A stretch of DNA of 32,408 nucleotides from Solirubrobacterales bacterium (lineage in GTDB: Bacteria; Actinomycetota; Thermoleophilia; Solirubrobacterales; Solirubrobacteraceae). This document shows, one piece after another, positions 1-32,408 of the stretch. Under the pieces are notes generated by a model. It was not told the origin of the DNA, made no database searches, and saw only the letters and a program-made list of their open reading frames with translations. How positions within the stretch are numbered: the stretch's first letter is position 1; each line of letters begins with the position of its first letter. Made by a program: the position numbers and the translations under genes. The stretch covers positions 1 to 32,408 of the forward strand of contig JAFASF010000100.1 in the NCBI GenBank assembly GCA_019244745.1. The letters run 5' to 3'.

Positions 1-124
1 CAACCTCGCATCAATTCGCGTCGCCGAGCGGGTCGGAGCGATCCGCCGTGAACCCACTAGGGTCGAGCACGACAGACACGGTGTCCCGCGGACGCTCGCG
101 GTGTTCGTCGCGAGGTTATGAACC

Positions 125-385
125 GTGCCAGACCGTCTCGACATCCGCCGCACCGATCTCGAGGGGACCGTCGTGCGAGCAAGGTAACGGTGGCTCAAGG
201 ACGAGAAGGGCTATGGGCGCATCACGGCCGACGATGGCGAGGTGCTGTTCATTGACTTCTCAGCGATCTAGGTGGAGGGCTACCGGACGCTGGAACCCGG
301 TCAGCGTGTGACCTTTGTCTGGAACAGCGGAATTCAAGACCACGGCCCTCGCGGGGCTGACTCGATCCGCCGGGAGTCCTTGTGA
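125..385 (+). pseudogene. cold-shock-domain (CspA-like) protein, broken by two in-frame stops
   Basis: Reading from a GTG at 125, one frame runs to a TGA at 383-385 and would encode about 86 residues. It contains WLKDEKGYGRI, then GEVLFIDFSAI, then EGYRTLEPGQRVTFVW. That is the order and spacing of a cold-shock domain: RNP1-like KGYG, the F-x-HFSAI strand, and the EGQRVxF strand. The frame is interrupted by TAA at 185-187, just before the first strand, and by TAG at 269-271, where family members usually have Gln or Glu. Downstream of each stop the frame and homology continue, so these look like nonsense changes rather than deletions. The RNP2 His is also changed to Asp (FIDF instead of FVHF). 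Intact members bind single-stranded nucleic acid. I infer a dead gene; sequencing error could explain one stop but hardly both. Confidence 0.72.
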
Positions 386-703
386 CTGGCGATTCCCAGA
401 CTGCTTCGTCGTCCTCGCGGCCACCTAGCCGCGATTATTGCTTCAGGTCCTGGCTGGCGGGAAGCAGCAGCACGCTGGCGAGCACAGTTCGGACGTCCGG
501 AGGTTCGTGATCCCGGATGGACCCAACCGAGCGTCGGGTTACGAGCCTCGCTCTGGATCCGAAGGAGCTGCACTTGGTTGCCGCCGCTCGCGACGATCGT
601 GGGGTCGGCCGTCTCCTCTTGTCCAGAGCTTGCGGCGCCTGAAGAGCCTACGTGCCGGCATAGTGTTGGCCGCGCAGTAGACCGACGCGACGATGCGACG
701 CTA
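386..703. other. no gene recognised
   Basis: About 320 bases between the cold-shock pseudogene and the end of the leftward AfsR-like regulator. Open frames here are short, rich in Arg, Ser and Gly, and resemble no family I know. No tRNA, strong hairpin or repeat was seen. Confidence 0.5.
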
Positions 704-3556
704 CTAGGCCGTCGGCGCCGCGTCGTGGTCGAGCGCGTAGGCGATTGCCTGTTCGGGGCTCATCCGCCGCCCCTCCTCCCAGATTCGCTGGGTCTCCTCC
801 GCCCCGAGGGTGTGCTCGGCTTCGGCCCGGACGGCTTGCCCGCGGCGTTCCAGCCAAGCGGGAGGCCTGCCGCCGCCGGCCTCGCGTATCGCAGCGCACG
901 CTCCGACCAGGCGGACAGCTCGCCGTGGATCTTCCTCGAGGGCAAGCCTGGCCAGGGCTTCCACCCCAGTCCCTCGGATAGGACCGAGGGCTTTCGTGCC
1001 CACCGCGCGATCCAGCTGCGTCACGGCGAGCTCGGGAGTGCCGAGGAAGATCTCGGCCCATCCCAGGAACAGACGCGCAAAGCCCTCCCCCCAGGGATCC
1101 TTGAGCTCTTCGGCGATCGCGACGGCCCGCCGCAGTGCATCTTGTCCCTCTCGCATCGTCTCGGCCCGCTGGGTCAGAACGACGCCCAGGAAAACCAGGG
1201 AATGGCAGACGCCGAGGCGATCGCCGAGTTGCTCTTGCAGTTCGAGGCTCCGTCGCGCCGCGTCCGATCTCGGTGGATCCAGGTTGAGCTCGACCCATCC
1301 TCGCCACAGCCAGGACCAGGCCTCGCCAGTCTCGTCGCCAAGTTGGGTGGCCAGCTCCAGACTCTCGTCGACGAGCCGGCGAGCGATCTCAGGGGCCTGC
1401 TGCAGTTGGGCCAGCGCAGCGGCAGTGTTTAGCGCCCGGACACGATGATGCGCTCGCTCACTTGCCGATGCGAGCGCCTCATCCAACCACCGGCGCCCTT
1501 CGGTGATGTTGCCGGCCAGCCAGAGCTGCTCGCTAGCGGCGGCCAGTCTCAACATGCCATCAGGGTCGGCTATGCGGGCAAATCCCAACGCCGCGCGGAT
1601 ATTGTCCTGGTGCGCATTGATCGCCTCGAGCTCGACCTCGATGCCGGTGGTCTGACGTCGCTCGTGAGCGTCCTCCGCGAGCTCCAGAAAATGGGCGAGG
1701 TGACGGCGACCCAGGCTCTCCCGCTCGCCGGCGGCGCGAAGTCGCTCCGCGGCATAGTCGCGAAGCGTCTCGAGCATTCCATAGCGGGTCATGCCAGCCA
1801 GGTGTGGCTCGGCCGCGACGAGTGATTTGGCCACCAGCTCGCTAAGCACCTCGAACACCTCGTTAGCTTGGAGTGCGTCGTCGGCACAAACGCTCTCCGA
1901 GTCGGGCAGCGTCCATCCCCCAGCGAACACCGAGAGGCGGCGAAACAGGACGTGCTCGGATTCGGTCAGGAGCTCGTGGCTCCAGTCAACCGTAGCTCTA
2001 AGGGTCTGATGACGAGCCATCGCATCACGCCCTCCCCCGGTCAGCAGCTCGAAGCGGTGATCGAGCCGCTGCAGGATGTCGGTCGGATTGAGTGCCCGCG
2101 TTCGGGCCGCCGCCAGCTCGATGGCGAGGGGAATCCCGTCTAGGCGCCTGCAGATGCGCGTCACGCTGTCGGCGGTGGCTGAATCGAGACAGAATCCAGC
2201 GCGCGCGGCGCTCGCTCGTTCGGTGAACAGCCGGACGGCTGCACAGCTACCGAGCTCCCCGGCCGACAGCGGGGTGTCGGCGCTAGGCAGCTCGAGGCCC
2301 GCAATCGGCCAGGAGACTTCGCTGGCGAGCCCCAGGGGTTGACGGCTGGTGGCCAGGATCGTCACGCGCTCGCAGGTACTGAGAAGCTCGTGAACGAGCT
2401 CCGCGCACGCCTCGACGAGGTGCTCACAGTTGTCGAGCACGATCAGTAGGCGCATTTTGTGTAGCGAGCGCCTGAGCGCCTGCAGCAGCGACCCGGCCTG
2501 GGCGCGTATCCCGACGGCGGCCGTGATCGCGCTCGCTACCAGAGCCGGATCGGTCAGCGGGGCGAGCTCAACCAGCCATACGCCGTCCCGGTAGTCGGGG
2601 AGGGCCTGCCTTGCGACCCGCAGCGCAAGTCGCGTCTTGCCCGAGCCGCCCGCGCCGGTCAGAGTGACCAACCGATTGCGCGAGAGCAGCGTAGAAACCT
2701 CAGCGAGCTCGCGTTCGCGCCCGACGAACGACGTAAGCTCCACCGGGAGGTTGTGCAGGTCCTTAGGCGCTGCGCCCTCGTCCAGGAACTCAAGCGCCGG
2801 ATCGTGCTCGAGCACCCGCTGCAGGAGTGCGCGCAGTGGAGGTCCGGGCTCCATGCCGATTCCGTCGACCAGCGCTTGCCGAGTCGATTGGAAGACGCGG
2901 CTGGCATCCGCCTGCCGGCCGCAGCGGTAGAGAGCGAGCATCAGCTGGCCCGCCAGCCGTTCGCGGAGGGGATGCTCCGCGACCAGGCCCTCGAGTTCCG
3001 CGGCCGCCTCGACGTGCCGGCCGAGAGCGAGCTCGCACTCCAGGCGATCTTCGACGGCGCTGAGTCGCATTTCCTCGAGCCGAGCGACGTCGGCGCTGGC
3101 AAACGACTCGTAGGCGAAATCGGCCAGCGCGGGCCCTCGCCATAGCCCGAGCGCTTCGCTGAACCGTTCGGCGGCGAGCGCGGGATCCTTGTCCATCGCG
3201 GCCCGGGCCTGGCCGAGCAGCTGCTCGAAGCGGACTAGATCGAGAACGTGACCGTCGAGCGGCAGGAGGTATCCCGGCGAGCGGGTGACCACCACCCGCG
3301 CCACGTCACCGCGGGCCCGCTCGGGTTCGAGCGCCCGGCGAAGAGCGCTCACGTGGGCCTGGAGCGCGTTGGCAGCGCGCTCCGGGGGATGCTCGTCCCA
3401 CAGCGCGTCTATCAGCTCATCCGTGGGGACGACGCGGCCCGCGCGCAAAAGCAGGATGGCCAGAAGAGCTCGTGGTTTAGCGCCGCCCACCGCCAGCTGC
3501 CGCCCATCCCGCCACACCTCGAGCGGACCTAGAAGCCGAAACTCGATCACCGACAT
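704..3556 (-). CDS. AfsR/SARP-type transcriptional regulator with NB-ARC-like ATPase and TPR-like C-terminus
   Basis: Predicted cytoplasmic regulator of about 950 residues. From the chosen ATG, residues 1-100 form an OmpR-type winged-helix domain (FRLLGPLEV at the start, then ALLLRAGRVV and SALRRAL). Residues about 108-255 are a bacterial transcriptional activation domain (BTAD). A PVELTSFVGRE linker leads to a STAND/NB-ARC-like ATPase with P-loop GAGGSGKT (about 301-308) and Walker B LLIVLDNCEHL (about 370-380). The C-terminal 400 residues are helical and TPR-like and end in the EGRRMSPEQAIAYAL motif usual for the family, so the gene is complete. A TTG 24 bases upstream (3580) is in frame, but the ATG at 3556 begins the conserved domain and has a GGGG-containing leader. 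It is divergent from an FAD monooxygenase across about 140 bases, so that gene is its likeliest target (inference). Such proteins often control secondary metabolism; the ligand is unknown. Confidence 0.88.
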   Translation of the reverse strand: MSVIEFRLLGPLEVWRDGRQLAVGGAKPRALLAILLLRAGRVVPTDELIDALWDEHPPERAANALQAHVSALRRALEPERARGDVARVVVTRSPGYLLPLDGHVLDLVRFEQLLGQARAAMDKDPALAAERFSEALGLWRGPALADFAYESFASADVARLEEMRLSAVEDRLECELALGRHVEAAAELEGLVAEHPLRERLAGQLMLALYRCGRQADASRVFQSTRQALVDGIGMEPGPPLRALLQRVLEHDPALEFLDEGAAPKDLHNLPVELTSFVGRERELAEVSTLLSRNRLVTLTGAGGSGKTRLALRVARQALPDYRDGVWLVELAPLTDPALVASAITAAVGIRAQAGSLLQALRRSLHKMRLLIVLDNCEHLVEACAELVHELLSTCERVTILATSRQPLGLASEVSWPIAGLELPSADTPLSAGELGSCAAVRLFTERASAARAGFCLDSATADSVTRICRRLDGIPLAIELAAARTRALNPTDILQRLDHRFELLTGGGRDAMARHQTLRATVDWSHELLTESEHVLFRRLSVFAGGWTLPDSESVCADDALQANEVFEVLSELVAKSLVAAEPHLAGMTRYGMLETLRDYAAERLRAAGERESLGRRHLAHFLELAEDAHERRQTTGIEVELEAINAHQDNIRAALGFARIADPDGMLRLAAASEQLWLAGNITEGRRWLDEALASASERAHHRVRALNTAAALAQLQQAPEIARRLVDESLELATQLGDETGEAWSWLWRGWVELNLDPPRSDAARRSLELQEQLGDRLGVCHSLVFLGVVLTQRAETMREGQDALRRAVAIAEELKDPWGEGFARLFLGWAEIFLGTPELAVTQLDRAVGTKALGPIRGTGVEALARLALEEDPRRAVRLVGACAAIREAGGGRPPAWLERRGQAVRAEAEHTLGAEETQRIWEEGRRMSPEQAIAYALDHDAAPTA

Positions 3557-3586
3557 CTTTACCCCGGTCCCGGGGCTCAAGGCTAC

Positions 3587-3631
3587 CGGCTGAAACCGAG
3601 CTGAGCGCGAGGTCCGTGGTGGCTTCAGCCG
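3587..3631. promoter_or_regulatory. inverted repeat in the divergent regulator/monooxygenase promoter
   Basis: CGGCTGAA at 3587-3594 is matched by its exact reverse complement TTCAGCCG at 3624-3631, with a 29-base spacer. It lies between the start of the AfsR-like regulator and that of the monooxygenase. It is a candidate operator for a dimeric regulator. SARPs more often use direct repeats, so the link to the neighbouring regulator is inference, and an 8-base pair could occur by chance. Confidence 0.3.
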
Positions 3632-3699
3632 AATATCAGTGGGTCATCAGAGGCCTGGCTCACGATCCCGGCGTGATCCAGCTGAAGGAGGCAACGGTT

Positions 3700-5493
3700 A
3701 TGTCCAAGCAGAACGATGTACCGGTTGCGATAGTCGGCGCCGGGCCGACTGGGGTATTGCTCGCGATCGAGCTCGCACGGCGCGGGGTCGGGGTGCGGGT
3801 GCTGGACAGGCAACTCGCGCGCTCGCCGGAGTCCCGCGCCATCGGGATCCATGCCAGGACACTCGAGATCTTCCACCAGCTGGGCATCCTCGAGGAATTT
3901 CTCGACCTCGGCCACCGGGTCGACGGAGCCATGTATCACACACGGGCGGGTCACAGTATTCGGGTCCGCTTTGGGCGGATCGATTCGCCCTACCCGTTCA
4001 TGTTGACGCTCAGCCAGGCGGAGACACAGCGCATCTTGGACGAGGAGCTCGAACGCCTAGGCGTGACGATCGACCGCGGGGTCGAGGTCGCCGGCATCAA
4101 CGGCGATGCCTCGGGTGTGGAGCTGGTGACCGTGAGTGCCGATCGCTTGCGCGGGCGGACTCTGCATGCTGACTGGCTGATCGGATGTGACGGGGCGCGC
4201 AGCATCGTTCGTCGCAGGCTGAACGTGTCCTTTGACGGCGACGACTACGGACAGGACTGGCTGATGGCGGAGGTGAGCATTGATTGGCCGCTGCCGCACG
4301 ATCACTTCCACGTGTTCGCGTACACACCTTCGGTACTGCCAGCGTTCCCTCTGCCATCTCGTCGGTGGCGCGTATTCGTGCCCCAAGTCCCGGATCGGGC
4401 GGTGGCAGAGCGCGAGGCTCCCACGATGGAGGAGATCGAGGGGCTCGTGGCAGAGCGCGGGCCAGACGGGATAAAGATCGGAGACCCAACTCTGCTTGCG
4501 GCATTTCGCTGCTACCGGCGCCACACCAAGATCATGCGTTCAGGCCGCGTGTTCCTCGCCGGAGACGCCGCCCACGTCCACAGCCCCGCCGGCGGCCAGG
4601 GCATGAACACCGGCCTGGGCGACGCGTTCAACCTCGGCTGGAAGCTCTCCTTGGTCGTCAAGGGACAGGCAACGACCGATCTTCTCGACACCTACCAGCG
4701 CGAGCGAGTGCCGATCGCCGAAGGGGTGCTCGGACTTACACATGCGCTTGTGAGGACGTTCACCTTGCCCTCGTGCGCCGAACGCTGGCTGCGTGACAGG
4801 CTCCTTCCGGTGGCCTCGCGGATGCCTGTCGCTGAGCGGCGCTTCGTCAACCGGATGGCACAGGTGTCGCACAACTACCGGAACGGCCCTCTCAGCACTC
4901 GCAATGCTCGCCCACTGTCAGAACCGGTCGTTTCCGGCGAGCGCCTGCCGGACGTGGGTGGGCTCGAGCGCGGTGGCCGGGCCGTTCGCACGCTCGACCT
5001 TCTCGGCTCGGGCGCCCACACGCTGCTGATCCTGAGCGGCCACCGAAACGGCCTGGCACTGGCTGACGAAACGGCCGCACGCTTCGCCCGTCGGGACGGC
5101 GCGATACGAACGATCACCGTCGCTCCGGGTGCTGACCCCCACCGCCCCGACGTAGTGGCCGACCCACGGCTTCATGCTCACCGCCGCTACCGAGCCCGAC
5201 GAGGTCGGCTCGTGCTCGTTCGGCCCGACGGATACGTCGCTTGTAGCGCACCGCTCACCGGCGCCGAGCTCGTCGAGAAATACCTCGAGCGGCTGAGCAG
5301 CCGTCCGGATAACGGACGCGAATGCCGTCGAGCGACAACGTCGGCACGACGCACACGGGCTCTTGCTGGAGCGACGGACTCCGACGTGACCGCTGACCAA
5401 GCTCTGCGGGCACTCGCCCCGGCTGTATGCGTCACTCGCGACGCTCGTAGACATGGGCCAAGAGAGCCGCAGCAGTCGTCGTCGACGACATAG
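3700..5493 (+). CDS. FAD-dependent aromatic monooxygenase (PheA/TfdB-like class A flavoprotein hydroxylase)
   Basis: 597 residues. It likely uses NAD(P)H and O2 to hydroxylate an aromatic or polyketide substrate. The FAD-binding Rossmann motif GAGPTG is at about 13-18 and is followed by the ribose-binding acidic end of strand 2 (VRVLDR). The DG motif (LIGCDGARS) is near residue 164, and the GD motif FLAGDAAHVHSP near 288 is followed by GGQGMNTGLGDA. A thioredoxin-like C-terminal domain follows (GERLPDV... to VRPDGYVA near 515). The ATG at 3700 is preferred over an in-frame GTG at 3616: it has AAGGAG nine bases upstream and is followed directly by the FAD motif. The last 65 or so residues (from about 533) are Arg/Ala/Thr-rich and unlike the usual family end, possibly read-through after a lost stop. 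Divergent from the AfsR-like regulator. Confidence 0.9.
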   Translation: MSKQNDVPVAIVGAGPTGVLLAIELARRGVGVRVLDRQLARSPESRAIGIHARTLEIFHQLGILEEFLDLGHRVDGAMYHTRAGHSIRVRFGRIDSPYPFMLTLSQAETQRILDEELERLGVTIDRGVEVAGINGDASGVELVTVSADRLRGRTLHADWLIGCDGARSIVRRRLNVSFDGDDYGQDWLMAEVSIDWPLPHDHFHVFAYTPSVLPAFPLPSRRWRVFVPQVPDRAVAEREAPTMEEIEGLVAERGPDGIKIGDPTLLAAFRCYRRHTKIMRSGRVFLAGDAAHVHSPAGGQGMNTGLGDAFNLGWKLSLVVKGQATTDLLDTYQRERVPIAEGVLGLTHALVRTFTLPSCAERWLRDRLLPVASRMPVAERRFVNRMAQVSHNYRNGPLSTRNARPLSEPVVSGERLPDVGGLERGGRAVRTLDLLGSGAHTLLILSGHRNGLALADETAARFARRDGAIRTITVAPGADPHRPDVVADPRLHAHRRYRARRGRLVLVRPDGYVACSAPLTGAELVEKYLERLSSRPDNGRECRRATTSARRTRALAGATDSDVTADQALRALAPAVCVTRDARRHGPREPQQSSSTT

Positions 5494-5527
5494 CCAGGCG
5501 GTTCGTCACCTACGTCGTGTCGCCGAG

Positions 5528-5601
5528 GGTGAGCGATGGGATTCGAACCCACGACCGCCTGGACCACAACCAGGAGCTCTACCAGCTGAGCTACGCCCAC
5601 C
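5528..5601 (-). tRNA. tRNA-His (GTG anticodon)
   Basis: Cloverleaf on the minus strand. Acceptor GTGGGCG pairs with CGCTCAC with one G-U. The D arm is GCTCAGCTGGTAGAGC, the anticodon loop TTGTGGT carries GTG, and the T arm is GTGGGTTCGAATCCCAT. The extra 5' G (G-1, at 5601) and the C discriminator (5528) are both histidine identity elements. The 3' CCA is not encoded. Confidence 0.96.
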
Positions 5602-5638
5602 GTGGAGGGCTTGAATCTAGCAGCGGAATAGGGTCTGT

Positions 5639-5932
5639 CTACGGTCGCCGGCGCCGCGTCTCGATCGCCCGGATCTCCTTCAGCACCGCCTGCAGCCCCT
5701 CGCGGTAGCCGCGCAGATAATCGTTCTCGTGCTCGGACTCGAGCACGCTGTGGCGACTGAGCGACTCCAGGCAGTAGCGGCGGACGTCCTCGAGGTTGTT
5801 GCTGATGCGAGCCGCCTGCTGCTGGGCGCGCCACAGAGCAGCGCGGCGGCCGCTCGCCAGCGCGCTCTTACCGTCGCCGTCGAGTCGCGCCAGCCGCGCT
5901 CTGATCGCAGGTATCAATTCCATTGCCAGCAT
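5639..5932 (-). CDS. small hypothetical protein, 97 residues
   Basis: I do not recognise a family. It is a soluble, charged, probably all-helical protein. The middle and C-terminal parts have heptad-like spacing (NNLEDVRRYCLESLSRH, then RGYREGLQAVLKEIRAIE), suggesting a helical bundle or coiled coil. The ATG at 5932 has GAAGG five bases upstream; a second ATG three codons in has no better site. It sits just upstream of tRNA-His on the same strand, with a gap of 37 bases. Codon use looks natural for the window and the amino-acid mix is balanced, unlike the Arg-rich shadow frames, so I judge it real. Confidence 0.62.
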   Translation of the reverse strand: MLAMELIPAIRARLARLDGDGKSALASGRRAALWRAQQQAARISNNLEDVRRYCLESLSRHSVLESEHENDYLRGYREGLQAVLKEIRAIETRRRRP

Positions 5933-6050
5933 CGGTGCCTTCCGCGCCTGATTGTCGCGCCGTGGCAGCGACTAGGCCAGAGCAGCAACGAACGCGCGGA
6001 CACGGACAGCCTCGTGGCGAGCGGGATGATCGCCGCAGACGCGCTGGCGC

Positions 6051-6860
6051 TCAAGGTCGCGGTGGCTGCGCTGGGTCCCCCTGAGGACCCCGGAGTTCTG
6101 TCGGCGAGCGCCGAAACCCGGGAATTGCGATCACCGCGTAGTGCAAGGTGATGATCCGCTGACCGAGCGCCGGGGATGCCGCGAGCGCCGCCCGGATCGC
6201 CCATTTGGCGTAGCCCGTCGCCTTTTCGGCGAACGTCTCCCTTCCGAACGTGTGAACCGCCGGCGGCAGCGGATCGAAGATCTCGCTTTGGACGCGCCAG
6301 CCCGCGCCGGCGATCATCCCTCGGATATTGCCCGCGGTGAAGCGGTGCAGATGCCCCGCGGCCTCGGATGCCGCGCGAGCCGTCCGGCGCCGCGCGGACA
6401 CGTTGCGCTCGAGCGGCACCTCGATGATCGCCGCCCGCGCCACCCTGAGCACCTCGCGCAGCAGCATGTCAGGCTCGGGAACATGCTCGAGGACGTGCGT
6501 CGCGACCGCCAGGTCGTACTCGCCGTCGGCGGCGGAGATGTGGCGGCCGTCGAAAACCCGGGCCCGGGCGATCTCCGCCCGGGCCGACGCAAGACGCACC
6601 GCGGACGATGAGATGTCAAGGCCGATCCGGGTGCCGCCGATCTTCCTGCGGCCGAGCTCTCTCAGAACCGCTCCATCGCCACACCCCACTTCGAGGACTA
6701 CGTTCGGAGCCTGGATTGCGCCTCGCTCGATCAGCGTGGCGATGTGGTTGGCCTTGGTCACGGCGCCGAGCTCGCGCCAATTACTCCACTTCGCGCTTTG
6801 TGGCCCTGCCGAATAGCACTCTTCGTAGAAGTCGTGGATGTCCTCGGCGCGCAGCGGCAT
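6051..6860 (-). CDS. class I SAM-dependent methyltransferase
   Basis: 269 residues. The SAM-binding motif I VLEVGCGDG is at about 55-63, with the acidic end of strand 2 in GLDIS (about 80-84) and the motif IV/post-I region YDLAVATHVLEHVPEP at about 115-130. This is the Methyltransf_11/25 pattern. The C-terminal half (HRFTAGNIRGMIAGAGW) is typical of small-molecule methyltransferases; the substrate cannot be read from sequence. The start at 6860 is chosen because the protein reads sensibly from MPLRAEDIHDFYEECY. The frame stays open to 7031, but that extension is Arg/Ser-rich and runs into the mobile-element remnant. No good ribosome site is visible, so the start is uncertain. Confidence 0.82.
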   Translation of the reverse strand: MPLRAEDIHDFYEECYSAGPQSAKWSNWRELGAVTKANHIATLIERGAIQAPNVVLEVGCGDGAVLRELGRRKIGGTRIGLDISSSAVRLASARAEIARARVFDGRHISAADGEYDLAVATHVLEHVPEPDMLLREVLRVARAAIIEVPLERNVSARRRTARAASEAAGHLHRFTAGNIRGMIAGAGWRVQSEIFDPLPPAVHTFGRETFAEKATGYAKWAIRAALAASPALGQRIITLHYAVIAIPGFRRSPTELRGPQGDPAQPPRP

Positions 6861-6959
6861 TCGTCGGCGGAGTGTGAACCATCGCGACCGAACCCTCCCC
6901 AGCGAGCACTTGCAGGTACCCGTCGTACTACTCATGTTGTCGATCCGCTGCCAGATCGC

Positions 6960-7245
6960 GTGACGCTGATCGGCGACGGCGCGCCGAGCGCTCTGCGCGG
7001 ACGTGTCGTCCAGGTCGATGGATGGCGTCATGTCGACGGGGCGCTGTGTATCCGGTGTCGAACGAGCGATGGCGCGCGAGCGCTGCTGCCGGCGGCGTGG
7101 ACCGACCTTCCGCGCACCACGATCGCGGTCGAGCGTGCCGCGGTCGTGGGTTTGATCGCCTCACCGGCTGGGTGGCGGCGGTTTGAGTTGGTGATGGCGG
7201 GTGTGAAGGAGCGGCGTCCGGTCCGGTCACGAGTGTCCCGCGAAA
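6960..7245 (+). pseudogene. DUF5372-like fragment of the recombinase element
   Basis: From GTG 6960 the frame reads VTLIGDGAPSALRGRVVQVD, then a short beta-rich stretch, then GARALLPAAWTDLP. A small domain ending in a Pro-Ala-x-WTD(L/V) signature is what I know as DUF5372, encoded just upstream of recombinase genes in mobile elements. The frame remains open past 7400 but loses that character after about residue 95. The assignment rests on one signature and on position, so it is tentative. Function of the family is unknown. Confidence 0.35.
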
Positions 7246-7260
7246 ATGCGGGAGGTTGCG

Positions 7261-7410
7261 ATGTCGGGTCAGTTGGCGCTGTTGCTGGTCGAGGAGCGGC
7301 TGGTGCCGACGACGGTGTGGGAGACGTTGCCGCCCGAGGTGCGGGTGAAGGTCACGATCATGCTGGCGAGGCTTTTGGCGGCGGCGATCGAGGTGGCGCG
7401 CGATGAGTGA
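7261..7410 (+). CDS. 49-residue small protein preceding the recombinase remnant
   Basis: ATG 7261 to TGA 7408-7410. The peptide starts MSGQLALLLVEERLVPTTVW and contains PEVRVKVTIMLARLLAAAIE, a compact amphipathic helical protein. An upstream GGGAGG eight bases or fewer before the ATG is a good ribosome site. It overlaps the recombinase start by eight bases, the usual translational coupling in these elements. Likely an accessory protein of the element; with the recombinase broken it is probably a relic. Confidence 0.5.
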   Translation: MSGQLALLLVEERLVPTTVWETLPPEVRVKVTIMLARLLAAAIEVARDE

Positions 7411-7500
7411 GTTCTCGAAGATCACCGAGCGCCATCGGCAGCGCCGCGCCGTCGTTTATGTTCGGCAGCCGACGCCGGGGCAGGTGGGGCACCAATCGAT
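7403..7500 (+). pseudogene. serine recombinase, N-terminal fragment with catalytic Ser changed to Pro
   Basis: ATG 7403 begins MSEFSKITERHRQRRAVVYV, continuing RQPTPGQV. This is the N-terminal strand of resolvase/invertase-type recombinases, where the motif is YVRQSTPxQV and the Ser is the nucleophile that attacks DNA. Here that codon is CCG (Pro), one base from TCG. After about 30 residues the reading frame passes into unrelated sequence and stops at 7618. Both the missing nucleophile and the missing catalytic core make it non-functional. Confidence 0.72.
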
Positions 7501-7761
7501 GGATGCGCGCCATATGAATCCGCCACCCTCCGCCTTCGATCGATGGCCCTCGGCCGCTTGCACCCGCTGGTGCTCGGTGAGATCCTTACTGCGCGGGATC
7601 GGAACAGCGCGGAGTTAGGGAGGTCGGGGATGGGCGCGACGGATGGCGAGCGGGGCATACGCGAGCGACGGCGAACCGGGCTTGGCCGATCGGGCGATGG
7701 GGACCGAATGTCGCATATGGTGGCGCCGACACGCATACGCAAGAGGACTGGGGGTGGGTTG
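7501..7761. other. intergenic stretch after the recombinase remnant; nothing recognised
   Basis: About 260 bases. It presumably contains the right break-point of the decayed element and the promoter of the downstream secreted hydrolase. I found no convincing terminal repeat, promoter or small gene. An in-frame ATG at 7708 could extend the next protein by 18 residues but lacks a ribosome site. Confidence 0.4.
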
Positions 7762-9312
7762 ATGCCTGCAGGGACGATCGGAAAATGGGGGTTTAGCATT
7801 CGCCGCTGCGCCGCGCTCATTGCGTTAACGGCAGTGGCAGTCACGGCCGGTTGGCTGGAGGTTGGCGCTACGCCGGCCGTAGCGGCGACTCAAGGTGCGA
7901 GTAGCGATCGGGGCGTCTCCGAGGTCACGACCCGCGGGGCCATGGTTCCAAGCAACCGGTTCACCGTCTCACACGTTCAGATTCACCTCCGCGACGGAGC
8001 GGTCACCCTATGGGTGTCGGTACCGGGGCGGGGCACCCTCGATGTGCTCGAGACCGCTTGGAACGACGATTTCGCAACTACGGCCTCGGTCCTGCACGCG
8101 GCTCCCGGGCGGTTCGTGTTCGCCCGTCTTCACGCGACCGTCTCGCGCGCGGCCACTCTGCATCTCAGGGTGAAGCCCGACCAGCGAGGTCGCCGCCTCG
8201 TGCGAGCTCACCGCTACCGGGTAACCATACGTCTGTGGGTGACCTTCACGCCTATGGGAGGTCAGTCTCGAAGCGTTGGCCTCTACGGCCTCAAGCTGAC
8301 GCCGCCGCGCCGGTCTCTTCAGGCGCAGCCGCCCTTTGTCATGCGTGCCTTGGGCGACTCGGTCACCGCCGGGTTTGGCTTCTTCTCCGATGGCACCGAG
8401 ATGTCAGCGCTGCAGCTGCCGTACTGTATCCCGCTCGACACCCAGATGAACGATCGTTGCTCGTCGAATTCGCCCAATGGGCCGGGTCAGACGGATCCCG
8501 TCCGGTGGTCGCCCGACTACGGCCTCGCGAACGACGTCTCGTGGGCGGCGCAGGCAGCTCAAACCTTCGGTTTGAGCGGCACCCACGAGTTCCAGAATCT
8601 GGCGGTAAGTGGCTCGGCGCCAGCCGATTGGGCTCCCGGTGGCTATCTGAACTCCACCCTCGGGCAGATCGTCCGGGACGATCCAGACCTCACGGTGATG
8701 ACGCTCGGAGCCAATCCTCTACTGTCGATCTTCCTGACCGGCTCAGGTGCATGGTGTGCATTTACCCTGACCGACGCGGCACTGCGGGCATGCGTGCAGC
8801 AATACATCGTGGCCCAGCGTATCGGACCGCTCGTTACCGAGGTGGTGCGTCAGCTCCTGGCAGCCCAGAACAATCACATCGTCGTGTCGCTCTATCACCT
8901 TGCGATTCCATCGCTCACCCTGTTCAGTGCACGCGACGTTCAGATCATGTTCGGCGAGTTCAATGCCGCGATCAAAAGCGCCATGGTCGCCCTTCCTTCC
9001 TATGGCTCACGCGTGTTCGTGATCTCCCCGCCTCCGTTCTTTATCGGCCGAGCCCCAGGGGCGTACATCTGCCCGACGAACCGCGCCGCCGTCGACGGCC
9101 CCAGTCACCAGTCGACCGTGAGCCAGGATTTCCTCAGGCTCGACCCGTTCCTCTCGTTCTGCCCCGGTCCTCCGTGGATCATCAGCGCCGACACTGGAAT
9201 TCATCCCAACCGGACAGGCTACGAGGAGTTCGCGTCGGCCCTGGTGAATCTGGTTCGAGGAAAGAGTTGGGCGCCTCCCGGTTTTGGACGTCCTTCGGGT
9301 GGTCGCGGCTAA
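7762..9312 (+). CDS. secreted SGNH/GDSL-type hydrolase with N-terminal beta-rich domain
   Basis: 516 residues. A signal peptide is clear (Arg-rich start, hydrophobic AALIALTAVAVTAGWL, likely cleavage after PAVAA near 42). Residues about 60-185 are beta-rich (TVSHVQIHLRDGAVTLWVSV and following), resembling an Ig-like module. The hydrolase part starts with block I ALGDSVTAGFGF (Ser about 200). Block II Gly is in AVSGSAPADW, block III reads MTLGANP where GxND is usual, and block V is DTGIHPNRTGY with Asp about 477 and His about 481. Likely an extracellular esterase or lipase; the substrate is unknown. The paired Cys suggest disulphides. The ATG at 7762 has a G-rich site (GGGGGTGG) upstream and opens the signal peptide directly. 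The N-to-P change in block III may affect the oxyanion hole. Confidence 0.82.
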   Translation: MPAGTIGKWGFSIRRCAALIALTAVAVTAGWLEVGATPAVAATQGASSDRGVSEVTTRGAMVPSNRFTVSHVQIHLRDGAVTLWVSVPGRGTLDVLETAWNDDFATTASVLHAAPGRFVFARLHATVSRAATLHLRVKPDQRGRRLVRAHRYRVTIRLWVTFTPMGGQSRSVGLYGLKLTPPRRSLQAQPPFVMRALGDSVTAGFGFFSDGTEMSALQLPYCIPLDTQMNDRCSSNSPNGPGQTDPVRWSPDYGLANDVSWAAQAAQTFGLSGTHEFQNLAVSGSAPADWAPGGYLNSTLGQIVRDDPDLTVMTLGANPLLSIFLTGSGAWCAFTLTDAALRACVQQYIVAQRIGPLVTEVVRQLLAAQNNHIVVSLYHLAIPSLTLFSARDVQIMFGEFNAAIKSAMVALPSYGSRVFVISPPPFFIGRAPGAYICPTNRAAVDGPSHQSTVSQDFLRLDPFLSFCPGPPWIISADTGIHPNRTGYEEFASALVNLVRGKSWAPPGFGRPSGGRG

Positions 9313-9577
9313 GGGGGTGTAAAACGACCACGCGACAACACGACGACAGATGATGTTCTCCGGCACCGGCGGTTCGCTCGACCGCTACCGCGTGAGCGGC
9401 GCGTTCCGGGAGTACCGCAGCCGGCCTCGCGTGACCGCCTGATCTGAGGCTTCACCGAGCCGCGAGTGAGACGCAGACGGGCTGCGGCGGGCTGCTTCGA
9501 GCGGTCGCGCCTCGACGAGTCCGCGAGATCCCCGGTGAGGCAGTTCCCGTACGAGGGAAGACTGGAGGCCAGAACAG

Positions 9578-9840
9578 ATGTCGAGCAAGGTCAGCAACGC
9601 GCAACGGTGGGTGTCGTGTCTAGTCGTCGACTTTGCCGGCACCCTTGCGGGATGTGGCGGAGGCAGCGCCTCCAAGGCCGTCATGACCGCGACGCCATCG
9701 GTAGGCCTGTGGGACCAGCCGCGAACGATCGTGATCTCGCACCTCGCACCGGGCAGGTGGTGACGGTGAGGGCGCGTACGCCGCGGCAAGCCGGGGTCTG
9801 GACGGCCAGCGCGACGTTCAAGGTGAACGACCGAGGGATG
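9578..9840 (+). pseudogene. lipoprotein with BAAT / acyl-CoA thioester hydrolase N-terminal-like domain, frameshifted
   Basis: ATG 9578, with GGAGG nine bases upstream, begins a lipoprotein signal whose lipobox is TLAGC followed by GGGS. The mature part reads TPSVGLWDQPRTIVISHLAPG and then stops at TGA 9761. In the next frame, from the same point (about 9754), it continues QVVTVRARTP, then GVWTASATFKVNDRG. Joined, they give the D-x-P-x-x-I-x-I-x-x-L-x-P-G-x-x-V-x-x-x-A pattern of the BAAT N-terminal domain (PF04775), ending in W-x-A-S-A-x-F. A single lost base in GGC-CAG, leaving GGCAG, explains the shift. Homology ends at about 9840, so the 3' part, including any catalytic hydrolase domain, is gone. 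In some bacteria a lipoprotein of this kind precedes an alpha/beta hydrolase domain. Confidence 0.6.
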
Positions 9841-10174
9841 CGCTGGTTCCGCGCGATGCGTGACTGCTGGGCGATCTGTCCGCATCACCGTGCGGAACAC
9901 AAAGCGCGTCTCCGGTGCGCGCACGTCAAGCGAGCACCAGCTCTGACGGAAGAATCCGCCTGGGTGGCCTGACACGCGGCCGAGCGACACGAGAACGCAA
10001 CAGCATCCGGTAGTGGTTCGGGAGGACCAGCGAAGAACATGAGATGCCGCCACGCGTGGCTCGCGCTAGAAGTCGAGAGCGCATTGTGCAGCCGACCCTG
10101 TCTGCTGTCCCACGTGCGGCCAGAAACGCGGAGGTACGATCTTCAGGAGACAAGCGATCAACCGGGGGATCAAG
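9841..10174. other. no gene recognised
   Basis: About 330 bases between the broken lipoprotein and the SnoaL-like gene. It may contain the scrambled remainder of the lipoprotein gene, but no frame shows recognisable motifs. No repeat or RNA gene was seen. Confidence 0.45.
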
Positions 10175-10582
10175 ATGGAGCAATCCTGGGAAGAGGCGCG
10201 TGCCCAGTGCCAGGCGGCGCTCGGAGAGTTGGTGGAGGGCAAACCTGAGGCGTTCAAGGCGCTTTGGTCGCATGCTGACGACGTGACGATCATGGGTGCG
10301 TTCGGGGGATTCGAGCGCGGCTGGGAGAACGTTGCCCCGCGGCTGGATTGGGCGAGCGCGGGGATCGACGCCACCGAGCGCCATGTCGAGAACCTCCTCA
10401 CTGTGGTCGGTCAAGATCTGGCCTGCACGGTGGATCTCGAGCACATGGAGCGGACCCGTGATGGGCGCACATATCACCGTGTGCTGCGCTGCACCCAGGT
10501 CTACCGACTCGAGGGCGGGAGTTGGAAGGTGATCGTCAGACACGCCGACGAGCTGCCGGAGAGAGATCCGCAGCAGCATTAG
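10175..10582 (+). CDS. SnoaL/NTF2-like domain protein (DUF4440-type)
   Basis: 135 residues and a single domain. It shows the alpha+beta cone pattern of the NTF2-like superfamily. A helix WEEARAQCQAALGELVEGK comes first, then HADDVTIMGAFGGFERGWENVAPRL, where the D-x-V-x-x-x-G-x-x-G turn is typical. The beta sheet follows, ending in TQVYRLEGGSWKVIVRHAD, close to the usual YRREDGxWKxxHxH end. Members are diverse (isomerases, hydroxylases, immunity or binding proteins), so no reaction is assigned. The ATG at 10175 has GGGGGA about six bases upstream. It appears to be a single-gene unit; a short GC-rich hairpin with a two-base central gap (10624-10639) lies 42 bases behind it. Confidence 0.78.
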   Translation: MEQSWEEARAQCQAALGELVEGKPEAFKALWSHADDVTIMGAFGGFERGWENVAPRLDWASAGIDATERHVENLLTVVGQDLACTVDLEHMERTRDGRTYHRVLRCTQVYRLEGGSWKVIVRHADELPERDPQQH

Positions 10583-10976
10583 GCACCTCAGCGGGCACGA
10601 TCGCCTTCCGCGGCTGAACAAGCGCCGCGCAGGCGCGGCCGCCAACCTCCGCCGCAGCCTGAAAGCAGAACCGCGCCGTTCACGTCCCGAGTGCCCCGAA
10701 TTCGCCAAATCGAAGAGCGAGAGCATCACGCGCCCAACCACAGCTGTCAGGGCTGCAAGACTCAGGCGATTCGCTCCATGGCGGCTCCGAACAAAGCCCG
10801 CAACAAGAGGTCCACCGGCCCCCGATTTTCGATCCACCTCGATCCCAAGAGCCACCAATCTCCCGGTCTGAGCGCGATCACGGCGACGGCTTGACCGAAT
10901 GACCACATGGTCCGTTTTAACGGAGGCATTGTGAAGCCATCCTCTGGAGCAGCGCGAGCTACAGATACCGATAGAA
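10583..10976. other. intergenic, no gene recognised; weak hairpin only
   Basis: About 390 bases. GCCGCGC at 10624-10630 and GCGCGGC at 10633-10639 could form a short GC hairpin after the SnoaL-like gene, without a T tract. Beyond that I see nothing. The 3' ends of tRNA-Arg and tRNA-Pro face this gap, a common place for integration, but I found no repeated copy of either tRNA end in the window. Confidence 0.45.
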
Positions 10977-11050
10977 CGCCCCCGGCAGGACTCGAACCTG
11001 CGACCCGTGGCTTAGAAGGCCACCGCTCTATCCAGCTGAGCTACGGGGGC
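10977..11050 (-). tRNA. tRNA-Arg (TCT anticodon)
   Basis: Minus-strand cloverleaf. Acceptor GCCCCCG pairs perfectly with CGGGGGC; the D arm is GCTCAGCTGGATAGAGC. Anticodon stem GTGGC/GCCAC holds loop CTTCTAA, anticodon TCT, which reads AGA. The T arm is GCAGGTTCGAGTCCTGC and the discriminator is G. CCA is not encoded. It lies 15 bases from tRNA-Pro on the same strand, so the two are probably co-transcribed. Confidence 0.96.
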
Positions 11051-11065
11051 TCGGCTATGAGTCAA

Positions 11066-11139
11066 TCGGGGCGCCCGGATTTGAACCGGGGTCCTCACCG
11101 CCCCAAACGGTGCGCGCTACCAGGCTGCGCCACGCCCCG
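11066..11139 (-). tRNA. tRNA-Pro (TGG anticodon)
   Basis: Minus-strand cloverleaf. Acceptor CGGGGCG pairs with CGCCCCG; the C1-G72 pair and A73 are proline identity features. Anticodon stem CACCG/CGGTG holds loop TTTGGGG, anticodon TGG. The T arm is CCCGGTTCAAATCCGGG. CCA is not encoded. Confidence 0.96.
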
Positions 11140-11230
11140 AAGGCAGCCCCGAGTCTAGCCGAGCCTCCTCGGGCGATTGATCCAGGCGTGTTAGCGGGCG
11201 GGAAGAGCCGTCGAGTAGCCTGCGGCTGCC

Positions 11231-12487
11231 GTGGCTCAGATCGAACCGTTGCGCGCGCTGCACTACAACCTGGAGAAGACGGGCGGGCTTCAGGACGTCA
11301 TCGCTCCCCCCTACGACGTTATCGAGCCCGAACAACGAGCGCTCCTCGCTGCCCGCTCGCCCTACAACGTGGTCCGGATCGACCTGCCGGTCGGCGAGCA
11401 CCCTTACGACGAGGCAGCGCGTCAGTTTGCCGCCTGGCGCGCCGAGGGGGTGATCGTCGCCGATGAGGAGCCCGCCATCTGGATTCTCGAGCAGGACTAC
11501 ACAGGGCCCGACGGCACGGCGCGAACACGGCGGGGCTTCCTCGCGCGCGTGCGTGTGGAGAACTATGGCCCCGGCCGAATTCGGCCGCACGAGCGCACGC
11601 ATCCCGGACCGAAGGAGGATCGACTCAGGCTGACGCGGGCGACCAGGGCGAACCTCTCTCCCATCTTCTCACTGTTCTCCGACCCGGACGGCGCGGTGGG
11701 TGGCGCCCTTGCGCCCACGACCAGGGAAGCGCCCTGGGCGACGGCGACCGACGACGACGGCACCACTAACCGTCTGTGGCGTGTCGCAGCTCCCGAGGCG
11801 ATCGAGACCGTCAGGCGCGCGTTGGGTCCGGCGGAGCTGCTGATCGCCGACGGTCACCACCGGTACGAGACTGCGCGCGCGTATGCCGAGGAGGTGGGTG
11901 ACCGGGGTCCCGGCCGGTACGCGTTGATGTGCTTGGTCTCACTCGAGGATCCTGGACTGACCGTCTTTCCCACCCACCGACTCTTGCGCGGCCTACGCCC
12001 CGACCAACACGAGACGCTCGCCGCGGCGATCCGGCGGGCCTTCGATGTCGAGCGGCTCGCCAGCGCCGTCGAGCTGACACCGGTAGCGTCCGACAGAGTT
12101 CGCTTCGGGTACCTCGATTCCCGTTTCCGCCAGCCCTTCATGCTGACGTTGAAGGACCCTTCGATCGCGGACGCCAGCCTGGCGGGTCACTCCGAGCCCT
12201 ACCGCCGACTCGACACCGCCGTCCTCGAGGCGCTGATCCTCAAGGGCGCGCTCGGGATGACCGACCAAGACATCGACGATCTCGCAGGGCTCGGCTACAC
12301 GCGAGACGCCGAGCAGGCGGTCGGGCTCGTCGAGCGGGACGATTTCGACGCCGCGTTCTTCATGTCCCCGATCCCGGTGCAGCGCATCCGGGCGGTCGCG
12401 GACGCCGGCGAGAGCATGCCTCCGAAGTCGACCTATTTCTTCCCCAAGGTCCCCACCGGACTGCTGTTCAACTCGCTCGCGGATTAG
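11231..12487 (+). CDS. DUF1015 family protein
   Basis: 418 residues, near full length for the family. Typical motifs are visible: VIAPPYDVIEPEQRALLAAR near the N-terminus, NVVRIDLPVGE, then FLARVRVENYGPGRIRPHER (the family's R-x-H-E-x-T), and LLIADGHHRYETA in the middle. The conserved HHRYE looks like a catalytic or ligand-binding element. The C-terminus ends PPKSTYFFPKVPTGLLFNSL, also typical. Biochemical function is not settled to my knowledge; a kinase or nucleotide-related role has been discussed for relatives, which I do not assert. The GTG start has no ribosome site; TAGCCT ends nine bases before it, compatible with a leaderless message. It begins about 90 bases right of tRNA-Pro, divergently. 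Confidence 0.88.
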   Translation: MAQIEPLRALHYNLEKTGGLQDVIAPPYDVIEPEQRALLAARSPYNVVRIDLPVGEHPYDEAARQFAAWRAEGVIVADEEPAIWILEQDYTGPDGTARTRRGFLARVRVENYGPGRIRPHERTHPGPKEDRLRLTRATRANLSPIFSLFSDPDGAVGGALAPTTREAPWATATDDDGTTNRLWRVAAPEAIETVRRALGPAELLIADGHHRYETARAYAEEVGDRGPGRYALMCLVSLEDPGLTVFPTHRLLRGLRPDQHETLAAAIRRAFDVERLASAVELTPVASDRVRFGYLDSRFRQPFMLTLKDPSIADASLAGHSEPYRRLDTAVLEALILKGALGMTDQDIDDLAGLGYTRDAEQAVGLVERDDFDAAFFMSPIPVQRIRAVADAGESMPPKSTYFFPKVPTGLLFNSLAD

Positions 12488-12555
12488 TGCCAGCGCCGGC
12501 GCTACGATGCGGGTTAGGAGTATCTCCGACCAGCAAGGGACCCAAGGACCAGAGC

Positions 12556-12969
12556 ATGAAGGCCATCGCGCACCGTACGGCACGGACAGCATTCACCCAC
12601 CGAATCGACGTTCGCCAGCACCAGATCATCGCCGACGAGCCACCCGAGCACGGCGGCGACGATGACGGCCCGAGTCCTCAGGAGCTGCTCGCGGCGAGCC
12701 TCGCCTCCTGCACCGCGGTGACGATCGAGATGTACGCCAAGCGCAAGGGCTGGGACATCGGCCCGGTCGAGGTTCAGTGCGAGTACACGCCCGCCGAGCG
12801 CGGGTGCCCCACGAACTTCAAACTGGTCCTGCGACTGGCGAGCGACTGCACGGAGGAGCAGATCGAGCGCCTACGGGTGATCGCCGCGAAGTGTCCGGTG
12901 CACCGGACGCTCGACGGCGAGGTCATCTTCAGCGAGCGCGTTGAGCTGGTAGAGCCCGCGGCGATGTGA
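12556..12969 (+). CDS. OsmC/Ohr family protein (peroxiredoxin-like)
   Basis: 137 residues. The thiol pair of the family is present: Cys52 in LAASLASCTAVTIEMYAKRK and Cys113 in VIAAKCPVHRTL. In OsmC/Ohr these reduce organic hydroperoxides through a Cys-Cys cycle. The sequence resembles the YhfA/OsmC-like branch more than Ohr. The ATG at 12556 begins MKAIAHRTARTAF; AAGGA lies about ten bases upstream. A TACGAT at 12503-12508 could be the -10 element. Its stop overlaps the GTG of the Nudix gene by four bases (GTGA), so the two are translationally coupled. Confidence 0.88.
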   Translation: MKAIAHRTARTAFTHRIDVRQHQIIADEPPEHGGDDDGPSPQELLAASLASCTAVTIEMYAKRKGWDIGPVEVQCEYTPAERGCPTNFKLVLRLASDCTEEQIERLRVIAAKCPVHRTLDGEVIFSERVELVEPAAM

Positions 12970-13637
12970 TCGGCGCATCGCGCACCGGATCGCTACGCGA
13001 GGAACTGCGAAGGGTGCTGATCGCTCCCGAAGCGGCCCTCGGGCTGGAAGTGCGCGGCCGAACCGATGCCGCCGTCCTGGTGCCGCTCTACGAGGCGGGC
13101 GGCGAGCTGCACGCGGTGTTCACCAAACGCCGCGAAGACCTTCGCCGCCACCCGGGCGAGATCTCGTTCCCGGGCGGCCGCTACGAGGAAGGAGAGCGCG
13201 ATCTGATCGCGACCGCGCTACGTGAGGCAGAAGAGGAGATTGGACTGCCCCGCGATGCGGTCGAGGTGATCGGCGCGCTACAGCCGACTCCAACGATTGC
13301 CACCGGGTATGCGGTCTATCCATTCGTCGGGCTGATCGACGCCGGACGGACGTGGACGCTGAGCGCCCGCGAGGTCGCCGAAGTGATCGAGCTGTCGCTG
13401 CCGGCGCTGGCGGCTGGATATGCGCGGCGCCGTCTGGCTCGGCGCGGCCTCCCGATCCGGACCGACACCTACCTCGTGGGGGACCACCTGATCTGGGGCG
13501 CGACGGCTCGGATGCTGTCGGATCTGTTCGATCGGATCACGGCGATGCAGAACGAGAACGGCGCCCACCAGCCGGGCGCGAATCGGGCGCCCGGCAGCGG
13601 GGCCCGAAAGCTCAGCCCTTCTCGATCGGAACGTTGA
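12966..13637 (+). CDS. Nudix hydrolase, NudL-type coenzyme A pyrophosphatase
   Basis: 223 residues. The UPF0035/NudL signature TKRREDLRRHPGEISFPGG (about 53-71) runs straight into a Nudix box, GRYEEGERD then REAEEEIGL (about 71-94). The box is one residue longer between the first Glu and REAxEE than the generic form, as in NudL proteins. The family cleaves CoA and acyl-CoA derivatives to 3'-phosphoadenosine 5'-phosphate and 4'-phosphopantetheine with Mg2+ or Mn2+. The GTG start overlaps the OsmC stop. The last 25 residues (QPGANRAPGSGARKLSPSRS) are disordered. The final 26 bases overlap the convergent sulfurtransferase gene, and a perfect hairpin lies inside this tail. Confidence 0.9.
   Translation: MIGASRTGSLREELRRVLIAPEAALGLEVRGRTDAAVLVPLYEAGGELHAVFTKRREDLRRHPGEISFPGGRYEEGERDLIATALREAEEEIGLPRDAVEVIGALQPTPTIATGYAVYPFVGLIDAGRTWTLSAREVAEVIELSLPALAAGYARRRLARRGLPIRTDTYLVGDHLIWGATARMLSDLFDRITAMQNENGAHQPGANRAPGSGARKLSPSRSER
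13571..13595 (-). terminator. hairpin after the sulfurtransferase gene, inside the Nudix coding end
   Basis: GCCGGGCGC (13571-13579) and GCGCCCGGC (13587-13595) form a perfect nine-base stem with a seven-base loop. Read on the minus strand it begins 17 bases after the sulfurtransferase stop. There is no T tract. A structural terminator is plausible, but the same bases also encode the Nudix tail. Confidence 0.4.
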
Positions 13638-14451
13638 CCAGGTTGCCCCATTCGGTCCACGACCCGTCGTAGTTCTTGACGTCCCCCTCACCGAGAAGCT
13701 CGTGCAGCACGAACCACGTGTGGGCCGAGCGCTCGCCGATCCGGCAGTAGGCGATGATCGGCTCGCCGGACAACACGCCCTTACCTCCGTACAGGTCGCG
13801 GAGGTCATTGGCCGACTTGAACGTCCCGTCCTCCTTGACCGCCTGCGCCCACGGGATCGACTTCGCGCCGGGGATGTGCCCCGCGCGCTGCGCGCCTTCG
13901 TTCTCATAGCCGGGCATGGCAATCAGCTCGCCTGAGTACTCCTGGGGCGAGCGGACGTCGACGAGCTGGTGGGAATCGCCTAGCGCGGCCAGGACCTCTT
14001 CGCGCGTGGCCCTGATGGACGCGTCGCCGGCCCGCGCGGTGAACGCGGTGGGGGCAAGACTCGGAACCTCGGTGGTCGTGGGACGTCCCTCAGAGATCCA
14101 CCGCTCCCTCGGCCCGTTGAGCAGCTTGACGTTCTCGTGGCCGTAGTACTTCAGGTACCAGTACGTGTACGCGGCGAACCAGTTGTTGCGGTCCCCGTAG
14201 AGGATGATCTGGTGGCGGTTCGAGATCCCGTGACTGCCAAATAGCCGGCCGAAGTCCTCGGGCCCGAGGAAGTCGCGCTTGACCTGGTCCTGGAGATCGA
14301 TCCGCCAGTCGAATCCAATAGCCCCCGGGATGTGAGCTTCGCGGTAGAGGGCGGGATTCTCATCGACCTCGACGATCCTGACCGAGTCGTTGCCCAGTTG
14401 CTGCTCGAGCCACTCCGGCTCTACCAGTACGTCCTTTGCATAGTCGGCCAC
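13612..14451 (-). CDS. two-domain rhodanese sulfurtransferase (thiosulfate sulfurtransferase, CysA2/SseA-like)
   Basis: 279 residues. It has tandem rhodanese domains. The N-terminal domain contains LVEPEWLEQQL and REAHIPGAIGFDW but lacks the active Cys (GDRNNWFAAY at that site). The C-terminal domain has VDVRSPQEYSGE, RAGHIPGAKSIPW and the active loop CRIGERS with Cys236. CRIGER is the loop of mycobacterial CysA2-type enzymes, which transfer sulfane sulfur, for example to cyanide or thiols. The GTG at 14451 is chosen because AGGAG lies eight bases upstream; an in-frame TTG at 14478 precedes that site. Converges on and overlaps the Nudix gene by 26 bases. Single-gene unit with its own AT-rich promoter. 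Confidence 0.92.
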   Translation of the reverse strand: MADYAKDVLVEPEWLEQQLGNDSVRIVEVDENPALYREAHIPGAIGFDWRIDLQDQVKRDFLGPEDFGRLFGSHGISNRHQIILYGDRNNWFAAYTYWYLKYYGHENVKLLNGPRERWISEGRPTTTEVPSLAPTAFTARAGDASIRATREEVLAALGDSHQLVDVRSPQEYSGELIAMPGYENEGAQRAGHIPGAKSIPWAQAVKEDGTFKSANDLRDLYGGKGVLSGEPIIAYCRIGERSAHTWFVLHELLGEGDVKNYDGSWTEWGNLVNVPIEKG

Positions 14452-14489
14452 GGCTGTCGCTCCTGTTATTCCGATCAACTTTTAGTTAT

Positions 14490-14500
14490 TTCAGTCTGAA
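14490..14500. promoter_or_regulatory. short palindrome in the sulfurtransferase promoter
   Basis: TTCAGTCTGAA is an 11-base palindrome with a central T, in an AT-rich patch about 40 bases upstream of the GTG. AT-rich sequence is rare in this window, so the promoter is likely here. An operator is possible; no regulator is identified. Confidence 0.3.
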
Positions 14501-14577
14501 TGCGAGTCTAGCGTGTGCCGCGCGGGGGACGACCGGTATTTCGCACTAGATCGGTTGCAAATGGGCGACCGCGCCGG

Positions 14578-15072
14578 TCACGCTCGCACGAGCACGCGAT
14601 CGACCGCCGCCGTCGCTGCCTCCAACCAGGCGATCCGGTCCGCGGGGTCGGCCTCGAGCAGGACGTAGGGGATCAGCGAACCGTCGCAGAAATCGCGCAC
14701 GAGCTCGGAACCGTGCTCGAGCAACGCGGAATCGACGCTGCCCCTGGCTTCGTAGACGATGCCGCGCACCGTGGTGTCGATTATCTTGCCCAGAAGCATC
14801 CCGAGACGGCTGCCGTGGAGCACGCCGAGCTGTTCCGGACCGGCGACGGCGGACCCGAGCAGCAAGCAGGCGACGCTGACGTGCTCGAGCGCGGGTATGA
14901 GCGTCGCGACCCGATCCGGATCGCCTAGTACCGGCTCGGCCCCGGTCAGCCTGATCTCCTCGAGGCGGTCGGGATCCCGCGTCGTCCCGCGGACGGCACG
15001 GCCGCGGGCTATCAGCTCGCGCGCGAGCAGCCGCCCGCGACATCCGCAGCCGATGATCAAGCACCGCGCCAC
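14578..15072 (-). CDS. short Rossmann-fold NAD(P)-binding protein
   Basis: 164 residues from GTG 15072. The N-terminus CLIIGCGCRGRLLARELI contains GxGxxG (8-13) and is followed by RAVRGTTRDPDRLEEI, the second strand of an NAD(P)-binding fold with a basic end that favours NADP. The rest (LLLGSAVAGPEQLGVL, then KIIDTTVRGIVYEARG) resembles the first half of an extended SDR / NAD-dependent epimerase-like protein, but it is much shorter than such enzymes and lacks the YxxxK motif. A regulatory or binding role is more likely than catalysis (inference). It begins 25 bases after the stop of the one-helix membrane protein, so it is probably the second gene of that unit. Confidence 0.65.
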   Translation of the reverse strand: MARCLIIGCGCRGRLLARELIARGRAVRGTTRDPDRLEEIRLTGAEPVLGDPDRVATLIPALEHVSVACLLLGSAVAGPEQLGVLHGSRLGMLLGKIIDTTVRGIVYEARGSVDSALLEHGSELVRDFCDGSLIPYVLLEADPADRIAWLEAATAAVDRVLVRA

Positions 15073-15097
15073 GATTCGAGCCCGCGCGCTCGCGGGC

Positions 15098-15514
15098 TCA
15101 GCGCTCCGCAGAAGGCTTGCCGCCGAACTCGTCGCGCGCCTGCTCGCGCGTGCGCTCAGGCAGCCCGCGCTGTCGGCGACGCGTGTTCGTGACGGCGAGC
15201 AGCTCATCCAGCTCGCGGTCGGCGAGATCCTGCTCGTGGCCCCGGCGCGCCTCATGCAGTTCCCGCATCACCCCGTGCTCGTAGTCGGAAGCCGAGACCT
15301 CGGGTTCGCCGCGGGCCCGGCGCCTCGCGTTGTGAGCGGCGAGCATCTGCTCGAGGTCCTCAGCCTCGAGGCCTTCACGGGTCTCCATGATCTCGCGCGC
15401 CGATTTCAGCCCGAGCTGCTCGAGGCCGGAGCCAGGGTAGTACTTGCCGACCAGCCACACGAACAGTGCGATTACGAGCAGGCCACCCACGAGCACAAGC
15501 GCAAAGGGGTCCAC
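15098..15514 (-). CDS. one-helix membrane protein with charged cytoplasmic tail
   Basis: 138 residues. An N-terminal hydrophobic helix FALVLVGGLLVIALFVWLVG (about 4-23) is followed by KYYPGSGLEQLGLKSAREIM and a long charged helical region. It contains two similar segments: LEQMLAAHNARRRARGEPE (about 54-72) and LDELLAVTNTRRRQRGLPE (about 101-119), apparently an internal duplication. No known family; the duplication and balanced codon use make it a believable gene. GTG start. TAGACT ends nine bases before it and no ribosome site is visible. Confidence 0.68.
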   Translation of the reverse strand: MDPFALVLVGGLLVIALFVWLVGKYYPGSGLEQLGLKSAREIMETREGLEAEDLEQMLAAHNARRRARGEPEVSASDYEHGVMRELHEARRGHEQDLADRELDELLAVTNTRRRQRGLPERTREQARDEFGGKPSAER

Positions 15515-15523
15515 GGGCCGTCC

Positions 15524-15529
15524 AGTCTA
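15524..15529 (-). promoter_or_regulatory. -10 element (TAGACT) of a likely leaderless gene
   Basis: On the minus strand TAGACT ends nine bases before the GTG at 15514. There is no Shine-Dalgarno sequence, so transcription probably starts at or next to the start codon. Confidence 0.4.
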
Positions 15530-15716
15530 TTGCCGCCGGCGGGCAGTGTCGAGGCCGCCGAGATGGCTGAATTTGCCGGATTCCACCCAGCCCGCGGCGA
15601 CGCGCAACTTTCGTCAGTGCCCAGTGTTTTGGAGGCCGATCACGCCACCGCCCGGTAGGGAGCCGGGAATCCGGCGGAGGCGTACACCTACCTACCAAGC
15701 TGTGAAAGGAGGCCTC

Positions 15717-17024
15717 ATGCGCCGACGCTTTGCCGTGCTCGCGTCAGTGCTGACAGTCGTTGTTGCTGTGGCCGGTCCGGGGGCAGCCAGTGCCGCGCCA
15801 AGGCACAATCACGGCCTGACGATTAATGCCACGCCCAACCCGATCATCACGGGTGACGCGGTGCTGATCTACGGGCAGTTGAACGGGGCGGACTCCGCGG
15901 GCAGGACGATCGTGCTGTACCACAGGATCAACCCGCGTCCGTACTTCACGGTCGTTGGAGTCACCAAGACGAACTCGTTCGGATTCTACGAGTTCACCCG
16001 CGCAGAGGATGTTGTTCTGACGAATCGCAGCTGGTTCGTGCGCGCTCCGGGGCTACCCGGAAATGTTCACTCGCGCACGGTTCATGAGCGCGTCGCCGCG
16101 GCGCTCAGCCTGACCGCGTCCTCGACGACCGGCGACACCGGTCACCCGGTCGTGTTCTCCGGTCACGTGGACCCAGTCGGGTTCCACGTCGGCGAGCCAG
16201 TGTATCTCCAGGAGCAGGACTCCTCTGGTGACTGGCACACGCTCAAGGTGGGCCTGATCGGCGGAGGCTCGAACTACTCGATCTCCTATCGGTTCCGAGC
16301 ACCGGACACGTACACGCTGCGCGTGCTGTTCCGGGGCGATGACCGGAACATCGCCGCGGCTTCCGACAGTGTGTCGGTCGACATCGACCAGACGCAGAAT
16401 CCGACGTTTACGATCAACACCTCCGATCCGATCATCAGCGCTGGGCAGTCGGCGACCATTTCCGGGGTCCTTTACTACCCGCAGGCAAGCGCCACTAGCC
16501 CGCTGCTACCTGAGCCGAACATCGATGTGACGCTGTTCGGTCGCGTGCTAGGTCAGTCCCGCGCGGTCGCGCTTGGGACAACAGCTACCGGAACGAACGG
16601 AGGGTATTCGTTCACGGTCTCGCCGCAGAACAACACGGAGTACTTCGTGCGGACGACGTTTGCTCCAGTGCGACGTACCGCGTCGCTGTTCGAGGGAGTC
16701 CAGGACGTGGTGACGCTGACGCCGAGCTCGTCGAGCTCGGTGGTGGGTCAGAAGGTCACGTTCACCGGCACGGTCGCGCCGGACAAGGCCGGTCACCTGA
16801 TCGAGCTGCAGAGGCTCGGAAAGGACGGCGACTTCCACACGGTGGCGATCGGAGTGATCAACTTCGCCTCCGCCTACCGGTTCGGGTGGAGGTTCGGTAA
16901 CAGCGGTTCCTTCACGTTCCGCACGCGAGTTCCCAGTGACCGTCAGAATGTCAGTGGCGTGTCTTCGCCAGTTACCATCACTGTCGCATTGCCGCCGGTG
17001 GCGTCGCTTCCGACGACCAGCTAG
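15717..17024 (+). CDS. secreted protein of repeated Ig-like beta domains
   Basis: 435 residues. The signal peptide is clear: MRRRF, then VLASVLTVVVAVAGPGAA, cleavage near SAAPRHN (about 25). The mature protein is almost entirely beta-rich and built of about four 95-100 residue modules. The second and fourth are clearly related: PVVFSGHVDP to YTLRVLFRGDDRN, and KVTFTGTVAPD to FTFRTRVPSD. Each has a ...SGxV... strand, a GD(W/F)HT turn and a Y-x-x-x-x-RF strand. These resemble Ig-like domains of surface proteins and may bind polymers or spread out as an adhesive or stalk; no catalytic motif was seen. The ATG has a strong ribosome site (AGGAGG, four bases upstream). It ends at 17024, just before a strong hairpin. 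Confidence 0.85.
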   Translation: MRRRFAVLASVLTVVVAVAGPGAASAAPRHNHGLTINATPNPIITGDAVLIYGQLNGADSAGRTIVLYHRINPRPYFTVVGVTKTNSFGFYEFTRAEDVVLTNRSWFVRAPGLPGNVHSRTVHERVAAALSLTASSTTGDTGHPVVFSGHVDPVGFHVGEPVYLQEQDSSGDWHTLKVGLIGGGSNYSISYRFRAPDTYTLRVLFRGDDRNIAAASDSVSVDIDQTQNPTFTINTSDPIISAGQSATISGVLYYPQASATSPLLPEPNIDVTLFGRVLGQSRAVALGTTATGTNGGYSFTVSPQNNTEYFVRTTFAPVRRTASLFEGVQDVVTLTPSSSSSVVGQKVTFTGTVAPDKAGHLIELQRLGKDGDFHTVAIGVINFASAYRFGWRFGNSGSFTFRTRVPSDRQNVSGVSSPVTITVALPPVASLPTTS

Positions 17025-17048
17025 CGCCGCACACCGCAACCGTCATTC

Positions 17049-17080
17049 GCCGGCCCCCGCCCCGCAAGGCGGGGGCCGGC
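17049..17080 (+). terminator. strong GC hairpin terminator
   Basis: GCCGGCCCCCGCC (17049-17061) and GGCGGGGGCCGGC (17068-17080) form a perfect 13-base stem with a six-base loop, 25 bases after the secreted-protein stop. No T tract follows, as is common in actinobacteria. It separates that gene from the downstream operon. Confidence 0.7.
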
Positions 17081-17138
17081 GTCGCTGCGCACGGATGATG
17101 CAGCCGCCCCCGGGGCCTCGCGTGCTGCCCCACTCAGC

Positions 17139-17144
17139 TACCGT
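17139..17144 (+). promoter_or_regulatory. -10 element (TACCGT) of a likely leaderless operon
   Basis: TACCGT ends six bases before the ATG of the acyl-CoA dehydrogenase. No ribosome site is present, consistent with a leaderless transcript. It is the weakest match of the group. Confidence 0.3.
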
Positions 17145-17150
17145 CCCGCC

Positions 17151-18311
17151 ATGGACTTCGAACTCACAGATGAGCAGCGCCTGGTCCAGGAGACCGCGCG
17201 TTCCTTCACGGACAACGAGGTCGTCGAGCGAGCTCGCGAGAACGATCGAAACGAGCACTTCGACCTCGAGCTGGTCGGCCAGATCGCCAACCAGGGCTAC
17301 CTTGGCGCGATCGTGCCACGCGAGTACGGCGGCGCCGGCCTCGACTATTTGACCTACGGCCTCGTCGTCGAGGAGATCGGACGCGGCTGCTCAGCCATGC
17401 GCACCGTGATCTCGGTGCAGACCTCGCGCGTCTGCTCCTCGATCCTGCGGTGGGGAACCGAGGAGCAGAAACTGCACTACCTCCCGAAGCTCTGCTCCGG
17501 GGAATGGCTGGGGTGCTTCGGTCTGACCGAGCCCGACACCGGCTCGGATGCGGCCAATCAGCGCACCCGTGCACGCCGCACCGACTCGGGATGGGTGATC
17601 AACGGGGCGAAGATGTTCATCTCTCTCGCGAACCACGCGCGCGTCGCTCTGATCTTCGCCCAGACCGATCCCAAAAAGGGCCATCGCGGCCTCGCGTGCT
17701 TCCTCGTCGACGCCGACCAGCCCGGCTTTCAACCGCAGCCGATCCACCACAAGATGGGCTTGCGCGGATCGGACACGGGGGCGATCTCGCTCGACGACTG
17801 CCACGCCGCCGGCGACGCGATGCTCGGAGAGATCGGCGACGGGTTCAAGATCGCGATGACCGCACTCGACTCCGGGCGTTACAGCGTCGCCGCCGGGTGC
17901 GTCGGGATCTGCCAGGGCTGCCTGGAAGCGTCGGTGAATTATTCGAAGGACCGCGTGCAGTTCGGTCGGCCGATCGCGAGCTTTCAGCTCGTGCAGGAGA
18001 TGATCACGGACATCAAGCTGCACACCGACGCCGCGCGGATGCTCGTGTGGCGGGCGGCCACGCTCAAGGACACCGGCAAGCCCAACACCACCGAGACCTC
18101 GATCGCCAAGCTGTACGCGACCGAGGCCGCCGTGCACTGCGCGGACACCGCGATTCAGGTCCACGGCGGCTCCGGCTACGTCGACGACTATCCGGTCGAG
18201 CGTTACTACCGTGACGTTCGCGTCACGACGCTGTACGAAGGAACCTCCCAGATCCAGAAGTTGATCATCGGCCGCGCCCTGACCGGCGTCAACGCGCTCG
18301 TCCCAGCTTGA
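17151..18311 (+). CDS. acyl-CoA dehydrogenase
   Basis: 386 residues, the normal length for short/medium-chain acyl-CoA dehydrogenases. It uses FAD to form trans-2-enoyl-CoA and passes electrons to ETF. Landmarks: DFELTDEQRLVQETARSF at the N-terminus, IVPREYGGAGLDYL, then GCFGLTEPDTGSDA and WVINGAKMFISLA (the FAD/substrate region), and DRVQFGRPIASFQLVQ. It closes with VHGGSGYVDDYPVERYYRD and LYEGTSQIQKLIIGR. The catalytic base is Glu363 in YEGTSQ, the position used by butyryl-CoA and medium-chain enzymes. First gene of a four-gene operon; its stop overlaps the next start by four bases. Confidence 0.93.
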   Translation: MDFELTDEQRLVQETARSFTDNEVVERARENDRNEHFDLELVGQIANQGYLGAIVPREYGGAGLDYLTYGLVVEEIGRGCSAMRTVISVQTSRVCSSILRWGTEEQKLHYLPKLCSGEWLGCFGLTEPDTGSDAANQRTRARRTDSGWVINGAKMFISLANHARVALIFAQTDPKKGHRGLACFLVDADQPGFQPQPIHHKMGLRGSDTGAISLDDCHAAGDAMLGEIGDGFKIAMTALDSGRYSVAAGCVGICQGCLEASVNYSKDRVQFGRPIASFQLVQEMITDIKLHTDAARMLVWRAATLKDTGKPNTTETSIAKLYATEAAVHCADTAIQVHGGSGYVDDYPVERYYRDVRVTTLYEGTSQIQKLIIGRALTGVNALVPA

Positions 18312-19930
18312 GCCGAGCCGCGCAGATTCCCGATCCGCCCGCGACCATCGGGGTCGCGGGCGCGGGCACGATGGGAGCCGGCATCGCCCAGCTCGCCTGC
18401 CTCGCCGGCGCGCGAACGCTGCTCCACGATCCCCTTCCCGACGCCCTTCAGCGCGGCCTGGAGCGGGTGGGCGCCCAGCTCGAGCGCGGCGCCGAGCGCG
18501 GGCGCTGGGGGGAGGCCGAGGCGAGCGCGGCCGCGGCGCGCATCGAGGGCGCGCCCGCACTCGAGGACCTGAAGCCGTGCGAGCTCGTGATCGAAGCTGC
18601 GCCGGAGCGCCTGGAGCTAAAGCGCGAGCTGTTTGCACGCCTCTCGGAGGATCTCGTGGCCGAGGATTGCGTGCTTGCCACCAACACCTCGTCATTGCTG
18701 GTCACCGCGATCGCCACCGCGGCAAAGCGTCCCGAGCGGGTCGTGGGCATGCATTTCTTCAACCCCCCGCCGGTCATGCGCCTGCTCGAGGTCGTCGCCG
18801 GCGCCCAGACCTCCAAGCGGGCGCTCGCCGTGGCTCGCGCCGCGGGCGAGGCGATGGGCAAGCATGTCATCGAGGCGGTCGATGGCCCGGGCTTTCTGGT
18901 CAACCGCTCCAACCGGCCGTTCGGCCTGGAGGCGCTGAAGCTGCTCCAAGAGCGAGTCGCGCCGCTCGAGGAAATCGATCGCATCTGCCGGATGGGCGGC
19001 GGCTTTCGGATGGGCCCCTTCGAGCTGATGGATTTGGTGGGAGTGGACACCGGTCTCGAGGTCTCCCGCTCGTTCTACGAGCAGAGCTTCGGCGAGCCCC
19101 GCTGGCGCCCCTCCCCAATCACGGTGCGCACGGTTGCCGCCGGACGCCTCGGGCGCAAATCCGGACGCGGCTACTACGACTATTCGAAAGGCGCCGGCCG
19201 GCACCGACCGGAGGATCCACCGCCGCGGCCCGCTGGCCGCGGCGACGGGCTGATCGTGATCGCCGGCGATTCGCCTCTGGCCGTCGAGCTCACCGCCGCG
19301 GCGCAGAGCTCCGGCTGGGAGGTCGTCTCGCCCCCGGAGGCAGTCGACCGCGAGCCGCCATTCCTGATCCTCGACCTGGCCGGCGCCGAGGTGCCCGACG
19401 TGCCGCTGCAGGGCGGACCGCAGGCGATCTGTTGTGCGGCGGGGTCGCTGGGCGGGCTCGATCCAGCCGGCGGGGCAGTGGGATTCAATGCGCTCCCGCC
19501 CCTTGGGGAGGTCTCGCTGGTCGAGCTGACGCGCGGGCCGGACAGCACGCAGGCCGCAGCCAGCGCGACGGAACAGTTCTTCGGCGCGCTGGGCAAGCAC
19601 GCCGTGTGGGTCCGGGACACTCCCGGGCTGGTGCTCGGACGGATCGTCTGCCAGGTGATCAACGAGGCGGCGTTCGCGCTTGGCGAGGGCGTCGGCAGCG
19701 CGGAGGACATCGATGCGGGGATGGTCCACGGGCTGAACTACCCGCGTGGGATCCTCGCGTGGGCGGACGAGATCGGCCTCGATCAAGTGCTATCAGCGCT
19801 CGATGCGCTGTTCGAGGAGTTGCGCGAGGAGCGCTACCGCGCGGCGCCGGCGCTGCGCGCGCTCGTATGGGCGGGCAAGCTCGGGCGCCAGACCGGGGAA
19901 GGGTTCTTCGCCCACGAGGTGGCGCGGTGA
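18308..19930 (+). CDS. 3-hydroxyacyl-CoA dehydrogenase, duplicated form (PaaH-like)
   Basis: 540 residues with two HAD halves. The first is canonical: NAD motif GVAGAGTMGAGIA (about 16-28), LVIEAAPERLELK, NTSSLLVTAIA, and the catalytic His in GMHFFNPPPVMRLLEVV. The C-terminal dimerisation domain begins DGPGFLVNR and ends GRKSGRGYYDY. The second half has a Rossmann-like segment that lost the dinucleotide motif (LIVIAGDSPLAVELT) but keeps a second HAD C-terminal domain (DTPGLVLGRIVCQVINEA, then KLGRQTGEGFF). It oxidises 3-hydroxyacyl-CoA to 3-ketoacyl-CoA. The start is TTG in a TTGA overlap with the preceding stop. Its end overlaps the alcohol dehydrogenase start by four bases. Confidence 0.9.
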   Translation: MSRAAQIPDPPATIGVAGAGTMGAGIAQLACLAGARTLLHDPLPDALQRGLERVGAQLERGAERGRWGEAEASAAAARIEGAPALEDLKPCELVIEAAPERLELKRELFARLSEDLVAEDCVLATNTSSLLVTAIATAAKRPERVVGMHFFNPPPVMRLLEVVAGAQTSKRALAVARAAGEAMGKHVIEAVDGPGFLVNRSNRPFGLEALKLLQERVAPLEEIDRICRMGGGFRMGPFELMDLVGVDTGLEVSRSFYEQSFGEPRWRPSPITVRTVAAGRLGRKSGRGYYDYSKGAGRHRPEDPPPRPAGRGDGLIVIAGDSPLAVELTAAAQSSGWEVVSPPEAVDREPPFLILDLAGAEVPDVPLQGGPQAICCAAGSLGGLDPAGGAVGFNALPPLGEVSLVELTRGPDSTQAAASATEQFFGALGKHAVWVRDTPGLVLGRIVCQVINEAAFALGEGVGSAEDIDAGMVHGLNYPRGILAWADEIGLDQVLSALDALFEELREERYRAAPALRALVWAGKLGRQTGEGFFAHEVAR

Positions 19931-20961
19931 GAGCGGTGACCTTTCACGCCCCCGGGCAGGTCGCCCTCGAGGATCGTCCCGAACCGGAGCTGAGCGAACG
20001 CACCGACGCGGTCGTTCGAATCGACGCGACCGGTGTGTGCGGCTCGGATCTCCACATCTACCGCGGCCGGGTGCGGATCGAGCCCGGGTTCACGATCGGA
20101 CACGAGTTCGTGGGAAAGGTGGTGGCGGCCGGCGACGCGGTGACTCGGGTCAGCCCCGGCGACCGCGTGCTCGGCTGCTTTCACACCGCCTGCGGTACGT
20201 GCTTCTTCTGCCTGCGGGGCGCCTACCAGAAATGCGAGCGCGCGCGGACGTTCGGCCACGGCGCCGCGCTCGGCTCGCTCCAGGGCACGCAGGCCGAGCA
20301 GGCGCTGGTGCCGATGGCGAACATGACGCTCCGAAAGGTCCCCGACCAGCTCTCGGACGAGATTGCCCTGTTCGCAGGAGACGTGATGGGGACCGCTTAC
20401 CACGCGATCGCGGCCGGAGAAGTACGACCCGGAGACAGCGTCGCCGTGCTCGGACTGGGGCCGGTCGGGCTGAGCGCCGTGCAGGTGGCCCTCGCCGCGG
20501 GCGCGGGGCCGGTCATCGCGATCGACACGGTGGAGGCTCGGCTGGGCGTGGCGCGCGCATTGGGCGCAACTCCGGTGCACCTCACGCACGAGAACCCGCG
20601 CGACGCGGTGCTCGGCGCCACCGATGGCCGTGGCGTCGACGCCGCGATCGACGCCGTCGGTCACCCCGATGCGCTCGAACTGGCCATCCGCCTCGCTCGG
20701 AACGCGGGCAACGTCGTGGCCGTCGGGGTTTACGCCGAGCGCTGCGAGCTCCACATGGGACTGGTTTGGATCAAGGGGCTCACGCTGAGAAGCGGCCAGG
20801 CCAACGTGATCGGGCACGTGGATCGGGTGCTCGGCATGCTCGCCGCGGGAACTCTGGACCCCTCCCCACTCATCACCCATCGCATGCCGCTCGACGAGGC
20901 TCCCCGCGCCTACGAGGTCTACGATCGCCGCGAGGCCCTAAAGATCGTGCTCACGCCGTAA
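19927..20961 (+). CDS. zinc-dependent alcohol dehydrogenase (MDR superfamily)
   Basis: 344 residues. Catalytic zinc ligands are Cys38 (GVCGSDLH) and His59-Glu60 (IGHEFVG). The structural zinc site has Cys89, 92, 95 and 103 (ACGTCFFC, then QKC). The NAD(P) motif is VAVLGLGPVGLSAVQVA, followed by AIDTVEARLGVARALGA, where the Asp suggests NAD preference. It resembles threonine/formaldehyde-type dehydrogenases. Likely converts an alcohol to the aldehyde used by the next gene. The GTG overlaps the previous stop; the aldehyde dehydrogenase begins 20 bases after its end. Confidence 0.92.
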   Translation: MRAVTFHAPGQVALEDRPEPELSERTDAVVRIDATGVCGSDLHIYRGRVRIEPGFTIGHEFVGKVVAAGDAVTRVSPGDRVLGCFHTACGTCFFCLRGAYQKCERARTFGHGAALGSLQGTQAEQALVPMANMTLRKVPDQLSDEIALFAGDVMGTAYHAIAAGEVRPGDSVAVLGLGPVGLSAVQVALAAGAGPVIAIDTVEARLGVARALGATPVHLTHENPRDAVLGATDGRGVDAAIDAVGHPDALELAIRLARNAGNVVAVGVYAERCELHMGLVWIKGLTLRSGQANVIGHVDRVLGMLAAGTLDPSPLITHRMPLDEAPRAYEVYDRREALKIVLTP

Positions 20962-20981
20962 CTGAACCCGGGAGGTCGCAG

Positions 20982-22475
20982 ATGTCCACCACCACACTGC
21001 CGGAACAGCTGTCCGACACGGCTCGCGAGTTCGCCGCGCGCGAGCACGAGCTTCTGATCGACGGCGAGCGCGTGGCCGCCGCCGATGGCCGGACGTTCGA
21101 GACGATCGATCCTTCGAGCGCGCGTCCGATCACCTCGGTGGCGCTGGCCGGCCCGCGCGACGTGGATCGCGCCGTGCAGGCGGCGCGTCGCGCGCTCGAG
21201 GATTCGGAATGGGCGACGCTCCCGGCGGCCGGACGCGCGCGGCTGATCAACCGCCTGGCCGACCTGATCGAGGAGGACGCCGGTACGTTCGCGCAGCTCG
21301 AGGCCCTCGACAACGGCAAGCCGGTCAAGATCGCCAAGGTCGTAGACGTCGACGGAACCGTTCGCTTCTTCCGCCACTTCGCCGGCTGGTGCGAGCGCGT
21401 CTTCGGCCGCGTGATCCCCGTGCGCCAGCCCGACATGCTCTGTTACACGCGCAAGGAACCGGTCGGTGTCTGTGGCCAGATCATTCCCTGGAACTTCCCG
21501 ATGCTGATGGCTTCGTGGAAGCTCGCGCCGGCGCTCGCGGCGGGGTGCACGGTGGTGCTCAAGCCCGCCGAGCAGACGCCGCTGAGCGCGCTGCGGATCG
21601 GGGAGCTGGCGCTCGAGGCGGGGATCCCGGCCGGCGTGATCAACGTGCTCACCGGGGCCGGGGAGACGGGTGCGGCACTCGTCGACCATCCGGGCGTCGA
21701 CAAAATCGCGTTCACCGGATCGACCGAGGTGGGCAGGGAGATCGGGGCCAAGACCGGGCGGGCGCTCAAGCGGGTCACGCTCGAGCTGGGCGGGAAATCG
21801 CCCAACATCATCCTGCCTGACGCCGACCTCGACGCCGCGGTCGCGGGGTCGTTCCAGGGGATCTACTTCAACACCGGCCAGGCGTGTAACGCCGGCAGCC
21901 GACTGTTCGTCCATCGGGACCAGTTCGACAAGGTGGTCGCAGCCCTCGCCGCGCGCGCGAGCAAGTCCCGCGTCGGCCCCGGGCTCGAGCCCAATACCCA
22001 TCTCGGACCGCTCGTCTCCCAGGAGCAGCACAAGCGTGTGCTGTCCTACATCGAGGCGGGGCGGGCCGAGGGCGCCGAACTCGTGACCGGTGGTGGTGCG
22101 GGGGCAGCCGGCGACGGCTACTTCGTCGAGCCGACCCTGTTCACGACCGGCCGGGACGACCTCAAGATCGCGCGCGAGGAGATCTTCGGTCCCGTGCTGG
22201 TCGCGCTCCCCTACGAAACGCTTGAGGAGGTCGCCGCCCGTGCCAACGAGACCGAGTACGGGCTGGCCGCGGGGGTGTGGACGAGGGATATCGGCAACGC
22301 GCACCGGTTGGCCTCGATGCTCAAGGCCGGATCGGTCTACATCAACTGCTGGGGAGAAGTCGATGCGGGCGCGCCGTTCGGCGGGTACAAGGCTTCGGGG
22401 CTCGGCCGCGAGCACGGCGGCGAGGGGCTCGAGGCGTACCTCGAGACCAAGACGGTGTGGACGAAGCTTGCTTAG
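20982..22475 (+). CDS. NAD(P)-dependent aldehyde dehydrogenase
   Basis: 497 residues, full length. Oxidises an aldehyde to the carboxylic acid. The catalytic Cys302 is in TGQACNAGSRLF, the general base Glu268 is in LELGGKSPNIIL, and the oxyanion Asn is in GVCGQIIPWNFPMLM. The cofactor loop FTGSTEVGREI and EEIFGPVL follow, and the end is PFGGYKASGLGREHG. This is close to class 1/2 ALDH (betaine or acetaldehyde type). GGGAGG lies six bases before the ATG. Last gene of the operon; its stop overlaps that of convergent trxB. Confidence 0.94.
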   Translation: MSTTTLPEQLSDTAREFAAREHELLIDGERVAAADGRTFETIDPSSARPITSVALAGPRDVDRAVQAARRALEDSEWATLPAAGRARLINRLADLIEEDAGTFAQLEALDNGKPVKIAKVVDVDGTVRFFRHFAGWCERVFGRVIPVRQPDMLCYTRKEPVGVCGQIIPWNFPMLMASWKLAPALAAGCTVVLKPAEQTPLSALRIGELALEAGIPAGVINVLTGAGETGAALVDHPGVDKIAFTGSTEVGREIGAKTGRALKRVTLELGGKSPNIILPDADLDAAVAGSFQGIYFNTGQACNAGSRLFVHRDQFDKVVAALAARASKSRVGPGLEPNTHLGPLVSQEQHKRVLSYIEAGRAEGAELVTGGGAGAAGDGYFVEPTLFTTGRDDLKIAREEIFGPVLVALPYETLEEVAARANETEYGLAAGVWTRDIGNAHRLASMLKAGSVYINCWGEVDAGAPFGGYKASGLGREHGGEGLEAYLETKTVWTKLA

Positions 22476-23458
22476 GCCGCCACGCCTTCAGCGCCGGCCG
22501 CCGCCTCCAAAGGGAACGGGGTGTCCCGCAGGTACCACTCCGCGTCGAGTGCGGCCTGGCAGCCGGTGCCGGCGGCCGTCACGGCCTGGCGATAGGTGTG
22601 ATCGACGAGATCGCCGGCGGCGAACACGCCGGGCACGTTGGTGAGGGTCGAGGTGCCCCGGGTGACCACGTAACCGCCGGCGTCGGTTTCAACCTGTCCC
22701 TGGACCAGCTGCGATTGCGGGTCGTGACCGATCGCGATGAATGCACCGGTGATCGGGATCTCCCGGGTGGAACCATCGACCGTGTTGCGCAGCCGCGCGA
22801 GCCCCAGCGAGCCCTCGGCCGCGGGCAGGAACTCGTCGACCACGTACGGCGTGAGCCACTCGATGTTGGGGATCGCCCGCGCCCGCTCGAGCATGATCTT
22901 CGACGCGCGAAACTCGTCGCGGCGGTGCACGATCGCGACCTTCGAGGCGAACTTCGATAGGAACATCGCCTCCTCCATGGCGGAGTCGCCACCACCGACG
23001 ATGATCGTCGGGGCGTCCCTGAAGAACGCGGCGTCACACGTGGCGCAGTAGCTGACGCCGCGCCCAGCCAACTCCAACTCACCCGGAACTCCCAGCTTGC
23101 GGTGCTGGGCTCCCATGGCCAGGATCACCGTGCGCGCAAGGCGCAGGTCGTCGCCCAACCACACCTTGTGCAGGCCGCCGTCGCGTGAGAGCTCGATCTT
23201 GGTCGCGTCGTCGGTCTCGAGCCGAGCGCCGAAACGCTCCGCCTGATCGCGGAAGTGCTGCATTAGCTCCGGGCCCATGATCGCCTCGGGGAACCCCGGG
23301 TAATTCTCGACGTCGGTGGTCTGCTGGAGCAGGCCGCCCCAAGCGAAACCCTCGATCACCAGCGGCTCGAGGTTCGCCCGCGCCGTGTAGAGCGCCGCCG
23401 TGTAGCCGGCGGGCCCACTTCCGACGATGATTACGTTCTCTACGCGCTGCTCGGACAC
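22472..23458 (-). CDS. trxB: thioredoxin-disulfide reductase
   Basis: 328 residues. FAD motif GSGPAG at 13-18, redox-active disulfide Cys138-Ala-Thr-Cys141 (SYCATCDAAFF), NADPH motif IIVGGGDSAMEEAMFL with HRRDEFRA for the phosphate, and the FAD ribose motif NVPGVFAAGDLVDHTYRQA. It reduces thioredoxin with NADPH in the cytoplasm. The C-terminal extension after RDTPF is short and Ala-rich. The GTG start has no ribosome site; TATACT ends seven bases before it, so the message is probably leaderless. The gene stands alone, not followed by trxA, and its stop overlaps the ALDH stop. Confidence 0.95.
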   Translation of the reverse strand: MSEQRVENVIIVGSGPAGYTAALYTARANLEPLVIEGFAWGGLLQQTTDVENYPGFPEAIMGPELMQHFRDQAERFGARLETDDATKIELSRDGGLHKVWLGDDLRLARTVILAMGAQHRKLGVPGELELAGRGVSYCATCDAAFFRDAPTIIVGGGDSAMEEAMFLSKFASKVAIVHRRDEFRASKIMLERARAIPNIEWLTPYVVDEFLPAAEGSLGLARLRNTVDGSTREIPITGAFIAIGHDPQSQLVQGQVETDAGGYVVTRGTSTLTNVPGVFAAGDLVDHTYRQAVTAAGTGCQAALDAEWYLRDTPFPLEAAAGAEGVAA

Positions 23459-23465
23459 TTCATAA

Positions 23466-23471
23466 AGTATA
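23466..23471 (-). promoter_or_regulatory. -10 element (TATACT) of leaderless trxB
   Basis: Minus-strand TATACT ends seven bases before the GTG of trxB, placing transcription start at about the start codon. A sigma-R-type pair (GGAAT and GTT), known for some actinobacterial trxB genes, was looked for and not found at the right spacing. Confidence 0.55.
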
Positions 23472-23506
23472 GCGAGGACGCTCGGTCGGTGTTCCAGTGT
23501 TTCAGT

Positions 23507-24655
23507 TCATCTGGACGCGCCGCCTGACGCCTCGTGCAGCGGGCGCGCCGGGTCGGGGGCGAGCTCCCGACGCCACCGGTTGACGGTCTTTCGCAGTTGC
23601 AGATAAGCCACCCCGCCCGGGAGGGTGGGGAGCCAGAAGGCGATCGCGCGGTAGGCGAGCACGGCCACGATCGCAACGTCGACGTTGACGCCGAAGGCCG
23701 AGAACGCGCCGATCATCCCGCCGTCGACGCCGCCGATTCCACCGGGAAGGGGAAGCGTGTTGGCGAGCATCCCAACGAAGTAGGCCATCACGATCACCGC
23801 CTTGGGCGGCGAGGCGTCGAAGGCGTGGAAGCACGCCCACAGCACAGCGATGTCGAACCCCCACCAGGCCACGGCGCCGAGCACGTGCGGCTCGCGGGCT
23901 CGGACGAGATCGATCGCGGCGCGTATGCCGCTCCCCGCCGTCGCCGGCGCCGCGGCGAGCCGCCGGGCGAGCCGCGCCGGCCACCGCCCGCCGCTCGCGC
24001 CGCGAGTCACCAGCCGCTCGAAATCCTGCGGCAGCAGCGCGATCGCGAGAAAGACCGCGATCACGACGCCGCCGAAGATGGCCGGAACAACGGTGATCGC
24101 GAACGGGGCCGGCCCCGGGAACACGCCCAGGTACAGACCGATGCCGCCGACCACGAGCGCGGCCATGTACACCCCGTAGAGGAGCGCCAGGAACGCGATC
24201 ATGCGACACGCGACGACCCTCCGCGGCATACCCGAGCGCCGCACCGCCCACGCCGTGAGCGCGATTCCCCCGGCGCCGGCGGCGGCGAACAGCCGGGTCG
24301 CGGCCAGCCCCGCCATCGTGATCTGGTAGCTCTCGCGCCAGTGGATCCGGGACGCGCCGCGGGCGAACACCACCCGGAACAGGACCACGTAGCCGGCAAA
24401 GGAGCAGATCTCGAGCACGACGGCCAACCCCAGCCACCACCCGTTGCCTTCCTGGATGCGGCTCCACGTCTCGTGCAGGCCGACGAGCTTGGGCAGGACG
24501 AAGTACAGAAACGCGAGGCTCGAGACGACGAACAGAACGGATATGAGCAGGCGCCGGCGGGTGAACTGGGTGCGGGGCATCTCCTCGGTGCCGGGGCCAG
24601 CACCAGTGTCCGGCGACATTCGCGCCCGCTGCTCGCTGGGGGCGTCGTCGCGCAC
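23507..24655 (-). CDS. YbhN-type membrane protein (LPG synthase transmembrane / flippase-like domain)
   Basis: 382 residues. An N-terminal polar segment of about 35 residues is followed by seven or eight hydrophobic helices: LLISVLFVVSSLAFLYFVL, then WLGLAVVLEICSFAGYVVLF, and so on. The conserved LPLPGGIGGVDGGMIGAFSAFG near residue 305 is the family hallmark (PF03706), and AYRAIAFWLPTLPGGVAYL is also typical. Members are inner-membrane proteins related to the flippase half of MprF; the substrate here is unknown. The GTG at 24655 has AGGAGG five bases upstream. It starts nine bases after the PAP2-like gene, so the two are an operon; a lipid-related role for both is a fair inference. Confidence 0.87.
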   Translation of the reverse strand: MRDDAPSEQRARMSPDTGAGPGTEEMPRTQFTRRRLLISVLFVVSSLAFLYFVLPKLVGLHETWSRIQEGNGWWLGLAVVLEICSFAGYVVLFRVVFARGASRIHWRESYQITMAGLAATRLFAAAGAGGIALTAWAVRRSGMPRRVVACRMIAFLALLYGVYMAALVVGGIGLYLGVFPGPAPFAITVVPAIFGGVVIAVFLAIALLPQDFERLVTRGASGGRWPARLARRLAAAPATAGSGIRAAIDLVRAREPHVLGAVAWWGFDIAVLWACFHAFDASPPKAVIVMAYFVGMLANTLPLPGGIGGVDGGMIGAFSAFGVNVDVAIVAVLAYRAIAFWLPTLPGGVAYLQLRKTVNRWRRELAPDPARPLHEASGGASR

Positions 24656-24664
24656 CTCGTCCTC

Positions 24665-25621
24665 CTATCCCGCTGTCGTCCGCGCCTCGAGCATCGGCAC
24701 CCCATCGAGTCGCCGAAGCCCCGCGACCACGCGCCTGAGGAACGGCGCGATCGGACGCGCACTCGACCGGACGCCCTCCGCCAGCGCCGCCCCCGCGATC
24801 AGATCGATCGCATAGTGCTCGCCCAAGTAGACGAGCGCCACGCCGAGGAGCACCGCGTAGGTCCAGGCGAGGACGCCCGCCACCGGAGCCACCTCGCTCA
24901 GCAGGTGAGCGGCCATCAGAGACGTAGCGAAATGCAGCGAAGGCATGGCAGCGAGCGGATTCCCGCCGAGGACATCGTAAAGCGCCCCCCAGCGGTCACC
25001 CCAAAACTGCTCTCCGTATTCGAGCATCATCCGCCGCACCCGGATCGGTTCACCGTCCTCGAGGCGGCCGTGCTCGGCGGCCCACCAGGGAGGCGCGGTG
25101 GGGATCGTCCAGTAGAAAACGGCGCCGATGTCGAACACGGCGTACATTCGTGCGGCCGCGCTCGGGAAGCGATCCGGGTCGCGCAGGAGTATGTAGGCGA
25201 CGCTCGAGTGGGGCACGGCGAACCACATCCAGTGACACCAGACCAGCAACCGCTCGAAGCGGTTGACCGCACCCGGTGCCGCGAAGCTCCGTTGCATCCT
25301 GAGCGTCGGTATGACGCCAAGACCGAGGACTCGGTCGACCGCGATCGGATAGTCGACCCGCACGCGCGCCGCCAGCCGCCGCGGATCGTCGTTGGGCAGC
25401 TTGTAGGCGGCGATGTAGGCCCACATGTTCAGGGTGCAAACGGCGACGTCACGCGCCTTGCCCGGCCGCATCGCCACGCACACGGTGAGCGGGGCGGTCG
25501 CCGCAGCGCCGATCGCCACGCCGCGCGGCAGCCGCAGCTGGCGTCTCAGCACGGGCGCAGCAACCGCCGCCGCGACAAGGGCCCAGGCCGCAGCTCGGAT
25601 CCCCTTGGACGTGCGCAACAA
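24665..25621 (-). CDS. PAP2-family membrane phosphatase / inositol-phosphotransferase-like protein
   Basis: About 318 residues from TTG 25621 (or 317 from TTG 25618). It has several hydrophobic helices. The catalytic-type motifs near the end are AAMPSLHFATSLMAA and LGEHYAIDLIAGAAL, where SLH and H-x-x-x-D carry the two His and the Asp of the PAP2/AUR1 phosphatase fold (PAP2_3-like). The first part, about 100 residues before YPIAVDRVLG, is membrane-embedded. It probably hydrolyses or transfers a phospho-head group on a lipid at the membrane. The frame is open to 25819, but TATACT at 25627-25632 lies inside that extension, so a leaderless TTG start is preferred. Followed directly by the YbhN-type gene. 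Confidence 0.8.
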   Translation of the reverse strand: MLRTSKGIRAAAWALVAAAVAAPVLRRQLRLPRGVAIGAAATAPLTVCVAMRPGKARDVAVCTLNMWAYIAAYKLPNDDPRRLAARVRVDYPIAVDRVLGLGVIPTLRMQRSFAAPGAVNRFERLLVWCHWMWFAVPHSSVAYILLRDPDRFPSAAARMYAVFDIGAVFYWTIPTAPPWWAAEHGRLEDGEPIRVRRMMLEYGEQFWGDRWGALYDVLGGNPLAAMPSLHFATSLMAAHLLSEVAPVAGVLAWTYAVLLGVALVYLGEHYAIDLIAGAALAEGVRSSARPIAPFLRRVVAGLRRLDGVPMLEARTTAG

Positions 25622-25626
25622 GCGGC

Positions 25627-25632
25627 AGTATA
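25627..25632 (-). promoter_or_regulatory. -10 element (TATACT) of the leaderless PAP2 operon
   Basis: Minus-strand TATACT ends five and eight bases before two consecutive TTG codons. The -10 boxes of this promoter and the coxB promoter are 39 bases apart on opposite strands, so the upstream regions overlap. Confidence 0.5.
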
Positions 25633-25671
25633 GGAACTCCCGACCACCGCCCCTGGCTCCCGGCGGGTCAA

Positions 25672-25677
25672 TAGAAT
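25672..25677 (+). promoter_or_regulatory. -10 element (TAGAAT) of the leaderless coxB operon
   Basis: TAGAAT ends eight bases before the GTG at 25686; no ribosome site is present. It faces away from the PAP2 promoter. Confidence 0.5.
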
Positions 25678-25685
25678 CCGCCGCC

Positions 25686-26624
25686 GTGCGGGCCTTAGCG
25701 AACGAGCAGCAGATCGGGCGCCAGCGTGGCCACCGCGCCCGCGCGTTGAGCTTCGCATTGGCGCTCTCGCTCCTCGGCTCCCTCGCGTTCGCGCCGATAG
25801 CCTCGGCGAACTTCCTCACGTTGAAGCACGGAGGATCACCGAACGCAAACCAGATCTCCTCGCTCTACAACATCATCCTGTACATCGCGGCGGTGGTGTT
25901 CTTCGTGGTCGCCGGCGCACTGCTCTACTCGGTGTTCAAGTTCCGGGCCAAGAAGGGGGCGGTTGCCGCGCAGGTCCACGGGAACACGAGACTGGAGATC
26001 GGCTGGACCGTGGCCGCGGCACTGATCCTGGTGGCGCTGACCGTGATCACGTTCGTGAAGTTGCCCAAGATCATCAACCCGCCCAACTCGAGTACGGGCG
26101 GCCTGGTCCTGTCGGCGTCGGTCACCCAGCCCACTCCGCCGAACGGCAAGAAGGTCACGGTCTGCGTACAGGGTCGCCAATACATCTGGCGCTACACATA
26201 CGGCAACGACTGCCTCAACAACGCCTTTGCCTCCAAGCTTCCCTACTCGTATCAGCTTATGGTGGTGCCGGCCAACACCACGGTCATACTGGACATCCAG
26301 TCGACCGACGTCGTTCATTCGTGGTGGGTCCCGTCGCTGGGTGGCAAGGTCGATGCCGTGCCTGGCTACACGACCTACACGTGGTTCAAGGCGCCCAAGG
26401 CGAGTACGCCCCAACGTCCGGTCATCTATCACGGCCAGTGCGCACAGCTGTGCGGACGCGATCACGCCGCGATGACCGCCCAGGTCCAGGTGGTCACGCC
26501 GGCGCAGTACACGGCGTGGCTGTCGAGGCAGTCGGACCTGATCTCCAAGGCCAACGCCCAGGTGACCCAGCTGCGAGCCATCCTGACCGCGCAAGGCGTC
26601 CTCTCGTCGAACGGAAACCTCTAG
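25686..26624 (+). CDS. coxB: cytochrome c oxidase subunit II (module 1)
   Basis: 312 residues. A signal-like helix (LSFALALSLLGSLAFAPIA) comes first. Two membrane helices follow: IILYIAAVVFFVVAGALLYS, then WTVAAALILVALTVITFVKL after the conserved HGNTRLEIGWT. The periplasmic CuA domain has its His in VHSWWVPSLGGKVDAVPG and the CuA loop GQCAQLCGRDHAAM. In that loop the Glu of C-x-E-x-C is replaced by Gln. An unusual insertion near residue 150 carries two Cys (VTVCVQG and GNDCLN). CuA takes electrons from cytochrome c and passes them to subunit I. No fused cytochrome c domain. The GTG at 25686 appears leaderless. Its stop overlaps the coxA ribosome site. Confidence 0.93.
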   Translation: MRALANEQQIGRQRGHRARALSFALALSLLGSLAFAPIASANFLTLKHGGSPNANQISSLYNIILYIAAVVFFVVAGALLYSVFKFRAKKGAVAAQVHGNTRLEIGWTVAAALILVALTVITFVKLPKIINPPNSSTGGLVLSASVTQPTPPNGKKVTVCVQGRQYIWRYTYGNDCLNNAFASKLPYSYQLMVVPANTTVILDIQSTDVVHSWWVPSLGGKVDAVPGYTTYTWFKAPKASTPQRPVIYHGQCAQLCGRDHAAMTAQVQVVTPAQYTAWLSRQSDLISKANAQVTQLRAILTAQGVLSSNGNL

Positions 26625-26636
26625 GAGCGACCGCGA

Positions 26637-28367
26637 ATGTCAGCCGTAACCGAGCACGCCGTCCGACCGGTCCCCGAGCGGGCGCTGCGACCGGCCCCGC
26701 AGGTCACCGCTCACGAGATCGTCACGCCGCGACGGACCAAGCGGTGGATCGACTGGGTGACGACCACCGATCACAAAAAGATCGGGATCATGTATCTGGT
26801 CACGACGTTCGTGTTCTTCGGGCTCGGCGGCATGGAGGCGCTGATGATGCGCCTCCAGCTCTCGGAGCCGAACAACACGCTGCTGAGCGGCGAGACCTAC
26901 AACCAGCTGCTCACGCTCCACGGGACCACGATGGTCTTCCTGTTCGTGGTGCCGGTGATGGCGGGCTTCGGCAACTACTTCGTGCCGCTGATGATCGGCG
27001 CCCGCGACATGGCCTTCCCGCGACTGAACGCGCTGTCTTACTGGCTGCTGCTCGCCGGCGGGATCGTCTTCTACGCCACGCTGTTCTTCCATCCTCCCGA
27101 GGCCGGATGGTGGAGCTATCCACCGCTGGCGAGCATCCAGTTCTCCCCCAGCGGCGGCCAAGACGCCTGGATCTTCCTGATTCACCTCACCGGCATCTCG
27201 TCGCTGCTGGGCGCGATCAACTTCTACGCGACGATCGTCAACATGCGCGCTCCTGGGATGAGTTGGGGTCGGCTGCCGCTGTTCGTGTGGGCGATCCTCG
27301 TGTACGCGATCCTGCTCATCATCGCGCTGCCGGTGGTCGCCGCGGCGGTGACGATGCTGCTCACCGACCGGCATTTCGGCACGCACTTCTTCGACCCCAC
27401 CGCCCACGGCTCGCCCGTCCTCTGGCAGCACCTGTTCTGGTTCTTCGGCCACCCCGAGGTCTACATCATGATCCTGCCGGGATTCGGAATGATCTCCGAG
27501 GTGATCCCGGTGTTCTCGCGCAAGCCGATCTTCGGCTACAAGGCGATCGCCGCCTCGACCGCCGTGATCGCGTTCCTGGCGACGCTGGTATGGGCGCACC
27601 ACATGTTCGCCTCGCCGGTCCCGATCGTGGTGCTCGGGTTCTTCATGCTGAGCTCGTTCCTCATCGGGGTCCCCACCGGAGTGAAGGTCTTCAACTGGAT
27701 CGCGACGCTGTGGCGCGGGTCGATCGTGATGACCACCTCCCTGCTGTTCGCGGTCGGCTTCATCGCGATCTTCGTGATCGGCGGCATCACCGGCATCTTC
27801 CTGGCGGTGTTTCCGGTCGACTGGCAGCTCAACGACACGTATTTCGTCGTCGCCCACTTCCATTACGTGCTGATGGGAGGAGCGGTGTTCTCGATCTTCG
27901 CGGGGATCTATTACTGGTTCCCCAAGATCACCGGGCGACTGCTCGACGAGCGGCTGGGGAAGCTGTCGTTCTGGGTGATGTTCATCGGCTTCAACATGAC
28001 GTTCTTCGTCCAGCATGCGCTTGGGCTGTCCGGAATGCCGCGCCGCATCTACACCTACCAACCTGGACTCGGTTGGTCCACGTACAACCTGATCTCGACG
28101 ATCGGAGCGTTCATCCTCGGCGTCGGAATCGTGTTGACGATCATCAACGTGGCCATCAATTACAAGCGCGGACTGCTCGCCGGCCCGGATCCGTGGAAGG
28201 CGAACACGCTCGAGTGGTTCACGACCTCCCCGCCGCCGGTCAACAACTTCGACGTGATCCCGAGGGTGCGCTCGGTCGAGCCGATGCGCGACATCCGCCG
28301 GCAGATCGAGCGCCAGACCGGCGTCAGCCAGAAGACCGGCGGTAGCGAGCGGTTCGCGCGGATGTAA
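26637..28367 (+). CDS. coxA: cytochrome c oxidase subunit I, heme-copper type A1
   Basis: 576 residues, 12 or more membrane helices. Heme a His95 (LHGTTMVFLFVVP); CuB His272 with its cross-linked Tyr276 in WFFGHPEVYIMILPGF; CuB His321-His322 (WAHHMFAS); heme a3 His407 and heme a His409 (VAHFHYVLMGG). D-channel residues are present: Asp124 (GARDMAFPRLN) and Glu274 in HPEVY. So is K-channel Lys350 (VPTGVKVFNW). This defines an A1-type proton-pumping oxidase. The ATG at 26637 has TAGGAG nine bases upstream, using the coxB stop. The operon continues into ctaB 11 bases later. Subunit III is not encoded in the window. Confidence 0.96.
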   Translation: MSAVTEHAVRPVPERALRPAPQVTAHEIVTPRRTKRWIDWVTTTDHKKIGIMYLVTTFVFFGLGGMEALMMRLQLSEPNNTLLSGETYNQLLTLHGTTMVFLFVVPVMAGFGNYFVPLMIGARDMAFPRLNALSYWLLLAGGIVFYATLFFHPPEAGWWSYPPLASIQFSPSGGQDAWIFLIHLTGISSLLGAINFYATIVNMRAPGMSWGRLPLFVWAILVYAILLIIALPVVAAAVTMLLTDRHFGTHFFDPTAHGSPVLWQHLFWFFGHPEVYIMILPGFGMISEVIPVFSRKPIFGYKAIAASTAVIAFLATLVWAHHMFASPVPIVVLGFFMLSSFLIGVPTGVKVFNWIATLWRGSIVMTTSLLFAVGFIAIFVIGGITGIFLAVFPVDWQLNDTYFVVAHFHYVLMGGAVFSIFAGIYYWFPKITGRLLDERLGKLSFWVMFIGFNMTFFVQHALGLSGMPRRIYTYQPGLGWSTYNLISTIGAFILGVGIVLTIINVAINYKRGLLAGPDPWKANTLEWFTTSPPPVNNFDVIPRVRSVEPMRDIRRQIERQTGVSQKTGGSERFARM

Positions 28368-28378
28368 GGGATCCAGGG

Positions 28379-29281
28379 GTGGCGAGCTCATCTGTCAGCA
28401 CGGTCGGCGCGGCGGGCGCGGCAGGCGCCCGGCAGCTGCTCTCCGACTATTTCGAGCTGACCAAGCCGAAGGTCCAGACGCTGCTCTTGCTGACCACGGT
28501 CGCGACGATGGAGGTCGCCGGCAGCCCGCCGGTCTCGAAGATCGCGCTGACCTGCCTCGGCGGCTACCTGTCGGCGGGCGGCGCCGGAGCCGTCAATCAC
28601 TACTTCGACCGCGACATCGACGCGCTGATGGCGCGCACGGCGTCGCGGCCGGTGCCCGCTGGGCGGATCGCTCCGCGCTCGGCGCTGGCGTTCGGCCTCG
28701 CGCTCGCGACGCTGTCGTTCGTTCTCATGTCGCTCACGATCAACGTGCTCGCCGCCTCGCTGGCCCTGGGCGGGTTTGTGGGCTACGTCGGCGTCTACAC
28801 GCTGTGGCTGAAGCGCCGCACGCCGCAGAACATCGTGATCGGTGGCGCCGCCGGCGCGATGCCGCCCCTGGTCGGATGGGCCGCGGCCCGGGGGTCGCTG
28901 TCGTGGACGGCGCTGTACCTGTTCGCGATCGTCTTCTACTGGACCCCGCCGCATTTCTGGGCCCTGAGCCTGTTGATGAAGGACGAGTACGCCAAGGCCT
29001 CGATCCCCATGATGCCGGTGGCGCGCGGCGAGCACGAGACGCGTCGTCAGATCCTGCTCTACACGCTGCTGCTCTACGCGATCTCCCAGCTCCCGTTCTG
29101 TGCCGAGGCGTTCGGGGGCATCTACCTGGCGGCGTCGATGGTCCTCGGGCTCGGGTTCATCGCCGGCGCGCTGTGGCTCTACCGGCGGGCTGACCGGCGC
29201 TCGGCGCTCAGGCTCTATCTGTACTCGCTGGTGTATCTCGCCCTCCTGTTCGGCGCGATGGTCGCCGACGTCAAGCTGTAG
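28379..29281 (+). CDS. ctaB: protoheme IX farnesyltransferase (heme O synthase)
   Basis: 300 residues, UbiA superfamily, about nine membrane helices. It attaches farnesyl to heme B to make heme O, the precursor of heme A for the oxidase. The N-terminal ELTKPKVQTLLLLTT is followed by the prenyl-diphosphate motif NHYFDRDIDALMARTASRP (N-x3-D-x3-D). The second loop IVFYWTPPHFWALSLLMKDE carries the conserved H and DE. Starts with GTG 11 bases after coxA. Heme A synthase (ctaA) is not in the window. Confidence 0.95.
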   Translation: MASSSVSTVGAAGAAGARQLLSDYFELTKPKVQTLLLLTTVATMEVAGSPPVSKIALTCLGGYLSAGGAGAVNHYFDRDIDALMARTASRPVPAGRIAPRSALAFGLALATLSFVLMSLTINVLAASLALGGFVGYVGVYTLWLKRRTPQNIVIGGAAGAMPPLVGWAAARGSLSWTALYLFAIVFYWTPPHFWALSLLMKDEYAKASIPMMPVARGEHETRRQILLYTLLLYAISQLPFCAEAFGGIYLAASMVLGLGFIAGALWLYRRADRRSALRLYLYSLVYLALLFGAMVADVKL

Positions 29282-29296
29282 GATCCGACTGTCGCG

Positions 29297-29410
29297 ATGG
29301 ACCGTAGGCTCGCACGCAAGAACATCCGCTCGGGGCTGATCGCCGGCGCCCTGTGCCTGTTCATGTTCGGCATGACGTTCCTGGCGGCGGCGATCTACGT
29401 ACACCCGTGA
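29297..29410 (+). CDS. 37-residue single-helix membrane protein, likely oxidase assembly factor
   Basis: ATG 29297 to TGA 29408-29410, 15 bases after ctaB. It reads MDRRLARKNIRSGLIAGALC and ends FLAAAIYVHP: a basic N-terminus (RRLARKNIRSG), then one hydrophobic helix. The size, the R-x-x-N-x-R-x-G-L-I pattern and the place after ctaB match small cytochrome oxidase assembly proteins of other bacteria, which have a basic head and one helix. Probably inserted with the N-terminus in the cytoplasm. No close family is certain. Confidence 0.68.
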   Translation: MDRRLARKNIRSGLIAGALCLFMFGMTFLAAAIYVHP

Positions 29411-29418
29411 ACGAGCAG

Positions 29419-29645
29419 CCAGTGTTCCGTCAGGTAAGTTCGCTTGCACCGAGAGCGGTCGCTGGCGACTCCTGGCGCGGACGCAGGACCCGACGTGTAG
29501 CAGCGCTACACGAGGGTCCGAGGACAAAGCCAGGCGGCGCCAACCGGATGACTCGAGGCCGGCCCTCCGTTTTGGCGAGGCTGGATGCCGAGCGGGCCGC
29601 CCTCGAGCGTTCGAATGCAAGCGAATTTGCCTGACGGGGCACTAG
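29419..29645 (+). repeat. structured 227-bp element, copy 1 (plus orientation)
   Basis: Ends match as inverted repeats of 30 bases (29419-29448 with 29616-29645). Read as plus-strand RNA, 25 pairs are Watson-Crick, four are G-U and one is a mismatch. Inside are a short hairpin ACCG-AGAG-CGGT (29448-29459) and a long arm, 29464-29476 with 29529-29541. That arm is capped by GGACCC/GGGTCC (29486-29491, 29514-29519) and GTGTAGC/GCTACAC around loop AGC (29495-29511). A second hairpin, CTCGAGG...CCTCGAG, lies within 29540-29618. The 79-base segment 29540-29618 differs at only three positions from copy 2. It lies between the 37-residue protein and the subunit-IV-like gene. Confidence 0.8.
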
Positions 29646-29863
29646 AACGGCAGGCGCCGCCGGCGGGCGAGGAGATTCACCTCCCGGGCCCCACAATCCT
29701 TCCGCTGGCGACGGCCGTGGGGATCACCCTGATCGTGATCGGCACCACGATCAACTGGATTTTCACGATCGTCGGCGGCGTGATCACGCTGTACTGCGTG
29801 ATCCGGTGGGTGCGGGACACGCGCCGCGACGTCGACGCACTGCCCGAAGAGCACCGGCACTAG
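29615..29863 (+). CDS. two-helix membrane protein, cytochrome oxidase subunit IV-like
   Basis: 82 residues if started at ATG 29615; the mature core is GEEIHLPGPTILPLATAVG, then LIVIGTTINWIFTIVGGVI and a tail RWVRDTRRDVDALPEEH. Two hydrophobic helices with a short turn and an acidic C-terminus resemble the small subunit-IV-like proteins encoded beside actinobacterial oxidase genes. The start is uncertain: the ATG lies inside the right arm of the 227-bp element and has no ribosome site, so the first ten or so residues would come from the element. A TTG at 29627 is an alternative. Last gene of module 1. Confidence 0.62.
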   Translation: MQANLPDGALERQAPPAGEEIHLPGPTILPLATAVGITLIVIGTTINWIFTIVGGVITLYCVIRWVRDTRRDVDALPEEHRH

Positions 29864-30201
29864 CTTGCCGGCGGGGCGTCTCGCGCTCACGCCGGGGCCA
29901 CGTAGAGCTATCCGCTTTTCGCGTCGATGTGTGGTTGTTGCAGGACGAACCGGGGTTGTGTGCCGATCACAACGGGGCGAGAGCGAAACCCTGAGAAACG
30001 GGCACGTGGTCCGTCTAAGGTTGCATATGTGCACCATTGGGGCCACCACGTCCCCTTCGGAGCGGGTGTCTGCGTCAGTCGCTTGTTAGCTACCGACAAC
30101 TCCGGGGCGTCGGTCCCAGTTCGGGCAAAGCCTCTATCCGACGCCAAATGCGGACAGTCCTCCGAATGTGCGGGCCGACCCCGGGCTACGGCCTGCCGTC
30201 C
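29864..30201. other. no gene recognised
   Basis: About 340 bases between the subunit-IV-like gene and the CBS gene, which converge. No frame carries recognisable motifs. At its right edge an imperfect GC-rich hairpin AGGTGCC/GGCACCT (30204-30233) overlaps the CBS gene's last codons and may act as a terminator for it. Confidence 0.4.
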
Positions 30202-30618
30202 TCAGGTGCCGGCGCCGGCGCCGGCTGGCACCTCGCAGGAGGCACCCTCTCCGGTCCAGCAGCGAACGATGTCCCGCATCGACAAGATGCCCACCAACCC
30301 GCCCCCCTCCACGACCACGAGGTGACGGAAGCGGCCGCGGACCATCGCCGAGGCCGCGCGCTCGAGGGACCAGTCGGGGGAGGCGAACGTCAGGTTGGAG
30401 GTCAGGTGGTCGGCGACGCGCTCCGTGTCGGGATCCTCGCCGGCGCCGACCGAGAGCAGGATGTCGCGCTCGGTGATCACCCCCGGGCCTGGGGCGTCGG
30501 GATCGAGCACCACGGCAGCGCCCACGTTGCGGCGGACCATGGCCGAGGCGGCGTCGCGCAGCGAGTGCCCGGGCCCGACGGTCAGTACGACTTCTGACAT
30601 CCCCTCTCGTACCTGCAT
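30202..30618 (-). CDS. CBS-domain pair protein
   Basis: 138 residues with two CBS domains and little else: VGPGHSLRDAASAMVRRN to GPGVITERDILLSV (about 14-57), and ASPDWSLERAASAMVRGR to VGILSMRDIV (about 78-121). The G-(V/I)-(I/L)-(T/S)-x-R-D-I nucleotide-contact motif is present in both. Such Bateman modules bind AMP, ATP, SAM or similar ligands and act as sensors. The ATG at 30618 has AGGAGG four bases upstream. It lies on the opposite strand between two oxidase modules; any regulatory link to respiration is inference. Confidence 0.88.
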   Translation of the reverse strand: MQVREGMSEVVLTVGPGHSLRDAASAMVRRNVGAAVVLDPDAPGPGVITERDILLSVGAGEDPDTERVADHLTSNLTFASPDWSLERAASAMVRGRFRHLVVVEGGGLVGILSMRDIVRCWTGEGASCEVPAGAGAGT

Positions 30619-30818
30619 TGCGCCTCCTAGGATGCTTGCAACAATTGCCTCAATCATAATGGAGGCTGGCCCCACGCGCGGAGTTGCCACACTCGAGCGC
30701 TTTCATGCGCGGCGCCGGTTCCGGACGCCGGGTCCACGAGCGCCAGCGACCACGTGCCCCGGACGGGTCCGCGACCGCCAGCAGCCACTGGCGCCAGAAT
30801 CGTTCCGGGGCGAGAATG

Positions 30819-30824
30819 CATAGG
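30819..30824 (+). promoter_or_regulatory. possible -10 element (TAGGAT) of oxidase module 2
   Basis: Within GCATAGGATGGCG, about 46 bases before the ATG of the second coxB. It is divergent from the CBS gene. The weak context makes this tentative. Confidence 0.25.
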
Positions 30825-30870
30825 ATGGCGGGCGGAGTGATGCTCGAGGGCCACGGAGACGGACGCGGCC

Positions 30871-32013
30871 ATGCGTAACCGGCCGCTGCTGCAGATGCTC
30901 GCGATCGCCGTGATCGGCGTCGCGATCCTGATTCCGCTGGCGCTGATCGTTCCGTGGTTTCCGAGTCAGGGCTCGCGCCAGGCGGGCAACGTCCGGACCC
31001 TCTATGACGTTCTGCTCATCGCCTCGGTCCCGATCTTCGTGATCGTCCTGACCGTGGTTGGCTTCTCGGTGTGGAAGTTCCACATGAAGCCCGGCGAGGA
31101 GGAGAAGGACGGGCCACCGATCCACGGAAACACGCGGTTGGAAGTTGTCTGGACGGTGATGCCGGCGATCCTGATCATCTCCCTGTGCACGTACGCGTAC
31201 ACCGTGCTGCGCTCCAACGAGGCGACGAAGAAGGACGCGATGACCGTCAATGTCACCACCAGGCAGTTCGCGTTCGAGTTCTCCTACCCCAACGGCGTGG
31301 TCTCCCCGATCCTGTACCTGCCGAACGACAGGCCGGTCGTGTTCAACCTGCATTCGCTGGACGTCGTCCACAGCTTCTTCGTGCCGAACTTCTCCGTGAA
31401 ACTGGACGCGGTTCCGGGAATCACAACAACGTTGAGGATCACTCCCGACAAGATCGGCACCTATCCGGTGGAGTGCACGGAGCTGTGTGGCGCCGGCCAC
31501 TCGCTGATGCGCTCGACGGTCATAGTTCAGACACCCGCCAACTTCGCGGCGTGGCTGGGATCCCAGAAGCCGAACGGGCCTCCGCCGGTCGGAACGCCTC
31601 CGCCGAATGGCGCGGCGCCGGGAATTCCGGGCTCCGGGGCCACCGCAAGTAGCTCCGCGTCCTCGGCCACCAGCAGCACCTCGTCGAGCTCCGCGACCGG
31701 CGCGGCCGCCGGAAAGGCCCTGTTCACAGGGTCCGCGGGCTGCAGCTCGTGCCACACGCTTGCGGCCGCGGGTGCGACCGGTACCGTCGGCCCGGACCTC
31801 GACACCAGGCTGCGCACAGACTGCGCGACGGCCGCTTCGAAGGCGATTCGCGGGGCAACGCTCGAGGAGTGCATCCACACCGCGATCACCAAGCCGTACG
31901 CCTACCTTCCCCACGGGTACGCGGCCGGGATTATGCCCGCGACGTTTTCAAAGACCCTGACCCAGACCCAGATCCAGTCGCTTGTCAACTTCCTGGCGAG
32001 CATGGCAAAGTGA
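30871..32013 (+). CDS. coxB: cytochrome c oxidase subunit II with fused cytochrome c domain (caa3-type, module 2)
   Basis: 380 residues. An N-terminal helix (MLAIAVIGVAILIPLALIV) is followed by two more: LLIASVPIFVIVLTVVGFSV, then WTVMPAILIISLCTYAYTVL after HGNTRLEVVWT. The CuA domain has HSFFVPNFSVKLDAVPG and the canonical loop CTELCGAGHSLM, with the Glu that module 1 lacks. A Pro/Gly/Ser/Ala-rich linker (about 231-277) leads to a cytochrome c domain with heme motif CSSCH and an axial Met candidate in GIMPATF. Fusion lets the enzyme take electrons without a separate cytochrome c. ATG 30871; upstream GGAGACGGAC is a weak ribosome site. The next gene starts about 285 bases later, with the second structured element between. 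Confidence 0.95.
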   Translation: MRNRPLLQMLAIAVIGVAILIPLALIVPWFPSQGSRQAGNVRTLYDVLLIASVPIFVIVLTVVGFSVWKFHMKPGEEEKDGPPIHGNTRLEVVWTVMPAILIISLCTYAYTVLRSNEATKKDAMTVNVTTRQFAFEFSYPNGVVSPILYLPNDRPVVFNLHSLDVVHSFFVPNFSVKLDAVPGITTTLRITPDKIGTYPVECTELCGAGHSLMRSTVIVQTPANFAAWLGSQKPNGPPPVGTPPPNGAAPGIPGSGATASSSASSATSSTSSSSATGAAAGKALFTGSAGCSSCHTLAAAGATGTVGPDLDTRLRTDCATAASKAIRGATLEECIHTAITKPYAYLPHGYAAGIMPATFSKTLTQTQIQSLVNFLASMAK

Positions 32014-32037
32014 AGGGGCGCGTGGACATCTCTGGAG

Positions 32038-32266
32038 CTAGTGTCGTGAGTCGAGAATTGGATGGCATTCGAGCGCTCGAGGGCGGCCCGCTCGGCATCC
32101 AGCCTCGCCAAAACGAAGGGCCGCCCTCGAGTCATCCGGTTGGCGGCGGCTGCGCTGCGTCCTCGTCGCCTCGCGTAGCGCTGCTACGACTCGGCTCCTG
32201 CGTCCTTGCGCAGCGCCCGCCAGTGACCGCTCTCGGTGCCACCGAATTTTCGACCCGCGACACTAG
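32038..32266 (-). repeat. structured 229-bp element, copy 2 (inverted relative to copy 1)
   Basis: The ends begin CTAGTGTCG and finish CGACACTAG, and 30-base arms match at 25 positions. The arm sequence is unlike that of copy 1. In the element's own direction (minus strand) the long arm GCGCTGCG/CGCAGCGC replaces CCTGGC/GCCAGG of copy 1, and the cap CGTAGC/GCTACG replaces TGTAGC/GCTACA, so pairing is kept while bases change. The core hairpin CTCGAGGGCGGCCC/GGGCCGCCCTCGAG is a perfect 14-base stem here. The invariant core is 32065-32143. It lies between coxB and the next oxidase gene of module 2. Confidence 0.8.
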
Positions 32267-32299
32267 AACGAAGGAGCAAGAACTGGAGGAGACTCGCTG

Positions 32300-32408
32300 A
32301 TGGCAACCACCGTCGCGGAACCCGCCGTCCGTCAGCCACAACGCACGCGCGTTCCCCTCCCGCCGAAGCTTCGTGCCGCCGGCTGGTACCGCGCAGCTCT
32401 GTTCAGCG
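32300..32408 (+). CDS. start of a further oxidase gene, probably subunit I (cut by window end)
   Basis: ATG 32300, with GGAGGAG about eight bases upstream, begins MATTVAEPAVRQPQRTRVPL and continues to GWYRAALFS at the window edge. A Pro/Arg-rich cytoplasmic head ending in GWYRxxLFS just before the first helix is what I would expect of a heme-copper oxidase subunit I (compare W-x-x-T-T-D-H-K in module 1). It follows coxB. Only 36 codons are visible, so this is mostly context. Confidence 0.5.
   Translation, partial: MATTVAEPAVRQPQRTRVPLPPKLRAAGWYRAALFS

Follow-up and report, generated by a model that had tools for sequence, protein, structure and literature searches.

The window, i.e. the whole stretch of 32,408 nucleotides analysed from a Solirubrobacterales bacterium (contig JAFASF010000100.1), carries two copies of a palindromic element in opposite orientations beside a cytochrome c oxidase gene (Table 1). 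Both were predicted to fold more stably than dinucleotide shuffles: copy 1 reached -143.6 kcal/mol against -96.1 +/- 4.8 in 200 shuffles (z -10) and copy 2 reached -135.4 kcal/mol against -101.1 +/- 4.8 (z -7.2). Repeat search and sequence agreed with a preliminary description of this DNA that 25 of 30 outer-arm bases pair within each copy, and the inner stems it had named (CCTGGC/GCCAGG in copy 1, GCGCTGCG/CGCAGCGC in copy 2) and the caps (TGTAGC and CGTAGC) are present. However, the same description had called the outer arms largely different between the copies, which was overstated, as 19 and 18 of 30 bases are identical. The core, at 29540-29618 and 32065-32143, differed at three of 79 positions as reported. 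Most of this core, which had been called invariant, is a separate hairpin module without match in 31 of the 77 kept copies. Both window copies use the same module site, C.

Table 1. Element copies, their parts and adjoining genes in the window.
Feature	Position	Strand	Remarks
Element copy 1 (GTG...CAC)	29422..29642	+	left flank C-CA 29419-29421 (C-TA expected), right flank TA-G 29643-29645
Copy 1, 5' outer arm (IS630-type terminal repeat)	29421..29448	+	repeat search and sequence
Copy 1, 3' outer arm	29616..29643	+	repeat search and sequence
Copy 1, conserved junction loop, 5' side GCACCGAGAG	29446..29455	+	alignment
Copy 1, conserved junction loop, 3' side CGTTCGAATGC	29608..29618	+	alignment
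Copy 1, GGAC internal loop, 5' side	29479..29489	+	alignment
Copy 1, GGAC internal loop, 3' side (CCGAGGACAAAGCC)	29518..29531	+	alignment
Copy 1, apical hairpin GTGTAGCAGCGCTACAC	29495..29511	+	predicted fold
Copy 1, inserted hairpin module of ~60 nt, site C	29544..29607	+	most of the 79-base core
Element copy 2 (GTG...CAC)	32041..32263	-	flanks C-TA 32038-32040 and TA-G 32264-32266
Copy 2, junction loop, 5' side	32230..32239	-	
Copy 2, junction loop, 3' side	32065..32075	-	
Copy 2, GGAC internal loop, 5' side	32196..32208	-	
Copy 2, GGAC internal loop, 3' side	32154..32165	-	
Copy 2, apical hairpin	32174..32188	-	
Copy 2, inserted hairpin module of ~60 nt	32076..32139	-	
Cytochrome c oxidase subunit II with cytochrome c domain	30871..32013	+	copy 2 in the spacer past its stop codon
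Small ORF, hydrophobic by eye, no Pfam match	29585..29863	+	copy 1 contains its first start codon downstream of the preceding stop

The preliminary description had argued for a dispersed element or an independent RNA, and many copies were indeed scattered within the genome and across other genomes. As a BLAST query, copy 1 gave 44 matches in its own genome, both window copies among them, and matched 15 of 41 genomes, its own included. A 22-base pattern from the core was found in 46 exact-match records, 44 of which were Solirubrobacterales or Solirubrobacteraceae MAGs. Both window copies thus belong to a large family of small mobile DNA elements of soil actinobacteria, common among Solirubrobacterales MAGs. 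From the loci in hand, 54 elements were taken by their AGTG...CACT ends and oriented by similarity to copy 1; one nested duplicate was dropped, leaving 53 for the strand counts. Relaxing the search yielded 91 candidates; 77 were kept, and 14 loci were dropped by eye as mis-bounded or not true elements. The AGTG/CACT or TG/CA ends were built into the search patterns, so the terminal constancy is partly by construction. The kept elements were 161-305 nt long and none held a transposase gene. Sizes were mostly 164, 224 or 284 nt, i.e. steps of 60 nt for zero, one or two hairpin modules: 67 of 77 fell at 161-165, 221-226 or 281-285 nt, respectively, with 10 exceptions. Modules sat at site A in 27 of 55 cases, at B in 17, at C in 7 and elsewhere in 4, and 50 of the 53 module sequences found were distinct.

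A covariance model (R1) matched 28 of 41 genomes, 86 of 151 across the order and, at E 1e-6, 18 of 198 across the phylum, the own genome included each time, though the low scores in all three counts may come from other, unrelated palindromes. Long palindromes receive R1 scores on the wrong strand too (190.4 and 79.1 bits at G003:C239), and where more than 40 genomes were searched, the filters were stricter and few candidates were scored per genome. The motif GAGGACG/A was present in 21 of the 26 fetched loci L232-L257. Among 25 phylum-wide R1 loci, the GGAC loop was found in 4 and the full junction pattern in 12, and in 24 the strand chosen by the model folded better, a choice not independent of folding. 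The 12 junction-pattern elements came from nine genomes of the same phylum but outside the class, which implies either great age of the element or its transfer between classes; their inner loops mostly differed from the GGAC loop.

Covariation was examined on an alignment of 20 elements (A1) drawn from 31 base elements. Of the 11 left out, nine had other arms, one carried an inserted module and L057 was missed by oversight. Under the consensus of 63 pairs, 95.6% of cells pair compared with 81.0% in shuffles, two-sided change occurred in 38 pairs compared with 21.5 (none of 500 shuffles reached 38), and the covariation score was 0.451 compared with 0.172, in a test that favours this structure since it was derived from A1 itself. 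When the partners were slid by 1-3 columns, two-sided pairs fell from 38 to 3-16. The covariation suspected from two copies was borne out on 20 sequences, against shuffles and slid controls. Covarying arms had been read as the signature of a fold; this stands for the inner stems (helices 2-4 changed on both sides in 19 of 37 pairs), while outer arms alone prove little, since a transposon whose two ends must fit one transposase would show the same. The internal loops were kept while the stem sequences changed. One, near the end of the outer stem, reads A(C/T)CGAGAG / CTCGAA; the second, AGGACGCAG / GAGGAC, surrounds a GGAC:GGAC pairing in which tandem G.A pairs could form. In an Rfam search of the window, only tRNA came up to the gathering score. 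A relaxed Rfam search of 13 loci gave two matches, both far below threshold; that of MIR8622 to the L151 element (38.4 bits, 197 needed) we take as a match between long hairpins.

A palindrome kept only as DNA ends is expected to carry G.U and A.C mismatches at 1:1. Among elements related by descent, and so not phylogenetically independent, our counts were far from this. In the outer 28 bases of the 53 elements there were 152 G.U and 8 A.C. RNAfold favoured the oriented strand in 53 of 53, although purine-rich loops may add to the energy gap. A1 held 119 G.U in 31 columns and 6 A.C in 6 columns; its inner stems P2-P6 alone gave 66 and 2, and seven A1 sequences less than 80% identical gave 41 and 2. 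When 44 elements were oriented only by the two junction motifs and paired by a neutral aligner, the counts were 115 and 14, with G.U in excess in 37 elements, A.C in one and the two equal in 6. Of these 44, the twelve from L350-L375 gave 35 and 6. The module stems, whose weak alignment held 87 further mismatches, gave 38 and 8. Copy 2 of the window was neutral, with two of each. In 127 copies sorted by gene context, G.U to A.C was 67:5 antisense, 33:3 sense and 263:30 in the rest, a ratio that is high in every context, yet lower overall. Taken with the covariation of the inner stems, the imbalance means that selection seems to act on the fold of one strand, as RNA or single-stranded DNA. The wobble counts thus suggest, at the level of sequence, that one strand's folded form is kept, and they lend support to the earlier guess of a structured RNA or a fold-selected mobile element. 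The imbalance was found whichever way the gene points, which indicates a fold that benefits the element, or that comes with it by inheritance, and is not made by the host gene. A first count suggested an orientation bias relative to genes (36 against 11), but stricter ORFs and a larger set of copies brought it down to 20 against 10 (p 0.10) and to 44 against 31 (p 0.17). Both ORF sets are heuristic, and we claim no such bias.

As for the ends, copies begin with GTG and finish with CAC, in most cases close to C-TA / TA-G flanks; the flank consensus is largely Y-T-A to the left and T-A-R to the right. CTAG stood on both sides in 24 of 101 copies. The other 77 showed a perfect 3-bp duplication in 10 (nine of them TNA), where 2.4 were expected and the maximum of 2000 shuffles was 8; duplications of 2 bp were rarer than in shuffles (17 against 23.7) and those of 4 bp were absent (6.7 in shuffles). 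Near-identical copies (93.6-98.2%) had differing flanks, 2-9 of 12 bases matching per side with the shared target bases included. At L006, an element lies between clpP and clpX (assigned by Pfam), abutting the stop codon of clpP; its two flanks are TCA and TTA. The clpP-clpX spacer was without element in all 14 relatives' loci examined. Of 127 copies, 44 had a predicted stop no more than 12 nt from their 3' end and 31 had one equally near their 5' end.

Such ends resemble those of IS630 elements. PF13358 (IS630) matched 13 of 25 genomes of the genus; there was no match in the own genome or in G007, G008, G009 and G022 (10 to 43 model hits each), all of them incomplete assemblies. Of 18 fetched IS630 loci, 7 had GTG...CAC ends with C-TA and TA-G flanks around the transposase, 6 had one candidate end and one had GTAG ends, and no end was taken from 4. 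Ends were read at L332 (transposase 281 bits for NF033545), L334 and L347, among others. Eleven of 20 IS630 ends matched the element arms better than any of 300 shuffles, while nine failed to beat them, two of these by a tie; 31 of 234 other TAGTG sites in the IS630 loci, a set that includes unlisted copies, also scored at least 14. Ends, target and size together probably point to a non-autonomous IS630-type element (MITE). The preliminary description had recognised no RNA class or IS family. No Rfam family matched the element above threshold, but with its IS630-type features it is not wholly unfamiliar. By comparison of ends, the mover is best taken as IS630, perhaps since lost from the own genome. 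Other movers were rejected. IS5 (NF033580) had no match in G000, G003, G007, G022 and G023, and at the IS5 loci L288-L292 none of the best (up to three) end pairs per locus started with GTG. Y1/RAYT, although Y1 transposase was present in 11 of 41 genomes searched, had no match in the element-rich G000, G003, G007, G009, G010, G022 and G023, and reverse transcriptase had none in several element-bearing genomes. No neighbour gene recurred; the largest flanking-protein cluster, of 4 loci, looks spurious. Neither copy 1 nor the L351 element matched in a plasmid search, the L351 element as only query found nothing in phages, and one exact pattern found nothing in viral contigs.

We consider it likely, from sequence comparison, that these are non-autonomous elements of IS630 (Tc1/mariner) type with a selected, strand-specific fold. 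Were they ordinary MITEs, the arms would match only to fit one transposase and the body would be a decaying palindrome with no selected fold. The IS630-like outer arms would suit this, and Correia, ERIC and RUP, in the texts available, are MITEs, a class whose transcripts form hairpins. However, it predicts equal G.U and A.C, whereas 119:6 and 115:14 were found; moreover, the inner stems, which lie outside the terminal repeats, covary too, and internal loops are conserved while stems change. We hold this reading to be quite unlikely. Strand-biased mutation, with cytosine deamination on one element strand turning G-C into G.T in the absence of selection, would likewise yield G.U over A.C, but the imbalance appears in both orientations to flanking genes and also at columns holding U.A, U.G and C.G, and deamination alone would not give two-sided change in 38 pairs, which makes it very improbable. 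Mobility by an RNA route (reverse transcription) is scarcely credible: a strand-specific fold would be in keeping with it and RVT_1 matched 18 of 25 genomes of the genus, the own genome included, but the element-bearing G007, G010, G018 and G019 lack a match, and ends and target look like a DNA transposon's.

The selected strand may act as single-stranded DNA or as RNA. A hairpin of single-stranded DNA, used in transposition or replication as in attC or REP and tolerating G.T as RNA tolerates G.U, would need no promoter, and strand-specific folds are typical of single-stranded DNA recombination sites. IS630 transposition, though, is a double-stranded cut-and-paste process, and Y1 transposases, with which IS200/IS605 and REP hairpins are known to work, were without match in the seven element-rich genomes. 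We regard the single-stranded DNA form as rather unlikely. The absence of Y1 and the duplex movement of IS630 lead us to prefer RNA, as a preference only; a transcribed 3'-end RNA is our favoured mode of action, at somewhat short of an even chance. Since the elements often abut stop codons, read-through transcription of one or the other strand is likely. In the mechanism we propose for the IS630-type family with a selected fold, an IS630 transposase made elsewhere, now or formerly, would act on the GTG...CAC ends, as the comparison of ends supports, with insertion at C-TA-G, sometimes C-TNA-G, often at stop codons. Sequence comparison shows one strand forming a long hairpin, which has a frame of ~164 nt with two conserved internal loops and optional modules of ~60 nt. 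Read-through at gene 3' ends may transcribe the folded strand, and a host RNA-binding protein or ribonuclease may bind the internal loops. Such binding could make the insertion tolerable, or the element could be a portable 3'-end RNA. More tentatively still, the family may represent a widespread actinobacterial class of transposon-borne structured RNAs, with IS630-type repeats as vehicle, a folded RNA with candidate protein-binding loops and plug-in 60-nt domains as cargo, and selection at the RNA level across orders and classes while the stem sequences are turned over.

Bacterial MITEs are often read as transposon remnants whose hairpins simply follow from the nature of the ends. In this family, the excess of G.U over A.C suggests that the fold of one strand was kept, in the genus and in nine out-of-class genomes, which makes the purpose of MITE hairpins directly testable. 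Counting G.U against A.C in an orientation set by motifs is a cheap general test for telling selected folds from mere terminal repeats. A literature search, mostly of titles and abstract openings, found no description of the element family, PMC10969869, PMC2229807 and PMC2267715 included; among the matches listed, papers holding element sequence strings were all unrelated by title and abstract. RUP of Streptococcus pneumoniae, a MITE of IS630-Spn1, is 107 bp long and highly conserved in sequence, and the portion of that report available gives no other structure or function signature (PMC2229807). Our elements are like RUP in being small and intergenic, with a TA-containing target and ends resembling those of the IS630-family element thought to move it (PMC2229807). 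Unlike RUP as described there, they retain fold and loops despite divergent stems, and most of their lengths rise in steps of 60 nt. Correia/NEMIS and ERIC are also short MITEs of palindromic sequence; their transcripts fold into hairpins and can undergo cleavage by RNases, and ERIC stands at the 3' end of some Yersinia genes, according to the available text (PMC10969869, PMC2229807). The likeness to both was drawn from description; a strand-specific G.U imbalance and modular 60-nt steps, present here, go unmentioned for them in those sections. With REP/RAYT and REPINs, again from partial text, our elements share dispersed palindromes, but they are several times longer than REP (20-40 bp) and the seven element-rich genomes had no Y1 transposase. 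Like Rfam RNA families, they have a conserved fold with covariation, unlike them no match above the gathering score. The mobility of this family thus looks ordinary, that of an IS630-type MITE, whereas its hairpin body does not.

Two reading frames lie at copy 1, the forward-strand copy of the short hairpin element (see table). A GTG at position 29409, shortly 5' of copy 1, is a possible former start of the 92-aa reading frame; therefore, judging from the sequence, the N-terminus of this frame may have been replaced by the element. The window holds two COX2 genes, which are distinct from each other. In two of the fetched loci (L109 and L112), coxB was adjoined by a reading frame which, as judged by eye, resembled that of the CBS-domain protein.

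Reading frames and genes around the two copies
Feature	Position	Strand	Remark
COX2 gene, first	25425-26624	+	
37-aa hydrophobic ORF	29297-29410	+	ends 10 bases 5' of copy 1
92-aa ORF	29585-29863	+	ATG start within copy 1; leaves the element in frame
CBS-domain protein	30202-30690	-	between copy 1 and copy 2
COX2 gene, second	30871-32013	+	with cytochrome c domain

The inserted hairpin module of about 60 nt was found without the customary left half in L058, L090, L103 and L096, and may thus be a reused or mobile domain in its own right. In L058 and L090 it sits within different palindromes, of the CTCACGC...GCGTGAG type. A second hairpin family, with an arm of the TGAGATCGGTGC type, also contains the module (L023 and L025), and in L025 two modules lie in tandem. 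Among the element copies, those of 245 nt (L065 and L077) were exceptions in size, and both carry a GC-rich stretch at the position expected for the 3' side of the conserved GGAC internal loop. A shorter hairpin with GAGGAC motifs was observed at L223:1501-1700, where it adjoins a tRNA-Val gene.
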